Positions 1 to 64,000 of a stretch of DNA of 64,000 nt are shown in pieces. The position numbers were made by a program, and so were the translations under genes. Source of the stretch: Dialister hominis (GTDB taxonomy: Bacteria > Bacillota > Negativicutes > Veillonellales > Dialisteraceae); assembly GCF_007164725.1 (NCBI RefSeq), contig NZ_AP019697.1:425501-489500 (forward strand), read 5' to 3'. The notes beneath the pieces were generated by a model. It was not told the origin of the DNA. It worked only from the letters and a program-made list of their open reading frames with translations, and made no database searches. The number at the start of each line of letters is the position of its first letter. The first letter of the stretch is position 1.

Positions 1-2
1 CG

Positions 3-296
3 GACGATGAAATCGGAAAGTATGGCACAATCCAGAAGATTTATAAAATCCAGCCGCCGAAGAGCGGTGAATCTGTGGACAACGTAACTGCCGCAAAAGC
101 TCTCCTCAAAGCGCCAAAGGAAGAATCTTCTTTGAAGGCCCTGGGAGATATCCAGTGTATTTCAGGGTATGCCATTACGGTTCAGGAAGAACAGCTCAAA
201 GGTAAATTCACTATCAAATCGGATACCCACCATTTTGAAAACGGGATTCACACAATGGACCTGACATTGGAATACATCGGGGAGGCTGAGAAATGA
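3..296 (+). CDS. Phage baseplate hub protein, XkdQ / late-control-D type (C-terminal part)
   Basis: The frame is open from base 3 to the stop at 294-296, so this is the last 97 residues of a gene that begins before the window. The GTG at 75 is internal and should not be taken as the start. The C-terminus (GKFTIKSDTHHFENGIHTM, then LTLEYIG) resembles the end of XkdQ/phage late control D proteins, which form the tail hub through which the tube is anchored and resemble VgrG. It overlaps the next gene by four bases (ATGA), as expected in a tightly coupled late phage operon. Family assignment rests on a short segment and on gene order (XkdQ-R-S-T-U), so it is likely but not certain. Confidence 0.7.
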   Translation, partial: DDEIGKYGTIQKIYKIQPPKSGESVDNVTAAKALLKAPKEESSLKALGDIQCISGYAITVQEEQLKGKFTIKSDTHHFENGIHTMDLTLEYIGEAEK

Positions 297-724
297 AACT
301 GACAGAAGATCCATACAAAGGTCTGATTGAGCTTCACCGGCGGATAGCCAAAAGAGCGGCTCTGCAGCCGACCGCAGGAATAGGGACAATCATTTCGCCG
401 CCTCCAGGAATCCAAATCAGCTATCATAGATTCATCCTGGATAAAGAGAACATTTACATAGATGAATATTGGCTGCAGGGACATACAAGAACCCATAAAG
501 GGCACATTGTAAGTGAGACACAGCCAAGGGCAGGAGGGAGCGGAGATGCTGAATTCGCTTCCCATACCCATGATATAGACAACGATTACACAGACACACA
601 GACCAAGACTGACACATGGAAACCGGGGGACAAGGTTCTTCTGGTGCCGATTACCACAGAAGATGAAAAGACCACGGCACAGTTTGTGGTGCTGTGCAAA
701 CTGGTAAGATTGGACGGTAATTGA
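293..724 (+). CDS. Phage protein, DUF2577 (XkdR-like)
   Basis: This 143-residue protein has the length and position of DUF2577/XkdR proteins, encoded between the hub protein and the gp25-like wedge protein in PBSX-type phages. A central HTHDID-like histidine/aspartate stretch and a C-terminal beta-rich segment (KPGDKVLLVPI) fit the oligonucleotide-binding-like fold reported for the family. Its precise structural role in the baseplate is unknown. It overlaps its neighbour upstream by 4 nt and its stop lies just before the next start, so translation is probably coupled. Confidence 0.75.
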   Translation: MKLTEDPYKGLIELHRRIAKRAALQPTAGIGTIISPPPGIQISYHRFILDKENIYIDEYWLQGHTRTHKGHIVSETQPRAGGSGDAEFASHTHDIDNDYTDTQTKTDTWKPGDKVLLVPITTEDEKTTAQFVVLCKLVRLDGN

Positions 725-726
725 CT

Positions 727-1152
727 ATGGCTAATCCATTTATAGCGGGGCCTCAGAGTGATAACCTTATAAAAGCGTCTCATGAGACATTTCGGGAATT
801 TGCATGGGATTTTGAAAGGAATGATTTCATCCGCGACGACAATGGGCAGTACATCATACTGGAAGGTAATGCAGCGCTGAAGGTGTGGATATATAAATGC
901 CTAATGACAGAACGGTACAGATACCGGGCCTATTTCGATGATTACGGGGCCGAGCTGGAACAATTCATCGGGAAACCGAATGACGGGACAGAAGGGACGG
1001 AGCTTTACCGCTACGTGAAAGAAGCTCTTCAGGTAAATCCTCACATCCGTTCAGTTAATGATGTTTTCATGAAGCAGGATAAGAAAAAAGTCACGCTGAC
1101 CGTTTCCCTTGATACGGATTATGAAAGCCAGTCAGTAGAAGTGGAGGTGTGA
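727..1152 (+). CDS. Phage baseplate wedge protein, DUF2634 (XkdS / gp25-like)
   Basis: A 141-residue protein of the DUF2634/XkdS type, the PBSX counterpart of the T4 gp25/W baseplate wedge subunit. The N-terminal half contains the typical pattern in which a tryptophan- and aspartate-rich strand (FAWDFERNDFI) precedes a helix that carries WIYKCLMTERYRY. The C-terminal half has the beta strands KVTLTVSLDTDYES. I chose the ATG at 727, since GGACGG lies just upstream. A TTG at 721 in frame would add two residues. It follows the DUF2577 gene directly and is followed after 1 nt by the baseplate J gene. Confidence 0.75.
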   Translation: MANPFIAGPQSDNLIKASHETFREFAWDFERNDFIRDDNGQYIILEGNAALKVWIYKCLMTERYRYRAYFDDYGAELEQFIGKPNDGTEGTELYRYVKEALQVNPHIRSVNDVFMKQDKKKVTLTVSLDTDYESQSVEVEV

Positions 1153-1153
1153 A

Positions 1154-2218
1154 ATGGCATTTCAGGCAGAAGACCGGGAAGTAATCCTGGCAAGGCTCAT
1201 TGAAGCCTATAAAAAATACAGAAAGAATAATGCCAGCGAAGTGGAAGGCACTTTTGCATTCGACGACCTGGCGGCCAACTCCGTAGAATTTCAGAACATC
1301 CAGGCAGAAATGGAGCTGCTGATAGAAGCAATGTTCCCGCAGTCATCCTGGGGGGAATACCTTGACCTTCTAGCAGATGAACTAGGGAACGGCATGAAGC
1401 GGAGAGCCGCGACAAAGGCCGTGGTAGTACTTACCCTTTCCGGAACGGCAGGGACCGAAGTGAACACAGGAGTACTTTTTGCGACAGACGGGAAAATCAA
1501 CTTCATCACAACCGAGGCATGCACTATCGGAGAAGATGGCTTATGCACTGTAAAAGCAGAGGCCCAGACGGCTGGGAAAGAAGGGAATGTAAAGGCAGGA
1601 ACTATCGTCAAAATCCCTGTTTCCATTTATGGTGTGAGCGCAGTCACTAATAAAGAAGACGCTTATAACGGCTATGACGAGGAGACGGACGATTCACTTA
1701 GAGAAAGACTTCTGTTCAGGCTGAGACATCCGGTTACGTCCGGGAATGCGAATGAATACGTTGACTGGGCTGAATCTGTCGGAGGAGTAGGTGCTGCAAA
1801 GTGCATCCCGCTTTGGAATGGGAATGGAACAGTCAAGGTTATCATCGTGGATGCGAACAATGAACAAGCTAATGATGAGTTACTGAATGCAGTAAAGAAT
1901 TACATTGAAACAGTAAGGCCAATCGGGGCTTCAGTCACAGTTATAACGCCGGAAATTCTGAAGGTTAGCGTGGCAGCTGAAGTTACTGTAGCATCTGAAG
2001 ATTATGTTGCTAAAATTACGGAAGCCATTAATGAATATTTCAGAAGAGAAGGGTTCAACTCGAATTATGTTTCCATTGCGCACATCGGGAAGATAATGCT
2101 TGAGACAGGAGCTATCAGCGACTATGAATCGCTCACAATTAACGGAGGAATCAGCAACATTAGTGTAGATGATAACCATGTTCCACGGCTTGGGACGCTT
2201 ACACTGGAGGTAAAATGA
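1154..2218 (+). CDS. Baseplate J family protein (XkdT / gp47-like)
   Basis: A 354-residue baseplate wedge protein of the J/gp47 family. The segment NSVEFQNIQAEMELLIEAMFPQSSWGEYLDLLADELG and the later YGVSAVTNKEDAYNGYDEETDDSLRERLLFRLRHP, with the conserved glycine-rich GNANEYVDWAESV, are hallmarks of the family. Wedges of this protein link the central hub to tail fibres and change conformation on contraction. It stands in the XkdQ-R-S-T-U order. It has an AGGTG ribosome site 5 nt before ATG 1154 and ends two bases before the next start. Confidence 0.9.
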   Translation: MAFQAEDREVILARLIEAYKKYRKNNASEVEGTFAFDDLAANSVEFQNIQAEMELLIEAMFPQSSWGEYLDLLADELGNGMKRRAATKAVVVLTLSGTAGTEVNTGVLFATDGKINFITTEACTIGEDGLCTVKAEAQTAGKEGNVKAGTIVKIPVSIYGVSAVTNKEDAYNGYDEETDDSLRERLLFRLRHPVTSGNANEYVDWAESVGGVGAAKCIPLWNGNGTVKVIIVDANNEQANDELLNAVKNYIETVRPIGASVTVITPEILKVSVAAEVTVASEDYVAKITEAINEYFRREGFNSNYVSIAHIGKIMLETGAISDYESLTINGGISNISVDDNHVPRLGTLTLEVK

Positions 2219-2857
2219 ATGAGTTTAATCAGAAGTAGGCCGGTAGACATTTCATTATATCTACCAGGATTCCTTACAAAAAGTGCCGAATATAAAGCCG
2301 GGCTGGATGCGGAAAGCGGAGAGCATGAAAGAATGCGAATTGTACTGCTTGACATAGAAAAGCAGTTTAATGTCAAAACAGTAGACTGGGGGATAAATCT
2401 CTGGGAAGACTTGTACGCGATCAATCAGGATAGAAGCAAAAGCAGCCTAATTAGCAGACGTGATGTTGTGCTTGCTAAAATGGTTCCTCCATCCGTTGTC
2501 AATGAGCCTTTTATGGACAGGCTGGTCAATGCTTATGTTGCTGATAAGAAAGCCGAAATCGTAAGCTACATAGACGAATACAGAATTGAGATCCTATATC
2601 ACGGTGGGCAGATCCTTGATTATGATAATCTTCGGAAATCAATCAGAGAATATTTACCGGCGCATCTGGGATACAAACTGGTTACGTTCACTTCTGGAGA
2701 TTTATATTTCCATGCAGCCGGAATTGTCCAGAACTATAAAAAGATTACAGTCGATATGGACAGCAGTGTCCATCTGGAGGCCGCTGACACCACAATCCAT
2801 TATGCAGGACAAGTAGTCCATAATTATAGAAAATTATCTATTTCGGGGGGGTACTAA
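2219..2857 (+). CDS. Phage tail protein, DUF2313 (XkdU / YmfQ-like)
   Basis: A 212-residue protein matching the DUF2313/YmfQ family, the last baseplate component before the fibre genes in PBSX-, Mu- and P2-like phages. The N-terminal part DISLYLPGFLTKSAEYKAGLDAESGEHERM and the following EKQFNVKTVDWGINLWEDLY fit the family, where a short helical module recognises baseplate J. An ATG at 2215 in another frame overlaps the upstream stop; the ATG at 2219 is in the long frame and has GGAGG 8 nt upstream. The C-terminal 40 residues look like a repeat of a short beta motif (HAAGIVQNYKKITVD, then HYAGQVVHNYRKLSI). Confidence 0.75.
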   Translation: MSLIRSRPVDISLYLPGFLTKSAEYKAGLDAESGEHERMRIVLLDIEKQFNVKTVDWGINLWEDLYAINQDRSKSSLISRRDVVLAKMVPPSVVNEPFMDRLVNAYVADKKAEIVSYIDEYRIEILYHGGQILDYDNLRKSIREYLPAHLGYKLVTFTSGDLYFHAAGIVQNYKKITVDMDSSVHLEAADTTIHYAGQVVHNYRKLSISGGY

Positions 2858-2860
2858 ACC

Positions 2861-3904
2861 ATGGCTAAATTTCCAAGTTTAACATTTACCGAAGCAGGCA
2901 TGAAGATGCTGATTCAGTCCCAGAACGGGCACACACTCACTTTTACCAAAGGCAAGCTTGGCAGCGGCGTTCTGACAGACAGCGATGACATTACCAAATT
3001 TACCGACTTGAAGGCTCCCAAAATGGAGCTCCCGGTGGTAAAGAAAGATGATTCGGGTAAAGAAAAGATTTCCCTTACATTTAACACGTCAAACACGGCT
3101 CTTGAAGAAGGATTCGTCTCCAGAGAGCTGGGCGTGTTTGCAAAGCTGGACGACGGGGCCGAAACACTCTACGCATACAGTAACGCCGGAAACGATTATG
3201 ATTACATCCCAAACAAGGACACACCGACAGATGAAAACAGGTTGGTTGTGAACCTCATCGTAAGCTCTTCTGCAAATATTGCTGTGCTGGTGGATGGCTC
3301 CATCGTTTACGCTCACATGAGCGACCTTGACGATAGACTGCAAGTGACCGCTACGGTAGGGAAGCCGGCAAGTATGGACGAAAAAGGCCTTTGGGTGGAA
3401 ATCAAAGACGGGCTGAGATCTATTCTTCATCGGTGGAATAAGACAACGAATAGCTATGACACACTGCACCCTGAGACGGAATCTGCCCAGATTACCGACT
3501 GGCACTCTGGAATTATGGCAAGCCTCGCAAGCAAGACACTTGGGACCGTAGTGGATGCTATTACCACTGATTCAGTACTGGGAAAGCTTATAAAGCTGCT
3601 TTTAGATGCTAGCGGAGTAAAGTATTTAATTGATACAAATGGGTATGTATGCTTTGGCAGTCTGTTTGGCGGGCTAATTATACAGTGGGGATTCTACGTT
3701 TGTAATGCGAGTCAATCGTACCCGATAGCTTTTAGCATAAATCCATATTGTATTGCGGCGTCGGTGTTAGCTAGTACAACAGACTCAAATTATTACATCA
3801 TTTCGGTTGATAATGATAGTAATAGATCATTTATCTTGAATGGCTGGAGAGATAACGTTAAACAGGGCGACATTTATGCTGCTGTTATAGCAATCGGGAA
3901 ATAA
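2861..3904 (+). CDS. Phage tail fibre protein with exchangeable tip (expressed copy)
   Basis: A 347-residue tail fibre protein. Residues 1 to about 155 form the P2 gpH-like attachment domain (DUF3751), which fixes the fibre to the baseplate. A linker follows, and then the segment FGGLIIQWG, which in many phages introduces the gp53-like tip domain. The tip (residues about 275-347, ending WRDNVKQGDIYAAVIAIGK) contacts the host receptor. The codons for QWG at 3683-3691 lie inside the 9-bp core ACAGTGGGG that recurs in front of four further tip cassettes downstream. So the 3' 222 bases of this gene are probably just the currently selected one of five interchangeable ends. Confidence 0.85.
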   Translation: MAKFPSLTFTEAGMKMLIQSQNGHTLTFTKGKLGSGVLTDSDDITKFTDLKAPKMELPVVKKDDSGKEKISLTFNTSNTALEEGFVSRELGVFAKLDDGAETLYAYSNAGNDYDYIPNKDTPTDENRLVVNLIVSSSANIAVLVDGSIVYAHMSDLDDRLQVTATVGKPASMDEKGLWVEIKDGLRSILHRWNKTTNSYDTLHPETESAQITDWHSGIMASLASKTLGTVVDAITTDSVLGKLIKLLLDASGVKYLIDTNGYVCFGSLFGGLIIQWGFYVCNASQSYPIAFSINPYCIAASVLASTTDSNYYIISVDNDSNRSFILNGWRDNVKQGDIYAAVIAIGK

Positions 3905-3908
3905 TGGA

Positions 3909-4136
3909 CAGTGGGGAAATATCTACACGAGCAGTGATGGATTCGGAGCAGTTAATTTTCCTCTATCGTATACGCAAAATTGCTTTGGGATTTATGCCAT
4001 GGCACAAGACACTGCAGAAACGCATGAACATGTTTCGTACTATCAATTGGGAAAATCTAGTTGTATGTTTTATACAGAAACAAATCAAAGCGGTGGGAAA
4101 TCGCTGCATTGTTTATACTTTTCTGTCGGATATTAA
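3909..4136 (+). other. Silent tail-fibre tip cassette B
   Basis: Read from the CAG at 3909, the frame gives 75 residues beginning QWGNIYTSSDGFGAVNFPLS and ending with LHCLYFSVGY, then TAA at 4134-4136. It has no start codon or ribosome site of its own. An overlapping ATG frame from 3904 encodes an unrelated sequence and is a shadow. Length, the QWG entry, the 'FPLSYTQ...GIYAM' pattern and the final beta strand match the tip domain of the fibre gene upstream. It would become expressed if recombination at the 9-bp core joined it to the fibre stem in place of cassette A. Confidence 0.7.
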
Positions 4137-4150
4137 GCCCAGATGTTCAA

Positions 4151-4378
4151 CAGTGGGGACGTATAGTAAATTCTAATGGTAATACAAATACATATGTAAC
4201 ATTGCCAATCTCCGCAACACACGGCATAGGAGTTCTAAATGTATCTGATGCAGGAACTAGTGATGCCGTGTGGAATGGAGATTTAGTCTCCCAAAACATT
4301 ATATTGATAACGACATATCGTCCTAATGGCATTTCGACTAAAGGAGTAATGGCAAAATGGATTTTGGTTTATTTTTGA
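4151..4378 (+). other. Silent tail-fibre tip cassette C
   Basis: From the CAG at 4151 the frame encodes 75 residues: QWGRIVNSNGNTNTYVTLPI, then a variable central part, ending GVMAKWILVYF and TGA at 4376-4378. It is exactly the same length as cassette B and lacks its own translation start. An ATG-initiated reading from 4061 would enter it, but that start lies inside cassette B with no ribosome site. The 'VTLPISATHGIGVLNVSD' strand-turn-strand matches the gp53-like tip pattern (hydrophobic-Pro-hydrophobic). It lies tail to tail with cassette D, 18 bp apart. Confidence 0.7.
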
Positions 4379-4396
4379 GTAGACAACGTTAAATGG

Positions 4397-4609
4397 CTAT
4401 TTCCCTATAGCAATCCAATAACTGCCCTTCGACTCTGTAGGCTGGCCATCGCTAATTATTTGGATTTGATTCTGAGATAGCACTTTTACTACTCTGATAG
4501 ACCCAGAATTTGAAACTTCGCCATTTGCAGTGGCGACTAACGTATATCCGTTATTATTAAAAGCAATAGGTAAAGCAGTTAGCATACCATTGGATAAAAA
4601 TCCCCACTG
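4397..4609 (-). other. Silent tail-fibre tip cassette D (inverted)
   Basis: On the minus strand, from CAG at 4609, the frame reads QWGFLSNGMLTALPIAFNNN and continues for 70 residues to ESKGSYWIAIGK and a stop at 4397. Its end (IAIGK) is the same as that of the tip now attached to the fibre gene, and 'PIAF' is shared too, so the two are clearly homologous. An internal ATG at 4585 exists but leaves out the conserved QWG entry. Because it faces the opposite way, it needs an inversion between its core (4602-4610) and the fibre core (3682-3690) to be expressed. Confidence 0.72.
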
Positions 4610-4610
4610 T

Positions 4611-4853
4611 TTAGTTACTGCCGATGATAAGGCATATACCAGTCACGTTATTGGTTTGAGCCTTAACCCCTATACGTAAAGAGCAGGTGGTCGCCGTAAA
4701 GTTTGTACAAGCGCAACTTGCTGGATTGGATACTGGTCCTCCTTGATGGAGGACTGTAACAGCAAGTGCATGTGCCATTTGTACTGGATAAGTTATTGTG
4801 GCATCAAAAATTTGTTCGCCGTTTAAGTGAAACGTATCTGTTGTTACCCACTG
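4611..4853 (-). other. Silent tail-fibre tip cassette E (inverted)
   Basis: On the minus strand from CAG at 4853 the frame reads QWVTTDTFHLNGEQIFDATI and continues for 80 residues to VTGICLIIGSN, stop at 4611. It is the most divergent cassette: its core ends in T rather than G, giving Val instead of Gly after QW, and it contains a cysteine-rich loop (SCACTNFTATTC). The pattern 'TYPVQMAHALAVTV' still fits the tip fold. An upstream ATG at 4907 opens the frame through a hydrophobic leader-like stretch, but no ribosome site is apparent. The D core begins directly after this cassette's stop. Confidence 0.62.
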
Positions 4854-5089
4854 TAGAGGGATTGTTACGAAACAGGAGAAGTAGGTTAGAGTAAGCAGAG
4901 TATGCATGATTTTTTAAAAATAAAATCAATGAAAAACCCGCCAGAACATCAGATATCTACAATCGTAGAAGTGTAAATATATGCTAATCTGGCTGTTTTA
5001 TCCAGTATCAATAGTAACAACCATCAAGCCACGGATAATGCAGATAATACGGTAATGCGTGCGATTGATTGAGTAGCGTACTAGTAACA

Positions 5090-6115
5090 CTACTTTAGCA
5101 GCTCTATGCATTTTCGTAGCTGTCGCAAGCCCTTGTGTGTGTAAACCCTTTCAGTCACATCTCCTCCGGCATGACCTAATACACGCCGTTTTGCTGTTTC
5201 ATTGGCTCCTGCATTGTCCAGCAGTGTTGCTACAGTATGGCGGCAGTCGTGGGTTGTATGACCATCAGCTTTGATGGAGTGCATGACATCACGCCAAAGC
5301 TGGCAATAGCGACTGTAGTCATATTGCTTTCCTTTGGAATCCGCTATCAGATGCACACCGATTGATTTCATACGGTTTGTAATGAGAGGGAAAATCCGAT
5401 GATGGATGGGGATGGTTCTGATGCCGGAAACGGTCTTGCTTTTTGTAATACGCATGTATCCCTGCCGGAGGTTCACATCATTCTTCTGGAGTGCCAGCAT
5501 CTCGCCAACACGCATACCGGTGTAAAGCAGAATGAGCACCGTATCAACACCGGGCTCATCGCAGTGTGCCCAAAGCCGATTAATTTTCTGCCGACTGAAT
5601 GGATGGTGTGGATGTACAGCCTTATTCTTGCCGATTGATAGCAGGGGAGCGTAGCATTTATTTATCAACTCAATTTTCACAGCATATTTTTCAAGTAACG
5701 AAATCAAAGAGCGGACTTTCTTCAGAGAACTGTAAGACAGCCCGCTCTTTCGCATGGAATCAAGAATTTTCTGGTAGTCTGCATATTTTAGACTTTGGAA
5801 TGGCTCATAGTGAAGAGGAACCAAGTGCTTGAATGAATTGGTGTAGCTGTCAAGTGTTGACTGCGATGGTGCGGTGTTGACCGTATGAGCAGGAAGCCAA
5901 CGGTAATAGAGCTCAGCAAGCGTTATCTGATGACCTGGAAGGGAGCGATGGAAATGAAATTTATTGTAGTCAGCTTGAAAGATTTCAGCTTCAACCTGCG
6001 TGGAAAAGTACTCGACAGGCTTTTGCTTCCCATGAACGCTGATAACAAATACAAATGGCCTCCTCCGATTGCCGGAGAGCTTTTTGATTGAACCATATCC
6101 ATTTGGTTTACGCAT
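5090..6115 (-). CDS. Tyrosine recombinase next to the tail-tip array (candidate tip invertase)
   Basis: A 341-residue phage-integrase-type tyrosine recombinase. An N-terminal AP2-like arm-binding segment (YGSIKKLSGNRRRPFVF), a SAM-like core-binding domain (about 65-160) and a catalytic domain are all present. The catalytic residues are visible: Arg in TGMRVGE, His289/Arg292 in HDCRHT, His315 in LGHAG and the nucleophile Tyr325 in VYTHKG. It is encoded against the late operon between the fibre tips and the lysis genes, whereas the phage's own integrase would be expected at the attachment site, where a broken one lies (8658-8876). That position makes a role in rearranging the tip cassettes likely. 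Alternatively it is the integrase of a nested element. Confidence 0.85.
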   Translation of the reverse strand: MRKPNGYGSIKKLSGNRRRPFVFVISVHGKQKPVEYFSTQVEAEIFQADYNKFHFHRSLPGHQITLAELYYRWLPAHTVNTAPSQSTLDSYTNSFKHLVPLHYEPFQSLKYADYQKILDSMRKSGLSYSSLKKVRSLISLLEKYAVKIELINKCYAPLLSIGKNKAVHPHHPFSRQKINRLWAHCDEPGVDTVLILLYTGMRVGEMLALQKNDVNLRQGYMRITKSKTVSGIRTIPIHHRIFPLITNRMKSIGVHLIADSKGKQYDYSRYCQLWRDVMHSIKADGHTTHDCRHTVATLLDNAGANETAKRRVLGHAGGDVTERVYTHKGLRQLRKCIELLK

Positions 6116-6154
6116 TTTAAAATCACCTCATTTTTATTGTTAAGGAGATAACTT

Positions 6155-6601
6155 ATGAACGCAACAAATGTTGATTATTACATCGTCGGCTTTAAGTCGG
6201 ACGGTAGCCGTGCCGCCGGTAAAATTTGTATGTTTGATCCAATTAAACATCCGGATAAGCTGGAAGCCGAAGCAGAAAAGATGAAAGCGGATAATGCCGA
6301 TATTGTGACAGTAAAAGCCGTCACAACCGAAGATTACATGAACCTGCTTGGAAATAATACTAATGGGAAAGAGTACATCCTGAGCGGTGAAACCTTCGTG
6401 CCTAAGCCAGATTATGTACCCACCGAAGCCGAGGAAAAGCAGGCCGCCATCGCTACTATAAAAGCAAAGTATCATCCAACACTGGATAGTTTGGTAGAAG
6501 CTAGGGTAAAAGCGGCCATGCTGGGCGCCGACACCACTAAGATTGACAGCCAGTACAAAACTACCCTTGCCAACATGGCAACGGAAATCAAGAACGCATA
6601 G
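6155..6601 (+). CDS. Phage protein of unknown function (tail-fibre-associated position)
   Basis: A 148-residue soluble protein with a strong ribosome site (AAGGAG, 7 nt before ATG 6155). The N-terminus VDYYIVGFKSDGSRAAGKI is a short beta segment. The middle is acidic, and the C-terminal 60 residues (EAEEKQAAIATIKAKYHPTLDSLVEARVKAAMLG) are predicted helical. This arrangement resembles small XkdW- or tail-fibre-assembly-like proteins encoded after fibres, but I recognise no domain firmly. It starts the rightward operon that continues into the holin, divergent from the recombinase, whose start is 39 bp away, so the short gap may carry both promoters. Confidence 0.7.
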   Translation: MNATNVDYYIVGFKSDGSRAAGKICMFDPIKHPDKLEAEAEKMKADNADIVTVKAVTTEDYMNLLGNNTNGKEYILSGETFVPKPDYVPTEAEEKQAAIATIKAKYHPTLDSLVEARVKAAMLGADTTKIDSQYKTTLANMATEIKNA

Positions 6602-6615
6602 AGGAGGGATAAATC

Positions 6616-6762
6616 ATGGAATTTTGCGAATATTGCGGTAACCTTTTAAATGAAGACGGGCGCTGCCCATGGGATGGATGCCCGCACAATGCTATTTTGG
6701 ACGCCATGGCAGAAGCCAAAGCAGCCGATGAGAAGAAAGATAAGAGTGAGGACAAAACCTGA
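6616..6762 (+). CDS. 48-residue putative zinc-finger micro-protein of the phage
   Basis: A short frame with a good ribosome site (GAGGAGGG, 6 nt before ATG 6616) encodes MEFCEYCGNLLNEDGRCPWD followed by GCPHNAILDAMAEAKAADEKKDKSEDKT. Four cysteines in CxxC and CPWDGC form a plausible zinc knuckle, followed by a charged helical tail. Its stop overlaps the holin start (TGATG), so the two are translationally coupled. Small proteins of this kind occur before holins in phages of this group, but I cannot assign a function. Confidence 0.65.
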   Translation: MEFCEYCGNLLNEDGRCPWDGCPHNAILDAMAEAKAADEKKDKSEDKT

Positions 6763-7262
6763 TGGAATTCATGGGGCAGATTTACTGGTACGCTTACAAA
6801 TCAATTTGCAACATTACAACAGGATGGCCATTCAAACTGGCTGGCGGAGCAGTGCTACTAGTCGTTGCACGGCATGCCGCCTTATTTACGGCTTTTTCAC
6901 TGCTCGTTGTACTTGATTTATTCGCTAAATTCATTGCGTTGTCTTACGAGATGATAAAAACTCAGGGCACTGAAAGCCCATCGCTGCTGGAATCAATCAA
7001 AGCGATCCCAGAAGCACATCGGCAGCGGATTATCAACTCGCATGAGATGAAGACGCAGTTTTCCGGGAAAGTTATTGTCTACATCATTGCTGTTATGGCA
7101 GCTGGAATTGTAGATTTTATAGTTGGCCATGCAAACTTTAGTCAGATAGTCATCGCTTACCTGGCATCGACGGAGCTTCTGAGCATTATCGAAAATCTTG
7201 ACGATGCAGGTGTATCCGCCGTGCATGATTTAGTCGGGTTAATCAAAAGAAAGAGGGCGTAA
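6762..7262 (+). CDS. Phage holin (toxin secretion/phage lysis holin type)
   Basis: A 166-residue membrane protein with hydrophobic segments at about residues 24-50 (LAGGAVLLVVARHAALFTAF and onward), 105-122 (VIVYIIAVMAAGIVDFIV) and 125-145. The SLLESIKAIPEAHR loop and the final basic tail (LIKRKRA) also fit the phage_holin_4 family seen before endolysins in Firmicute prophages. Holins open the inner membrane at a set time to release the endolysin. It overlaps the upstream micro-protein by 1 nt and is followed after 2 nt by the GH25 lysozyme, giving a standard lysis cassette. Confidence 0.8.
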   Translation: MEFMGQIYWYAYKSICNITTGWPFKLAGGAVLLVVARHAALFTAFSLLVVLDLFAKFIALSYEMIKTQGTESPSLLESIKAIPEAHRQRIINSHEMKTQFSGKVIVYIIAVMAAGIVDFIVGHANFSQIVIAYLASTELLSIIENLDDAGVSAVHDLVGLIKRKRA

Positions 7263-7264
7263 AG

Positions 7265-7843
7265 ATGAATGTTATCGATTTATCAGACTGGAATGAAAAT
7301 GTCGACTGGTCCCGTTTCATTGACCACGGCATTGGCGGTGTAATCGTGAAAATTTCAGAGGGCCGCACTCTTAGCGAACTGTTTGCAAAGAATATTGCGG
7401 GAGCCGCTGCTCGTGGGCTCCCGTGGGGCGTCTATTGTTTCTCTCATGCACAAACGACAGAACGGGCGAAAGAAGAAGCCCAGACAGTAATCGACGCATT
7501 GGATACTTTAGGATATGGAACACCGGACTTAGGAATCTGGCTCGACATCGAGGCTCCAGAAGTAGTAGGGCAGAATGCTGATGACGTGACCGCAATTTGC
7601 AGCGCATTCATATCCGCTTGCAATGCCGCCGGCTATAGCGCCGGGATCTATGCGAGCCTCTCAACATTGACAGACTGCATCAACGTTAATGATCTGGCAG
7701 ACTATGTGCCGTACTGGTGCGCTCAGTATGCCGAAAAATGCGACTTCCTGGATTATTACCCTGACAATAGACTTACAGGGTGGCAGTGCACAGACAGCTA
7801 CATTATAGACGGGAACACTTATGATCTGTCAGTTTGGTACTAG
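7265..7843 (+). CDS. Phage endolysin, GH25 lysozyme
   Basis: A 192-residue glycoside hydrolase family 25 muramidase without a separate wall-binding domain. The family marks are clear: the N-terminal DLSDWNENVDW strand with the first catalytic-region aspartate, VIVKISEG, WGVYCFSHA, the catalytic pair in GIWLDIEAP, and AGYSAGIYAS with the C-terminal YDLSVW. It cleaves the beta-1,4 bond between MurNAc and GlcNAc. There is no signal peptide, so release depends on the holin just upstream. The stop at 7843 is followed directly by GGGGAGG, the ribosome site for the next two overlapping frames. Confidence 0.92.
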   Translation: MNVIDLSDWNENVDWSRFIDHGIGGVIVKISEGRTLSELFAKNIAGAAARGLPWGVYCFSHAQTTERAKEEAQTVIDALDTLGYGTPDLGIWLDIEAPEVVGQNADDVTAICSAFISACNAAGYSAGIYASLSTLTDCINVNDLADYVPYWCAQYAEKCDFLDYYPDNRLTGWQCTDSYIIDGNTYDLSVWY

Positions 7844-7856
7844 GGGAGGCTTGGAA

Positions 7857-8255
7857 TTGTGGAAAATAAAAAACAGAAGCTGTGTGCTGCTACTCTTGCT
7901 TGCGTTGTGCTTCTTGCCGGCCTTGTGTGGTTCCTCTGTGCAGGCAGAAGCGATGTATCAGATATCAGAAGGGGAGCTCAATCAGTTACAGAGCAACTTG
8001 ACCGAGCTGAAAGCGGACAACGAGAACAAGCAGGATCTCTTGACAGAGCAGCAGAAGCAGCTTCAGATAGTCAACGAGCAGCTGGAGAAATCCAGAGCAT
8101 TGAACGAAGAGACGCAGACCTCATTAGCGGAAGCCAATCGATCATTGACAGAGTTAGAGAAAGAGGCACAGCACAAGATACAGGTGAAGACTAGACAGAG
8201 GAACCTGTGGATTTCTATTGCCGCCATCTGTGCTGTTGCGGCCATTGCTAAATAA
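7857..8255 (+). CDS. Spanin-like lysis protein, frame 1 (signal segment, coiled coil, C-terminal membrane segment)
   Basis: Starting at TTG 7857, this frame gives about 132 residues. It has a basic N-terminus and hydrophobic stretch (CVLLLLLALCFLPALCGSSV, followed by a signal-peptidase-like VQA-EA), a long heptad-rich coiled coil (about 35-105, QLQSNLTELKADNENKQDLL and on), then a C-terminal membrane segment (LWISIAAICAVAAIAK). It ends just before the lysis-operon terminator. A second coding frame begins 2 nt later on the same strand and runs inside it. Position after the endolysin and a periplasmic coiled coil suggest a spanin that bridges to the outer membrane. The start is uncertain: TTG 7851 or a longer form from 7821 are also open. 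Confidence 0.6.
   Translation: MWKIKNRSCVLLLLLALCFLPALCGSSVQAEAMYQISEGELNQLQSNLTELKADNENKQDLLTEQQKQLQIVNEQLEKSRALNEETQTSLAEANRSLTELEKEAQHKIQVKTRQRNLWISIAAICAVAAIAK
7859..8194 (+). CDS. Spanin-like lysis protein, frame 2 (embedded, N-terminal membrane anchor)
   Basis: GTG 7859 opens a 111-residue frame wholly inside the previous one, in another register. It encodes a single N-terminal membrane segment (LCAATLACVVLLAGLVWFLC) and then a long polar helical region (SVTEQLDRAESGQREQAGSL and on) with the LDRA.../SQR... repeats typical of Rz-like inner-membrane spanin subunits from this group of prophages. GGGGAGG lies 9 nt upstream of the GTG. Both frames share one ribosome site and start 2 nt apart. 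The paired, overlapping arrangement is like Rz/Rz1, although here both proteins carry hydrophobic ends. Which frame is translated more cannot be told from sequence. Confidence 0.6.
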   Translation: MENKKQKLCAATLACVVLLAGLVWFLCAGRSDVSDIRRGAQSVTEQLDRAESGQREQAGSLDRAAEAASDSQRAAGEIQSIERRDADLISGSQSIIDRVRERGTAQDTGED

Positions 8256-8263
8256 AGGCAGAA

Positions 8264-8298
8264 GAAGAGCGGATGCAGAGATGCATCCGCTCTTTTTT
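8264..8298 (+). terminator. Terminator of the phage lysis operon
   Basis: AAGAGCGGATGCA, loop GAGA, then TGCATCCGCTCTT followed by a T run. The stem is perfect over 13 pairs and starts 9 nt after the last lysis gene. Confidence 0.9.
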
Positions 8299-8657
8299 AA
8301 TGCTTCTAATCGAAATGATAAAATCAATATGTAACAGGCTATCAAAAAATCCTGTATTTATCGAATAATTGTGAAAACTGGCCTTACTATTTATATAGTT
8401 GGGGCTGATCGGGGTATGTATCTACCTGCATTGGGCCCATCGAAAACTAATGCCTCACCGCCTCCGATAAATGATAGGGTAAAAGTCGGCAACTCCTCAA
8501 CGGTCAAAAGTCAAGAGGGGTATGGTGGCAAAAGGTGGCAGAAGAATACAAATTTTGTACTCTCCATGTCCCATGTCACTCACAAGTCAAGCACATGAGG
8601 ATTCCCATGGCCTCTGCGTTATCCCGCTTTCAGTTCCAACGGTTAAGCACAGGTTAC
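8299..8657. other. Non-coding stretch at the prophage right end
   Basis: Between the lysis terminator and the broken integrase I see no gene with a ribosome site. Plus-strand frames at 8371-8598 and 8535-8777 lack one and overlap the minus-strand integrase remnant. The attachment site is expected hereabouts or beyond 8880, but the left end of the prophage is outside the window, so the repeat cannot be identified. Confidence 0.5.
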
Positions 8658-8876
8658 TCACACTTTATTGATGGCTTTCCTCAAATCCGCCAAGGTTTTA
8701 TGTGTGTAAACGCCTTTCGTCACTCCCGTGCGGGCGTGTCCGAGTATCATCTTGACGGCCGTTTCATTGGCCCCTGATCTGTCGAGCATGGTGGCCAGCG
8801 TGTGGCGGCACTCATGGGGCGTGTGGTGCATGTTCAGCTCTTTTATGGCGTGGTCAAAGAGGCGGCTCTTTTCTTT
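8658..8876 (-). pseudogene. Integrase remnant (C-terminal catalytic fragment)
   Basis: The minus-strand frame from 8876 to the stop at 8658 gives 72 residues ending in a tyrosine-recombinase active site: HECRHTLATMLDRSGANETA, then ILGHARTGVTKGVYTHKTL. The catalytic Arg/His, the LGHA histidine and the tyrosine are all intact. Upstream the frame is closed by TAA at 8877-8879, and no N-terminal or core-binding domain precedes it. It is clearly related to the recombinase at 5090-6115 over this region. It is probably what is left of the integrase that placed a prophage here, or an older one; alone it cannot work. Confidence 0.8.
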
Positions 8877-8879
8877 TTA

Positions 8880-9297
8880 CGGCAAAAAAACGGCAAAAAT
8901 CTTATGATATTTTATAGTTTTTAATGGTAAATACGAAATGGCTGCAACCGCTGATTTTATCGGTAAATACTATTTTTATTGTAATTTGTGACGGTACACG
9001 GCATGCATAAAATAAGTTATACACTAATTGGACAGATTGTGGAATGAAAAAGGACGATATGATATAGGTTTCTTTTGTATTTTCAAAATAGAGGCCTTTT
9101 TAAGCAAAAATGAAACCGAATTTGATTAGTTGTATGATTCTTATTGTCAACTGTGTAAAAACGCGTTTAAATGGCTTTATAACGCATTTTATGGTATAAT
9201 ATAAACGTAAATCGTTTAATTTTTTTGAGGGCGCGGACTTTCCGCGTTCTTTTCATGGCATCTTTTTCAGATGCCGGAGCAAGGCAAAGGAGTTTTT
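8880..9297. promoter_or_regulatory. AT-rich gyrA upstream region with extended -10 promoter and leader hairpin
   Basis: This stretch has no gene. An extended -10 element TGGTATAAT lies at 9192-9200, with no good -35 at 17 bp, so initiation probably relies on the TG motif. A GC-rich hairpin, GCGCGGA-CTT-TCCGCGT followed by TCTTTT (9230-9253), sits in the leader before gyrA and may act as an attenuator or simply as a 5' stabiliser. The prophage junction is probably in the AT-rich part between 8880 and 9120. Confidence 0.5.
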
Positions 9298-11763
9298 ATG
9301 GAGGATTGGAAAGAAGGTAAAATCATCTCGACGCCCCTTGAGGCGCAGATGAAAAATTCCTACATCGACTATGCGATGTCCGTCATCGTGACGCGCGCAC
9401 TGCCTGATGTCAGGGATGGCTTGAAACCGGTTCACCGCCGCATCCTGTATGCGATGAATGAATCGGGCATGCTGCCGGGCAAGGCTTACAAGAAGTCCGC
9501 CCGTATCGTCGGCGATGTCCTCGGTAAGTATCACCCGCACGGCGACACAGCAGTGTATGAATCCGCTGTCCGCATGGCGCAGGATTTCTCTACCAGATAT
9601 CCGCTGATCGACGGCCACGGCAACTTCGGTTCTGTCGACGGCGACTCCGCGGCTGCTATGCGTTATACCGAAATGCGTATGGCAAAGATCACGGTGGAAA
9701 TGCTCCGCGACATTGATAAGAATACGGTCGATTTCGTACCGAACTACGATGGATCCCTGCAGGAACCAGTCGTTCTTCCGTCCAGAATTCCGAACCTTCT
9801 CGTCAATGGTTCTTACGGCATCGCTGTCGGCATGGCAACGAACATTCCGCCGCACAACTTGAATGAAGTCATCGACGGCCTCTGTGCTATGATCGACAAT
9901 CCGGAAATCACGGTCGATGAGCTGATGAAGTACATCAAGGGCCCGGATTTCCCGACGGCTGCTATCATCCAGGGCCACAAGGGCATCGAAGACACGTACC
10001 GCACCGGCCGCGGCAGCATCACTGTCCGTGCCAGAACGGATATCGAAGAAATGCCGCATGGCAAGAACCGTATCGTCGTAACGGAAATTCCGTACCAGGT
10101 CAACAAGGCGCGCCTCATTGAGACAATCGCCGACCTGTCCAGACAGAAGGTCCTGGACGGCATCACGGCTCTGCGCGATGAATCCGACAGAACGGGCATG
10201 CGTATTGCTATCGAGCTCCGCGCTGACGTGAACCCGGAAATCATGCTGAACAATCTCTTCAAGCATACACAGATGCAGATCAACTTCGGTGCTATCATGC
10301 TGGCGCTCGTTGACGGACATCCGCGTATCCTGAATCTGCGCCAGATCCTGTACTACTACCTGAAGCATCAGGAAGAAGTCGTCACCAGAAGAACGCAGTA
10401 TGAACTGGACAAGGCAAAGGCCAAAGCCCACATTTTGGAAGGCTTGCTGATCGCTCTTGATCATATCGATGAAGTCATCCGTACGATCAGAGAGTCCCGC
10501 ACGGACGACATCGCAAGAGCTTCCCTGATGGAAAAATTCGGCCTTTCTGAAAAACAGGCTACCGCGATCCTCGATATGCGTCTCAGAAGACTGACCGGTC
10601 TGGAACGCGACAAGCTGGAACAGGATTATAAGGATGTGTTGGAAACGATTGATTACCTGACCGATCTCCTCTCCAGCCGTGACAAGCTGATGGGCGTAGT
10701 CAAGGATGAACTCCTCGATGAGAAGAAGAACTTCGGCGATGAACGCCGTACGGAAATCGCTGAAGCTTCGAACGATTTCACGATGACCGATCTCATCCCG
10801 GATGAACCGATGACGATTACGCTGACAAAGCAGAACTATATCAAACGCATGGATTCCGCTGATATCCGCGTCCAGAGAAAGGGCGGCCGCGGCGTATCCG
10901 GCATGAAGATGAAGGATGAGGACTATGTCTGGAAGCTCCTCAGCACCTCCACTCATAACAGGATCCTCCTCTTCACGAACAAGGGCAAAGTCTACATGAA
11001 GACAGCCGTCGAATTCCCGAAGTCGGGCAGAACGGCAAGAGGCAGCGCTCTCATCAACTTCATCCCGGGTCTTGCTCCGGATGAAAGGGTGACCGAGCTC
11101 CTCGATATCGATGCAGGCGATAAGGATATGAAGTACCTGCTCATGGTCACGAAGAAGGGCTATATCAAGAAGACGGAAATTTCCGAATACAAGAACATCA
11201 ACAAGAACGGCCTGATCGCTGTCCGTCTGAATGATGGCGACCGTCTCGTCACTGTCCTTGCTGTCAAGGGTGATGAGGAAATCATCATCGGCACCCGTCA
11301 GGGCATGGCTATCCGCTTCTCCATCGGAGACGATGAAGTCCGCACGATGGGCCGCGCTACCGCAGGTGTCCATGCAATCCGCCTCTCTGATGACGACGGC
11401 GAGCTCGACGAAGTCGTAGGCGCAGTTCTTGCTACGGATAAGGATATCTTCACGATTTCCGCTGACGGCAATGCGAAGAGAAACAAGTCCTCCGCATACC
11501 ATCTCCAGGGAAGAAACGGACGCGGTGTCCGCAACTTCAAGAAGGGGTACGAAGTCGTCGCTCTCGTAGCCGCTGATGACAATGATGAACTCGTCGGTGT
11601 ATCCGAACAGGGCATCACCATCAAGACAAAGGCCAGTCAGATCTCCAGCAAGAAGGCAAGAGCCGGCCAGGGCGTCATCCTCCAGAGACTGGAAGACGGC
11701 GACCGCATCGCATCGATCGATGTCATTTCCAGCGATGACGACGTCGATGAAGACGAAGAATAA
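9298..11763 (+). CDS. gyrA: DNA gyrase subunit A
   Basis: An 821-residue type IIA topoisomerase subunit that breaks and rejoins DNA while GyrB supplies ATP hydrolysis, giving negative supercoils. Visible marks: N-terminal tower/winged-helix region with the catalytic Tyr123 in MRYTEMRM, the quinolone-pocket segment [16 protein letters not shown], and the C-terminal pinwheel with the GyrA box QRKGGRG, which separates it from ParC. The acidic tail ends [10 protein letters not shown] use ATG 9298 because AAAGGAG lies 5 nt upstream; an in-frame ATG at 9271 has no such site. Position 84 is Thr and 88 is Glu (B. subtilis numbering: Ser84, Glu88); Thr here is normal in some bacteria, so resistance cannot be concluded. 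gyrB is not next to it in this window. Confidence 0.97.
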
Positions 11764-11785
11764 TCTTTTCATATAGTATAAAGAG

Positions 11786-11829
11786 ACAGATGTGAGATAC
11801 TGCAAATGGTATTTCACATCTGTTTTTTT
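11786..11829 (+). terminator. gyrA terminator
   Basis: ACAGATGTGAGATAC, an 8-base loop, then GTATTTCACATCTGT and seven T. It begins 22 nt after the gyrA stop. Confidence 0.9.
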
Positions 11830-12204
11830 ATTGTCATTGCTGCCTTGTCAGCTGTCTTTTGCCGTTTGTCCTTCTCATTTAAAAAATATTTAGGAAAATT
11901 TTCATAAAAATGCGCTTCTGGAAATGCCCATAAAAAGGGAAGAAATGAGGTCTCATGTTTCATTTTCTTCGATATAACAGGCCTTCCGGGGCATGCATTT
12001 CCGCCACGCCCGATTCTATCGGGAACTTGATAGTTCTTATGCATAACTACCATATATAGGATGCAATTAATGAATTTGACACCATATAAAGTATTTGGTA
12101 CTATAGTCATGCACTAAGAAATACATATCCCAGACACCCGGGCGTCTGGTCAGAAACATCTGAAATTATCTTATAAAAAATATCCATTAAAGTGGGGGAT
12201 CGTT
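11830..12204 (+). promoter_or_regulatory. nrdJ upstream region with sigma70 promoter and a palindrome
   Basis: TTGACA (12076-12081), 17 bp, TACTAT (12099-12104) forms a good housekeeping promoter. A near-perfect 20-bp palindrome, CCAGACACCCGGGCGTCTGG, lies at 12130-12149 in the expected leader and could be an operator or RNA hairpin. I looked for a cobalamin riboswitch (B12 box) and for paired NrdR boxes and found neither convincingly. A minus-strand frame at 11814-12110 has no support. Confidence 0.55.
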
Positions 12205-14109
12205 ATGAATCACTGGTACGATAATGAAATCAGCCAAGGCATCTTGAGAGAGAAGTATTATCACAAGGGTGAAACAAACCCTGAACAGTTCATGGACCGC
12301 GTCAGTTCTATTTTTGATGATGACCTGCGTCCAAGAGTGAGAGGATATCTGGAAGAAGCTTCCTTCTGTCCGGCAGGCCGCGCTCTCTATGCTGCAGGCT
12401 CCAAGGGCAAGTTCAAAGTTTCCCTTTCCAACTGCTATATCCTTCCTTCTCCGAAGGATGATCTGGAATCGATCTTCAAGTCCAACTACGAGATCGCCCG
12501 CATTTTCTCTTACGGCGGCGGCATCGGCATCAACATTTCCGGCCTTCGTCCAAAGGGCAGTGAAGTAAGAAACGTTGCAAGAACTTCTACAGGCGCTGTT
12601 TCCTTCATGAAGATTTTCAACGTGACTGGCGAAGTCATCAGCCAGAACGGCAGAAGAGGCGCTATGATGGTCGGACTGAACTGCGATCATCCGGACATCT
12701 ATGAATTCCTGCATATCAAACAGAATGAAGAAAAGCTGTCTTCTATGAACATTTCCATCCTCTTCACGGATGAATTCATGGAAGCTGTCAAGAATGATAC
12801 AGACTACACTCTCCGCTACCATGTAGAATCCACCGGCGAAAATATCGAACGCGTCATCCGCGCAAGAGATTTCTTCATGGAATTCTGCGAAACCCAGTGG
12901 GACTGGGGTGATCCGGGCGCGCTTTTCTCTGACCGCCTGAATGATTACCATCTGCTGGCCGGCTATCCGGAATACAAGATTGAAATCACCAACCCATGCG
13001 GCGAATTCGGCGGCAATGCTTACAACGCATGCAACCTGGCAAGCATCAATCTCTACAGCATGATCGATGACAAGTTCAGCGATGAACCGAAGCTGAATGA
13101 AGAAAAATTCCGTCAGACTGTTTATGACGGCATCGCAGCTCTCGATGAAATTGTTTCCTATGGCTATGACATTCAACCGCTCGATGAAAACAGAACCTGC
13201 ATCGACGACTGGAGATCCCTGGGACTTGGCCTCTTCGGCGTAGCAGATGCTCTCGTTGCCATGAAACTGAAATATGGCAGCGAAAAGGCAAATGCATTCA
13301 TGGGCGAAGTCATGAAGATGATGCTCCTGACAGCTCTCCGCTCTTCCTGCGACAGAGCCAAGAAGCTCGGCACCTTCGGCAAGTACCGCTGGGAAGCTAC
13401 CAAGCAGTCCCCAGTCATGGATCTTGTGAAGGAACTGGATCCGGAGCTGTATGAAGACATTCATCAGCATGGCCTCAGAAACGGCACACTGCTTGCCATT
13501 GCTCCTACCGGCACCATCTCCCTCCTGATGGGCAGCTATTCTGGTGGATGCGAACCGCTCTACAAGATTTCCTACGAAAGAACCACGCATAAGATGGAAG
13601 ATGTACACGGCAGCTTCCGCGTCTATGCGCACAGCGTCAAGGACCTCCTTGAATACCACAACCTTCCGCTCAACCTGACCGATGAAGAAATCATCGAACG
13701 TTTCCCGTGGATCGTAGAAAGCCATGAAGTGCCTTTCGATGACCGCGTGAAGCTCCAGGCAGTCATGCAGAAGTATGTAGACAACTCCATTTCCAGTACC
13801 GTCAACCTGAAGCACGATGCAACTCCGGAAGATATCTTCCAGATCTACATGGATGCATGGGAAAGCGGATGCAAGGGCATCACAGCATTCCGCGACGGCT
13901 GCCGCCGCGGCAACATCCTGGGCGTCGATGAAAACGCCAAGGCTGATGAAAAGAAAGCTGACGGCAAGGTAGAAAAGGTTAATTTCGAACCTAAGAAACA
14001 GGAACCGACCTGCCCGCACTGCGGATCCCACCAGATCCACGTCGAAGGCCACTGCACCACCTGCAACGAATGCGGATGGTCCACCTGCAGCCTCGTCGAA
14101 GGAGCTTGA
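12205..14109 (+). CDS. nrdJ: Ribonucleotide reductase, class II (adenosylcobalamin-dependent)
   Basis: A 634-residue enzyme that reduces ribonucleotides to deoxyribonucleotides using a thiyl radical made from adenosylcobalamin, so it works with or without oxygen. The catalytic loop NPCGE (about 263-267) holds the radical cysteine and the glutamate. Other marks are the N-terminal LSNCYILP, SYGGGIGINIS, NGRRGAMM and the C-terminal APTGTISLLMGSYSGGCEPL. A C-terminal zinc ribbon (CPHCGSHQI...CTTCNECGWSTC) carries the cysteines that re-reduce the active site. There is no N-terminal ATP cone, so activity is not expected to be switched off by dATP through that domain. ATG 12205 has GGGGG 5-9 nt upstream. 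Confidence 0.95.
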   Translation: MNHWYDNEISQGILREKYYHKGETNPEQFMDRVSSIFDDDLRPRVRGYLEEASFCPAGRALYAAGSKGKFKVSLSNCYILPSPKDDLESIFKSNYEIARIFSYGGGIGINISGLRPKGSEVRNVARTSTGAVSFMKIFNVTGEVISQNGRRGAMMVGLNCDHPDIYEFLHIKQNEEKLSSMNISILFTDEFMEAVKNDTDYTLRYHVESTGENIERVIRARDFFMEFCETQWDWGDPGALFSDRLNDYHLLAGYPEYKIEITNPCGEFGGNAYNACNLASINLYSMIDDKFSDEPKLNEEKFRQTVYDGIAALDEIVSYGYDIQPLDENRTCIDDWRSLGLGLFGVADALVAMKLKYGSEKANAFMGEVMKMMLLTALRSSCDRAKKLGTFGKYRWEATKQSPVMDLVKELDPELYEDIHQHGLRNGTLLAIAPTGTISLLMGSYSGGCEPLYKISYERTTHKMEDVHGSFRVYAHSVKDLLEYHNLPLNLTDEEIIERFPWIVESHEVPFDDRVKLQAVMQKYVDNSISSTVNLKHDATPEDIFQIYMDAWESGCKGITAFRDGCRRGNILGVDENAKADEKKADGKVEKVNFEPKKQEPTCPHCGSHQIHVEGHCTTCNECGWSTCSLVEGA

Positions 14110-14122
14110 TGAATAACTAAAC

Positions 14123-14174
14123 AAAAAAGGGGCTGTGACAAAATGGTTAATCATTTTGTTGCAGCCTCTTTTTT
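14123..14174. terminator. Hairpin at the IS1182 left end, also a terminator after nrdJ
   Basis: GGGGCTGTGACAAAATG, six-base loop, CATTTTGTTGCAGCCTC, flanked by A and T runs, so it can end transcription in both directions: nrdJ from the left and the transposase from the right. Confidence 0.75.
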
Positions 14175-14271
14175 GCGTCTTTATTTCATCATTTTTAGCT
14201 CTGCTGTAAGCCTTTTACGTAAAAATGCGCGTAAGCCCCCTTACCCCCATAAGACTTTTAATTATATTGTC

Positions 14272-15849
14272 TTAGGCGGCAATCCTTATACGCATTATTT
14301 TTGTGATGTATTTCCTTAAATTATAGCCAAGTGCTACCAGGTATAACTCGGCTTTTACAGAATCTATCCCTTTTCTGACGATTCTTTTGTACCATCTGTC
14401 ATGTTTCATGATTCCAAAAGTTCCTTCAGCCTGGATTGACCGGTTCATTCTTAGCAGGGCTCCATGGATGCTTTCCAGATTATCCTGAACCTCCTGGTAC
14501 ATGTTATTCCGTTCTCTGCTCAATGAGATTCTTTTGTTCTTCGGGGTCTTTTTACATTGCTCTGCCAGCGGGCATCCTTGGCAGTCTTCGCATTCAAATA
14601 CTTCCTCCTGCCTGCCGTATAAGTTCCCTCTGACCAGATGTCTATAGATAAATTTGAAAGCCCTGTCATTTGGACAACGGATGGTTCCATTCTCATCAAC
14701 TCTAAAGTTTATTGGCCGAAACGGATTGGTATGGTATTTCTTGTCTTTCGTTTCTTTCTTGTACATGGGGAATTTCATATACTTTTCCATACCGTGCTGC
14801 TCGCAATAGATGTAATTGTTGAAAGATCCATATCCTGCATCTGCCACAGGATACTTAGGATAAGCCCCATAGACTTCGTGGAATTCCTCCATCAGCGGTA
14901 CGAAGCAATCCATATCTGAACGATACTGGTTAACATCAATTACGGCAATAAATTCATCGGCAACACCTATTTGGACATTGTATGCAGGCAGAAGCTGATC
15001 ATTTCCCATGTAGTCCGACTTGATTCGCATGAATGTTGCATCCGTATCGGTCTTCGAATAACTGTTTCTGGAAGTACCGCATATCTGTATCTTCTCAACA
15101 TATTCTTCAAGTTTTGATGTATATGCCTTAAGCTGCTCATACTTGCGTTGATGATCGGACTTGCGATGCCCGCTTCCATGAACAAAGGCCGTCTCATCAA
15201 TCTGCCAGATTTCTTTTAATTTATCCAATACCAGACGCAGATAGTCCGGAGCGTATTCTGTATTGATGTTTACACTCATATGGTCATACTTAAGATCATC
15301 ATTGAGTAACTCAAAAAGGCTGGTAATCTTGGCAAAAAGCTTGTAGCGGGATTTTTCAGCGGATTTCTTCCATACCCAGCTGTATTTATTTGCGTTCGCT
15401 TCAAACTTGGAACCGTCAATATATATATGCTGCAAATCCACGTTGAGTTTGCCGCAGAGTTCTTTCGTAATTGAATAAAAGATATCCTTGAGAGAATACT
15501 TAAGAAAGCCCTTCACGAAATGACAGAATGTCCGATAGGATGGGGCTTCATAATTCATCAGGTACATATATCTGATATTAACCCTGCAATTATCTTCAAG
15601 TTTTCTAAAAGAGCAATATCCTTCTTCTGCGAAACCATAGATGATCGTTTTCAGCATGTTGACGGGATTATACCTGGGTCTGCCAGCGCCACGCGTCGGT
15701 ATGTAACGAAGGTACTTTTTAAGATCGATTTCCTCCATAAATCTGTCATACATTAAAACAGGATCATCGACATTGAGAATCTCAGAGGGAAACATTGGCA
15801 AAATGCCTTGTTCTGCGGTAAAATGATTGCTAGTGTTGTTATTTTTCAT
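14272..15849 (-). CDS. Transposase, IS1182 family
   Basis: A 525-residue DDE transposase. The N-terminal domain (PMFPSEILNVDDPVLMYDRFMEEIDL...RGAGRPRYNPVNMLKTIIYGF) and the core containing HIYIDGSKFEANANKYSWVW, the second aspartate in PVADAGYGSFNNY, and a C-terminal glutamate in RSIQAEGTFGIMKHD fit the IS1182 family. A cysteine cluster (ECEDCQGCPLAEQC) lies between, as is usual in this family. The gene is full length, uninterrupted and covers nearly the whole element, so the copy may be active. Confidence 0.9.
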   Translation of the reverse strand: MKNNNTSNHFTAEQGILPMFPSEILNVDDPVLMYDRFMEEIDLKKYLRYIPTRGAGRPRYNPVNMLKTIIYGFAEEGYCSFRKLEDNCRVNIRYMYLMNYEAPSYRTFCHFVKGFLKYSLKDIFYSITKELCGKLNVDLQHIYIDGSKFEANANKYSWVWKKSAEKSRYKLFAKITSLFELLNDDLKYDHMSVNINTEYAPDYLRLVLDKLKEIWQIDETAFVHGSGHRKSDHQRKYEQLKAYTSKLEEYVEKIQICGTSRNSYSKTDTDATFMRIKSDYMGNDQLLPAYNVQIGVADEFIAVIDVNQYRSDMDCFVPLMEEFHEVYGAYPKYPVADAGYGSFNNYIYCEQHGMEKYMKFPMYKKETKDKKYHTNPFRPINFRVDENGTIRCPNDRAFKFIYRHLVRGNLYGRQEEVFECEDCQGCPLAEQCKKTPKNKRISLSRERNNMYQEVQDNLESIHGALLRMNRSIQAEGTFGIMKHDRWYKRIVRKGIDSVKAELYLVALGYNLRKYITKIMRIRIAA

Positions 15850-15970
15850 TGTAAAAAATTATAACACGAAAGGCTCTGCCCCGGACCAAATGATCCGGGG
15901 CAGAGCCCTTTTTGTTGGGATGAATTTTGTCACATCCCCTTTTTATATTGTCACATACGGATCAGCGGAA

Positions 15971-17476
15971 TTATTTCAGCATCTGATCGAAATCATTATT
16001 CAGTTTCTTCTCGGACTGGCTCAGCTGGTTTTCTGTGGATGCAACCCATGCTTCGTTGTTGGCAAGGTCCTTCTTTGCCATCTCGATCATCTTATTGAGT
16101 TCAGATGGCTGCGGCCCGCCTTTGACGGCGCGGTTGTGAACGATAGCAACGGGATCCTTTGCATTCTTCCATTCTTCTGCTGTCATCGGGAAGGTCTTCG
16201 GGATGGATGGGTCTTCCTTGGCAACATCGGCTACGGATTTAGCATAGATGGTCTTGGCATCTTCATAGGAGAAGTCAGCCGGAGTGATGTTGTTGGCTCT
16301 TGCATAGGTAACGACATCAGAAGCGAAGTGGTGGCCTACGCGGAAGGGGATGCCGTATTTCTTCATGAGCTGGTCGGCAATTTCCTGCGAGCAGGTCCAG
16401 TCAAGATTCAGTTCTTCGAGCGAACGGTCCGGATGGATGACAAGGTTGTTCAGGATGCGGTCGAATTCGGAGAGGACTTTCGTTGCCTGCGGTACGATGT
16501 CCATTCTTCCACTCAGACGTCCGTCAGCCATGCCGGCAGGAATGTTGTGGGAGCGGAATGCTGCTTCGACAGACATGCCAAGGAGCGTGGAAGCGTCAGT
16601 GCGGCAGGAGTTCAGGATGCCGGGATTTCTCTTCTGCGGCATAGCGGAGGAGACATATGTATTTCCGCCGCCTTCTTTAAGAAGAATCCACGGACGCGGC
16701 TGTGCGTACTGCTGCATGATTTCTTCAATGAAGCTTGTCGTGTGGATGGCGATGGCATTCGTGATACCGCCTGTTTCAATCGGCGCTTCCTGCGGGAAAA
16801 TCTGTCCTGCATCGTACGTATTGTAGGCGATGGAGTCAAAGCCGAGGTAATCGGCCATGCGGTCGCGGTCAAGCGGCCAGCCGGTGCCGTTCAGGACCAT
16901 GGAGCCCATCGGAGAGCGATTGAGGCGGGCATAATATTCTCTGACACGCTGCATGTCGCGGTTGTATGCATTGGCATAAGCGATGAGGTGGTGAGCCAGG
17001 CTGTTTGGCTGGGCAGCGACGCCGTTCGTATAGTTCGGGATGATGGTGTCCTTGTTTTCTTCAGCCAGCTTGATCAGGGAACGCTGCACGTTGTCGAGCT
17101 CTTTGGCCATGGCCATGAGATGTTCTCTCTGTTCCATGATGCCGACGGTCGTCAGCATATCCTGGGAAGAACGGCCGGCATGGATCTTCGTGACTTCCGG
17201 GCCTGCTGCCTGGATGAGGTATGGTTCGAAAGCGACGACATTCGTCGGACGCGGGCCGCCCGGCTTGTTTCCTTCATCAAGGACCTTCTGGATGCCATGG
17301 GCAATGTTCTTGCCTTCAGCAGGGGTCAGGAGCCCTTCATCGGTATTGATGATATCAGAAGCTTTATTGATCTGGCCGAGCCAGTAAAAGTTGTCTCTGG
17401 GTGTCTGGTCAGCAGCAAAAATGATCGAGCCGGACATCAGCGCGCAGAGCGTGAGCGCCATCAATGATTTTTTCAT
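15971..17476 (-). CDS. Exported argininosuccinate-lyase-like protein (aspartase/fumarase superfamily)
   Basis: A 501-residue member of the argininosuccinate lyase branch of the aspartase/fumarase superfamily: GGPRPTN, HAGRSSQDMLTT, PNYTNGVAAQPNSLAHHL, LNRSPMGS and the signature SSAMPQKRNPGIL are all seen. These enzymes eliminate fumarate or a related acid from a C-N or C-O bond. Unusually it begins with a signal peptide (MKKSLMALTLCALMSGSIIFA, cleavage before ADQTP), so it should act in the periplasm. The ATG at 17476 has AAAGGAG 7 nt upstream; a longer frame to 17521 has no ribosome site. It is not beside argG or other arginine genes. The substrate is unknown; biosynthetic argininosuccinate cleavage is unlikely outside the cytoplasm. 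Confidence 0.8.
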   Translation of the reverse strand: MKKSLMALTLCALMSGSIIFAADQTPRDNFYWLGQINKASDIINTDEGLLTPAEGKNIAHGIQKVLDEGNKPGGPRPTNVVAFEPYLIQAAGPEVTKIHAGRSSQDMLTTVGIMEQREHLMAMAKELDNVQRSLIKLAEENKDTIIPNYTNGVAAQPNSLAHHLIAYANAYNRDMQRVREYYARLNRSPMGSMVLNGTGWPLDRDRMADYLGFDSIAYNTYDAGQIFPQEAPIETGGITNAIAIHTTSFIEEIMQQYAQPRPWILLKEGGGNTYVSSAMPQKRNPGILNSCRTDASTLLGMSVEAAFRSHNIPAGMADGRLSGRMDIVPQATKVLSEFDRILNNLVIHPDRSLEELNLDWTCSQEIADQLMKKYGIPFRVGHHFASDVVTYARANNITPADFSYEDAKTIYAKSVADVAKEDPSIPKTFPMTAEEWKNAKDPVAIVHNRAVKGGPQPSELNKMIEMAKKDLANNEAWVASTENQLSQSEKKLNNDFDQMLK

Positions 17477-17806
17477 AGAATCTCCTTTCAAAACAGCAGG
17501 CATGAGCCTCGATGTAAACAAAATCTGTACTTATTATAACAACGGTAGACGTGTACTAAGTCAATGAAAGTATTTATAAGAAGAGATAGAAGAAATAGTT
17601 ATATATGGTAATATAATGTAATAATATATAAAACCAATATGTAAAACGACAGGGAAATTTTCCGGTGAGTTTCAGAAGATTTCCCGCTCCATTTTCGTGG
17701 CTTTTGCGGCCTTAAAAAGAAATTTCAAAAAAGATGAGGATGTAAAGTTATTTTGCTTGACATGGCACTCTCCTCCCTGTATAATGATAAACGTTATGGT
17801 GATGCT
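17477..17806 (+). promoter_or_regulatory. Promoter of the ylxM-ffh operon
   Basis: TTGACA (17757-17762), exactly 17 bp, TATAAT (17780-17785) is a consensus sigma70 promoter, so the first start inside the ylxM frame at 17753 cannot be used and ATG 17807 is the likely start. The rest of the AT-rich stretch, which divides two divergent genes, shows no further gene; the lyase promoter must lie on the other strand here. Confidence 0.85.
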
Positions 17807-18130
17807 ATGTCTTTAGAAAATGTAGTTCAGAACGGCGAGCTCCTTGATTGTTACGGCGAGCTCCTGACGCCAAGGCAGCGTGAATGCCTGGACTTGTATT
17901 ACAATGAGAATCTCACGTTGGCTGAGATTGCGGAATATTTTCATATTTCCCGCCAGGCGGTGCATGATGCCATGCGCCATGGCGAGGAGCAGCTCCGGAC
18001 GTATGAGTCCGCCCTTCATCTGGCGGAGGCAAGGATCCGGAGACAGAAAGCGGCCGAATCGCTGGAGGGTATGATCCCTGAAGCGAAGAAGAGCGAAGCG
18101 GAACCGCTGCTGCGGATTTTGACGGAATGA
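17807..18130 (+). CDS. ylxM: YlxM family DNA/RNA-binding protein, partner of Ffh
   Basis: A 107-residue helix-turn-helix protein (LLTPRQRECLDLYYNENLTLAEIAEYFHISRQAVHDAMRHGEEQL) of the YlxM/p13 family. It resembles sigma-factor region 4 and is almost always encoded before ffh; work in streptococci indicates that it modulates SRP assembly. The start is set by the consensus promoter just upstream (-10 at 17780-17785) and by GGTGAT 6-11 nt before ATG 17807. The stop is 10 nt from ffh. Confidence 0.88.
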   Translation: MSLENVVQNGELLDCYGELLTPRQRECLDLYYNENLTLAEIAEYFHISRQAVHDAMRHGEEQLRTYESALHLAEARIRRQKAAESLEGMIPEAKKSEAEPLLRILTE

Positions 18131-18140
18131 AGGTGACCAG

Positions 18141-19502
18141 ATGCCATTTGAAGGTTTAGGAGATAAGCTGCAGTTGGCTTTTAAGGATCTCCGCGGGAAG
18201 GGCAAACTTTCCGAGAGTGATATCGACGCGGCGCTCCGCGAAGTCAGAAGGGCTCTTCTGGAAGCGGACGTCAATTTCAAGGTAGCGAAGGATTTCATTG
18301 CTCATGTGCGTGAAAAAGCGATGGGCGAGGAGGTCTTCGGCAGCCTGAAGCCAGACCAGACGGTTATCAAAATCGTCAGGGATGAGCTGACAGAGCTTCT
18401 GGGCGGGACCCAGAGCAAGATCACGCTCTCCTCTACGGGCATGACGGTGATCATGCTTGTCGGGCTGCAGGGCGCCGGCAAGACGACGACCGCCGGCAAG
18501 CTTGCGCTGATGTTCAAGAAGAAGGGACATCGTCCGATGCTGGCAGCCTGCGACGTATATCGTCCGGCAGCTATTAAACAGCTCGAAGTCCTTGGTGAAC
18601 AGACGGATGTGCCGGTTTACCGCATGCCTCCGAATGTGGATCCTGTCCACATCGCAAGGTACGCTGTCGACACGGCTAAGTCATACAACCGCGATATCGT
18701 CATTCTCGATACCGCAGGGCGCTTAACGATCGATGAAAAGCTGATGGCCGAGCTGAGAAATATCAAGGCTGAGGTTCATCCGCAGGAGATCCTTCTGGTG
18801 CTCGACTCCATGACTGGTCAGGACGCTGTCAATACGGCAAAGGCTTTCGATGAGAGCCTGGGCATTGACGGGACCATCCTGACGAAGATGGATGGCGATG
18901 CCAGAGGCGGCGCTGCTCTTTCCATTAAGAGCGTAACGGGCAAACCGATCAAGATGATCGGCGTATCCGAAAAGCTCGACGGCGGGCTGGAAGATTTCCA
19001 TCCGGACCGTATGGCAGGACGTATCCTCGATCTGGGCGATCTCGAGACTTTGATCGAAACCGCACAGAGAAATATGGATCAGGATTCGCTGAAGGATGCA
19101 GCAGGAAAGATCAGGAAGGGTGAGTTCACTCTCGATGATTTCCTGAAGCAGCTCAAGCAGATCAGAAAGCTCGGCTCTTTCCAGAGCATTCTGGGCATGA
19201 TCCCGGGGATGGGCAAGTTCAAGGATCAGCTGAAGGATGTCGATCTTGACGGCAAGGAAGTCAAGCACATCGAAGCTATCATCCTTTCCATGACACCGGA
19301 GGAAAGGGCGAATGTCAAGATTCTGAACGGCAGCCGCAGAAAGCGTATCGCTGACGGCGCTGGCGTGAAGATCCAGGACGTCAACCGTATGATGAAGCAA
19401 TTCCAGGAAATGCAGAAAACCATGAAGAAAATGAAGAATAAGAAGATAAATCCATCCAAGATGGGCGGCCTCGGTGGTCTCCCCGGGATGTTCCATAAAT
19501 AA
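18141..19502 (+). CDS. ffh: Signal recognition particle protein Ffh (SRP54)
   Basis: A 453-residue SRP GTPase that binds 4.5S RNA and the signal sequences of nascent membrane and secreted proteins and delivers them to FtsY. The N domain (FEGLGDKLQLAFKDLRGKGKLSESDIDAALREVRRALLEADV) is followed by the G domain (GLQGAGKTTTAGKLA, DTAGRL, TKMDGDARGGAALS) and the methionine-rich M domain (from about residue 300; FQSILGMIPGMGKF, KILNGSRRKRIADGAG, MKQFQEMQKTMKKMKNKK). Length and motifs are normal. It is second in an operon with ylxM and followed 27 bp later by rpsP. Confidence 0.97.
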   Translation: MPFEGLGDKLQLAFKDLRGKGKLSESDIDAALREVRRALLEADVNFKVAKDFIAHVREKAMGEEVFGSLKPDQTVIKIVRDELTELLGGTQSKITLSSTGMTVIMLVGLQGAGKTTTAGKLALMFKKKGHRPMLAACDVYRPAAIKQLEVLGEQTDVPVYRMPPNVDPVHIARYAVDTAKSYNRDIVILDTAGRLTIDEKLMAELRNIKAEVHPQEILLVLDSMTGQDAVNTAKAFDESLGIDGTILTKMDGDARGGAALSIKSVTGKPIKMIGVSEKLDGGLEDFHPDRMAGRILDLGDLETLIETAQRNMDQDSLKDAAGKIRKGEFTLDDFLKQLKQIRKLGSFQSILGMIPGMGKFKDQLKDVDLDGKEVKHIEAIILSMTPEERANVKILNGSRRKRIADGAGVKIQDVNRMMKQFQEMQKTMKKMKNKKINPSKMGGLGGLPGMFHK

Positions 19503-19529
19503 TCGAGATCATTTCAAGGAGGTGAAATT

Positions 19530-19793
19530 ATGTTAAAAATTCGTTTGACCCGTATGGGCGCTAAGAAGAATCCTTTCTACCGCATCATCGTCATCGACTC
19601 CAAGGAAGCTAGAAACGGCGCTCCGACCGATACCATCGGCTGGTACGATCCGGCTAAACTCGACGCTCCGGTAAAGATTGATGAAGAAAAGACTCTGTCC
19701 TGGCTTGGTAAAGGCGCTCAGCCGACCGACACTGTTCGTTCCATTCTGAGAAAGAACGGCATCCTCGCTAAGTTTGCTGAAGCAAAGAAATAA
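19530..19793 (+). CDS. rpsP: 30S ribosomal protein S16
   Basis: An 87-residue S16. The start MLKIRLTRMGAKKNPFYRII and VIDSKEARNG are diagnostic, as is GAQPTDTVRSILRKNGIL near the C-terminus. S16 binds 16S rRNA early and is needed for 30S assembly. AAGGAGGTG lies 7 nt before ATG 19530, a near-perfect ribosome site as expected for a ribosomal protein gene. Order ffh-rpsP-khpA-ylqD-rimM-trmD is the common Firmicute arrangement. Confidence 0.97.
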   Translation: MLKIRLTRMGAKKNPFYRIIVIDSKEARNGAPTDTIGWYDPAKLDAPVKIDEEKTLSWLGKGAQPTDTVRSILRKNGILAKFAEAKK

Positions 19794-19805
19794 GGGGGAC
19801 GCACC

Positions 19806-20033
19806 ATGAAAGAATTAGTGGAAACACTCGTCAAGGCTCTTGTAAAGAACCCTGACGCCGTCTCTGTCACCGTAGTCGAAAAGGGCAGCCTGGAAATTTA
19901 TCAGGTCCATGTTGCCCCGGAAGACATGGGCAAGGTCATCGGCAGAAAAGGACGCATTGCCAATGCGATCCGTACCGTTGTCAAGGCAGGTGCTTTGCGT
20001 GAAAACCGCAGAGTGGCTGTCGATATTATCTAA
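19806..20033 (+). CDS. khpA: KH-domain RNA-binding protein KhpA (YlqC)
   Basis: A 75-residue single KH domain protein with the GxxG RNA-binding loop in KVIGRKGRIANAIRTVVKA. KhpA proteins pair with KhpB (Jag) and bind many mRNAs and small RNAs; they influence cell size and division in streptococci. It lies between rpsP and ylqD. AAGGGGG precedes ATG 19806. Full length for the family. Confidence 0.92.
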   Translation: MKELVETLVKALVKNPDAVSVTVVEKGSLEIYQVHVAPEDMGKVIGRKGRIANAIRTVVKAGALRENRRVAVDII

Positions 20034-20044
20034 GAGGTGTCGCA

Positions 20045-20452
20045 ATGGATGAAATGCAGATTCTTGTCCCTGTAGCCGTTAAGTCAAAGCTGACTGAACA
20101 GCTGAAGGCAACGCTCCTCGCTGAGATCGAACAGAATCTCAAGCGTGTAGACCATGATATGTCCCAGCTGGATTTCGAAGCTAATGGAAAACTGGCAGAA
20201 CAGGCAAAGATTAACGTACAGGCCGTAGCACCCCTTCGTGCTCAGTACGAGGCTCAGAAGGTCCAGATGCAGCAGATGAAGGATAAATTCCTTGCTGATA
20301 AGGATCATCTCGAAAGACTCACCATCGGCGCAGAACTCAACCGTGCTCCGATGAACCGTCTGGTTACCATTCATATCGGTGACGACATGAATGAACTGCT
20401 CGACGGTGAAATCCTGGTTGAAGACGGAAAGATCGTTGAATTCCGCAACTGA
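20045..20452 (+). CDS. ylqD: YlqD family protein
   Basis: A 135-residue protein with a central coiled coil (about 15-95: QLKATLLAEIEQNLKRVDHDM through MKDKFLADKDHLERL) and a short C-terminal beta region (VTIHIGDDMNELLDGEILVEDGKIVEF). This fits YlqD (Pfam YlqD), a conserved but uncharacterised protein encoded between khpA and rimM in many Firmicutes. Its stop is 1 nt before the rimM start, suggesting coupling. Function unknown. Confidence 0.8.
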   Translation: MDEMQILVPVAVKSKLTEQLKATLLAEIEQNLKRVDHDMSQLDFEANGKLAEQAKINVQAVAPLRAQYEAQKVQMQQMKDKFLADKDHLERLTIGAELNRAPMNRLVTIHIGDDMNELLDGEILVEDGKIVEFRN

Positions 20453-20453
20453 T

Positions 20454-20951
20454 ATGAAACCCGATGAACTGATAGTTGTCGGCCGAATCGTAGCCCCGCA
20501 TGGTGTGCGGGGTGATTTGCGTATTCTTCCCGATACGGACCGGCCGGAAATCTTCAAGACGCTCAAGCGTCTCAAAATCGGCGGGAAGTTTTATAAGCTG
20601 CTTTCGGGACGTCCGCATAAGAATGTATACATTCTTCATGTGGAAGGTGTGGACGACAGGAACATGGCCGAAACGCTGATCGACAAGATCGTCGAAGTGC
20701 CGTTTTCTGAACTGCCGGAAAGACCGGAGGGCACGTACTACTATTTCCAGCTCGTAGGGCTTGAAGTAGTGGATGAAGCGGGCTCTCACGTCGGAAAGCT
20801 CAAGGAAATCCTCGAGACCGGAGCTAACAACGTCTATGGCGTTGAAACACCGGACGGCAAGGAAATCTATCTTCCGGCCATCCCTTCATGCATCCTTAAA
20901 GTCGACCTCGACGAAGGACGCATGACAGTGGCTATGCCGGAATGGGAATAA
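20454..20951 (+). CDS. rimM: Ribosome maturation factor RimM
   Basis: A 165-residue 16S rRNA processing protein. The N-terminal RimM domain opens ELIVVGRIVAPHGVRGDLRI, and the PRC-barrel (YYYFQLVGLEVVDEAGSHVGKLKEILETGANNVY, then LPAIPSCILKVDLDEGRMTV) follows. It binds S19 and helps mature the 30S head. I use ATG 20454, 1 nt after the ylqD stop; a longer frame from 20391 would overlap ylqD and adds residues unlike RimM. No separate ribosome site is obvious, fitting translational coupling. Confidence 0.93.
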   Translation: MKPDELIVVGRIVAPHGVRGDLRILPDTDRPEIFKTLKRLKIGGKFYKLLSGRPHKNVYILHVEGVDDRNMAETLIDKIVEVPFSELPERPEGTYYYFQLVGLEVVDEAGSHVGKLKEILETGANNVYGVETPDGKEIYLPAIPSCILKVDLDEGRMTVAMPEWE

Positions 20952-20955
20952 GCGG

Positions 20956-21001
20956 ACTCCCCCTCTCTGGGGAAGACGCTGTCTTCCCGAAATAGAGGGC
21001 G
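20956..21001 (+). other. Hairpin in the rimM-trmD gap
   Basis: The gap holds nested complementary arms: GGGAAGAC-GCT-GTCTTCCC as inner stem and CCCTCT/AGAGGG as outer stem, followed by the trmD start at 21005 without a T run. It would sit over the trmD ribosome site, so a role in limiting trmD translation is possible; it may alternatively be an mRNA processing site. Confidence 0.55.
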
Positions 21002-21004
21002 AGA

Positions 21005-21751
21005 ATGAAAATAGATATATTATCCTTATTTCCCGAGTTCGTTCAGGCGTTCTTCGACCAAAGTATCATCAAGAGAGCGCTGGATGCGGGACGTATGGAG
21101 ATGGCGGTCACGAATCCCCGTGACTATACCATGTACCGCCACCGTCAGGTGGACGATACGATCTACGGAGGCGGGGCGGGCATGCTCATGATGTGCCAGC
21201 CCATTTTTGACGCAGTGCATCATGTGCTTCCTGAGAAAGGCCCCCGCGACCGGGTGATTTTCCTGTCACCTGCGGGAAAGACTTTCAATCAGGAAAAAGC
21301 CAAGGAACTATACCGTGATTATGACCATCTGGTGCTCATCTGCGGGCACTATGAAGGCGTGGATCACAGGGTCGAGGAGTATCTGGCAGACGAACTGATT
21401 TCGATCGGAGATTACGTTCTGACCGGCGGAGAGCTGGGTGCCATGGTCATCAGCGACGCAGTGGCCCGCATGATACCGGGAGTCCTTGGAGATGCGGGAA
21501 GCGCAGCAACCGATTCGTTCTATGAACCGATTCTGGAATATCCGCAGTATACGAAACCGGCTGACTACAACGGCTGGAAGGTCCCTGAAGTGCTCCTTTC
21601 CGGGCATCACGCAAATATTGCGCGATGGAGGAGGAAAGAGGCGCTTCGCCGCACCCTCGAATGCCGTCCGGATCTTTTAAGCGGGCTCAAGATGACCGCG
21701 GAAGATAAGAAGCTGCTGGCGGAGATCAAACGCGAGAAGGAGGATCAGTGA
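21005..21751 (+). CDS. trmD: tRNA (guanine-37-N1)-methyltransferase
   Basis: A 248-residue SPOUT-fold methyltransferase that makes m1G37 in tRNAs reading CNN codons and so prevents frameshifts. Marks: [34 protein letters not shown], the knotted SAM site [36 protein letters not shown] and the active aspartate region [16 protein letters not shown]. Length is normal. Its stop overlaps the next gene's start (TGATG). The usual next gene, rplS (L19), is absent here. Confidence 0.96.
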
Positions 21752-22332
21752 TGGCACCTGTATATATAGGACTGATACACTATCCGATTTATAACAAACA
21801 TATGGAAGTAGTCACTACGGCTCTTACCAACTATGACCTTCATGATATTGCCAGAACGGCCAAGACGTATGACGTGAAACGCTATTTCATCGTGCATCCG
21901 GTGGAAGCACAGCGTGAAATGGCAAACCGCATCATGAACCACTGGAAGACCGGCGGCGGTGTGAAGTACAATGTGAACAGGAAAGAAGCTTTCGAAGAGA
22001 CGGAACTGGTTCCCACCCTCGAAGAAGCGATTTCCCGCATCGAAAGCGAGACAGGCAAAAAGCCTGCCATCGTCACCACCGATGCCCGTGTGTATCCGAA
22101 TACGGTCTCCTACTGTGAAATGCGCAGGAAAATCCACGAAGAAGATACACCGATTTTCATCCTTTTCGGGACAGGCTTCGGCATGACCAAGGAAATGATG
22201 AAGCAGTTCGATTACATTGTGGAACCAATTTACGGGGCAGGCACGTACAATCATCTGTGCGTACGCAGCGCCGTAGCCATCATCCTCGACCGCCTTCTGG
22301 GCGAACCCTGGTGGAATAAAAAGGAGGAATAA
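21751..22332 (+). CDS. SPOUT-type RNA methyltransferase (SPOUT_MTase_2 family)
   Basis: A 193-residue protein of the SPOUT_MTase_2 family, inferred from its start (YIGLIHYPIYNKHMEVVTTALTNYDLHDIARTAKTYDVKRYFIVHP) and the C-terminal knot-like segment (PIFILFGTGFGMTKEMMKQFDYIVEPIYGAGTYNHLCVRSAVAIILDRLLG), which resembles the SAM-binding trefoil of TrmD/TrmH enzymes. The target RNA is not known. ATG 21751 overlaps the trmD stop and follows AAGGAGG by 8 nt; a GTG at 21748 is also in frame. Its place directly after trmD suggests a role in tRNA or rRNA modification. Confidence 0.82.
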   Translation: MAPVYIGLIHYPIYNKHMEVVTTALTNYDLHDIARTAKTYDVKRYFIVHPVEAQREMANRIMNHWKTGGGVKYNVNRKEAFEETELVPTLEEAISRIESETGKKPAIVTTDARVYPNTVSYCEMRRKIHEEDTPIFILFGTGFGMTKEMMKQFDYIVEPIYGAGTYNHLCVRSAVAIILDRLLGEPWWNKKEE

Positions 22333-22336
22333 TTTT

Positions 22337-23071
22337 ATGTCCGGACATTCTAAGTGGGAAAACATTAAGCGCAAGAAAGGCAAAACAGACGCCATCCGCG
22401 CAAGAATCACCACTAAAATTTCCAAGGAAATTACAATCGCAGCCCGCATGGGCGGCGGTGATCCAGTCGGCAACATGCGTCTGAAACTGGCTTTGACAAA
22501 AGCTAAGCAGAACAATGTACCGAAGGAAAACATTCAGCGCGCTATCGATAAGGGCGTTGGCGCTGCCAGCGGCGCAGGCTTCGATGAAGTAACCTATGAA
22601 GGTTACGGACCCGGAGGCGCTGCTGTCATCGTCGAATGCAACACCGATAACCGCAATCGCGCTGCAGCTGATATCCGTCACGCATTCACCCATCATGGCG
22701 GTTCCGTAGGAACCCCGGGCTGCGTATCCTGGATGTTCAAGAAGAAAGGCACCATCTTCGTCAGCAAAGAAGCTGCTGATGAAGACACCGTCATGATGGT
22801 AGCACTCGATGCAGGCGCTGAAGACGTAGCAGTCAATGAAGACTCTTACGAAATCACAACCGCTCCGGAAGACTTCCTGACCGTATCCGATGCTCTTGAA
22901 AAAGAAGGCATTGCGGCAGAAGCATCCGAAGTCGCTATGGTTCCGGACAACTACGTCAAGCTGGAAGGCGATGCAGCCCAGACAATGGCCCGCCTCACCG
23001 GCGAACTGGAAGAACTCGATGATGTACAGGAAGTGTACACCAACGCAGAACTTCCGGAAGACATGGAATAA
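22337..23071 (+). CDS. YebC/PmpR family regulator (TACO1 family)
   Basis: A 244-residue member of the YebC/TACO1 family: MSGHSKWENIKRKKGKTDAIRARI at the start, NVPKENIQRAIDKGVG, YEGYGPGGAAVIVECNTDNRNRAAADIRHAF and VSWMFKKKGTIFV are typical. Family members were described as transcriptional regulators, and more recent work links them to translation through polyproline stretches. AAAGGAGG lies 8 nt before ATG 22337. It is the last gene before a strong terminator, so it seems to end the ylxM operon. Confidence 0.93.
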   Translation: MSGHSKWENIKRKKGKTDAIRARITTKISKEITIAARMGGGDPVGNMRLKLALTKAKQNNVPKENIQRAIDKGVGAASGAGFDEVTYEGYGPGGAAVIVECNTDNRNRAAADIRHAFTHHGGSVGTPGCVSWMFKKKGTIFVSKEAADEDTVMMVALDAGAEDVAVNEDSYEITTAPEDFLTVSDALEKEGIAAEASEVAMVPDNYVKLEGDAAQTMARLTGELEELDDVQEVYTNAELPEDME

Positions 23072-23080
23072 TCCGCAAAG

Positions 23081-23124
23081 AAAGAACCGTGAAAATGATC
23101 CGTCATTTTCACGTTCTTTTTTTT
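23081..23124 (+). terminator. Terminator of the ylxM-yebC operon
   Basis: AAAGAACCGTGAAAATGA, loop TCCG, TCATTTTCACGTTC and eight T; starts 9 nt after the yebC stop. Confidence 0.92.
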
Positions 23125-23229
23125 ATGCCGGGATTCCCAAATCGAACCGGCCGCCCGCAGCAGCCTGGCAAAGAGAAGCTGTTTCAAATCTTCCTCCCTC
23201 TATTTTGAAAATTTTCAAAATATTTTTGA

Positions 23230-23288
23230 TGTAACTATTGACGTTACAGCTAAATGGTGGTATATTTAATGTAACAAAGATAGTTACA
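23230..23288 (+). promoter_or_regulatory. Promoter with two TGTAAC-N7-GTTACA operators
   Basis: TTGACG (23238-23243), 17 bp, TATATT (23261-23266) forms a promoter. A 19-bp palindrome, TGTAAC-TATTGAC-GTTACA, covers the -35 (23230-23248) and a second, TGTAAC-AAAGATA-GTTACA, lies just downstream of the -10 (23270-23288). Their centres are 40 bp apart, close to four helical turns. The placement is that of repressor sites; the Rrf2-type gene at 24870 is the obvious candidate regulator. Confidence 0.8.
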
Positions 23289-23322
23289 TCAAATATTTCA
23301 AACATTCAAGGAGAAACTCAAA

Positions 23323-23952
23323 ATGAAATTAGCAGTTGTTGCAGCAAATGGTAAAAGCGGTCGTCTTATTGTGAAGGAAGCTGTCGCACGCGGACTTGAC
23401 GTTACCGCAGTCGTACGCGGAGAGAACGAGACAGAAGCTCTGCATACTTTGAAGAAGGATATCATGGATCTCACAAAAGAAGATCTGGCAGGTTTTGATG
23501 TCGTCATCGATGCTTTCGGCATCTGGGATCCGAATAAGATGGATCAGCACAGCGCGACGCTCGGCCATCTTTCTGATATCCTTTCCGGCAGCAAGACAAG
23601 ACTTCTGGTCGTCGGCGGGGCAGGCAGTCTCTATGTCGATAAAGATCACAAGACCATGATTTCCGATCTCCCGGATTTCTCAGAAGCGTATCTTCCAACT
23701 GCAGTCGGCATGAAGAATTCTCTCAATGCTTTGAGAAAACGTGACGATGTCAGATGGACATATGTCAGCCCGGCTGCTGAATTCATCGCTGACGGAGAAA
23801 GAACGGGGAAATACATCCTTGCCGGCGAAGAATTCACCACCAACGAAAAGGGCGAAAGCAAGATCTCCTATGCAGACTATACGCTCGCCATGGTCGATGA
23901 AGCTGTCAGCGGCAGCCACATCCATCAGAGGATCAGCGTACTTGGAAAGTAA
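23323..23952 (+). CDS. NAD(P)H-binding protein, atypical short-chain dehydrogenase (YwnB/NmrA-like)
   Basis: A 209-residue Rossmann-fold protein. MKLAVVAANGKSGRLIVKEAVARGLDVTAVVRG is the dinucleotide-binding strand and glycine loop (GKSG in place of GATG). VVIDAFGIWD and RLLVVGGAGSLYVD follow, and WTYVSPAAEF is typical of NmrA/YwnB-like atypical SDRs. Some act as reductases, others as redox sensors. In B. subtilis the similar ywnB is beside the Rrf2 regulator ywnA; here an Rrf2 gene lies 0.9 kb downstream. AAGGAG is 9 nt before ATG 23323. Substrate unknown. Confidence 0.8.
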   Translation: MKLAVVAANGKSGRLIVKEAVARGLDVTAVVRGENETEALHTLKKDIMDLTKEDLAGFDVVIDAFGIWDPNKMDQHSATLGHLSDILSGSKTRLLVVGGAGSLYVDKDHKTMISDLPDFSEAYLPTAVGMKNSLNALRKRDDVRWTYVSPAAEFIADGERTGKYILAGEEFTTNEKGESKISYADYTLAMVDEAVSGSHIHQRISVLGK

Positions 23953-24068
23953 GACAGTAAAATAAGGAAATAAGGATGGCTGAACAAGGCCATCTTTATT
24001 TTTTAAAATCAGTAGCTAAAAATAAAAATGCATTTCGACAGATATAAAAATATTCTAAGGCAGGATCG

Positions 24069-24119
24069 TTGACTCGGAAATAGGGCGGTGCTATGATAAA
24101 TGTAACAAGAGATGTTACA
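24069..24119 (+). promoter_or_regulatory. Promoter with a third TGTAAC-N7-GTTACA operator
   Basis: TTGACT (24069-24074), 17 bp, TATGAT (24092-24097), followed at 24101-24119 by TGTAAC-AAGAGAT-GTTACA. The palindrome has the same 6-7-6 format and the same place relative to the -10 as operator 2 of the upstream gene, so both genes should be under one repressor. Confidence 0.8.
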
Positions 24120-24235
24120 GCATCAGAAGGGGAAGGCTCCTGCTTCGTCTCTCTGGCACCTTTTCTATTTCCGGCTGGTTTCCAGTCTTTAGAATCATTT
24201 CTTATGTATTCATTGATCAAGAAAAGGAGAACATC

Positions 24236-24805
24236 ATGAAAATCACAATTTTTGGCAAAGGCAACATGGGCAAGGCAATCGGAGACAATTTCGATGCATG
24301 CGGCAATGAAGTAGAGTATGCAGGCCGCGAGTTTATCGGTGAACTGGGCGATATCATCGTTCTGGCTGTTCCATACACGGCAGTGGACGGGATTCTCAGA
24401 AAATGGGGTCCGAAGATGAAGGATAAGGTACTCATCGACATCACCAATCCGGTTGATTTTGAAACAATGGATCATAAGCTCGTTCCGGACGGCACTTCCG
24501 CTGCTGAACTGATCCAGGAAAAAGCACCGGGCGCATTTGTCGTCAAAGCATTCAACACGAATTTCGCTAATACACTGGCTACCGGCAAGGTAGGCTTCCA
24601 TGAACAGACTGTCGTTCTCATGGCTTCCGATTTCCTGAATGCAAAGGATAAGGTCGCAGAGGCTTTGACTGGCTGCCGTCTGAAACTGATGGATGCCGGC
24701 AAGCTTCGCCGCGCAAGAGAAATGGAAGCTATGGGTTTCCTGCAGATTTCCCTGGCTTCTGCCGGAAAACTGTTATGGACCAGAGGCTTTGCCATCATCG
24801 ACTGA
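24236..24805 (+). CDS. NADPH-dependent F420-reductase-like oxidoreductase
   Basis: A 189-residue protein with an N-terminal Rossmann motif (ITIFGKGNMGKAIGDNF), DIIVLAVPYTAVDGIL, the conserved VLIDITNPVDFE and VVKAFNTNFANTLATGK of the NADPH-dependent F420 reductase family (F420_oxidored). The organism is not expected to make F420, so it probably reduces another substrate with NADPH. AAGGAG lies 9 nt upstream of ATG 24236. It shares the TGTAAC-N7-GTTACA operator with the preceding reductase and is followed by the Rrf2 regulator. Confidence 0.82.
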   Translation: MKITIFGKGNMGKAIGDNFDACGNEVEYAGREFIGELGDIIVLAVPYTAVDGILRKWGPKMKDKVLIDITNPVDFETMDHKLVPDGTSAAELIQEKAPGAFVVKAFNTNFANTLATGKVGFHEQTVVLMASDFLNAKDKVAEALTGCRLKLMDAGKLRRAREMEAMGFLQISLASAGKLLWTRGFAIID

Positions 24806-24869
24806 TCAGGGGATTGATATCATCCACGGGACAGTGTACACTAGCAGGACATGGAGGAGGTAACTGAAC

Positions 24870-25298
24870 ATGCAGATATCCAGCCGCTTCACCATTGCTG
24901 TCCATATGCTGTGCTATATCGCACTGTTTCAGGATAAGGAGAAAGTGACCAGTGACATCATGGCAGGAAGCATTAATGCGAATCCGGTCGTGGTGAGAAG
25001 GCTGCTTTCGCAGCTCAAACAGCGCGGGATGGTCACAGTCAACCGCGGCAGCGGCGGAGCTTTTCTGGCAATGAAGCCGGAAGACATTGATTTTCTTCAG
25101 ATTTACAGGACGGTGGAAACAGTGAAAAAGGAAGGTATCTTCCATTTCCACGAAAACCCGAATCCCAACTGTCCGGTGGGACGGGGGATCCATCAGGCGC
25201 TCGACTCGAAACTGATGCGTGTCCAGGAAGCTATGGCGCGCGAAATGAAGTCGATCACGCTTGCTGATGTGCTGAAGGATTTTCCAATCGAAAAATAA
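24870..25298 (+). CDS. Rrf2 family transcriptional regulator (YwnA-like)
   Basis: A 142-residue winged-helix regulator. The N-terminal MQISSRFTIAVHMLCYIALFQ and the HTH SINANPVVVRRLLSQLKQRGMVTVNRGSGGAFLA are typical of Rrf2. It has a single cysteine in the sensor loop (NPNCPVGRGIHQ) and lacks the three-cysteine iron-sulphur cluster set of IscR, so it resembles thiol-sensing members such as YwnA/CymR-like proteins. It follows the two reductase genes whose promoters share a 19-bp palindrome, which it probably binds. GGAGG lies 9-13 nt upstream of ATG 24870. Confidence 0.87.
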   Translation: MQISSRFTIAVHMLCYIALFQDKEKVTSDIMAGSINANPVVVRRLLSQLKQRGMVTVNRGSGGAFLAMKPEDIDFLQIYRTVETVKKEGIFHFHENPNPNCPVGRGIHQALDSKLMRVQEAMAREMKSITLADVLKDFPIEK

Positions 25299-25301
25299 AA
25301 G

Positions 25302-25342
25302 AAAAAGAGTTGTTCATGCAATTGCATGGGCAGCTCCTTTTT
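25302..25342 (+). terminator. Terminator after the Rrf2 gene
   Basis: AAAAAGAGTTGTTCATGC, AATT loop, GCATGGGCAGCTCCTTTTT; the stem has a few mismatches. Confidence 0.7.
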
Positions 25343-25610
25343 GCATTTAGGACACAAATATCGCACTATTTTCGCATTTGATCAATAAGATTGTCATTTT
25401 CTTTACAAAATCGGGTTGTTAAATGATAAAAACTCATTTATAAAGCGGAGTTTATACTTTTTTAGAAAGTATATATAAGAATCACGAATTATGTTGTATA
25501 CTATTCTTGTGGCAGACACTTTATATGACGGATTTATGAAATAAGCATACACATAAAACCGCTGACTGCCCGAATTCAGGAAACTGTAATAGAGTGGGAG
25601 GAGATTCAAT
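25343..25610. other. AT-rich upstream region of the alcohol dehydrogenase gene
   Basis: No gene. A possible -10 TATACT is at 25497-25502 without a clear -35. The ribosome site GGGAGGAG lies at 25594-25601. A minus-strand frame at 25403-25609 is very AT-rich and has no ribosome site. Confidence 0.4.
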
Positions 25611-26780
25611 ATGTTTCGTTTTACATTACCGAGAGATATCTATGTAGGCCATGGCGCTATTGAACAGCTGTCCGTTTTAGAAGGACATAAAAAAGCTTTC
25701 ATCTGCACCGGTGGTCATTCCATGCGCCGTGGTGGTTTCCTGCAGAAGACTGAGGAAGCACTGCACAAGGCTGGCATTGAAACATACACCATGGAAGGTA
25801 TCGATCCAGATCCGTCCATTGAAAAAGTAAGAGAAGGCGCTAAGGCCATGGAAGAATTCGGCCCGGACGTTATCATTGCTATCGGCGGTGGTTCCCCAAT
25901 CGACGCTGCTAAAGCTATGTGGGTTTTCTATGAATACCCGGAATTGACATTCGAAGAAGTACAGAAACCATTCTCCCTGCCAACTCTCCGTCAGAAAGCT
26001 ATTTTCGTTGCTATTCCGTCCACATCCGGCACCGCATCTGAAGTCACTTCCTTCTCTGTTATCACGGACTACTCCACCGGCATCAAATATCCGCTGGCTG
26101 ACTTCAACCTGACACCAGATCTTGCTATCCTCGACCTGGACCTGCCGCAGACAATGCCGAAGAAGCTCTGCGCTCATACTGGCATGGACGCTCTGACACA
26201 TGCAACTGAAGCATATGTATCCAAATTTGCCAACGGCTTCACCGATCCGCTTGCTAAGCAGGCTGTATCCGATATTTTTGACAGCATCATCGATTCCTAC
26301 AATGAAGATACCGATGCACGCGACAAGATGCACATCGCACAGTGCATGGCTGGTATGGCTTTCTCCAACGGCCTCCTCGGCATCACGCACTCCCTGGCAC
26401 ATAAGATCGGCGCCGTATTCCATATTCCGCATGGCTGCGCAAACGCAATCCTGATGCCGTATGTCATCCAGTTCAACAAGAAGGCATGCCTTGCCCGTTA
26501 TGCTGACCTTGCACGTGTAGCAGGACTTCCGGGACACACAGACGCTCAGCTCGTTCAGTCCTATGAAGAAGCTATCCGCTGCCTGAACCGCAAGATGAAT
26601 ATTCCGCTGAATATCCATGACTATGGTGTTCCGGAAGAACTGTATCTGGAAAAGAAAGAAGCCATCGCTCACAACGCAGTCCTCGATGCATGCACACCAG
26701 AAAACCCGAGAGAAGTCGACGACGCTCTCATGGGCTGCATCCTCGAATGCGCTTACTATGGCAAACCGGTCAACTTCTAA
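25611..26780 (+). CDS. Iron-containing alcohol dehydrogenase
   Basis: A 389-residue group III alcohol dehydrogenase of the butanol-dehydrogenase type that interconverts aldehydes or ketones and alcohols with NAD(P)H. N-terminal Rossmann region: PDVIIAIGGGSPIDAAKAMW and AIPSTSGTASEVTSFSVIT. The iron-binding C-terminal domain carries the family signature HTGMDALTHATEAYVS and GITHSLAHKIGAVFHIPHGCANAILMP with the metal histidines. Length is normal. It has its own promoter region and ribosome site and stands alone, followed by a repeat region. The physiological substrate cannot be read from sequence. Confidence 0.93.
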   Translation: MFRFTLPRDIYVGHGAIEQLSVLEGHKKAFICTGGHSMRRGGFLQKTEEALHKAGIETYTMEGIDPDPSIEKVREGAKAMEEFGPDVIIAIGGGSPIDAAKAMWVFYEYPELTFEEVQKPFSLPTLRQKAIFVAIPSTSGTASEVTSFSVITDYSTGIKYPLADFNLTPDLAILDLDLPQTMPKKLCAHTGMDALTHATEAYVSKFANGFTDPLAKQAVSDIFDSIIDSYNEDTDARDKMHIAQCMAGMAFSNGLLGITHSLAHKIGAVFHIPHGCANAILMPYVIQFNKKACLARYADLARVAGLPGHTDAQLVQSYEEAIRCLNRKMNIPLNIHDYGVPEELYLEKKEAIAHNAVLDACTPENPREVDDALMGCILECAYYGKPVNF

Positions 26781-26849
26781 TCCCATTCGATGGAATAATG
26801 AACATAAAGGGGCTGTGACAAAATCCAACAAAATGCTGTTTTTGCTTTT

Positions 26850-26944
26850 CTTCGAACGAAGTTCGGCTTAAGGGTGTTAACCTTGCTCCGAAGGAGAAGG
26901 TCCCGGCGAAGCCGGGGAATACAGTAGTTCTCGAGCAAAGCGAG
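26850..26944. repeat. Array of four short GC-rich hairpins
   Basis: CTTCGAACGAAG (26850-26861), CTCCGAAGGAG (26886-26896), CCCGGCGAAGCCGGG (26902-26916) and CTCGAGCAAAGCGAG (26930-26944) are four separate small stem-loops, three of them with GAA or AAA loops, inside 95 bp between the two IS1182-type left ends. Confidence 0.6.
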
Positions 26945-27135
26945 GTTTTGAGGTTTTCAGATAAAACAGATAGATAAATATGTTGGATAATCCCCCAAAA
27001 TCGAATATAACAATGCAAAAGGGGCTGTGGCAAAATGAGGCTTATAGGACATTTCGTGTTGTTTTTATAGTCGATGAGCCCTGCGTTTATCGGGCTCCAT
27101 CGGCATTTTAAGACTTTCAGTAATTCTTAAAGGGT

Positions 27136-27455
27136 GGACAAAACGTGTTGGTAAAAAGCCTCAAACCCCTGAAAAATACAGGCTAAAATGGGATTTTATC
27201 TTTTCAGTGTGAATAATCTTCTGGAAAGATTATCGTTATGAAAAATAGATGCCCTTATTGTGTCTTTATCTGCTGCTGATGCGGAAAAGTGCGCATTTGA
27301 ACACAAACCTGGAAGTGCTGAGAATATGGGCGCTTTTACGCTTCCTGCTAATTGTGATGAGATGGATTACAGTGCAGCTCGGGCGTATTTCAGTATGCCC
27401 CGTATTCTGCCCTTAATACAAGCATAATATAAATTTTTACCAACACGTTTTGTCC
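27136..27455. mobile_element. 320-bp MITE-like element with perfect 22-bp inverted repeats
   Basis: Bases 27136-27157 (GGACAAAACGTG then TTGGTAAAAA) are repeated without mismatch in inverted form at 27434-27455. No transposase is encoded; the longest plausible frame (from about 27258, ending at 27427) gives some 55 residues with no recognised domain. A degenerate copy of the end (TATAGGACATTTCGTGTTG) is at 27048-27066. No clear target duplication flanks it. Confidence 0.7.
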
Positions 27456-27517
27456 TATAACCCCAAAATGATTACACATTTTGTCATAGCCCTTTTTTTG
27501 TCTGTAATTCGCCCGTG

Positions 27518-27545
27518 AAAAAATCCCTGCCGGAAGGCAGGGATT
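27518..27545 (-). terminator. Terminator of tRNA-Leu
   Basis: On the minus strand AATCCCTGCC-TTCC-GGCAGGGATT followed by six-base T run, directly after the CCA end of the tRNA. Confidence 0.88.
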
Positions 27546-27546
27546 C

Positions 27547-27630
27547 TGGTGCGAGCGAAGGGACTCGAACCCTTATGCACGGGGCGCAGGATCCTAAATC
27601 CTGTGCGTCTACCAATTCCGCCACGCTCGC
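27547..27630 (-). tRNA. tRNA-Leu (anticodon UAG)
   Basis: On the minus strand, 84 nt with acceptor stem GCGAGCG/CGCTCGC, discriminator A and an encoded CCA (complement of 27547-27549). The anticodon arm CAGGA-TTTAGGA-TCCTG puts TAG at positions 34-36, reading CUA and probably other CUN leucine codons. A long variable arm (GCGCCCCGTGCAT) and the T arm AGGGTTCGAGTCCCT are as expected for a type II leucine tRNA. Confidence 0.94.
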
Positions 27631-27765
27631 ATGATATGCTTTCTATTATAAATCAGGAGAGTGAAAAAGGTCAATAGGACAGGCTTTTCCGAAGGATTTC
27701 TGCATAAGCAGTAGAAAAGAATACGAATTTTTTCTATCGAAATTGATTTATATAGAATGAGATTA

Positions 27766-27774
27766 TGGTATAAT
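27766..27774 (+). promoter_or_regulatory. Extended -10 promoter of rubredoxin
   Basis: TGGTATAAT, the same extended -10 form as before gyrA, 50 nt upstream of the rubredoxin start. Confidence 0.6.
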
Positions 27775-27824
27775 AGGAACAGGAAGTTTTTTAGGAAAGG
27801 GTTTAAGGAACGGAGGCTTTTAAA

Positions 27825-27986
27825 ATGAAAAAATACGTTTGCAAAGTTTGCGGCTGGATTTATGATGAAGCTTTAGGTGATCCGGACAATGGAATCGCTC
27901 CGGGAACCAAATTCGAAGACCTGCCGGCTGACTTCGTCTGCCCGCTGTGCGGTGTAGGCAAGGATGAATTCGAAGAAATCGAATAA
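27825..27986 (+). CDS. Rubredoxin
   Basis: A 53-residue small electron-transfer protein. It has the two iron-binding pairs CKVC (Cys6/Cys9) and CPLC (Cys39/Cys42), with the classic [21 protein letters not shown] and [19 protein letters not shown]. One Fe is held by four cysteines; rubredoxins pass electrons to peroxide- or oxygen-detoxifying enzymes in anaerobes. CGGAGG lies 9 nt before ATG 27825. It has its own promoter and terminator, so is transcribed alone; no rubrerythrin or desulfoferrodoxin gene is next to it. Confidence 0.96.
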
Positions 27987-28001
27987 TTTTTGCTGGTGAA
28001 G

Positions 28002-28029
28002 AGCGGCGTCCTTACGGGCGCTGCTTTTT
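28002..28029 (+). terminator. Rubredoxin terminator
   Basis: AGCGGCGTCC, loop TTAC, GGGCGCTGCT and a T run, 15 nt after the stop. Confidence 0.85.
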
Positions 28030-28075
28030 AGCTATCTTGATTGTCAATGATTGTTATTTTATTTCACAAAATTAC

Positions 28076-28107
28076 TTGACAATAATTGTTAATGGCGCTA
28101 TTATAAT
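28076..28107 (+). promoter_or_regulatory. Strong promoter in the rubredoxin-LuxR gap
   Basis: TTGACA (28076-28081) with TATTAT at 17 bp (28099-28104) or TATAAT at 20 bp (28102-28107). Confidence 0.65.
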
Positions 28108-28112
28108 AACGT

Positions 28113-28216
28113 AAACAAAAGAGAGGCCGTCAAGGCCGTGATGACCTCACTCATTGTTGCCGTTCTTTCTCAACAAGTCAACACCTCGGAAAAGCCTCCT
28201 GCCAGGAGGTTTTTTC
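28113..28216 (+). ncRNA. Candidate small RNA of about 105 nt
   Basis: A good promoter ends at 28107, and an intrinsic terminator CCTCCT-GCC-AGGAGG with six T lies at 28195-28216. Between them there is no protein gene with a ribosome site. The frame from ATG 28141 (MTSLIVAVLSQQVNTSEKPP...) runs through the terminator and has no Shine-Dalgarno sequence. The 5' part can fold (GAGGCCGTCA against TGATGACCTC). It could be a trans-acting small RNA or the antitoxin/toxin RNA of a small locus; no family is recognised. Confidence 0.45.
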
Positions 28217-28242
28217 AATGCCTGAAAACAGAAGATCCAATC

Positions 28243-28292
28243 AAAAAAGAGGCTATAGCAAAATGATTCTTCATTCTGCTATGGCCTCTTTT
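28243..28292. terminator. Bidirectional hairpin between small RNA and luxR-type gene
   Basis: AAAAGAGGCTATAGCAAAAT, GA-TTCT-TC loop region, then ATTCTGCTATGGCCTCTTTT. A and T runs on both sides allow termination both ways. Its arms are a variant of the IS1182-type end GGGGCTGTGACAAAAT. Confidence 0.7.
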
Positions 28293-28373
28293 ACGTTCAA
28301 GTCCGCCTCCTGTGCATGGCAGAGGAGGTATCAGGATTCCGCTGGGAAGGGGAATTCATAGACTATTATCATC

Positions 28374-30623
28374 TTATTTTTGCGATTTGTCAATCTCAAG
28401 AAGGAGCTGCGTCCTGCTGTGGACGTGGAATTTCTTGTACAGCTCTGTCAGATGTTTCTTGATTGTAGTGAGTTCATCGGCGATTTCCTTGTTCGTCCAG
28501 CCATCCCTGACGCGGCTGATGATCAATTGTTCTCTTGGTGTCAGCGTCGTCTCCTCCAGTGCTTTTTCTGAGATCGGAGTGATTGCCATTTTCCTTGCCT
28601 GCTGCAGGAATTGGGCGTAGACAGGATCAGAAGCGAGCGGAAGGAGCAGGGGCTTCAGTATGTTGTAATGTTCAATGAAAGGCATGATGAAGTAGTCCTG
28701 CAGGGACTCATGCAGAGCGGACTTCAGGAGCGCTGATGCTTCCTGTGCTTTCCCGAAGTACTGGAGCGCACCGATGCATGCAATGGCATCGTAGCAGCGG
28801 CTCATCTGCGAAGCATTCGCTGACGGATAGGGATCCTTCGTTTCTGTCGTATGGAGGATCAGATTATACTTCTTGAGGCTCAGATTCAGCCTGTGACGGA
28901 CAGACTGTCGCATCGTCCGCAGGGCATTGTACTCAGGGAGCTCATTGATGGTGTCGATCAGGCGCTCCTGCTTGGGAGACGGTTCTTCCAGAAGCGATGA
29001 CATATGGATGGCAACCATATCGAGGGATGTTTTCGTCAGGTCATCAGAGATAGCAGCTTTGAGCTTCTTGTACAGCTTCTTCCAGTCCTTGAATTCATAA
29101 GCTGTTTTTCGGATGAGAGCAACGCGCGGGTAAAGGAACAGGGCTATAATGGCGCGCTGCTGCCGATCGATGGTATTCCAGGGAGACTTGAGGAAATGAA
29201 GAAGGATTTCGTCAGCTGTATCAATATTTCCCTGCATATAGTTCAGTTCGGCTTCAGCGGAAGAGTGCCAGAGTCGTCCGTCGCAGTCTTTGATGATAAG
29301 GCCGCAGATATCATAGATGCTCTGCAGTGTGTGGACATTTTCCAAAAGTGTGCCGCTCCTCCTGTAATAAAAGCCAAGCTGTCCCACGACGCCCCTGAAA
29401 ATGCCCTGGAAGTAGTCGCGCGGCAGCTTCACTTCATTTTCCTTGCAGAAGGAAAGGAGTTTTCGAAGATCAGCTTCTACCATACCTGAATCAGGCAGGG
29501 AATCGAGAGCTTCCAGGAAGAGGAAGCGTGCATTTTCTTCCGATGATGGTTCCCAGTCTGCCGGGAGATTGATCATCAGGATGTCTCTTTCTTCGCGGGC
29601 ATCCTGCTGCGAAGCGATCAGGTTGATAGCCAGGAGGATGAGAGCGCAGGCATTGAAATTCCTTGCTCTTTCAACAGGCGTCGCATTGCGAAGAATTTGA
29701 CGAAGTTCCTGCGGAGAATGTTTGTATAGGACAGAAAGCCCGCCTTCTGAAATGATGCGGAGCGCCGTGGGATAAGCTTTCCCCTTAAGCGCCAGTGTCA
29801 GTGCATAGCCGTAATTCTTTTCATGCAGTTCCCATTTGGCTGCCCGCATGTATGCGTTCTTCTGCCAGTGCCAGGATTCAGCCTTGAATTTTCCCTGCAG
29901 GTACTCGGGGAAGACGGGATGGAAAGCGTACGTTCCTTTGGAATGCTCGTAAGCCATGAACGGATTTCTTGCCCAGTGGACGAGAAGACGCTTCATCGTC
30001 TTTGCATTCTGGCAGATGAATTCAGCCTGCGTCTTGGAGAATCTGGGGAAAAGGGAAAAAATCGTGCAGACTTCCTGCTCCTTCTTTGAGAGAGAGAGGG
30101 ATGTCTGTTCAATCAGGTGGTAAAGGGTATCCTTATCCTTGGAAGAAAAGAGAGAAATATCAGGCGTGCGAAGTTTCCTGAAATTTCTGATGCCTTTGCT
30201 GATTGCGAAAAGTTCATTGTCCTTGACAGCTTCATAGGCAATAGAATGGTTCAGATAAGCGATTTCCCATTTTCCTTCAGAATTTTTGCGGAAGACAAAA
30301 GCGCAGCGCTGGTAAGCCCGCAGGTACATTTTATAGGATGGGTCTGTTTCCTCAAGAGCAGAAATCTGGACAAGCCAGAGTTTTTCATCAAGAGGATAAA
30401 TCAATTCCCTTTCTTCGCTCATGTGGCAGGGAATCAGCTGGTCTTTTCCCTGACGGAAAATGCGAGCGACGGTGTCCCGGCCGACCGCATTCATTTCACG
30501 TCCGGCGCCAAGCCAGACGACATCGGGTGCAAGATGGTCTATGAGCGGTTCTATATCCATGTCCTCGATATAGGCATGAAGGATATGCCTGCCAAGGATT
30601 AGAACTTCTTCAGAGGTATCCAT
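28374..30623 (-). CDS. LuxR-type (MalT-like) transcriptional regulator with N-terminal NTF2/SnoaL-like domain
   Basis: A 749-residue regulator. Residues 1 to about 130 resemble a SnoaL/NTF2-like ligand pocket (HILHAYIEDMDIEPLIDHLAPDVVWLGAG...NHSIAYEAV). A winged-helix-like segment and long alpha-helical TPR-like region (about 185-660) follow, as in MalT/LAL regulators, but no P-loop ATPase is seen. The C-terminus is a LuxR HTH: LTPREQLIISRVRDGWTNKEIADELTTIKKHLTELYKKFHVHSRTQ. Compared with MalT (IAGELEVAATTIKTH) four residues are missing between the two DNA-binding helices. AAGGAGG lies 5 nt before ATG 30623. It stands alone; no target gene is evident. Confidence 0.8.
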   Translation of the reverse strand: MDTSEEVLILGRHILHAYIEDMDIEPLIDHLAPDVVWLGAGREMNAVGRDTVARIFRQGKDQLIPCHMSEERELIYPLDEKLWLVQISALEETDPSYKMYLRAYQRCAFVFRKNSEGKWEIAYLNHSIAYEAVKDNELFAISKGIRNFRKLRTPDISLFSSKDKDTLYHLIEQTSLSLSKKEQEVCTIFSLFPRFSKTQAEFICQNAKTMKRLLVHWARNPFMAYEHSKGTYAFHPVFPEYLQGKFKAESWHWQKNAYMRAAKWELHEKNYGYALTLALKGKAYPTALRIISEGGLSVLYKHSPQELRQILRNATPVERARNFNACALILLAINLIASQQDAREERDILMINLPADWEPSSEENARFLFLEALDSLPDSGMVEADLRKLLSFCKENEVKLPRDYFQGIFRGVVGQLGFYYRRSGTLLENVHTLQSIYDICGLIIKDCDGRLWHSSAEAELNYMQGNIDTADEILLHFLKSPWNTIDRQQRAIIALFLYPRVALIRKTAYEFKDWKKLYKKLKAAISDDLTKTSLDMVAIHMSSLLEEPSPKQERLIDTINELPEYNALRTMRQSVRHRLNLSLKKYNLILHTTETKDPYPSANASQMSRCYDAIACIGALQYFGKAQEASALLKSALHESLQDYFIMPFIEHYNILKPLLLPLASDPVYAQFLQQARKMAITPISEKALEETTLTPREQLIISRVRDGWTNKEIADELTTIKKHLTELYKKFHVHSRTQLLLEIDKSQK

Positions 30624-30874
30624 GAGTCCTCCTTTTTGCCATAAGTCTGGTCATTCATTGAGAGAGCAATCGTGCTCTATTCTAAAAGTGTATACTAAGG
30701 TATACTACCTAAGTACTTTTTCTCTTTATATACTATAAATGGAAAACTAGGCTTTGTCTACAAATTATATGTTTTGTATGACTAAAAAGTTTTAGTACTT
30801 ATCAAAAAATCAATTGGAGGAGTGATTTTTTACGATAAGTCAAGTGGGGGGACGGAGGATGCGGCAATAAAAAA
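30624..30874. other. Upstream region of the LuxR-type gene
   Basis: No gene is supported. The pair GTATACTAAGGTATACTACC (30692-30711) is a direct repeat of GTATACT and may be a binding site near the minus-strand promoter. A GTG-started plus-strand frame at 30822 has GGAGGAG directly before it but runs through two terminators and is probably not a gene. Confidence 0.35.
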
Positions 30875-30909
30875 AGATGATCTCTGGAAGTGGATCATCT
30901 TTTTTTATT
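30875..30909. terminator. Bidirectional hairpin terminator
   Basis: AAAAAAGATGATC, 11-base loop, GATCATCTTTTTTT; palindromic with A and T runs on both sides. Confidence 0.75.
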
Positions 30910-30930
30910 GTATTGATTGTATGAACTGCA

Positions 30931-30962
30931 GGAAAAAACCGCCCTGGCCTGGGCGGTTTCAA
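30931..30962 (-). terminator. mscL terminator
   Basis: On the minus strand GAAACCGCCC-AGGCCA-GGGCGGTTTTTTCC, 9 nt after the mscL stop. Confidence 0.88.
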
Positions 30963-30970
30963 TGTTTCAA

Positions 30971-31420
30971 TTATTTTGCAGCTGCTGCATCATCAATGAC
31001 AGCGGTGCAGTGCGGGCAGCGGGTAGCATCGTCAGCGATAGCTTCGCGGCAGAACGGGCACTTGCGGACTTCCTTGGCCGGAGCCTTCGGGAAGAAGTGA
31101 TTCATCTGCTTGATGATGAGGAAAATAACGAATGCAACGATCAGGAAGTCAATGACGGAATTAATGAATTCGCCATAAGCGATGACCGGAACGCCAAGTT
31201 CCTTTGCTTCTGCTACGGTGGAAACCGGAATCGAGCTCAGCGGGATGAAGAGATTGGAGAAATCAATCCCTCCCAGAAGATAGCCGATTGGCGGCATAAT
31301 CACGTTTGTCACCAAGGACGAAACGATTTTCCCGAAAGCGGCACCAATAACAACGCCGACAGCCATATCGACTACATTGCCGCGGAGTGCGAACTCCTTA
31401 AATTCTTTGAGCATACCCAT
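30971..31420 (-). CDS. mscL: Large-conductance mechanosensitive channel with C-terminal zinc ribbon
   Basis: A 149-residue MscL. It opens when membrane tension rises and lets solutes out during hypo-osmotic shock. Visible: cytoplasmic N-helix [22 protein letters not shown]1 [29 protein letters not shown], a periplasmic loop, and TM2 [19 protein letters not shown]. After the usual end, a double-CxxC tail [19 protein letters not shown] is added, a predicted zinc ribbon. I use ATG 31420, with AAAGGAG 12 nt upstream; an ATG at 31414 is also possible. The frame extends to 31588, but the extra part is AT-rich intergenic sequence. Confidence 0.93.
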
Positions 31421-31867
31421 GAGGGAAACATCTCCTTTCACTCTTCTAGAGCGCATTGATATTGTTAAATTTATTGTAGCATACTTTTTTACAACATAGT
31501 AATAGAAAAATTGAAAAAATTCGAACAAGTTTTTAGTTATTTTTATGAAGTACAATAAAAAACGCATAAGTTGACAAATTTTCAACACGAAAGTTATTAT
31601 TTATTAGAAAATAATGTGAATGAGGGTGGAGGGCAATGGATAAATCAGGATAAGATGTCTTGTAAAACCGCCTCAAAAGGTTGAAACGATTTATTGTAAC
31701 TTATGAATCACGCAATCCATAAATGCATATCCATAAAAATGCATCAATTCATATTGAACACTAAATATTATTTTCATATATATTATTTATTAAAATGGAA
31801 ATTAATACCAATTTATCACAGGCTATTGAATTTAGCGTTTTGAGTGGGTAAAATGTGAACATAAGCC
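31421..31867. other. AT-rich region between mscL and pyc
   Basis: No gene seen. It must contain the divergent promoters of mscL and pyc, but I cannot pick a clear -35/-10 pair. Confidence 0.4.
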
Positions 31868-31945
31868 GTGCACAAAAGGAGTGAAAGATCAACCGGTGCA
31901 CAGCAGGCCGTCCGGAGGAATGGACGGCTCTGCCTTTTGTTGATC
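31868..31945 (+). promoter_or_regulatory. Structured leader before pyc
   Basis: Complementary elements are dense here: GATCAAC (31887-31893) pairs with GTTGATC (31939-31945), enclosing CCGTCC/GGACGG with an eight-base loop. Two GTGCAC hexamers (31868-31873 and 31896-31901) can pair with one another, which would compete with the outer stem. A T run (CCTTTTGTTG) follows the inner hairpin, so this may be an attenuator or a switch, about 16 nt before the pyc start. Confidence 0.5.
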
Positions 31946-31960
31946 ACGAGGGAGGACTCT

Positions 31961-34900
31961 ATGAAACATATACGCAAAGTATTGGTAGCAAACAGAGGCG
32001 AAATCGCCATTCGAGCGTTCCGAGCCTGCAGGGAACTTGGCATCCGCACGGTAGCCATTTATTCCAAGGAAGATATTCTGTCCCTGCACAGAAACCGCGC
32101 TGATGAAGCATACCTGGTAGGCGCTGGCGATAAGCCGGTCGATGCTTACCTGGATATTGAAGATATCATCCGCATCTGCAAGGAACACAATGTAGATGCT
32201 GTCCATCCGGGCTACGGCTTCCTTGCTGAAAATGCGAAACTGGCTCAGCGCTGCGAAGAAGAAGGCATTACATTCATCGGACCGCACGTAGAACACCTCA
32301 TCATGTTCGGCGACAAGGTCAATGCCCGCATCCAGGCTGAAAAAGCAGGCATCCCGATGATTCCGGGTACCAAGGGCGCTGTCCATGATTTCTCTGAAGT
32401 CAAGGAATTTGCTGAGAAGTACGGTCTGCCTGTCATGATCAAAGCTGTCAATGGCGGCGGCGGACGCGGCATGCGTAATGTCGACAGGATGGAAGATCTG
32501 GAAGAAGCGTACAACCGCGCTCGTTCCGAAGCGAAGATGGCATTCGGTGATGATGAAGTCTATGTAGAAAAATGCATCATGAACCCGAAGCACATCGAAG
32601 TCCAGATTCTTGGTGATGAACACGGCCATGTCGTTCATCTTTTCGAAAGAGACTGCTCCATCCAGCGCCGTCATCAGAAGGTCATTGAAATGGCTCCTGC
32701 ATGGTCTCTTCCGCAGAGCCTGCGCGACAAGATCAATGAAGCAGCTGTCAAACTGATGAAGAATGTCAATTATGTCAATGCAGGCACTGTTGAATTCCTC
32801 GTCGACCAGGATGAAAAGCATTTCTACTTCATCGAAGTCAATCCGCGTGTACAGGTAGAACATACCGTCACTGAAATGATCACGGACGTCGATATCGTAA
32901 AGACACAGATCCTGATTGCAGAAGGCTACTCTCTGGAAAGTCCGGAAATCGGCATCGGCAAGCAGAGTGAAATCTGGTTCAAGGGCGTTGCCATCCAGTG
33001 TCGTATTACGACCGAAGATCCGCAGAACAACTTCATGCCGGACACAGGCAAGATCATTGCATACCGTTCCGGCGGCGGCCCGGGCATCCGTCTCGATGCC
33101 GGCACCGCATATACAGGCGCAGTCATTACGCCGTATTATGATTCCCTCCTCGTAAAAGTCACCGCGCATTCCCTCCATGCAAAGGACACGATTCACAAAA
33201 TGCTCCGCTGCCTGGATGAATTCCGCATTTCAGGCGTCAAGACAAATATTTACTTCCTGCAGAATATGCTCCGTACCCGCGATTTCCAGGAAGGTCTCTG
33301 CGACGTCAACTACATCGACAGAAACCCATGGCTGCTGCAGGAACCGGATACCGTTTCCGACAGAGGCACAAGACTTCTGACCTACATCGGCGATATCACG
33401 GTCAATGGCTATGCAGGCGCAGGCCATCAGGACAAACCGGACTTCGCTCCTGCTCCGGTGCTCGATGCTTCTCATGAAACTGCACCGAAGGGCACCCGCC
33501 AGCTCCTTGATGAACTGGGACCGGAAAAATTCGCTAAATGGGTCATGGACCGCAAGGAAGTCATGTTCATGGATACCACCTACAGAGATGCGCACCAGTC
33601 TCTGCTCGCTACCCGCGTAAGAACGCATGATATCATGAACGCCATCCATTACACCGCTGTCCATGTACCGCAGCTTTTCTCCTTTGAAAACTGGGGCGGC
33701 GCTACATTCGACGTAGCTTACCGTTTCCTCGATGAAAGCCCTTGGGACAGACTGCGCCAGATGAGAGAAGCAGCTCCGAACATTCTCTTCCAGATGCTGA
33801 TACGCGGCGCCAACACGGTCGGATATACGAACTATCCGGAAAATGTTGTCCGTCACTTCATCGACCAGGCTGCTGATGCAGGCGTCGACGTATTCCGCGT
33901 ATTCGACTGCCTGAACCAACTGAACCACATGACCGTCTCCATCGATGAAGTCAGAAAGAAAGGCAAGCTCGCAGAAGCATGCTTCTGCTACACCGGCGAT
34001 ATCATGGATCCGAACCGTCAGAAGTACTCCCTGAAGTACTATACGGATCTCGCCAAGGAAATGGAAAAAGCCGGCGCAAACATCATTGCTATCAAAGATA
34101 TGGCAGGCCTCCTCAAACCGGAAGCTTCTTATGCCCTGATTTCCGCACTGAAGGATGCAGTAGACCTTCCGATCCACCTCCACAGCCATGAAGGCGGCGG
34201 ATGCACGCTCTACTCTTATGCAAAGGCCGTCGATGCCGGCGTAGATATCGTCGACGTCGCAACAGGCGCTCTTTCCGGCGGCACAAGCCAGCCGTCCATG
34301 ACATCCATGTACTATGCGCTGCAGGATAACCCGCGCCAGCCGCACCTGGATATCGATGCACTCGAAACCATCGATCGTTACTGGCAGGGAGTACGCCCGT
34401 ACTATGCAGGCGTCGATTCCAAGATGTGCAGCCCGAACACCACACTCTACCAGCATGAAATGCCTGGCGGACAGTTCAGCAACCTGCGCCAGCAGGCAAC
34501 CGCTGTAGGCCTCGGCGAACGCTGGCCGGAAGTCTGCCGCATGTATGCAAGAGTCAACATGCTCTTCGGCGATATCATCAAAGTTACACCGTCCTCCAAA
34601 GTTGTCGGCGATATGACACTCTTCATGGTTCAGAACAACCTGACCGAAGAAGACATCTATGAAAAGGGCGCAGCACTCGATTTCCCGCAGTCCGTTGTTG
34701 ATTTCTTCGACGGCAAGCTCGGCATTCCGTACGGCGGATTCCCGGAAAAACTCCAGAACATCATCCTTCGCGGAGCCAAACCGCACCTTGAAAGCCATCC
34801 GGCTGATGTAGACTTCGAAAAAGTCAAATTTGAAATGAAGGAAAAACGCCTCCCGACCAGGGAAGAAGACGTATCCTCCTACTGCATCTACCCGAAAGTA

Positions 34901-35389
34901 TTCTCCGACTACATGGAACGTTACCATAAGTACGGCGACCTCTCCATCCTCGACACACCGACATTCTTCTTCGGCATGAAACCGGGCGAAGAAATCTGCG
35001 TCAACGTCGAAGAAGGCAAGATGCTGCTCCTCCGTCTGAACAACATCACAAAACCGGACGCAGAAGGCAACCGCGAGCTCCAGTTCGAACTGAACGGCAT
35101 GCCGCGCGAAATCAAGATCCACGACAAGCACGTCGCAGAAGCAAGCGCTTCCTCCCAGAAAGCCGATAAGGATGTTCCAGGCGAAGTAGGCGCAACCCTC
35201 TCCGGCTCCGTCGTCAAACTCCTCGTTGAAAAAGGCGCCTCCGTCAAGAAAGGCGACCCGATCGTTGTTACCGAAGCCATGAAGATGGAAACCACCATCA
35301 CCGCTCCGATCGACGGCATCATCAGCGAAATCCGTGTCAAAGCAGGCCAGAGAATCGAATCCGGCGATCTGCTCATGATTATTGAATAA
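31961..35389 (+). CDS. pyc: Pyruvate carboxylase
   Basis: A 1142-residue single-chain biotin enzyme that makes oxaloacetate from pyruvate, bicarbonate and ATP. The biotin carboxylase domain comes first (KVLVANRGEIAIRAFRACRELGI, HPGYGFLAEN, the ATP-grasp loop GGGGRGMR, and ERDCSIQRRHQKVIEMAP). The carboxyltransferase domain begins near residue 530 (FMDTTYRDAHQSLLATRVRT, and metal-site HLHSHEGGG). A linker and the biotinyl domain with VTEAMKMETT follow. ATG 31961 with GGGAGGA 5-10 nt upstream is preferred over the frame start at 31868, which reads through the leader. In a fermenting anaerobe the product feeds the reductive branch to succinate or propionate. Confidence 0.96.
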   Translation: MKHIRKVLVANRGEIAIRAFRACRELGIRTVAIYSKEDILSLHRNRADEAYLVGAGDKPVDAYLDIEDIIRICKEHNVDAVHPGYGFLAENAKLAQRCEEEGITFIGPHVEHLIMFGDKVNARIQAEKAGIPMIPGTKGAVHDFSEVKEFAEKYGLPVMIKAVNGGGGRGMRNVDRMEDLEEAYNRARSEAKMAFGDDEVYVEKCIMNPKHIEVQILGDEHGHVVHLFERDCSIQRRHQKVIEMAPAWSLPQSLRDKINEAAVKLMKNVNYVNAGTVEFLVDQDEKHFYFIEVNPRVQVEHTVTEMITDVDIVKTQILIAEGYSLESPEIGIGKQSEIWFKGVAIQCRITTEDPQNNFMPDTGKIIAYRSGGGPGIRLDAGTAYTGAVITPYYDSLLVKVTAHSLHAKDTIHKMLRCLDEFRISGVKTNIYFLQNMLRTRDFQEGLCDVNYIDRNPWLLQEPDTVSDRGTRLLTYIGDITVNGYAGAGHQDKPDFAPAPVLDASHETAPKGTRQLLDELGPEKFAKWVMDRKEVMFMDTTYRDAHQSLLATRVRTHDIMNAIHYTAVHVPQLFSFENWGGATFDVAYRFLDESPWDRLRQMREAAPNILFQMLIRGANTVGYTNYPENVVRHFIDQAADAGVDVFRVFDCLNQLNHMTVSIDEVRKKGKLAEACFCYTGDIMDPNRQKYSLKYYTDLAKEMEKAGANIIAIKDMAGLLKPEASYALISALKDAVDLPIHLHSHEGGGCTLYSYAKAVDAGVDIVDVATGALSGGTSQPSMTSMYYALQDNPRQPHLDIDALETIDRYWQGVRPYYAGVDSKMCSPNTTLYQHEMPGGQFSNLRQQATAVGLGERWPEVCRMYARVNMLFGDIIKVTPSSKVVGDMTLFMVQNNLTEEDIYEKGAALDFPQSVVDFFDGKLGIPYGGFPEKLQNIILRGAKPHLESHPADVDFEKVKFEMKEKRLPTREEDVSSYCIYPKVFSDYMERYHKYGDLSILDTPTFFFGMKPGEEICVNVEEGKMLLLRLNNITKPDAEGNRELQFELNGMPREIKIHDKHVAEASASSQKADKDVPGEVGATLSGSVVKLLVEKGASVKKGDPIVVTEAMKMETTITAPIDGIISEIRVKAGQRIESGDLLMIIE

Positions 35390-35406
35390 GAATAAACATT
35401 CAAGTG

Positions 35407-35447
35407 AAAAGGCTGTGAAATGCAATTACGCATCTCGCAGCCTTTTT
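35407..35447 (+). terminator. pyc terminator
   Basis: AAAAGGCTGTGAAATGC, six-base loop, GCATCTCGCAGCCTTTTTG, 18 nt after the stop. Confidence 0.88.
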
Positions 35448-35760
35448 GTTATGGCTATAAGTATATAAGAATAAAGGAAGCAATCGCCGTGAAGAATAGA
35501 AATGAAAAAGAAAGGTGTGAAGACAGAAGAGCGAACACGGATCCGCATCGCTTATATCTTTTACTATTTATAATGCCAAAAAGGAGGGCATGAGCTCTTT
35601 TGAAAGAGGGGATGTCTTTTTATATTTCCTCCATCATTTTTCTTTGGAAATGCCGGTTCAAAGTCAATATAGTATCTTGCGTTTTGACAGTTTGAATGCT
35701 AAAATGAGCTAGAACATTTCAAATTGAATTTGTCAAGAGAAAATTAAGTATAAAGATAAA
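35448..35760. other. Non-coding stretch before the IS30 element
   Basis: AT-rich, no gene seen. It ends with GTATAAAGATAAA (35748-35760), the left copy of the target duplication. Confidence 0.5.
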
Positions 35761-36950
35761 TGGCGGATTGTATAATTAAGTTGAACACTTAAAAATCCAT
35801 AGCGAACCCTTGTGGTAAAATGTAGTTACACAAAAAACACAACCACAAAGGAGAATCGCTATGGATCAAAATCATTTTACCACGGATACGTTACGCAAAA
35901 AAGGGGCTCATTTAACTTTTGAGGAACGAGTCATTATCCAAACGCGTCTCCGCGACAAGCAATCGTATCGGAGCATAGCCCGTGAGATTGGGTGCTGTGT
36001 CAATACGGTACGCAACGAGGTGAAGCGTGGCAAGGTTCTTTGCTATAACGGCAAGGTGGAACGCTATCGCGCAGCAGACGGGCAAAGCACCTATGAGGCG
36101 CATCGCGAAAACTGTGGTCGCAAATGCGACGCCATAGCAAAGGGAGCATTCCTCGACTATGTGCAGAAGAGACTTCAGGAACATCACTGGTCGCTCGATG
36201 CCTGCTTTGGCAGGGCACTGGTTACGGGAGAATTTCAACGTGGCGAGATGGTCTGTACGAAAACCCTGTACAACTATGTCACGCTGGGGCTCCTAGGAAA
36301 AATCAAGAGTATTGACCTGCCCTTGCGCGTCAAGCGAAAAAACGCCAGGAAGCGGGTTCGTGAGCGTAAGAAGAAGTTCGGACGCAGTATAGATGAGCGC
36401 GATCCTTCTGTGGATGAGCGTCAGGATTTCGGGCATTGGGAGTGTGACCTTGTACTGGGATCTCGCTCAAAGGACGAAGTACTGCTGACTCTGGTTGAGC
36501 GCAAGACACGCTGTTCCCTCATCAGAAAACTGCCCAACAAGGAAAGTGCCTCTGTAATAGCAGCCTTCAGAAAATTGAAGGATGGAATGTTCCGCGGCTG
36601 TTTCAGCCGAGTGTTCCTCAGCATTACGACAGACAATGGCAGTGAGTTTTCCAGCCTGTCGGAGCTAGAGAAACTAAGTCACACACGGATCTATTATGCG
36701 CATCCGTACTGCTCCGGCGACAAAGGTACGAATGAGAATCACAACGGCTTATTCCGTCGATTTCTTCCCAAAGGGAAGAAAATCCAGGATTACCCAGTGG
36801 AACACATTTCCAGAGTAGAGTGCTGGGCCAACACCCTGCCAAGAAAAATACTCGGCTATAAGACACCCGAGGAGTGCTTTAGGGAAGAAATGCTTGCAGC
36901 ACTTACTGCATAAAGGTTCGCCGGGTGTTCAACTTATTATTGCAATTCGG
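35761..36950 (+). mobile_element. IS30-family insertion sequence with 13-bp target duplication
   Basis: The element of 1190 bp is flanked by GTATAAAGATAAA on both sides (35748-35760 and 36951-36963). Its ends are imperfect inverted repeats of about 26 bp, about 20 of which match, sharing AAGTTGAACAC. One full transposase lies inside. The insertion separates the pyc end from the rpoB promoter region without breaking a gene. Confidence 0.85.
35861..36913 (+). CDS. Transposase, IS30 family
   Basis: A 350-residue DDE transposase. The N-terminal HTH (LTFEERVIIQTRLRDKQSYRSIAREIGCCVNTVRNEVKRG) is characteristic of IS30, and the catalytic residues are visible in HWECDLVLG, ITTDNGSEF and GTNENHNGLFR. 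AAAGGAG lies 8 nt before ATG 35861. The frame is intact, so the copy could be active. Confidence 0.93.
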   Translation: MDQNHFTTDTLRKKGAHLTFEERVIIQTRLRDKQSYRSIAREIGCCVNTVRNEVKRGKVLCYNGKVERYRAADGQSTYEAHRENCGRKCDAIAKGAFLDYVQKRLQEHHWSLDACFGRALVTGEFQRGEMVCTKTLYNYVTLGLLGKIKSIDLPLRVKRKNARKRVRERKKKFGRSIDERDPSVDERQDFGHWECDLVLGSRSKDEVLLTLVERKTRCSLIRKLPNKESASVIAAFRKLKDGMFRGCFSRVFLSITTDNGSEFSSLSELEKLSHTRIYYAHPYCSGDKGTNENHNGLFRRFLPKGKKIQDYPVEHISRVECWANTLPRKILGYKTPEECFREEMLAALTA

Positions 36951-36963
36951 GTATAAAGATAAA

Positions 36964-37228
36964 TTCAATAGCAAGAAAAAACATTTTTATAAAAGAAAAT
37001 AATTTAAGCTCATTATTCAAGTTTTCTCGATACTATTTAAGAATCGAAAGGTTGCAATTTTATGTCTTTTATAGTAAAATTTAACTTTGCAACGGTTCTT
37101 ATTTGTATATAGTAAATAGTCAAGAGTCTTATAGGAGAATAGCAAGGTACATGAATTTCTGTGGCCCTTGCTTATTTTTTCCGAATAAGCGCGAATTGAG
37201 TGTTTGAAATGAAAGGGTGAGGCGAGGA
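36964..37228 (+). promoter_or_regulatory. rpoB promoter and leader hairpin
   Basis: TTGCAA (37052-37057), 17 bp, TAAAAT (37075-37080) is a likely promoter. In the leader GCAAGG (37142-37147) and CCTTGC (37166-37171) pair over an 18-base loop and are followed by TTATTTTTT, an attenuator-like hairpin about 50 nt before the start. No rplJ or rplL gene lies upstream; beyond the promoter region is the IS30 element and then pyc. Confidence 0.6.
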
Positions 37229-40200
37229 ATGCCCAAAAGCAAGATGTTCAGACCTGTGCAGGTTGGCAAGAAGAAGAGATACACCTATGCCAGATCGCAG
37301 GAAGTCCTGAAGATGCCACATTTGCTCGATCTGCAGACAAAGTCCTATGAATGGTTCTGCAGAGAGGGTCTCAAAGATGTATTTGCAGATATCTCCCCGA
37401 TTGAGGATAGTGCACACAAGTGGGCACTTCATTTCGGCGATTATTATTTCGGTCAGGGCAAATACAATATTGAGCAGTGCAAGGCGAAAGATGTGAACTA
37501 TTCTGCACCTCTGTACGTCAAGGTCCGTCTGGAAAACAAAGAAACCGGCGAATTGAAGGAACATGATCTGTTCATGGGGGATTTCCCAGTCATGACGGAT
37601 ACGGGCACGTTTATCATCAACGGTGCGGAACGTGTAATCGTCTCCCAGCTCGTCCGTTCCCCGGGCGTCTACTACAAGAAGGAAAGAGATGCCTTTGATA
37701 AGGAAATCTATTCCGCACAGCTGATCCCGAACCGCGGTGCCTGGATTGAACTTGAATCGGATCCGTCTGGTTCTCTTTCCGTTCGTATCGACCGCAACCG
37801 CAAGATGCCGGTTACTGTCCTGATCCGTGTTCTCGGATACTCCACCAATGAAGAAATCCTTGAATTATTCGATCACGACATCCACATCGAAAAGACGCTG
37901 GAAAAAGACAGCACAACGGACAGAAAGTCCGCTCTGATTGAAATTTACCACAAGCTTCGCCCGGGCGAACCGGCAACAGAAGAAAGCGGCGCTACACTGC
38001 TGCACAATTTCTTCTTTGACCCGCGGCGCTATGATCTGGCTAAGGTTGGCCGTTACAAGCTGAACAAGAAGCTGTCCTGGAGAAACCGTCTCCTCGGCCA
38101 CAAGACTGAAGGCCCGATCGTCAACATGGAAACCGGCGAAGTCGTCATTGAAGCAAACAGCATCATTGATGATGAAGCTATTGCAAAAATTGAAGAAAGC
38201 GGAGTATTCAACGGCAACGGCCAGGTTGAAATCATGACCCAGAAGGATGACGGAACACCGGTCAAGGTGATCTGCTCTTCCGGCAACCGTGAAGATAACT
38301 TCCGTACACTGGAAAACTGCGACATCATCGCATGCATCGATTACCTGCTGAACATGATGCAGGGCTATGGCAAGAGCGATGATATCGACCATCTCGGCAA
38401 CCGCCGCGTACGCTGCGTAGGCGAACTGCTGCAGAACCAGTTCCGCATCGGCCTGACCCGTATGGAAAGAGTCGTTCGTGAAAGAATGACCACCCAGGAT
38501 CAGGACAAGATGACCCCGCAGGCTCTTGTCAACATCCGTCCTGTTGTTGCAGCTATCAAGGAATTCTTCGGAAGTTCCCAGCTGTCCCAGTTCATGGACC
38601 AGACTAACCCGCTGGCAGAACTGACTCATAAACGCCGTCTGTCCGCATTGGGACCTGGCGGTCTGTCCCGTGAACGCGCAGGGTTCGAAGTCCGCGACGT
38701 TCATTATTCCCACTATGGACGCATGTGCCCGGTAGAAACGCCTGAAGGCCCGAACATCGGTCTGATTTCCTCGCTGTCCAACTACGGGATCATCAATAAA
38801 TACGGCCTGATCGAAACGCCGTACCGTCAGATCGTTGATGGAAAGGTTACGAACGAATGCAAGTACGTAACCGCTGATATCGAAGAAGACAAGATCATCG
38901 CGCAGGCCAGTGAACCGCTGGATGCAGAAGGTTATTTCGTTCATAAGAACGTAGCCAGCCGCCGCGGCGCTGACGTGCTCGAAGCTGAACCAGACGAAGT
39001 CGACTTGATGGACGTATCCCCGAAACAGGTCGTTTCCATCGGCACATCCCTGATTCCATTCCTCGAACATGATGATACGAACCGCGCACTGATGGGTGCT
39101 AACATGCAGCGTCAGGCAGTTCCGCTGCTCCGTCCGGAAGCTCCGCTCGTCGGAACCGGTATGGAATGGGTAGCCGGCCAGGACTCCGGTGTCTGCATCC
39201 TCGCCAAGAGAGGCGGCACTGTTGAAAGAGTCACCGGTCGTCAGATCATTGTCCGCGCTGACAATGGCGAGCTCGATACCTACGATCTCATTAAATTCAT
39301 GCGTTCCAACCAGTCCACCTGCATCAACCAGCGTCCGGTAGTATTCAAGGGCGACCGTGTTGAAGTTGGTTCCACACTGGCTGACGGCATGGCAACAGAC
39401 GGCGGCGAACTGGCCCTCGGCCACAACGTGCTCGTTGCGTTCGTATCCTGGGAAGGGTACAACCACGAAGACGCCGTTCTGATCTCCGAACGTCTCTGCA
39501 AGGACGATCTCTACACCTCCATCCATATTGAAGAATACGAATGCGATGCAAGAGACACCAAGCTGGGCGCAGAAGAAATTACCCGCCAGCTGTCTTCTGT
39601 TTCTGAAGACGCTGTCAAATACCTCGACGAAAACGGCATCATCATGATCGGTGCTGATGTTCGTCCTGGCGATATTCTGGTCGGCAAGGTCACCCCGAAG
39701 GGCGAAACCGAACTGACTCCTGAAGAAAGACTCCTCCGCGCTATTTTCGGCGACAAGGAAAGAGAAGTCCGCGATACATCCCTGCGTGTTCCGCATGGTG
39801 AATTCGGCAAGGTTGTCGATGTCAAAGTCTTTACCCGTGAAAACGGCGATGAACTGGCTCCTGGCGTCAACAAGCTCGTCCGCGTATACATTGCTCAGAA
39901 ACGTAAGATCCGTGAAGGCGACAAGATGGCCGGCCGTCACGGCAACAAGTGCGTATGCTCCAGAATTCTTCCAGTCGAAGATATGCCGTTCACACCAGAC
40001 GGTCGTCCTGTCGACCTGGTTCTGAACCCGCTGGGCGTACCATCCCGAATGAACATCGGACAGATTCTGGAAATCCACCTGTCCTGGGCCTGCCACATGC
40101 TCGGCGAAGAAATTCACGAAGCACTGAAGGATCCGGCTCAGTACAAGATCATGGAACAGCGTCTGCGCGACTGCGGATATGATTTCGATCAGTATGGCAT

Positions 40201-41017
40201 GCCTGAACCGACCGAATCCGGTATCCATATCGCAACCCCGGTATTCGACGGCTGCCGCGATGAAGACCTCGCAGCAACACTGAAAGCAGCTGGCCTGCCG
40301 GCTAATGCAAAGACTGATCTTTATGACGGCCGTACCGGTGAAAAACTGGACAACCAGGTCACCATCGGCTGGAAATACATGCTGAAGCTCCATCACCTCG
40401 TTGATGACAAGATTCATGCTCGTTCCACTGGTCCATACTCCCTCGTTACCCAGCAGCCACTGGGCGGCAAGGCTCAGTTCGGCGGCCAGCGCTTCGGCGA
40501 AATGGAAGTCTGGGCACTCGAAGCTTACGGCGCAGCTTACACACTGCAGGAAATCCTGACCGTCAAGTCCGATGATGTCATCGGCCGTGTCAAGGCATAT
40601 GAAAAGATCTTCAAGGGCGAAGACATCCCGAGCCCGGGCGTTCCGGAATCCTTCAAGGTTCTCATGAAAGAACTTCAGTCCATCGGCCTGGATGTCCGCA
40701 TCCTGAACGAAAATGGCGACGAAGTCGTTCTGAAGGAACTCGACGAAGAAGATATGGAACAGGGTTACGGCGGCGGAGAACGCTGGCACAGAGATGAAGT
40801 CAAGGAAGCTATGGAAGGCGACACTGCTGTCACCGAATCCAGAAATGCCATGGAATCTTCCATGACGGGCGCTCCGGCTGAATCCCTCCATGATGATGTA
40901 GCATCCTTCAACGATGCCCTTGAAGCTGAAGTCACAGCTCCCGCTTATGAAGAAGCAGGATTTAATGAAGAAGAACTCAATGGCGATTCCGGTCACGACG
41001 ATGACCGTGACGAATAA
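37229..41017 (+). CDS. rpoB: RNA polymerase beta subunit
   Basis: A 1262-residue beta subunit that, with beta', forms the catalytic core. Family marks: [35 protein letters not shown], the rifampicin-pocket segment [53 protein letters not shown] and [22 protein letters not shown]. The residues at the main rifampicin positions (Asp, His, Ser in [15 protein letters not shown]) are the sensitive form. ATG 37229 is chosen because GTGAGG is 6 nt before; GTG 37217 is possible. The acidic C-terminal tail (about 70 residues) is long. It is followed 23 bp later by rpoC. Confidence 0.97.
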
Positions 41018-41040
41018 GTCCGGAAAGGAGCGGTACACAA

Positions 41041-44000
41041 TTGTTAGATGTAAACGAATTTGATTCCATGAAAATCGGCATCGCTTCTCCGGAAAAGATC
41101 CTCGAATGGTCCCACGGCGAAGTAACGAAACCGGAAACGATTAACTACAGAACCCTGAAGGCTGAAACCGATGGTCTCTTCTGCGAGAAAATTTTCGGAC
41201 CGACAAAGGATTGGGAATGCAAATGCGGCAAATATAAGAAGATGCGTTATAAAGGCACCATCTGCGACAAGTGCGGTGTCGAAGTAACGAGCTCCAAGGT
41301 TCGCCGTGAAAGAATGGGCCACATTGCCCTGGCATGCCCCGTTTCTCATATCTGGTATTTCAAGGGTACCCCGTCCCGTATCGGATTGATCCTTGAAATC
41401 GCTCCGCGTCAGCTGGAAAGAGTTCTCTATTTCGCAGCTTACATCGTCCTGGATCCGGGAGACACCAACCTCTCCAAGAAACAGGTCCTGAACGAAACTG
41501 AATACCAGACTGCCGTTGCTACTTACGGCAAAGGCTCATTCAAGGCTCAGATGGGCGCTGAAGCTATCCAGTACCTTCTGAAGGAACTGGATCTGCCGGC
41601 TCTCGAAAAAGCCCTGAAGAAGGAAATCGAAGAAGGCAGCGGCCAGCGCAAGGTAAAATGCATCCGCCGTCTGGAAGAAGTCGAAGCATTCCTTCATTCC
41701 GGCAACAAGCCTGAATGGATGATCCTGACCGTTCTTCCGGTCATTCCTCCGGATCTGCGCCCGATGGTTCAGCTCGATGGCGGCCGTTTCGCTACCTCCG
41801 ACCTGAATGATCTCTACCGCAGAGTCATCAACAGAAACAACCGTCTGAAGAGACTTCTGGAACTCGGTGCTCCGGAAATCATCATCAGAAACGAAAAGCG
41901 TATGCTGCAGGAAGCAGTCGATGCGCTGATCGATAACGGCCGCCGCGGCAGAGCCGTATCCGGCCCGGGAAACAGACCGCTGAAATCCCTCTCCGATATG
42001 CTGAAGGGCAAACAGGGCCGTTTCCGTCAGAACCTGCTTGGTAAACGTGTCGACTATTCCGGACGTTCCGTTATCGTCGTAGGTCCTGAACTGAAAATGT
42101 ACCAGTGCGGTCTGCCGAAGGAAATGGCAATCGAACTCTTCAAGCCATTCATCATGCATGAACTGATCAAGAGAGGCATCGTCATCAACCTGAAAGCTGC
42201 CCGCAAGAAAGTCGACAAGCTCGCTCCTGAAGTCTGGGATGTCCTTGGCGACGTTATCAAGGAACACCCGGTTCTCCTGAACCGCGCTCCTACACTTCAC
42301 AGACTCGGTATCCAGGCATTTGAACCGATCCTCTGGGAAGGCCGTGCAATCAAACTGCATCCGCTCGTATGTCCGGGCTACAACGCCGACTTCGACGGTG
42401 ACCAGATGGCATGCCATCTGCCGCTGTCCGTAGAAGCACAGGCCGAAGCAAGAACGCTGATGCTTTCCATCAATAACATCCTTTCGACAAAAGACGGCAA
42501 GCCGGTTGCTATTCCTTCTCAGGATATGATCCTCGGATCCTATTACCTGACCATCGTGGAAACAGCAGCAGACAACAAAGTCGACTTCACGCCGGAAGAA
42601 AAAGCTGCTCATCCGGATGCTTCCTTCGATCCTGCCAAGGAATGGAAGAAGGCTGAAGATGAGATGGATACCTCCCATCTGCATGCTTACACTGGTTATG
42701 ACGAAGTCATGCTGGCTTATGCACTGCACGAAATCCGCATCCATGATTTCATCAAAGTTCACATCCCGAAGGAAGACCGTCCGGACGGATTCAACGATGA
42801 TGATTCCGATCTTGTCATTTCTACCCCGGGCCGCCTGATTTTCAACTATGCGATCCCGAGAGAACTCCGTTATTTCTACAAGCGTCATGAAAAGAGAGTC
42901 GACGAAAACGGCAATGTCACCGAAGTTGTCAACAACGGCCTCGGCGTCACCATCGGCAAGAAGCAGATGGGCAAGCTCGTCAACGACTGCTTCAAGAAGC
43001 TCGGCTTCAAGGCAACCGGCGATCTGCTTGACTCCGTCAAGTCCCTCGGCTTCCATTACGCTCTCGTATCCGGTATTTCCATCGGCATCTACGACGTAGC
43101 CGTTCCGCCTGAAAAGGATGGAATCCTCGAAGACGGCGATGAAAAGGTAGAACAGATCAAGAGATACTTCAGACGCGGCCTCATGACCGACGACGAAAGA
43201 TACAGAAGAGTCGTCGAAATCTGGAGTGCAAAGACCGACGAAGTCGGCGCTGCTATGAAGAGCTCCATGAGAAAGTTCAACCCGCTGACCATGATGGCAC
43301 AGTCCGGCGCCCGTGGTAACGACAACCAGATCAGACAGCTGGCCGGCATGCGCGGCCTGATCGCCGATACATCCGGTAAGACCGTTGAACTGCCAGTTAA
43401 GGCAAACTTCCGTGAAGGTCTGACCGTACTGGATTACTTCACATCTTCCCACGGCGCCCGCAAGGGTCTGGCCGATACCGCACTGCGTACAGCAGACTCC
43501 GGTTACTTGACCCGCCGTCTCGTCGATGTCTCCCAGGACGTCATCGTCCGCGAAGAAGACTGCGACGTACAGGTACTGAACTTCGACCGTGAAGAAGGCA
43601 TCCTCGCATCCCGTCCGGATGTAAAGAACACCATTCTCGGCCTGAAACCGACACTCCTCGGATCCGTACTCGATGAAGACATCATCGACCGCAGAAGCGG
43701 TGAAATCCTCCTCGTCAAGGGCAAGACCCTCGATGCTGACGATGTCACCCTCCTGAACCGCCATCTGGTTGAATCCGTCACTGTCGTTATTCCAAGCGCT
43801 GATGCTGAACCGGAAACGAAGACATTCGACCTCGGCACCGCTGAAGCTGTCAAGGAATATGATCACGCTATGCGTCATCACCTGACCGTTCATTTCGCAG
43901 GCAAGGCTCTTGAAGAAGACGCTCTTGACCGCAGCGGAAATGTTGTTCTTACAGCAGGCACCGTCATTGATGCTGATGCTGCTGAAAAGATTCTGGCCGC

Positions 44001-45177
44001 TGACGTTCCGGTCATCCGTGTACGCATGGATGAATGTGAAGGCGTCGAAGTCATGAAGATCGAAGAAAACAACCGCCTGATCGAATCTCTGGCAGACCGC
44101 ATCTCCGGACGCTGCCCGCTGGAAGATGTCGTGAACCCGCAGACTGGCGAAATCATCGCTAAGAAGAATGTGGAAATCACTGACGAACAGGCTTCTGAAA
44201 TTGAAAAGTACTATGACAGACTGAAGATCCGCTCTATGCTGACCTGCCACTCTGCACACGGCGTCTGCGCTAAGTGCTACGGCAGAAACCTGGCAACAGG
44301 CCGTCACGTAGAAATCGGCGAAGCTGTCGGCATCATTGCCGCTCAGTCCATCGGCGAACCAGGTACACAGCTGACCATGCGTACATTCCATACCGGCGGC
44401 GTTGCTTCCGCAGAAGATATTACACAGGGTCTTCCACGTGTCGAAGAATTGTTCGAAGCACGTAAGCCGAAGGGCAATGCTATCATCTCCAAGATCAGCG
44501 GTACTGTATCCATTACAAGTGCTGAAGATAACCCGAACGTCAAGATTATCACGATCTCCAACGATGAACAGTCCGAAAGCGAAAAGATCCCGGTTGCCAA
44601 GAAGATCATTGTCCAGGATGGACAGCACATCGAAGCTGGCACACGTCTTTTCGAAGGCAACATCAACCCGCACGATATCCTCGAAGTACTGGGTGTCCAG
44701 GCTACTCAGGATTACATCGTCAACGAAGTCCAGAAGGTTTACCGCAGCCAGGGCGTTGAAATCAACGATAAGCACATCGAAGTCATCGCTCACCAGATGC
44801 TCCGTAAGATCAAGATCATCGAACCGGGCGATTCTGGCTGGCTCCCGGGCGAAGTCGTCGACATTGTCGCATACCGCGGCATGAACGGACGTCTGGAAGA
44901 CGAAGGAAAGAAACCGTCCCAGGGCATCAACCTGCTCCTCGGCACGACAAAGGCAGCTCTTGCTACCGACTCCTTTCTCTCCGCCGCATCCTTCCAGGAA
45001 ACGACCCGCGTTCTTACCGAAGCCGCTATCAAGGGCAAGGAAGATCCACTCCTCGGTCTGAAGGAAAACGTCATCATCGGCAAGCTGATTCCTGCCGGTA
45101 CAGGCATGTCCCGTTACCGCAAGCTGAAAGTCGTTCACAATGCTGAACCTCCGGCTCCTGCAGAAAAAGCTGAATAA
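41041..45177 (+). CDS. rpoC: RNA polymerase beta' subunit
   Basis: A 1378-residue beta' subunit. The N-terminal zinc site ([23 protein letters not shown]), the [16 protein letters not shown] segment and the magnesium-binding [10 protein letters not shown] loop are intact, as are the second zinc region ([22 protein letters not shown]) and [28 protein letters not shown] of the trigger/jaw region. It starts with TTG at 41041; GGAG lies 10-14 nt upstream. About 200 residues between the bridge helix and the second zinc site (roughly 855-1040) form an insert, typical of lineage-specific beta' inserts. It ends the rpoBC operon at a terminator. Confidence 0.97.
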
Positions 45178-45186
45178 TAATGACTC

Positions 45187-45220
45187 AAATACTGCAGCTC
45201 AAAAGGCTGCGGTATTTTTA
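45187..45220 (+). terminator. rpoBC terminator
   Basis: AAATACTGCAGC, seven-base loop, GCTGCGGTATTTTT, 9 nt after the rpoC stop. Confidence 0.9.
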
Positions 45221-45266
45221 TTGCGGAAGAGGCGCCGGATTTATTTCCTGCGGGAATCTTTTTCAC

Positions 45267-45295
45267 TTGAACAATCTCCCGTATTTCTCTAAAAT
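45267..45295 (+). promoter_or_regulatory. Promoter of the exported-protein pair
   Basis: TTGAAC, 17 bp, TAAAAT; 40 nt before ATG 45335, with AAAGGAG as ribosome site. Confidence 0.7.
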
Positions 45296-45334
45296 AGAGA
45301 GAAAGGCTGTAATTGTATTGATAAAGGAGCCATT

Positions 45335-46123
45335 ATGCTGCGTAAATATATAATCCGTCTGGCTCTTTCTGCTGCGCTTGTCTTAGGGGGCGCGGCCGGA
45401 GCCAGGGCGGATGATCTTGTGATTGACGGGCTGGGAAAGATTCCTCTGGGGAATGCGGTTACTGTACAGAACGGCAACGGGACTGACATCCAGAATTTCC
45501 TGAAGAAGGGCGCTGAAAGAAAAGGATATGGCAAGACGTCCAATGCTGCCATGTGGACGCTCATGACGGTGCCTCCGGGAATGAATGTGTATCCGGAGAA
45601 GCCTCCGTACCCGTATGAAAGCATGGAGCTTTACCAGCTCCGGAAGCGGGATGTCCGCGGCGTCTATACGGCAATCGTCGTCGTCCTTTCCGGAACGCCT
45701 GAGGTATTTTTCCATGAAGGAAACCGGAGAGCTGAGAAATTCTGGAGTGATGCCTTCCGCGAAGATGCCAAGCGTCCTTCGACACTCTTTGGTATGCCTA
45801 AGATCCAGCTGAAGGAATTCCAGAATGTCGTCGATGAAGTGTTGAAGGACAAGAAGGGCGGAGCCAACAAGGTGAAGGTCCTGACTGTCAGCCCGTGGCG
45901 CGCTTACAAGCAGGAAGACGGGGAGTACCGCTGGGGACAGGATGCCAAGATCATCATGACGATGCCAAACGGCCTTTCCTTCCCGCTGTGGGTGGAAAGC
46001 TCTGTTTTCAAGCAGGGAAACAAGTACTACCTCGTTATTATCAACGGAAGCCATGTAGCGGCTGATCAGCTCGGCGATCCGCTTCTCTATGGGTTCTACC
46101 GGATGGAAAGGAGCAGCCAATGA
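45335..46123 (+). CDS. Exported protein of unknown function
   Basis: A 262-residue protein with a signal peptide (LRKYIIRLALSAALVLGGAA, cleavage near ARA-DD). The mature part is mixed alpha/beta with VDEVLKDKKGGANKVKVLTVSPWRAYKQEDGEYRWGQDAKIIMTMPNGLSFPLWVESSVFKQGNKYYLVIINGSH. I recognise no enzyme motif. The pattern of an exported alpha/beta protein with a conserved C-terminal sheet recurs in the next gene, which overlaps it by four bases (ATGA), so they are probably co-translated and may work together at the envelope. Confidence 0.75.
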   Translation: MLRKYIIRLALSAALVLGGAAGARADDLVIDGLGKIPLGNAVTVQNGNGTDIQNFLKKGAERKGYGKTSNAAMWTLMTVPPGMNVYPEKPPYPYESMELYQLRKRDVRGVYTAIVVVLSGTPEVFFHEGNRRAEKFWSDAFREDAKRPSTLFGMPKIQLKEFQNVVDEVLKDKKGGANKVKVLTVSPWRAYKQEDGEYRWGQDAKIIMTMPNGLSFPLWVESSVFKQGNKYYLVIINGSHVAADQLGDPLLYGFYRMERSSQ

Positions 46124-46935
46124 AATGGAAGACAGCGGCCCTGGCCGCGCTTTTGACAATCGCAGCTTCCACAGGCGCCATGGCGTATGATATGAATACG
46201 CTGGCGGAAAAGACGCTGCCGAAGAGCTTCAAGTACATGGCCATTCCGGGTGAGCAGACCATGGAATTCAATGGCGCTGAAGTTCCTTACAAGATGGGGC
46301 AGCTGCAGATTACGCTGAAAAGAAGCCAGAAGTTCTACTCCGGCTATATCATCCGCACGACGCTTCCTCCTGAAGTGGCTGATGCCATGCATCCGTATTT
46401 CAGGCTGAATCCGACTGTAACGGAATGGAGGGGGCTTGCTCAGCTCAACCGCGCTCTCATGAACCCGTCCTCGCAGCTCAGGAAGGGAATCGACAAGACG
46501 CTTCTGAACCTTGCCGTCAATGCACTCGGGCAGGTCGCAAAGGAAGATGTCAAAGTCGAGATTTCGGACATTGAACCGTTCCGCCGCCTGGATGCCGGCG
46601 AAGCGTACGTGTATACGGCAGGCGGCCGTATCGTTTATGATGCGCAGGGGCTTTTGATGCCGATGTATGCGCGTTCCTATTTCTTCCTGGGTGAAAACGG
46701 ACTTGAAGTCATGATGCTTCTTGCTCCGGATGAAGGCAAGGACATCCTTGTCTATGCCATCGATGATCTGGCCAAGGCAGCCGCTAAGGAAGATCTTCTT
46801 GGCGCAGGCGGCTACGCGGATATCAGTGTCATCCTCGGCCGTCAGGAAATGGATCTTGAAAAGGATCCCGAAGCAGGGGAAAGTGAAGCTGACGAACAGA
46901 AGGAACAGGAGCAGATCACACAGAAAGCACAATAA
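46120..46935 (+). CDS. Exported protein of unknown function, partner of the preceding gene
   Basis: A 271-residue protein with a signal peptide (MKWKTAALAALLTIAASTGA, cleavage MA-YD). The mature region has an alpha/beta segment (PKSFKYMAIPGEQTMEFNGAEVPYKMGQLQITLKRSQKFY) and a C-terminal sheet-like part (YFFLGENGLEVMMLLAPDEGKDILVYAIDDLAK), then a charged tail rich in Glu, Asp and Gln. No known domain or catalytic motif is seen. It overlaps the preceding exported protein by 4 nt and precedes a terminator, so the two form a two-gene operon. Confidence 0.75.
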   Translation: MKWKTAALAALLTIAASTGAMAYDMNTLAEKTLPKSFKYMAIPGEQTMEFNGAEVPYKMGQLQITLKRSQKFYSGYIIRTTLPPEVADAMHPYFRLNPTVTEWRGLAQLNRALMNPSSQLRKGIDKTLLNLAVNALGQVAKEDVKVEISDIEPFRRLDAGEAYVYTAGGRIVYDAQGLLMPMYARSYFFLGENGLEVMMLLAPDEGKDILVYAIDDLAKAAAKEDLLGAGGYADISVILGRQEMDLEKDPEAGESEADEQKEQEQITQKAQ

Positions 46936-46937
46936 GA

Positions 46938-46970
46938 AGGACGGAGGCCGTATCGGCTTCCGCCTTTTTT
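46938..46970 (+). terminator. Terminator of the exported-protein pair
   Basis: AGGACGGAGGCCG, TAT loop, CGGCTTCCGCCTTTTTT. Confidence 0.82.
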
Positions 46971-47134
46971 GACCATTTTTGACTATTCCAATTCGGTAAA
47001 AAACAGGCTGTTTCCTATGCCTATTTTGTGGAGCAGGTTTTGTTTTTGTGGTAAGATAGGATTGTGATTTTCGGAATTGACGCATTGTCCGTCGCCGCAA
47101 TATTTTGCGGATTTATTGGAAGGAGTGTTGAACT

Positions 47135-50100
47135 TTGTCTGCTATCAGACGTTTATATGTACGCAAGAAAGAAGGATTCCGCCAGGGTGAGGAAAGCCTC
47201 ACTTCCCAGCTGAATGAAGTACTGGGAAACCGTCTTGCGGAAACCGCCGTGTACCACCGCTACGATGTGGACGGGCTGACTGAAGAGGATTATGAAAAGG
47301 CTGTCGCAACTGTCTTCTCTGAACCTCCGGTCGATTCCGTAGAGGAAGCGCTCCCGAAGGGAGACCTTGTCATCGGCGTAGAATTCCTGCCAGGCCAGTA
47401 TGACCAGAGAGCAGATTCCGCTGAACAGTGCCTTGCCATCGTTACCGGCAAAGACGGCGCACGCGTACGCTGCGCACTCGTTTATACATTCAATGGCGAT
47501 TTCATTGAAGGCGACCGTGAAAAGATCGTGAAGTTCCTCGTGAACCCGGTCGAATCCAGGGAAGCAAGCCTTGAACCAGCCAAGACGCTCGATCTGCCGA
47601 TTGAAGATCCGAAACCGGTTCCTACCGTTGAAGGGCTGACAGGCCTCGACGACAAGGGCCTTGACGAACTCATCGCATCCATGGGACTTGCCATGAGCCA
47701 TGACGATCTCGTCATGATCCGTGACTACTTCCGTGATGAAGAAAAGAGAGATCCGACTGTCACTGAAATCCGCGTACTCGATACGTACTGGTCCGATCAC
47801 TGCCGTCATACGACATTCTCCACAAGCCTGACCGATATCGGCGTGGAAGAAGGCAAATTCACGGCTCCGATCGAACGCGCTCTTGATGAATATAAAGAAA
47901 CACGCATCACCATTTACGGCAAGGACACCAAGCGTCCTGTCACACTGATGGATATGGCAACGGCTGCTGTCAAAGCGCTCCGCAAGGAAGGCAAGCTGGA
48001 AAACCTCGATCAGTCCGAGGAAATCAATGCATGCACCATCAAAGTGAAAATCGAGACAGAAGCAGGAATCGAAGACTGGCTGCTCCTCTTCAAGAATGAA
48101 ACGCACAACCATCCGACCGAAATCGAACCATTCGGCGGCGCAGCTACCTGCCTTGGCGGCTGTATCCGCGATCCGCTTTCCGGCCGTTCCTATGTATATC
48201 AGGCTATGAGAGTCACCGGCGCAGGCGACCCGAGAGCTCCTCTTTCCGATACACTGCCAGGCAAGCTCCCGCAGAGAAAGATTACTCTGGAAGCTGCCAA
48301 GGGCTACAGCTCTTACGGCAATCAGATCGGCCTTGCTACCGGACAGGTCCAGGAATACTACCATCCGGGATTCATTGCCAAGAGAATGGAAATCGGCGCT
48401 GTTGTTGCAGCAGCTCCGGAAGACCATGTCATCCGTCTCCGTCCGGAGCCGGGCGATGTCGTCATCCTTGTCGGCGGCCGTACGGGCCGTGACGGCATGG
48501 GCGGTGCTACCGGTTCTTCAAAGGAACTCAATACCGAATCCATTGAAACCTGCGGCGCAGAAGTACAGAAGGGCAATCCTCTGACTGAAAGAAAGATCCA
48601 GTGCCTCTTCAGACGCGGCGAAGTTACGCGCCTCATCAAACGCTGCAACGATTTCGGCGCAGGCGGCGTATCCGTCGCTGTAGGCGAACTGACTGACGGC
48701 CTTGATATCGATCTCGACAAGGTACCGAAGAAGTATGAAGGCCTTGACGGAACAGAGCTTGCTATTTCCGAATCCCAGGAAAGAATGGCTGTCGTCGTCA
48801 GAAGCGAAGACGCTGAGCAGTTCATCAAGTTCGCAGCAGAAGAAAATCTCGAAGCTACCATTATTGCTGATGTCACCGATACGAAGAGACTTGTCATGAA
48901 GTGGAGAGGCGATACGATCGTCGACATTTCCAGAGCCTTCCTCGATACGAACGGCGCTCAGCAGATCAAAGAAGCTTATATCAAGAAACCGGCAGACGAA
49001 GGCTTCTTCGGCGTGCCGCAGATCAAATCCATCAGGGAAACCTGGCTTGAAGGCATGAAGGACCTCAACAACTGCTCGCAGCAGGGCCTTTCTGAACGTT
49101 TTGACTCCACTGTCGGAGCTGCTACCGTCCTGATGCCGTTTGGCGGCAAGTACCAGAAGACACCGACCGACGGCATGGTTGCCAAGTTCCCGGTCAGAAA
49201 GGGTGAAACCGATGCAGCAAGCTTCATGGCGCACGGCTTCGATCCCGATCTTGCTACATGGAGCCCGTTCCATGGTGCTGTCTATGCAGTCCTCCTTTCC
49301 GTCGCACGCCTTGTATCCATGGGTGCTGACTGGAGACAGGCATACCTCACGCTGCAGGAATATTTCGAAAAACTGACGGACAAGAACAGCTGGGGCAAGC
49401 CGGCTGCCGCTCTCCTGGGCGCATTCCATGCCCAGATGGCTCTTGGTCTTGGTGCTATCGGCGGCAAGGACTCCATGAGCGGTACCTTCAATGACCTCCA
49501 CGTTCCTCCGACACTCGTATCCTTCGCTATCGCTCCGGGCAAAGCTTCTGAAGCTGTCAGCCAGGAACTGAAGAAGGAAGGGGACACGCTGATTCTCTTC
49601 GGCCAGCCGAAGGATGCTGAAGGCATGCCTCTCCTCGACGTATTCAAGGCTCATGCTGATTTCCTCTATGAAGAAGTCAGGAAGGGCCATATCGCTGCCA
49701 TGAAGGCTGTCGATCACGGCGGAGTCGCTGTGACGATTGCAAAGATGGCATTCGGCAACCGCCTCGGCGTGACCTTTGACAGCAAGCTGCCGCTTCCGAA
49801 GTATTTCGCAAACTTCTACGGCGCTATCGTTGTCGAAACGACACCGGAACTGGCTGCTGAATATGCAAAACAGTTGCACACGAAGATCCTCGGTACCGTC
49901 GGCGGAGATTCCATGAAGCTTCTGGGCGAGGAAGTCACACTGGATGAACTCCTCAAGGCTTACGAAGGCACACTGGACCCGATCTTCCCAAGACGCGCTG
50001 AAAATATCGATAAGGCAGATCCTGTCATTGAAGAAACAAAGGAAATCCCGGATTTCTACGTACATACCAATGTAGCAAGACCGAGAGTCTTCATCCCGAC

Positions 50101-50878
50101 CATGCCTGGCAATAACTGCGAAGTCGACAGCGCAAGAGCTTTCGAAAGAGCAGGCGCTGTTTCCGATATTTTCATCTTCAGGAACAGGGATTCCGCTGAA
50201 CTCAAGGCTTCTGTCGATGAAATGGCAGAACGCATCAGCCATGCGCAGATTGTCATGTTCCCAGGCGGCTTCTCTGCCGGCGACGAACCGGACGGCAGCG
50301 GCAAGTTCATTGCTGCCGTATTCCGCAACGAAAAGCTCAAGGAAGCCATGGAGCAGCTCCTCCACACCCGTGACGGACTGGCTCTTGGCATCTGCAACGG
50401 CTTCCAGGCTCTGATCAAGCTGGGACTCGTTCCTTACGGTGAATTCAAGCCGCTGACAGATACAGCACCGACACTGACATTCAACACGATCGGACGCCAC
50501 CTGTCCCGTTTCGTAACGACCAAGGTCGTTTCCACCAAGTCCCCGTGGCTTTCTCTCTGCAAGCCGGGCGACCTCTACAGCATCGCTATCAGCCACGGCG
50601 AAGGCCGCTTCATCGCATCCGATGAACAGATCAAGGCTCTTGCCGCTAACGGCCAGATTGCTACCCAGTACACGGACCTTGAAGGAAATCCGACTTACGA
50701 CAGCAGCTTCAACCCGAACGGTTCCTCCTGGGCCGTCGAAGGCATCACCAGCCCGGATGGAAGAGTCCTGGGCAAGATGGGCCATACAGAAAGAAGCGGC
50801 GCCAACATTGCCAAGAACATCTCCGGCAACAAAGCGCAGCCGCTCTTCGAATCCGGCGTGAAGTACTTCAAAGGCTGA
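47135..50878 (+). CDS. purL: Phosphoribosylformylglycinamidine synthase (single-chain)
   Basis: A 1247-residue enzyme that makes FGAM from FGAR, glutamine and ATP in the purine pathway. The synthase halves show DTYWSDHCRHTTFSTSL, LLLFKNETHNHPTEIEPFGGAATCLGGCIRDPLSGRSYVY, NDFGAGGVSVAVGEL and GGKDSMSGT. The C-terminal glutamine amidotransferase has its nucleophile in LALGICNGFQALIKLGL, with the later His/Glu in YSIAISHGEGRFI. It starts at TTG 47135 with AAGGAG 9 nt upstream. It stands alone; no other purine gene is adjacent and no purine riboswitch is visible upstream. Confidence 0.95.
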   Translation: MSAIRRLYVRKKEGFRQGEESLTSQLNEVLGNRLAETAVYHRYDVDGLTEEDYEKAVATVFSEPPVDSVEEALPKGDLVIGVEFLPGQYDQRADSAEQCLAIVTGKDGARVRCALVYTFNGDFIEGDREKIVKFLVNPVESREASLEPAKTLDLPIEDPKPVPTVEGLTGLDDKGLDELIASMGLAMSHDDLVMIRDYFRDEEKRDPTVTEIRVLDTYWSDHCRHTTFSTSLTDIGVEEGKFTAPIERALDEYKETRITIYGKDTKRPVTLMDMATAAVKALRKEGKLENLDQSEEINACTIKVKIETEAGIEDWLLLFKNETHNHPTEIEPFGGAATCLGGCIRDPLSGRSYVYQAMRVTGAGDPRAPLSDTLPGKLPQRKITLEAAKGYSSYGNQIGLATGQVQEYYHPGFIAKRMEIGAVVAAAPEDHVIRLRPEPGDVVILVGGRTGRDGMGGATGSSKELNTESIETCGAEVQKGNPLTERKIQCLFRRGEVTRLIKRCNDFGAGGVSVAVGELTDGLDIDLDKVPKKYEGLDGTELAISESQERMAVVVRSEDAEQFIKFAAEENLEATIIADVTDTKRLVMKWRGDTIVDISRAFLDTNGAQQIKEAYIKKPADEGFFGVPQIKSIRETWLEGMKDLNNCSQQGLSERFDSTVGAATVLMPFGGKYQKTPTDGMVAKFPVRKGETDAASFMAHGFDPDLATWSPFHGAVYAVLLSVARLVSMGADWRQAYLTLQEYFEKLTDKNSWGKPAAALLGAFHAQMALGLGAIGGKDSMSGTFNDLHVPPTLVSFAIAPGKASEAVSQELKKEGDTLILFGQPKDAEGMPLLDVFKAHADFLYEEVRKGHIAAMKAVDHGGVAVTIAKMAFGNRLGVTFDSKLPLPKYFANFYGAIVVETTPELAAEYAKQLHTKILGTVGGDSMKLLGEEVTLDELLKAYEGTLDPIFPRRAENIDKADPVIEETKEIPDFYVHTNVARPRVFIPTMPGNNCEVDSARAFERAGAVSDIFIFRNRDSAELKASVDEMAERISHAQIVMFPGGFSAGDEPDGSGKFIAAVFRNEKLKEAMEQLLHTRDGLALGICNGFQALIKLGLVPYGEFKPLTDTAPTLTFNTIGRHLSRFVTTKVVSTKSPWLSLCKPGDLYSIAISHGEGRFIASDEQIKALAANGQIATQYTDLEGNPTYDSSFNPNGSSWAVEGITSPDGRVLGKMGHTERSGANIAKNISGNKAQPLFESGVKYFKG

Positions 50879-50905
50879 TTCTTGAAACAGCACTAACTGC
50901 ATAAT

Positions 50906-50939
50906 AAAAATCCCGAGGGCATGTGCCTTCGGGATTTTT
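50906..50939. terminator. Terminator between purL and the histidine kinase gene
   Basis: AAAAATCCCGAGGGCA, TG loop, TGCCTTCGGGATTTTT; nearly perfectly symmetric, so it can serve both convergent genes. Confidence 0.92.
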
Positions 50940-50951
50940 CTATAATGTGTC

Positions 50952-52229
50952 TCAACCAGCCTTCATCGTTATGGAGAAGGTGATTTTTCCATCCTTGTAC
51001 GATACGGAAAGGGGAGCCTGCAGCAGGGAGGATAGTTCTCCTGCGATGGAAAGGCCGATACCGTAGCCTGCCTTTTCGCTGTTATGGGATTCATCGTTCC
51101 GGTAGAACCTTTCAAAGAAACGGGAGTAGTCGACGCCCTCGCCTTCCTTGTAATCGTTCGTGACGGAGACGGTGACATTCTTCTTCGTGCCCGCTGCCGA
51201 GACGGAGATGGTGCCGCCCTTGTCGCAGTACTTGACGGCATTGTCGAGGAAGATATGGATGAGTTCGTTCATGCACTTCCAGTCGCTCATGCCTTTCAGT
51301 CCTTCCGGGCAGGAGACGGCGAGTTTCTTGCCGCCGTCTTTTACAAGGAGGTCGAATTCACTGGCCGCCGCGGAAAGGAGTTTCTTCACATCAAGCGGCT
51401 CTATCTTGAGCTGCAGGCGGCTCATTTCACTTGCCTTGGAAAGAAGGATGAGGTGATTGATAAGGTTGGAGAGGTGGCGCACCTGTTTTAAGATGCCCTC
51501 TGTCCAGTCATTCTTGCCATTCATCATTTCAATCGCTTCTGCATTGACGGAAATGATGGCAAGAGGAGTCTTCAGCTCATGGCTGGCGTTCGTGATGAAC
51601 CGTTTCTGTGCTTCCAGGTTATGCACGAAGGGCGCGATGGCCTTGTTGGAAAGGAACGCGAAGATAGCGACATAGAGAAGGATGCAGAAGAAGCCGAACC
51701 AGATGGAATAGCTGAGGAAGGTATGGAAATCGGCAAAGTCTCTCGTGCAGTCCATGACGACGATGAGCTTGCTGCCGTCAGGATATTCCGTCTTCATGAA
51801 ACCGTAACGCGCCTTGTTCTTCTGCATGAAGCCGGTCGCAGATGGAGACTGGAGCGCTGTCTTGGAAAAGGCGATGGCCTGGTCCTCAGAGAAGGCGACG
51901 ATGTTCTTCACATTGACGGAAGTCATCCTGTTCTCCGAATCAAGATGAATGGAGAAGTAACGTGTCTGGTAAGCAAATTCAGGAGTATCTGCCGGGGAAT
52001 TGGCACCGGGAATCGGGAGCCAGCCGGCAGAGGTGGTATCGTTCTCATGAATCCTTGAGGGAAGCGTGCCGCCGTTCTGCGTGATGGCTGTCATCGTATC
52101 AATGACGTGCGAGCGCATGGCCGCATAACCAAGCGTATTGATGAGGCCCAGAGCCCCGATCACGATGATGAGGACAGCGACCGTTGCCAGTAGGATGAAC
52201 TGGCGGCGGAGCCGTTTGATGAGGTTCAT
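50952..52229 (-). CDS. Sensor histidine kinase
   Basis: A 425-residue membrane kinase. TM1 (about 10-34, ILLATVAVLIIVIGALGL) and TM2 (about 170-193, SIWFGFFCILLYVAIFAFL) enclose an extracytoplasmic sensor domain of about 135 residues. The HisKA domain carries the phospho-acceptor His in NASHELKTPLAIIS. The ATPase domain has the N box (IFLDNAVKYCDKGG), FFERFYRNDESH and the G box (GYGIGLSIAGEL). The N-box Asn is present and there is no HAMP domain evident. The gene lies 1 nt downstream of its response regulator. The signal sensed is unknown. Confidence 0.93.
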   Translation of the reverse strand: MNLIKRLRRQFILLATVAVLIIVIGALGLINTLGYAAMRSHVIDTMTAITQNGGTLPSRIHENDTTSAGWLPIPGANSPADTPEFAYQTRYFSIHLDSENRMTSVNVKNIVAFSEDQAIAFSKTALQSPSATGFMQKNKARYGFMKTEYPDGSKLIVVMDCTRDFADFHTFLSYSIWFGFFCILLYVAIFAFLSNKAIAPFVHNLEAQKRFITNASHELKTPLAIISVNAEAIEMMNGKNDWTEGILKQVRHLSNLINHLILLSKASEMSRLQLKIEPLDVKKLLSAAASEFDLLVKDGGKKLAVSCPEGLKGMSDWKCMNELIHIFLDNAVKYCDKGGTISVSAAGTKKNVTVSVTNDYKEGEGVDYSRFFERFYRNDESHNSEKAGYGIGLSIAGELSSLLQAPLSVSYKDGKITFSITMKAG

Positions 52230-52230
52230 G

Positions 52231-52905
52231 CTAATCCCTCCTTGGCATCAGAGTGAATGAACCGCCTTCCTCTCCATCGATCTGCAGATCCGACATGACG
52301 GCAAGGAGCTTGCCGCGGAGGTAGGAAATGTAAATCCATACGACGCTTTCATCGACATCCTCTTCCTTGCTCCAGATTTTGTCGAAAATGAATTTCGTAT
52401 CCAGACCCTTCAGCGGATTCAGCATGAGGAGCTTCATGAGCTTCGTTTCCTTGCCGGAAAGGCGGATGGAATTATGGCAGGACAGTTCCTGTTCTTCCGA
52501 ATCAAGGGAAGTGGAGCCTACATTGAGTTTGGATGGCGACATGTCCTGTCCGCGGCGCGTGAGCGAGCGGATGCGGGCGAGGAGCTCGCCGACGGAAAAC
52601 GGCTTTGTCAGATAGTCATCAGCGCCTGAATCAAGGCCGGAAATGCGGTCGTCGATTTCAGACTTTGCCGTAAGGAGTATGACAGGCGTCACGTCCCCCT
52701 TGCTGCGAAGGATTTTCAAGGCTGTCAGGCCGTCCATCACGGGCATCATGATGTCCATGACCATGCAGTCATAATTGTTTTTCATGGAAAGGTCCAGCGC
52801 TTCCTGTCCGTTCTCGGCAAGGTCGACTTCATAGCCGCTGTGCTTCAGGATTGTGGTAAGAACGTTGGACATGTCCCTTTCATCTTCTGCAAGAAGAAGT
52901 CTCAT
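52231..52905 (-). CDS. Response regulator, OmpR/PhoB family
   Basis: A 224-residue regulator. The receiver domain has the acidic pair in LLAEDERD, the phospho-acceptor Asp in DCMVMDIMMPVMDGL, Thr in ILLTAKSE and Lys in YLTKPFSVGELLAR. The C-terminal winged helix (LSGKETKLMKLLMLNPLKGLDTKFIFDKIWSKEEDVDESVVWIYISYLRGKL) is of OmpR type. It pairs with the kinase that follows. AAGGGAG lies just before ATG 52905. Targets are not known. Confidence 0.94.
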   Translation of the reverse strand: MRLLLAEDERDMSNVLTTILKHSGYEVDLAENGQEALDLSMKNNYDCMVMDIMMPVMDGLTALKILRSKGDVTPVILLTAKSEIDDRISGLDSGADDYLTKPFSVGELLARIRSLTRRGQDMSPSKLNVGSTSLDSEEQELSCHNSIRLSGKETKLMKLLMLNPLKGLDTKFIFDKIWSKEEDVDESVVWIYISYLRGKLLAVMSDLQIDGEEGGSFTLMPRRD

Positions 52906-52922
52906 ACAATCACTCCCTTATG

Positions 52923-52964
52923 AAAAAGGATGCGTCCCAGGCGCGGACAGCCCGCGGACGCACC
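52923..52964 (-). terminator. Terminator after the alarmone synthetase gene
   Basis: On the minus strand GGTGCGTCC ... GGGACGCATCCTTTTTC; the arms enclose a GC-rich inner stem (CGCGG/CCGCG). It separates the synthetase from the two-component genes. Confidence 0.75.
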
Positions 52965-52966
52965 GC

Positions 52967-53584
52967 TTAGTGTTCATCACGGATAAGGTTCCTGATCGTC
53001 TGCATGGAGAGGTCGCAGGAAGCAAGCTCGTCAGCGCAGCGCTTCAGCTCGCGGACGATCATTTCCGGATTCTTGATATCTTTCTTGTACTTCATCTGAT
53101 GTTCCAGACTTGCCCAGGAATCCATGGCAATCGTGCGCAGCTGGATTTCTGCAAAGTACTGGCCCGGATTCTGTCCCAGGACGTCCTCAAAGGGCACGTC
53201 CATGCGGAGAATCATGTGGAAGCTCCTGTAGCCGTTCGGCTTGGCGCTTTTGATGTAGTCCTTGCCGACGATGACTTTGGCTCCGGGAATGGATTCGATG
53301 AATTTGATATTGTCGTAAATGTCATTCAAAAAGCAGCAGACGATGCGGATGCCGATTGCGTCATGGATATCATAGAGCGCAGACTTCGGCACGGGCGGAA
53401 GGCCCTTTCTCTGGCATTTCTCCCGCATGCTGTCTTCTGATTTGATGCGGTAGATGAGGTGCTCGTAAGCAGGCTCGCCTGTTTCTTTTCTCTTTGTTTC
53501 GTTGTAGTTTTCTATCTGGGATACGAGGTGCTTGAGGACGGCGGGAAGTACCTCTTTGTGTTTTCCATAAATTGATTCAGCCAT
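52967..53584 (-). CDS. Small alarmone synthetase, RelA/SpoT-domain GTP pyrophosphokinase
   Basis: A 205-residue RelA/SpoT synthetase-only protein that would transfer pyrophosphate from ATP to GDP or GTP, giving (p)ppGpp. Marks: YEHLIYRIKSEDSMREKCQR, DIHDAIGIRIVCCF, the substrate loop KPNGYRSFHMILR and AEIQLRTIAMDSWASLEHQMKYK. There is no hydrolase (HD), TGS or ACT domain, so it belongs with small synthetases of the RelQ/YjbM type, which respond to envelope or other stresses by transcription. AGGAGG lies 6-11 nt before ATG 53584. Encoded just upstream of a two-component pair but separated by a terminator. Confidence 0.9.
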   Translation of the reverse strand: MAESIYGKHKEVLPAVLKHLVSQIENYNETKRKETGEPAYEHLIYRIKSEDSMREKCQRKGLPPVPKSALYDIHDAIGIRIVCCFLNDIYDNIKFIESIPGAKVIVGKDYIKSAKPNGYRSFHMILRMDVPFEDVLGQNPGQYFAEIQLRTIAMDSWASLEHQMKYKKDIKNPEMIVRELKRCADELASCDLSMQTIRNLIRDEH

Positions 53585-53872
53585 GTATGCCTCCTGAAAT
53601 AGTATATCCTTTATTATATCACGGAATGAGGGCGGGCGAGGAAAACGGCTAATAATTTATAACTTGTTGAAGTTTCCGAAAAGCCGGAAAAATCTAAGAA
53701 AAAATGAATGGGAATACGGTTTCTTTATACTATGCGGACTTTTCAAATTTGCGATAATATGGTAAAATTAATTGTATTTCTAGTATAAGCGTATATAAAG
53801 ACAGGCAGTCCTGCGGATTTGTGCAGGAGCCGTTGTTTTTAGAAGTAGTACCCGAGGGGGAAAAGGAAAGAA
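53585..53872. other. Divergent promoter region between alarmone synthetase and typA
   Basis: 288 bp, AT-rich, no gene seen. The typA ribosome site is GAGGGGGAAAAGGAAAG just upstream of 53873. A possible small hairpin TTCCG-AAAAG-CCGGAA lies near 53676-53691. No confident -35/-10 pair picked. Confidence 0.4.
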
Positions 53873-55693
53873 ATGAAAAGAGAAGGTATTCGTAACATTG
53901 CCATTATCGCGCATGTCGACCATGGTAAAACGACTCTCGTAGATGCCATGCTGAAGCAGAGCCATATTTTCAGAGACAACCAGAAAGTGGCTGAACGTGT
54001 CATGGACTCGAATCCTCTGGAAAGAGAAAGAGGAATCACCATCCTCGCCAAGAACACATCTGTGATGCATGACGGTGTAAAAATCAATATCGTCGACACC
54101 CCAGGGCATGCCGATTTCGGCGGCGAAGTAGAACGTATCCTCAACATGGTTGACGGCGTTCTTCTTCTGGTAGACGCACACGAAGGCCCGATGCCGCAGA
54201 CGAAGTACGTACTGCGCAAGGCCCTTGAACATAAACTGAAACCGATCGTTGTCATCAATAAGATTGACCGTCCGGATCAGCGTATCAGCGATGTAGAAGG
54301 CGAAATCCTTGAACTGTTCATGGAACTCGACGCTACTGACGAACAGCTTGATTTCCCGCTCGTTTATGCATCCGCAAGAAGCGGCATTGCAAAACTCCAT
54401 ATGAATGATGAAGGAAAGGATCTCACTCCTCTCTTCGATACCATCCTGAAGTACTGCCCATGCCCGGAAGGCGATGCTGACGGCGGACTGCAGGTCATGG
54501 TCACCACCCTTGAAGCTGACGACTACCTCGGCAAAGTCGCTATCGGCCGTATTACCCGCGGTACAGCTAAGCAGGGCATGACCGTTGCCATCACTGACGG
54601 TGAAAAGATCCGCACCGACCACATCGGCGCTCTCTTCAACTGGCAGGGAATGAAACGTACACCGGTCACCGAAGCTAAGATGGGCGACATCATTGCTATG
54701 GCCGGCTTCAAAGACATCAACATCGGCGAAACCGTTGCTGACGCAGCTAATCCGGAAGCTCTTCCGGCTATCCATATCGACGAACCGACCCTGTCCATGG
54801 TATTCCATGTCAACAAGAGTCCGTTCGCAGGCAGAGAAGGCGACTTCGTCACCTCCCGCCACATCCGTGCAAGACTCTACAAGGAAATCGAGACCAACGT
54901 GGCTCTCCGCGTAGAAGACACTGATACATCCGACGCATTCAAGGTATCCGGCCGCGGCGAACTTCACCTGTCCGTCCTGATTGAAACCATGCGCCGTGAG
55001 GGCTTTGAACTCGAAGTTTCCAAGCCGCAGGTTATTTACAAGGAAATCAACGGCAAGAAGTGCGAACCACTCGAACGTCTGACAATTGAAGTTCCGCAGG
55101 AATTCATGGGTGCCGTTATGGAAGGTCTTGGACCGAGAAGAGCAGAAATGATTTCCATGGAAGAAATCGCCGGCTACATGAGAATGGAATTCTCCATTCC
55201 GGCCCGCGGCCTCATAGGCTTCAGAAATGAACTGCTGACCACCACCAGAGGCACAGGCATCATGTACCACGTATTCCAGGGCTATGCTCCATACAAGGGC
55301 GATATTCCGGAAAGAACAAAGGGTTCCCTCGTCGCATTCGAATCCGGCACGACGACCGCTTACGGCCTGAACTCCGTTCTCGACAGAGGCGAACTCTTCC
55401 TTGAACCGGGCGTAGAAGTTTATGAAGGCATGATCGTCGGCGAAAATGCCCGCGACCAGGACATGGACGTCAACCCGTGCAAGAAGAAACATCTGACCAA
55501 CACCCGTGCATCCGGCTCCGATGATGCCATCAAGCTGCCGCCATGCCGCAAGTTCACTCTGGAAGGCGCTCTCGAATGGATCAACGACGACGAACTCGTC
55601 GAAGTGACACCAAAGAGCATCCGCATGAGAAAGATGGTTCTTTCCCGCCAGGCTCGTTATAAGGACGCAAACGTTAAAAAAAGCCAGCAGTAA
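53873..55693 (+). CDS. typA: GTP-binding protein TypA/BipA
   Basis: A 606-residue translational GTPase of the EF-G-like family that binds ribosomes and helps large-subunit assembly and stress adaptation. G1 [16 protein letters not shown]2 ERERGITI, G3 DTPGHADF, G4 NKIDRPD and G5 ASARSG are all intact. Domain II, III/V-like regions and the TypA-specific C-terminal domain (MSMEE-like: [31 protein letters not shown], then [10 protein letters not shown]) follow. The length is normal. AAGGAAAG precedes ATG 53873. It is followed by a terminator, so it is monocistronic. Confidence 0.96.
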
Positions 55694-55703
55694 TTGCTGA
55701 ATG

Positions 55704-55736
55704 AAATATCCGCGCCATCAAGACGCGGATATTTTT
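55704..55736 (+). terminator. typA terminator
   Basis: AAATATCCGCG, CCATCAAGA loop, CGCGGATATTTTT, 11 nt after the stop. Confidence 0.9.
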
Positions 55737-55876
55737 ATGTCATTGAGACTTCGGCAGACCTTTGAATGATTGAAATTCATTCCGAATATCTTTTCCGTCT
55801 GTTCCAAGAGTGTCAATTTCATGTATAATAAGTTAGGATTTCATAAAGGCCGGACGGACGGCGGAAGGAGAGTGCC

Positions 55877-56749
55877 ATGGAAGAGAAAATCACTGACTCT
55901 ACAGCGGTGTATTTTCTGAAGCGCATGATCAATCGTTTCAATGACGATAATGTCACAGCGCTGGCGGCAGAAAGTACATACTACTTCATACTGGGACTGA
56001 TTCCTTTCATGATCTTCTTCGTGAACGCCATGCTTTTCTTCGCGGCACCGCAGGTCGACCTTATTACAAAGGCAGTCCATTACTTACCTCAGCAGGTCGC
56101 TGTCACGCTGCAGGCCAACATCAACCGTATCCTGCAGGCAAGAAGCTCCATCTGGCTGGTTGTCGGTCTTGCTACCGCCTTGTGGACAGCCTCCCAGGGG
56201 GTCACGACGCTGATCCGGTCCATGGACTGCGCCTTCTATGGAGACAGGGACAAGCAGTCTTATATCAAAGTCAAAATCAAGTCACTCATCTTCACGATGC
56301 TCATCTCATTTGCGATGATCCTTTCCCTTGGTCTTATCGTTTTCGGAAACGCAGTCGTCTATGCGATTGCCTACTACTTCAATGTGGCGGATGTATTTCT
56401 TGAAATGTGGACGATGGCCAAGTTCGGCATCCCGTTCGTAATCTTCACCTTTTCTCTGGCAGGCTTCTATCAGTTCGCGCCGGCAGGAAGGAGAAGCGAG
56501 TGGAAACGCATCATTGCGGCATCCTTCATCGTGACAGTCGTACTCTTGGGACTGACAGCCGCTTACGGGTACTACATCCTTCATGTATCATCCATGGGCA
56601 TCACGTACGGCTCCCTGATCGGCTTGATCGTCCTCTTCATCTGGTTCCACCTGACAGCCATGACAATCATCACAGGCGGTGAATTCATCATGGCATGGGA
56701 TGAAACAGCAAGACGACATGATCTGGACGAAATCATAAAAAGTGAATAA
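55877..56749 (+). CDS. YihY/BrkB family inner membrane protein
   Basis: A 290-residue polytopic membrane protein of the YihY/BrkB family (formerly and wrongly called ribonuclease BN). LAAESTYYFILGLIPFMIFF is the characteristic first membrane region. The others are at about 85-110 (SIWLVVGLATALWTASQGVTTLIRSMD), 135-165, 175-200, 215-240 and 245-275. The family has a conserved six-helix core and unknown transport or lipid function. GGAAGGAG lies 7 nt before ATG 55877. Alone between two terminators. Confidence 0.9.
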   Translation: MEEKITDSTAVYFLKRMINRFNDDNVTALAAESTYYFILGLIPFMIFFVNAMLFFAAPQVDLITKAVHYLPQQVAVTLQANINRILQARSSIWLVVGLATALWTASQGVTTLIRSMDCAFYGDRDKQSYIKVKIKSLIFTMLISFAMILSLGLIVFGNAVVYAIAYYFNVADVFLEMWTMAKFGIPFVIFTFSLAGFYQFAPAGRRSEWKRIIAASFIVTVVLLGLTAAYGYYILHVSSMGITYGSLIGLIVLFIWFHLTAMTIITGGEFIMAWDETARRHDLDEIIKSE

Positions 56750-56761
56750 AAAATGGCAGTA

Positions 56762-56795
56762 AAAAAGATGTGATCGAAACCGGTCACATCTTTTT
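56762..56795. terminator. Terminator between yihY-type gene and esterase 1
   Basis: AAAAAGATGTGATC, GAAACC loop, GGTCACATCTTTTT; near-symmetric, serving both convergent genes. A very similar hairpin follows esterase 2 (59386-59423). Confidence 0.88.
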
Positions 56796-56812
56796 CGTTT
56801 CTATCATGGAAA

Positions 56813-57816
56813 TCAGGGTTTCATGTTCAGGTTGATGAAGCTCTGCATTTCTTCAAAGGCATCGACACTGTCCTGTATCTCAGGGACGCAGAAGGGGAAG
56901 TCGTGGGACATGTAGGGATAGACGGTGAGCGTCACTTTGACATCGTCAGAAGCGGCTTTCTCAGCAAGCTTCATGCCTTCATCCAGAAATACTTCGTATC
57001 CGCCGGTCTGGATCAGCATGGGAGGAAGGCCCGTGAGATCGCCGTAAAGAGGGGACAGGTAAGGGTCATCCAGCTTTGCGCCTTTGGCGTAGGATGGATG
57101 ATTGATTTCGTAGAACATGTTTGGATTGATTTCGCCAAGGATCAGATCTTTTTTCACGCTGCCCTGTCTCGATGGAGAAATCGTTTCCATCGTCGTCCAC
57201 GGGGAGTCAAGGATAAGGAGTCCGGGCTGGGGAAGCTTTTCATCCTTCAGCTTCAGCGAAAGAGCCAGGGCAAGGTTTCCTCCGGCAGAATCGCCAAAGA
57301 CGATGATGCTCTTGGGATCGCAGCCGCCTTTGAGGAGTGACTGATACGCCGTGAAGGCATCATCCAGTGCAGCCGGATACGGATACCTCGGCGCAATCCG
57401 GTAGTCTACCATGTAGGTGTCCCTCGCATTGGAAAGGACAGACTGACGCATGCGATCCTTCTGTATTCAGCATGGAGGGGCGTGGTGTATCCGCCGCCAT
57501 GAAGCTGGAGAACGGTCCTGTTCGGCGAGCCCTTGGGATTCACCAGTTTTTCCATGTAGAAACTGCCCATATCAAATCTTGTGTAGGTCCAGTCATCCGG
57601 TACTTCAAAGGGATGGCTGACAGGCTTTGCATCCTTGGCAGGGTGGAAGCTGGCATACATTTCCTTATAGATATAGGCCTGATTGGAAGCATTGTCCATC
57701 TGAAGGCCCGATTCAGGCAGCGACCAGGCAGGCGCGGCAGAAGCGGAGAAGCTTCCTGTGAAAAGGGCAAAGCCCATAATGCCGGCAGCGGCAAGACGTG
57801 AAAGTTTCCTGTTCAT
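56813..57816 (-). pseudogene. Exported alpha/beta-hydrolase esterase 1, frameshifted copy
   Basis: Two frames make one gene. 57816-57406 gives the signal peptide (MNRKLSRLAAAGIMGFALFT..ASA-AP) and the HGGGY oxyanion motif, and 57451-56813 gives the rest with the nucleophile in FGDSAGGN and the histidine in YMSHDFPF. The span is 1004 bases, one short of a multiple of three; the intact paralogue at 59440-60441 is continuous across this place. A single base lost near 57455-57462, in the AGAAGG stretch between 'YRR' and 'MRQSVLS', explains the break. An ISL3 element also separates the gene from its promoter. As it stands it should yield only a truncated product; a sequencing error cannot be excluded. 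Confidence 0.85.
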
Positions 57817-57847
57817 AAAATCCTCCTTGACCTGCTTTTATAATTTG

Positions 57848-59309
57848 GGTTCTTCACGCTTTTTTGTGGGATAAAAATAATAACATATAAAATTGGCATT
57901 GAAAAAGAGCATTATCTACTCCAAAATGTAAGTTGCCTAAAACTACGCACGGAGGTCGAATAATGCTCTTTTATTACCATAATGAAATCACTTTTAATTG
58001 TCAATATTATCGCACAGAAAATATCACTAACCATCCAAATCCTCATTGCCATACCCGAGTTACCAGTCTACGGACTGCCAGAGATTTTTTTTGTCCGCAC
58101 TGTCACTCCCGTATGCATAGTTATGGGGCTTTTTCTGTACTCATCAAGGATTTTCCAGATCTTCCTAAGCAAAAGAAGTATATAGAGTTCTCGGGGCACA
58201 GATTTTGCTGCACATCCTGCGGGGAGACCATAACGGAAGATATCCCCTGCCAATGCCCTTTCACACGCGTTACTTGGGATATGGCCTTGTGGATTATCCA
58301 TCTGCTTAAGTGTCATACATCCATTTCTGCCATTTCGGCCATGCTCTCTGTACATTGGAGTACCATACAGAAAATACAAAAGCATATCATGGATAAGGCG
58401 TTGGCTGCCTTTGAAACCTGCCTGAAGAAAAGTAACTATCGCCCACGGTATTTAGCCGTAGATGAGTTCGCTATCCATAAGGGCCATCGCTATGCCACCT
58501 GCGTTATGGATTTGGAAACGGGATTCATCTTGTGGGCCGGCCTGGGTCGCTCCATGGCAGATTTTGAGCACTTCTTTAAGAGCATTGGCCTTTCGCTTCT
58601 TTCCAGGCTAAAAGCGGTGGCCATGGATATGAACGCATCCTTTAACAGGCTGTTCCAGAAATATTGTCCGAAGGTCCCCATCGTTTATGACCGGTACCAT
58701 ATGCAGGCACAGTTTGGGCGTGATGTTATGGGAGCCGTGCGCCTGGAGGAAGCACAAAAGCATAGGCAGGAAGCAGAAGCATTAAAGAAATATACGAAAG
58801 AAACTAATAATCCAGAGCTCCAGAAGATGGCCAGGGAAAAGAGCCATGAAGAAAGGAAGCTTTATACCGAATTAAAGAAATCCCGATGGATACTGTTAAA
58901 GAAGGACGACCACCTGAATGAAAGGCAGAAAACTCATCTGTTGGATATCCTGAGCGAGCATAGGGATTTGGCGATTTGTTATGCCATGAAGAAGGAGATG
59001 ACTCGTATGTTCACATTGACTGACTATGAAGAAGCTCTCGCCGGATGGACAAAATGGATTCAGGCTGGACTGGAGAGCGGGATTCCTGCATTGGTGAAAT
59101 TTGCCCGGCAAAAGCAGAAGCGAATCAAGGGACTGGCTGCTCATGCCCTGTATCCTATCAATACGGGGAAGCTTGAAGGATTCAATAATAAGATCAAGGT
59201 ACTAAAAAGAATCGGATATGGGTACCGAAACATGGATTATTTCTTTACCCTTATCCGATTCCATTCTTTACCTAAAAATTATTCATCCCCCAAATTTCCG
59301 TGAAGAGCC
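57848..59309 (+). mobile_element. ISL3-family insertion sequence with 8-bp target duplication
   Basis: 1462 bp bounded by ATAATTTG on both sides (57840-57847 and 59310-59317), the 8-bp duplication usual for ISL3. The ends are inverted: GGTTCTTCACG left, and GGCTCTTCACG on the complement at the right. It carries one intact transposase. The insertion lies between the -10 element of esterase 1 (59323-59328) and its start codon (57816). Confidence 0.92.
57963..59303 (+). CDS. Transposase, ISL3 family
   Basis: A 446-residue transposase from ATG 57963 (GGAGG 8-12 nt upstream; the frame opens at 57933). An N-terminal zinc-ribbon (FFCPHCHSRMHSYG...FCCTSCGETI) precedes the HTH-like region TSISAISAMLSVHWSTIQKIQKH. 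The DDE core shows AVDEFAIHKGHRYATCVMDLETG and AMDMNASFNRLFQKYCP with VYDRYHM, and the C-terminal glutamate lies in INTGKLEGFNNKIKVLKRIGYGYRN. All are typical of ISL3. The gene is intact and fills the element. Confidence 0.95.
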   Translation: MLFYYHNEITFNCQYYRTENITNHPNPHCHTRVTSLRTARDFFCPHCHSRMHSYGAFSVLIKDFPDLPKQKKYIEFSGHRFCCTSCGETITEDIPCQCPFTRVTWDMALWIIHLLKCHTSISAISAMLSVHWSTIQKIQKHIMDKALAAFETCLKKSNYRPRYLAVDEFAIHKGHRYATCVMDLETGFILWAGLGRSMADFEHFFKSIGLSLLSRLKAVAMDMNASFNRLFQKYCPKVPIVYDRYHMQAQFGRDVMGAVRLEEAQKHRQEAEALKKYTKETNNPELQKMAREKSHEERKLYTELKKSRWILLKKDDHLNERQKTHLLDILSEHRDLAICYAMKKEMTRMFTLTDYEEALAGWTKWIQAGLESGIPALVKFARQKQKRIKGLAAHALYPINTGKLEGFNNKIKVLKRIGYGYRNMDYFFTLIRFHSLPKNYSSPKFP

Positions 59310-59322
59310 ATAATTTGTATAT

Positions 59323-59353
59323 ATCATATCCCAAAAAGAGTCGCCTGTGTCAA
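59323..59353 (-). promoter_or_regulatory. Orphaned promoter of esterase 1
   Basis: On the minus strand TTGACA, 19-bp spacer, TATGAT. The 19-bp spacing matches that of the esterase 2 promoter and of MerR-controlled promoters. The ISL3 element now stands between it and esterase 1. Confidence 0.6.
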
Positions 59354-59385
59354 GGAATCAGATAAGGAATTAGAAAGAGGCAATG

Positions 59386-59423
59386 AAAAAAGATGTGACC
59401 GAAAATGAAGGGTCACATCTTTT
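59386..59423 (-). terminator. Terminator of esterase 2
   Basis: AAAAGATGTGACC, nine-base loop, GGGTCACATCTTTT; similar to the hairpin after esterase 1, so the duplicated unit includes its terminator. Confidence 0.88.
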
Positions 59424-59439
59424 GTTTCTGTGATGGGAA

Positions 59440-60441
59440 TCACGGTTTCATGTTCAGGTTGATGAAGTCACGGATTTCTGCAAAGGAATCGATGCTGTCC
59501 TGAAGCTCCGGCAGGCAGAGCGCAAAGTCATGCGACATGCCGGGATAGACAGTGAGCGTCACTTTGACATTGTCAGCAGCGGCTTTCTTCGCCAGCTTCA
59601 TGCCGTCATCAAGGAAAAGCTCATAGCCGCCTGCCTGAATCAGCATGGGCGGGAATCCTGTGAGATCGCCGTAAACAGGTGAGAGGTGCGGGTCGGAGAG
59701 ATTCATGCCTTTTGCATAGGTGGGGTGATTGATTTCGTGGAACATGCCCGGATTGATTTCACCCAGGACAAGATCCCTCTTCACGCTCTCCTTCCGGGAA
59801 GGGGATTCTGTCTCCAGCGTCATCCATGGCGAATCAAGGATGAGAAGCGCTGGCTGGGGAAGCTTTTCTTCCTTCAGCTTTGCGGAGAGGGCGAGTGCCA
59901 GATTGCCTCCGGCAGAGTCTCCGAAGACAATGATATTTTCCGGCTTGTATCCCTTCTTCAGCATGAACCGGTATGCAGTCATGGCATCATCAAGAGCGGC
60001 CGGATATGTATGTCTTGGCGCGAGCCGGTAGTTCACCATGTACGTATCGCGCGCGTTCGAAAGGACAGCCTGACGGACGCCCTGATTCCGGTACCCATTG
60101 TGAAGAGGACCTATATAGCCGCCTCCATGAAGCTGAAGGACGGTGCGGTTTCCTGAGCCTTCTGGGTTTGTCAGCTCTTCCAGGACAAGTCCGTCCTGAG
60201 AATATCTGGTGTAAGTCCATCCGTCCGGAGCTTCGAAGACAGCAGGCTTGGCAGAAGAGGCTGCAGGATGGAAGCGTCCGTACATTTCCTTGTAAATGTA
60301 GGCCTGCTTGGCAGTATTTTCCATCTGGACGCCCTCAGAGGGGAGCGTCCATGCCGGCGCAGCATAAGCGGGAAGGCTGCTGCCACAAAGGATCATTCCG
60401 AGAAGGCCTGCAGCAGCCAGGCGGAGAATTTTCTGATTCAT
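59440..60441 (-). CDS. Exported alpha/beta-hydrolase esterase 2 (HSL/acetyl-hydrolase type)
   Basis: A 333-residue carboxylesterase-like protein with a signal peptide (LRLAAAGLLGMILCGSSLPA, cleavage YA-AP). The hormone-sensitive-lipase motif HGGGY forms the oxyanion hole. The nucleophilic Ser is in VFGDSAGGNLALALSAKL, the acid is near PPMLIQAGGYELFLDD, and His is in GMSHDFALCLPE. It should act outside the inner membrane on a small ester. It is strongly similar along its whole length to the broken esterase 1 downstream. AAGGAAAC precedes ATG 60441, and its promoter has MerR-like spacing. Confidence 0.9.
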   Translation of the reverse strand: MNQKILRLAAAGLLGMILCGSSLPAYAAPAWTLPSEGVQMENTAKQAYIYKEMYGRFHPAASSAKPAVFEAPDGWTYTRYSQDGLVLEELTNPEGSGNRTVLQLHGGGYIGPLHNGYRNQGVRQAVLSNARDTYMVNYRLAPRHTYPAALDDAMTAYRFMLKKGYKPENIIVFGDSAGGNLALALSAKLKEEKLPQPALLILDSPWMTLETESPSRKESVKRDLVLGEINPGMFHEINHPTYAKGMNLSDPHLSPVYGDLTGFPPMLIQAGGYELFLDDGMKLAKKAAADNVKVTLTVYPGMSHDFALCLPELQDSIDSFAEIRDFINLNMKP

Positions 60442-60476
60442 GATAGTTTCCTTCTTTCTTCAAACTAACTGTAATT

Positions 60477-60507
60477 ATCATAGACCTTAGAGTCAGCTTG
60501 AAGTCAA
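60477..60507 (-). promoter_or_regulatory. MerR-type promoter of esterase 2
   Basis: On the minus strand TTGACT (complement of 60502-60507), 19-bp spacer containing GACTCTAAGGT, TATGAT (complement of 60477-60482). A 19-bp spacer with such a half-site is the mark of promoters twisted into activity by MerR-family regulators. No MerR gene is in the window. Confidence 0.6.
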
Positions 60508-60512
60508 GAAAA

Positions 60513-61472
60513 TTAAATGGATCTTGTCTCAGCGGCGGGAGCCATTTCCTCCTCTTCATCCTTTCCTGCACACCAGGAAGCGAAGAGGGATCCGGAAATG
60601 TTGTGCCATACGGAGAAGATAGCACCTGCGATGCCGCCGGCCGCCGTGAAGTACATGAGGGCAAGCGTGGAGGCAAGGCCGGAATTCTGCATGCCGACCT
60701 CGATCGACATCGCGCGTACCTGCGCTTTTGTCATGCCTGCTTTCTTAGCCGCAAGGTATCCGAGTGTCATGCCGCCAAGGTTGTGGAGGATGACGACGCA
60801 GAGGATGATGAGGCCGCTGTCAAGAATCGTACGGCCGGAAAGGGATACGACGCATCCTACGGTGAAGATGATGACGAGAGCAGAGAGCATCGGCGTGATC
60901 TTCGTGACTTTCGAGACGGCCTTCGGGAAGAAAATATTGAGAAGGACGCCTGAAAGAAGGGGCAGAAGCACCATTTCTATGATGGAAATCATCATGGATG
61001 TGAAGCTGATATCGACCCATGCGCCGGCGGTGACCCAGATCAGGAAGGGTGTCACGAAGGGGGCGAGGATCGTATTGACCATTGTCATGGAAACAGAGAG
61101 CGCTACATCGGCGCGTGCAATGTAGGAAATGACATTGGAAGCCGTGCCGCCCGGGCAGCATCCGACGAGGATGACGCCGATGGCAATCGCCGGCGGGAGA
61201 GCAAAGAGCTTAACGAGCGCGAAGGCAAGCGCCGGCATGAAGATGAACTGGAAGAGCGTGCCGAGAGCAATGTTCTTCGGATGATCGAAGACGTTCTTGA
61301 AGTCGCGGGGCGTAAGGCTCATGCCCATTCCGAACATGATGACACCTAGGAAAATAGGGATATAACGGGCAAAAGGCTTCATGAGGGAAGGCCATATGAT
61401 GCCGCATACGCCTGCAAGGATGACGCCGGCAGCCATGTACCTGGTGCAGAAATGAACGAGTTTTTCAAGCAT
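60513..61472 (-). CDS. BASS-family sodium symporter, probable pantoate/pantothenate-related transporter (PanS-like)
   Basis: A 319-residue membrane protein of the bile acid:sodium symporter family with about ten hydrophobic segments. Conserved GMGMSLTPRDF, the crossover motif GVILVGCCPGGTASNVISYIARADVALSVSM, and EVGMQNSGLASTLALMYF are visible. It is the third gene of the panC-panD operon, 36 bp after panD. In enteric bacteria a BASS member (PanS) carries a pantothenate precursor, so a role in moving pantoate or ketopantoate is likely here. Bile acid uptake is possible but the context argues against it. Confidence 0.85.
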   Translation of the reverse strand: MLEKLVHFCTRYMAAGVILAGVCGIIWPSLMKPFARYIPIFLGVIMFGMGMSLTPRDFKNVFDHPKNIALGTLFQFIFMPALAFALVKLFALPPAIAIGVILVGCCPGGTASNVISYIARADVALSVSMTMVNTILAPFVTPFLIWVTAGAWVDISFTSMMISIIEMVLLPLLSGVLLNIFFPKAVSKVTKITPMLSALVIIFTVGCVVSLSGRTILDSGLIILCVVILHNLGGMTLGYLAAKKAGMTKAQVRAMSIEVGMQNSGLASTLALMYFTAAGGIAGAIFSVWHNISGSLFASWCAGKDEEEEMAPAAETRSI

Positions 61473-61508
61473 GGAATCACTCCTTTACGGGGAAAACAGA
61501 AAAAGGAA

Positions 61509-61892
61509 TCAGACGGTTTCTCTTTCCTTTTCCGTGCCTCTTTCGCGAAGGATATGATTTTCGCCATCGACCATGACGACTTTCGGGACAAAGCCTCTGG
61601 CTTCTTTTTCATCCATGCCGGCATAAGCGATGATGATGACGATATCGCCGACGGCAGCCATGCGTGCCGCAGCACCGTTCAGGCAGATGACGCCGCTTCC
61701 TCTTTTTCCGGCAATGGTATACGTCTCAAGGCGCGCGCCGTTATTGTTGTTGCAGATCTGCACGCGTTCGCCGGGAAGGATGCCTGCAGCATCGAGAAGG
61801 TCAGCATCGATCGTGATGCTTCCCATGTATTCAAGATTGGCTTCCGTGACGGTTGCGCGGTGGATTTTTCCATGCATCATTGTATAAGTCAT
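61509..61892 (-). CDS. panD: Aspartate 1-decarboxylase
   Basis: A 127-residue pyruvoyl enzyme that makes beta-alanine from aspartate. The self-cleavage site is Gly24-Ser25 in [17 protein letters not shown], and [15 protein letters not shown] and the conserved [17 protein letters not shown]-like segment ([19 protein letters not shown]) with [10 protein letters not shown] follow. ATG 61892 matches the E. coli start in alignment (cleavage at residue 24/25). Start overlaps the panC stop by one base (TAATG); GGAGG is in the panC end. Beta-alanine from here joins pantoate through PanC. Confidence 0.96.
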
Positions 61893-62749
61893 TATTCTGC
61901 CTCCAGGATTACGTTATCGATGAGTCTTGTCTTGCCGAAGCGGACAGCGACAGCAAGGAGGGCATTTCCTTCAATCGTTTCAGGAAGCTCTGCAAGGCCG
62001 GGCATTTCATACATTTCCACGTAATTGATGTCGCTCATCGGCTCTTCTTCGATTTCATTTTTAACGATAGTCAGGAGGGCATCCTTGTTTCTTTCGCCCT
62101 TCTGGAAAGCTTCTTTGGCGTGGGCAAGGCTTCTTGAAAGGACGAGAGCTGCCTTTCTTTCTTCCTGCGAGAGGTAAACGTTCCTGGAGCTCTTGGCAAG
62201 GCCGTCTTCCTCGCGTACGATCGGCATCAGGCGGAGTTCCACATTCATGAAAAGATCTTTGACCATGCGCTGGAGGACCTGTGTCTGCTGCGCATCCTTG
62301 AGGCCGTAGTAAGCGCGGTCGCATTCGGTCAGGTTGAAGAACTTGGCGCAGACCGTTGCGACGCCCCTGAAATGGATCGGGCGCGTGCGGCCGCAGAGGA
62401 TCATCGTCACGTGGCCGGTGACTTCGACCCAGGTCATCTCTTCGTGCGGATACATGGCAGAAGGAGCCGGTGCAAAAAGAAGGTCGGCTCCGCATGCTTC
62501 AGCAAGCGCACTGTCCTTTTCAAGCCTCCTGGGGTAGGCGTCATAGTCTTCATTCGGGCCGAACTGGGTCGGATTGACGAAGACGGTCGTGATGACGATG
62601 TCGTTTTCCTTTCTGGCGGCACGGATGAGGGAAGCGTGTCCCTCATGGAGAGCGCCCATGGTCGTTACGAGTCCGATGGATTTTCCTTCTTTTTTACAGC
62701 GGCGGACGAAATCTTTCAGTTCGCCAATTTCATGGCAGATAATCATCAT
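61892..62749 (-). CDS. panC: Pantothenate synthetase (pantoate-beta-alanine ligase)
   Basis: A 285-residue ATP-dependent ligase joining pantoate and beta-alanine. Marks: [20 protein letters not shown] with the HxGH nucleotide site, [55 protein letters not shown] and the KSSRNVYLS loop. The start ATG 62749 ([15 protein letters not shown]) is chosen by family fit and the GGATG upstream; the frame extends to 62872 through an attenuator-like hairpin and should not be used. panB is not in the window, so ketopantoate or pantoate must be made elsewhere or imported. Confidence 0.95.
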
Positions 62750-62803
62750 TACAGCATCCTTTCCGGAGAAACTCCTGAAGGCTTTTCTGCAACGAGCGGG
62801 AAC

Positions 62804-62836
62804 GAAAAAGAGCGCATTCCAAAACAGAATGCGCCC
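62804..62836 (-). promoter_or_regulatory. Attenuator-like hairpin in the panC leader
   Basis: On the minus strand GGGCGCATTC, seven-base loop, GAATGCGCTCTTTTTCG, about 55 nt before ATG 62749. It has the form of an intrinsic terminator between promoter and gene; alternatively it ends an unseen upstream transcript. Confidence 0.65.
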
Positions 62837-63153
62837 TAAATGGGGATCAGGATATGGGAAATAAAAAAGCATTCCCCGAAGGATGCCAGCTATTCTGAAC
62901 TATGCATTCGTCTCGGTCATTACAATCCAAGCGATATGAATTTTAAGCAAGGCACGCGCGGATCTCTTGTTTCCATGCTCCGCTATGATTCAGCTGATAT
63001 CATGCGGGTGGAAATTTCCAGTTCCATAAGCGCTGGTCATTCTTTCCTTTCATAAGACTCTGTAAAGATGCCCTTGAATGGAGGTGCATGGCCCATGTCT
63101 TTCGGGAAAAGGATACCCCATGAGGAATGACTTGTCAAGGTCAAAAAAGCAAT

Positions 63154-63182
63154 TTGACAAATTGGGAGATGCATTATAAAAT
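63154..63182 (+). promoter_or_regulatory. Promoter upstream of the outer-membrane protein gene
   Basis: TTGACA, 17 bp, TAAAAT, 105 nt before the start codon. Confidence 0.6.
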
Positions 63183-63222
63183 AAAGTCCTTGAATTCAAA
63201 AATATGCCATTTTCCAATTTAT

Positions 63223-63244
63223 TATATACTACAGATAGTATATA
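63223..63244 (+). promoter_or_regulatory. 22-bp palindrome, likely operator
   Basis: TATATACT-N6-AGTATATA between the promoter and the gene. The right arm overlaps TATAAT (63241-63246), a possible second -10, which suits a repressor site. Confidence 0.6.
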
Positions 63245-63286
63245 ATAAATGTATAAAGGAAAACCTAGGCGGAAGGAGGAGTCCTC

Positions 63287-63808
63287 ATGAAGAAATTGGC
63301 AATTACAGCGGCAGCAGTGCTGGCAGCGGTATTCCTTGGGACAGGCACAGCGCATGCCCTTGTACCAGGCGTAGATATCATGGACACGGAAGTCGGCTAT
63401 GGCTACAATGCAGCCAAAGACGGCATCCATAGTGCTCATATTGAAATCAAACCGATCTCGAAAGTAGTCGTGGGCGCGGAATACCGGCACTGGAACCATG
63501 CAGGCAATGAAACGGATGTGTATGCGAAGTACAAAATCGGCCACCTCTATATCGGCGCAGGCAACAGAAACTATTATGACAGAGATGCAAAGCTTTTCGG
63601 ACTTGTTGAAGGACGCGCAAACGTCTTAGGACCAGTCGATGCTTATGCAGGCCTCAAAGTATCCAGCGAAGAACGCGAATACAAAGCAGGACTCCAGCTC
63701 GATCTCGTACCGACATCGTTTGATGTGGATGTCAACTACACCTACTATGACAGAGATGATGTCAAGAACGAAGGCGGCCTTGGCGTCGGCCTCAACTATC
63801 ACTTCTAA
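63287..63808 (+). CDS. Small outer-membrane beta-barrel protein (YfaZ/OmpW-like size)
   Basis: A 173-residue protein with a signal peptide (MKKLAITAAAVLAAVFLGTG, cleavage AHA-LV). The mature part alternates polar and hydrophobic residues in strands of about ten (VDIMDTEVGYGYNAA, AHIEIKPISKVVVGAEYRHW, TDVYAKYKIGHLYIGAG and so on) with turns of Gly/Asp/Asn, and ends in Tyr-His-Phe, a terminal aromatic as needed for insertion by BAM. About eight strands are expected. Such short barrels in Veillonellaceae have unknown function. AAGGAGGAG lies 5-11 nt upstream of ATG 63287. The presence of the gene supports a cell with an outer membrane. Confidence 0.85.
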   Translation: MKKLAITAAAVLAAVFLGTGTAHALVPGVDIMDTEVGYGYNAAKDGIHSAHIEIKPISKVVVGAEYRHWNHAGNETDVYAKYKIGHLYIGAGNRNYYDRDAKLFGLVEGRANVLGPVDAYAGLKVSSEEREYKAGLQLDLVPTSFDVDVNYTYYDRDDVKNEGGLGVGLNYHF

Positions 63809-63814
63809 GAGCCA

Positions 63815-63858
63815 TAAAAAAAAGACTGCATGCAGCAGATTGCGTGCAGTCTTTTTTT
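63815..63858. terminator. Bidirectional terminator
   Basis: AAAAAAAGACTGCATGCA, six-base loop, TGCGTGCAGTCTTTTTTT; ends both convergent genes. Confidence 0.92.
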
Positions 63859-63878
63859 ATTTTTTTATATAGCGGAAA

Positions 63879-64000
63879 TTATTCGGCAGTGATTTTGTCG
63901 ATGTCCGGTCTTCTGTCGCGGAATACATTGATCTGTGAACGGACTTCCTGAATGACGTCCGTATCGATGCGGCCGAAAGCGATTTCCTCTTCATCTTCGA
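63879..64000 (-). CDS. Carbon-nitrogen hydrolase (nitrilase/omega-amidase family), C-terminal part
   Basis: The minus-strand frame from the window edge to the stop at 63879-63881 gives the last 39 residues: EDEEEIAFGRIDTDVIQEVR then SQINVFRDRRPDIDKITAE. The 'D...EVR...NVFRDRRPDI' ending is characteristic of the nitrilase superfamily, particularly omega-amidase-like members, where the motif forms the last strand and tail. The rest of the gene and its catalytic Glu-Lys-Cys lie beyond the window. A terminator shared with the convergent outer-membrane gene follows the stop. Confidence 0.75.
   Translation of the reverse strand, partial: EDEEEIAFGRIDTDVIQEVRSQINVFRDRRPDIDKITAE

Follow-up and report, generated by a model that had tools for sequence, protein, structure and literature searches.

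Two overlapping reading frames close a prophage lysis operon in Dialister hominis and may encode a lipoprotein-free, spanin-like module of Negativicutes phages

The dual-frame locus

Can a single stretch of prophage DNA encode two lysis proteins at once, and if so, what kind of proteins are they? The question arises in a 64,000-nucleotide stretch of the Dialister hominis genome (positions 425,501 to 489,500 of contig NZ_AP019697.1; hereafter the window), where two open frames, here called A and B, begin 2 nt apart behind genes for a holin and an endolysin. The features of the locus, in coordinates of the window, are as follows.

6762..7262, + strand: holin, Phage_holin_4_1 family (Pfam PF05105, 2.2e-7, above cut-off; PHROG holin, 1.4e-5)
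7265..7843, + strand: endolysin, GH25 muramidase (Pfam PF01183, 3.9e-28)
about 7843..7849, + strand: Shine-Dalgarno GGGGAGG common to the starts of A and B, ~7 nt from TTG and ~9 nt from GTG (sequence, start analysis)
7857..8255, + strand: frame A, 132 aa, TTG at 7857, stop at 8253-8255 (translation, HMM family, purifying selection, AlphaFold)
7859..8194, + strand: frame B, 111 aa, i-spanin-like, GTG at 7859, stop at 8192-8194 (translation, HMM family, purifying selection, AlphaFold)
8195..8255, + strand: unshared 3' part of A, coding most of its basic/hydrophobic C-terminal tail (stop positions)
8261..8298, + strand: intrinsic terminator directly 3' of frame A, with a 17-bp stem, GAGA loop and U-rich 3' arm (folding, -27.9 kcal/mol, z = -8.9)

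The A/B pair is the last gene of the holin–GH25 endolysin operon. A strong terminator lies only a few bases after the A stop, and the pair thus closes the late operon. This hairpin was not detected by a terminator scan, because its stem consumes the T-run, and was revealed by folding. A hairpin with a T-run followed A at 70 of 107 loci.

Evidence that both frames are coding

Both frames were open as they had been read from the sequence alone, giving proteins of 132 aa from TTG 7857 and 111 aa from GTG 7859. One frame alone might be coding, with the other open through composition, and coiled-coil codon usage does slightly lower stop frequency in the other frame. The effect was gauged by shuffling the synonymous codons of A while keeping its protein and codon usage. 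For the window alone, an open +2 frame of 111 codons persisted in 20 of 50,000 shuffles; among 610 windows taken from plain genes nearby, 2 had such long +2-open stretches. The +2 frame was open for 95-143 codons at each of 108 homologous loci, and B stayed open in 137 of 4,320 shuffles (3.2%). A profile of B scored the real sequence above all 40 shuffles at 107 of the 108 loci, and at 95 of the 96 that lay outside its training set. In the converse test, in which the B protein was kept, its codons shuffled, and A scored, 106 of 108 loci beat their shuffles. Run both ways, the codon-shuffle tests establish that the openness of the second frame does not simply follow from the first.

An analysis of substitutions in relatives, which the sequence-only reading had proposed, revealed purifying selection in A and in B. 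Changes in 24 independent close pairs (71-97% DNA identity) were sorted by their effect in each frame. For A, dNN/dSN was 0.48 (95% CI 0.40-0.57) and dNS/dSS was 0.20 (0.16-0.27); for B, dNN/dNS was 0.76 (0.59-0.91) and dSN/dSS was 0.31 (0.23-0.43). Per site, doubly silent changes were ~3 times as frequent as those silent in A only and ~5 times as frequent as those silent in B only, the doubly silent class comprising few sites (47), such that ratios built on it are rough. Sorted by A codon position, substitutions numbered 294/353/496 in the overlap versus 81/62/180 in the unshared tail; the flatter pattern in the overlap is the expectation for dual coding.

The start codons point the same way. 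Both frames had been thought to draw on a single ribosome site and to start almost on the same base; GGGGAGG indeed stands ahead of both TTG 7857 and GTG 7859, and the near-coincidence proved to be conserved. Near-coincident pairs (A−B = −2 or +4 nt) with both frames open were found at 64 of 108 loci, versus 2 of 434 internal control windows, and 62 of those 64 pairs had a Shine-Dalgarno match. The pairs were of two types, ATGNATG, in which A follows B by 4 nt, and ATGTGG, in which B follows A by 2 nt. At other loci the B start, as assigned by a heuristic picker, was some 7-40 nt upstream, in some cases with a second Shine-Dalgarno. Whatever the start spacing, A was always in the +1 frame of B. 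We conclude that the A/B DNA is almost certainly dual coding. That only one frame codes, a reading contradicted by the two-way shuffles, the substitution test, and the conserved co-start, is extremely improbable. Each frame has its own start, so no programmed frameshift is needed.

The geometry at the 3' end was also regular. The A stop fell 52-82 nt past the B stop in most of the 108 loci (mode 64 nt; 61 nt in the window), and B therefore ends about where the tail of A begins. A consequence of this layout is that in-frame insertions or deletions in the common DNA lengthen or shorten the A and B rods equally.

Distribution among Negativicutes

Profiles built from 13 A proteins and 13 B proteins were searched independently. 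The A profile matched 144 of 380 Negativicutes genomes, in 62 of 102 genera, and the B profile matched 126 of the 380, in 57 genera and largely at the same places; the weakest matches of both include coiled-coil noise, such that both genus tallies are best taken as approximate upper limits. The arrangement thus appears to be present in about 60 of the 102 genera sampled, far more widespread than could be seen from the window alone. Among the loci fetched, which were the better full-length ones, A alone had picked 111 distinct loci; at 110 of these the B profile matched the +2 frame, and the +1 frame carried 2-22 stops. At the single exception (L138) a B-like frame was open as well. When loci selected by B with a weak A match were inspected by hand, most had an uninterrupted A with signal, coil, and tail. 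One of the B-selected loci (L201) was discarded as an unrelated repeat protein.

Homologues in which one frame is routinely interrupted while the other is kept, the case that would count against the sequence-only reading, were sought without success. A was broken at three of ~118 loci (L199, L204, and L205), by one stop each with B intact, and no B with an interruption was encountered. The single A stops at L199, L204, and L205 could reflect a decaying prophage, a sequencing error, or a genuine loss.

All 16 relatives (contigs) from IMG/VR carried both frames, and the named host records, Acidaminococcus and its relatives, belong to Negativicutes. The 249 genomes sampled from the rest of the phylum gave weak matches only, mostly in much longer or repetitive ORFs; judged by listed ORF length, these were rejected as coiled-coil chance matches. 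A tblastn search with four queries against 50,697 phage records returned no match. NCBIfam and Pfam matches (SMC, ETRAMP and similar) were below curated cut-offs and were set aside as coiled-coil noise.

Predicted proteins and comparison with known spanins

Protein B is predicted to comprise an N-terminal membrane anchor (N-in), a helical periplasmic domain, and a C-terminal VRERG motif (V-R-x-R-G in the family). Mean net charge over 108 loci was +1.2 before the anchor and -0.5 after it, a positive-inside bias. AlphaFold modeled a helix over residues 2-107 at low confidence (mean pLDDT 65.8), and at least one Cys occurred after residue ~30 at 55 of 108 loci. The topology first read for B, an N-terminal anchor and an Rz-like helical domain, fits these data; with its N-in anchor and predicted periplasmic helical domain, B looks like an i-spanin.

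The topology first read for A (signal, coiled coil, C-terminal membrane segment) likewise fits the predictions, the C-terminal hydrophobic segment being short, at 11-16 residues in most members. In the window, A has an SPase-I-type signal, a YQISEGEL motif, a long helix, a basic TRQRN, and, at the C-terminus, a short hydrophobic tail with K as its last residue. An AxA-type signal was present at 104 of 108 loci; a strict lipobox was present at only 4 of 108 and is not conserved. The N-terminal motif of mature A, around Y-x-I-T-E-x-E-L, was the best conserved part of the protein. At the other end, a basic R-x-x-R-N-like stretch precedes the hydrophobic tail, which often ends in K. AlphaFold modeled A as one helix (residues 38-131, mean pLDDT 82.9), and 57 of 61 members scored had no periplasmic Cys.

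A plain identification of the pair as Rz/Rz1 is not supported, although several features are shared. Two-component spanins are joined by intermolecular disulfides between periplasmic cysteines and fuse the inner with the outer membrane; their mutants arrest as spherical cells. In the 2018 survey of spanins a lipoprotein is a requirement, and Rz1 lies in the +1 frame of Rz (PMC6139136). As in the embedded Rz/Rz1 of lambda (PMC6139136), the pair lies at the end of a lysis cassette with holin and endolysin in a diderm host, B resembles an i-spanin with N-terminal anchor and periplasmic helix, and the partner is in the +1 frame of the i-spanin gene (A at B -2 or +4). The starts, however, are 2-4 nt apart at one ribosome site, whereas in Rz/Rz1 one gene lies deep inside the other. 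Unlike Rz1, a short, proline-rich lipoprotein, A is longer than the i-spanin, helical, and devoid of a lipobox or proline-rich region, has a hydrophobic tail at its end, and lacks periplasmic cysteine in all but four of the members scored. Matches to the PHROG 'Rz-like spanin' were weak and of the coiled-coil kind, a feature that yields chance matches to many families. A canonical lipoprotein o-spanin elsewhere in the cassette was also sought: no ORF with a lipobox was found in window positions 3900-8700, and few were found at other loci.

Two further architectures were compared. In P2-type overlapped spanins, as here, the partner gene runs past the stop of the i-spanin gene (PMC6139136); the A/B overlap, in contrast, takes in essentially all of B, and A is not a lipoprotein. 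The T1 u-spanin, gp11, resembles A in carrying an export signal at its N-terminus and a hydrophobic segment at its C-terminus (PMC6139136), but A has neither the lipobox that accompanies the C-terminal transmembrane domain of u-spanins nor the mainly beta periplasmic domain of the T1 prototype, being predicted to form a single helix with a short tail, and a second protein is coded on its DNA. With its cleavable signal, ~94-residue helix, and short C-terminal hydrophobic tail, A is unlike any known o-spanin. As A/B fails the lipoprotein test for both two-component spanins and u-spanins, we do not file it as a member of either, though most likely it works as spanins do.

Proposed function and alternatives

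Judged by position and topology, A and B probably form a two-protein, spanin-like outer-membrane lysis module of new architecture. The upstream hydrolases, a B topology like that of i-spanins, and confinement to a diderm class all favor a role in outer-membrane lysis. Of 99 upstream ORFs, about 70 matched a peptidoglycan hydrolase family (Amidase_3, 29; GH25, 16; Amidase_2, 16; others), and Phage_holin_4_1 was next upstream at 27 of 89 loci. The original argument from lysis context and a diderm host thus holds, with a holin and GH25 in the window, hydrolase neighbors elsewhere, and a family confined to a diderm class. Some ORFs upstream of the dual gene had no recognized hydrolase match, which leaves room for A and B to be a structural, exclusion, or other envelope pair adjoining the endolysin by chance. 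We consider this quite improbable, given that the dual gene comes last after a hydrolase, often with a holin next upstream, across many families and in diderm hosts only.

The proposed sequence of events is as follows. One ribosome site would feed both proteins, the A start lying 2 nt before that of B here and 4 nt after it in most relatives. B would act as the i-spanin, signal-anchored in the inner membrane with its helical domain in the periplasm. A would be exported by its cleavable signal and would form a single long helix, terminated by a basic patch and a short hydrophobic tail. This tail would enter the outer membrane, opposite the inner one held by B, and the two helices would pair, both running N to C outwards. 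Once the GH25 endolysin had removed the peptidoglycan, the A/B complex could collapse, fusing or tearing the outer membrane.

Several observations weigh against parts of this scheme. No lipoprotein is found in the module, and the canonical outer-membrane anchor is thus missing. The tail of A, 11-16 residues in most members, is short for a spanning helix. A also carries a stop at three loci where B is kept. Entry of the A tail into the outer membrane, favored because bridging needs it, is tentatively proposed, at somewhat less than an even chance.

The main rival to that placement has both proteins in the inner membrane, the tail of A serving as a stop-transfer segment and B held by its N-terminal anchor. 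Through the Y-x-I-T-E-x-E-L motif of A, the pair would then push on, or attach to, a partner in the outer membrane or cell wall, and the outer membrane would break without direct bridging. The basic stretch before the tail with a single K after it, and the strong conservation of the N-terminal motif, suit this arrangement. Negativicutes tether their outer membrane by SLH proteins, and a partner could thus exist. The partner is hypothetical, however, and the tail is shorter than typical inner-membrane helices; we judge this alternative rather unlikely, if a serious one.

It is also conceivable that A alone acts in the manner of a u-spanin and that B is an overprinted accessory that, for example, regulates A or the timing of the holin. 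Constraint on A is stronger (0.48 versus 0.76), A has hydrophobic segments at both ends as in u-spanins, and it was modeled with higher confidence. B is clearly constrained too (dSN/dSS 0.31), however, and is present at virtually every locus, including the three with a stop in A, while A is without the lipobox that defines u-spanins. An accessory B therefore seems unlikely.

In its fullest form, the two-protein module would serve Negativicutes phages across the class as an outer-membrane lysis system without a lipoprotein. Two helical rods lying parallel, encoded in two frames behind one ribosome site, would bridge the envelope, and overprinting would tie their expression ratio and lengths together. 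This complete picture may be correct, but we hold it with a little less than even confidence.

There appears to be no description of how phages of diderm Firmicutes breach the outer membrane: a literature search for a Negativicutes spanin found none, and a 2025 survey of lytic proteins makes no mention of Negativicutes (PMC12596118). The A/B pair is a candidate open to testing, present in about 60 of the 102 genera sampled and missed by Pfam, NCBIfam, and tblastn of known phages. As same-strand genes that overlap fully behind a common ribosome site, A and B are also unusually long and deeply conserved; gene callers limited to one gene per stretch would halve the pair.

Second prophage and neighboring elements

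A second prophage in the same genome (G000:C1:937500-942500; L206) has an identical 341-aa integrase and the same neighboring genes: a near-identical tail-fibre-assembly gene, a holin, and a GH25 endolysin, then a divergent dual-frame gene. A and B are both retained there, A starting 7 nt downstream of B. Identity to the window was 27% for A and 24% for B over short alignments, values not significant on their own. This prophage repeats the whole cassette design with very divergent A and B.

In the window the integrase gene (5090-6115, − strand) lies within the late operon, between the tail and lysis genes and on the opposite strand, and likewise in the second prophage. Between the dual gene and a gyrA-like gene at 9271, a short ORF (8658-8831, − strand) resembles the C-terminus of a tyrosine integrase and is possibly the remnant of another prophage.

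Some genomes gave short matches to A alone, and these proved to be 3' remnants of the dual gene. Such remnants were seen at L187, L188, L189, L190, L191, L192, L193, L194, and L196, most with both frames recognizable, and are possibly recombination or attachment-site duplications. At L187 and L188, a complete copy of the dual gene lies 1.8-3.3 kb away from the remnant.
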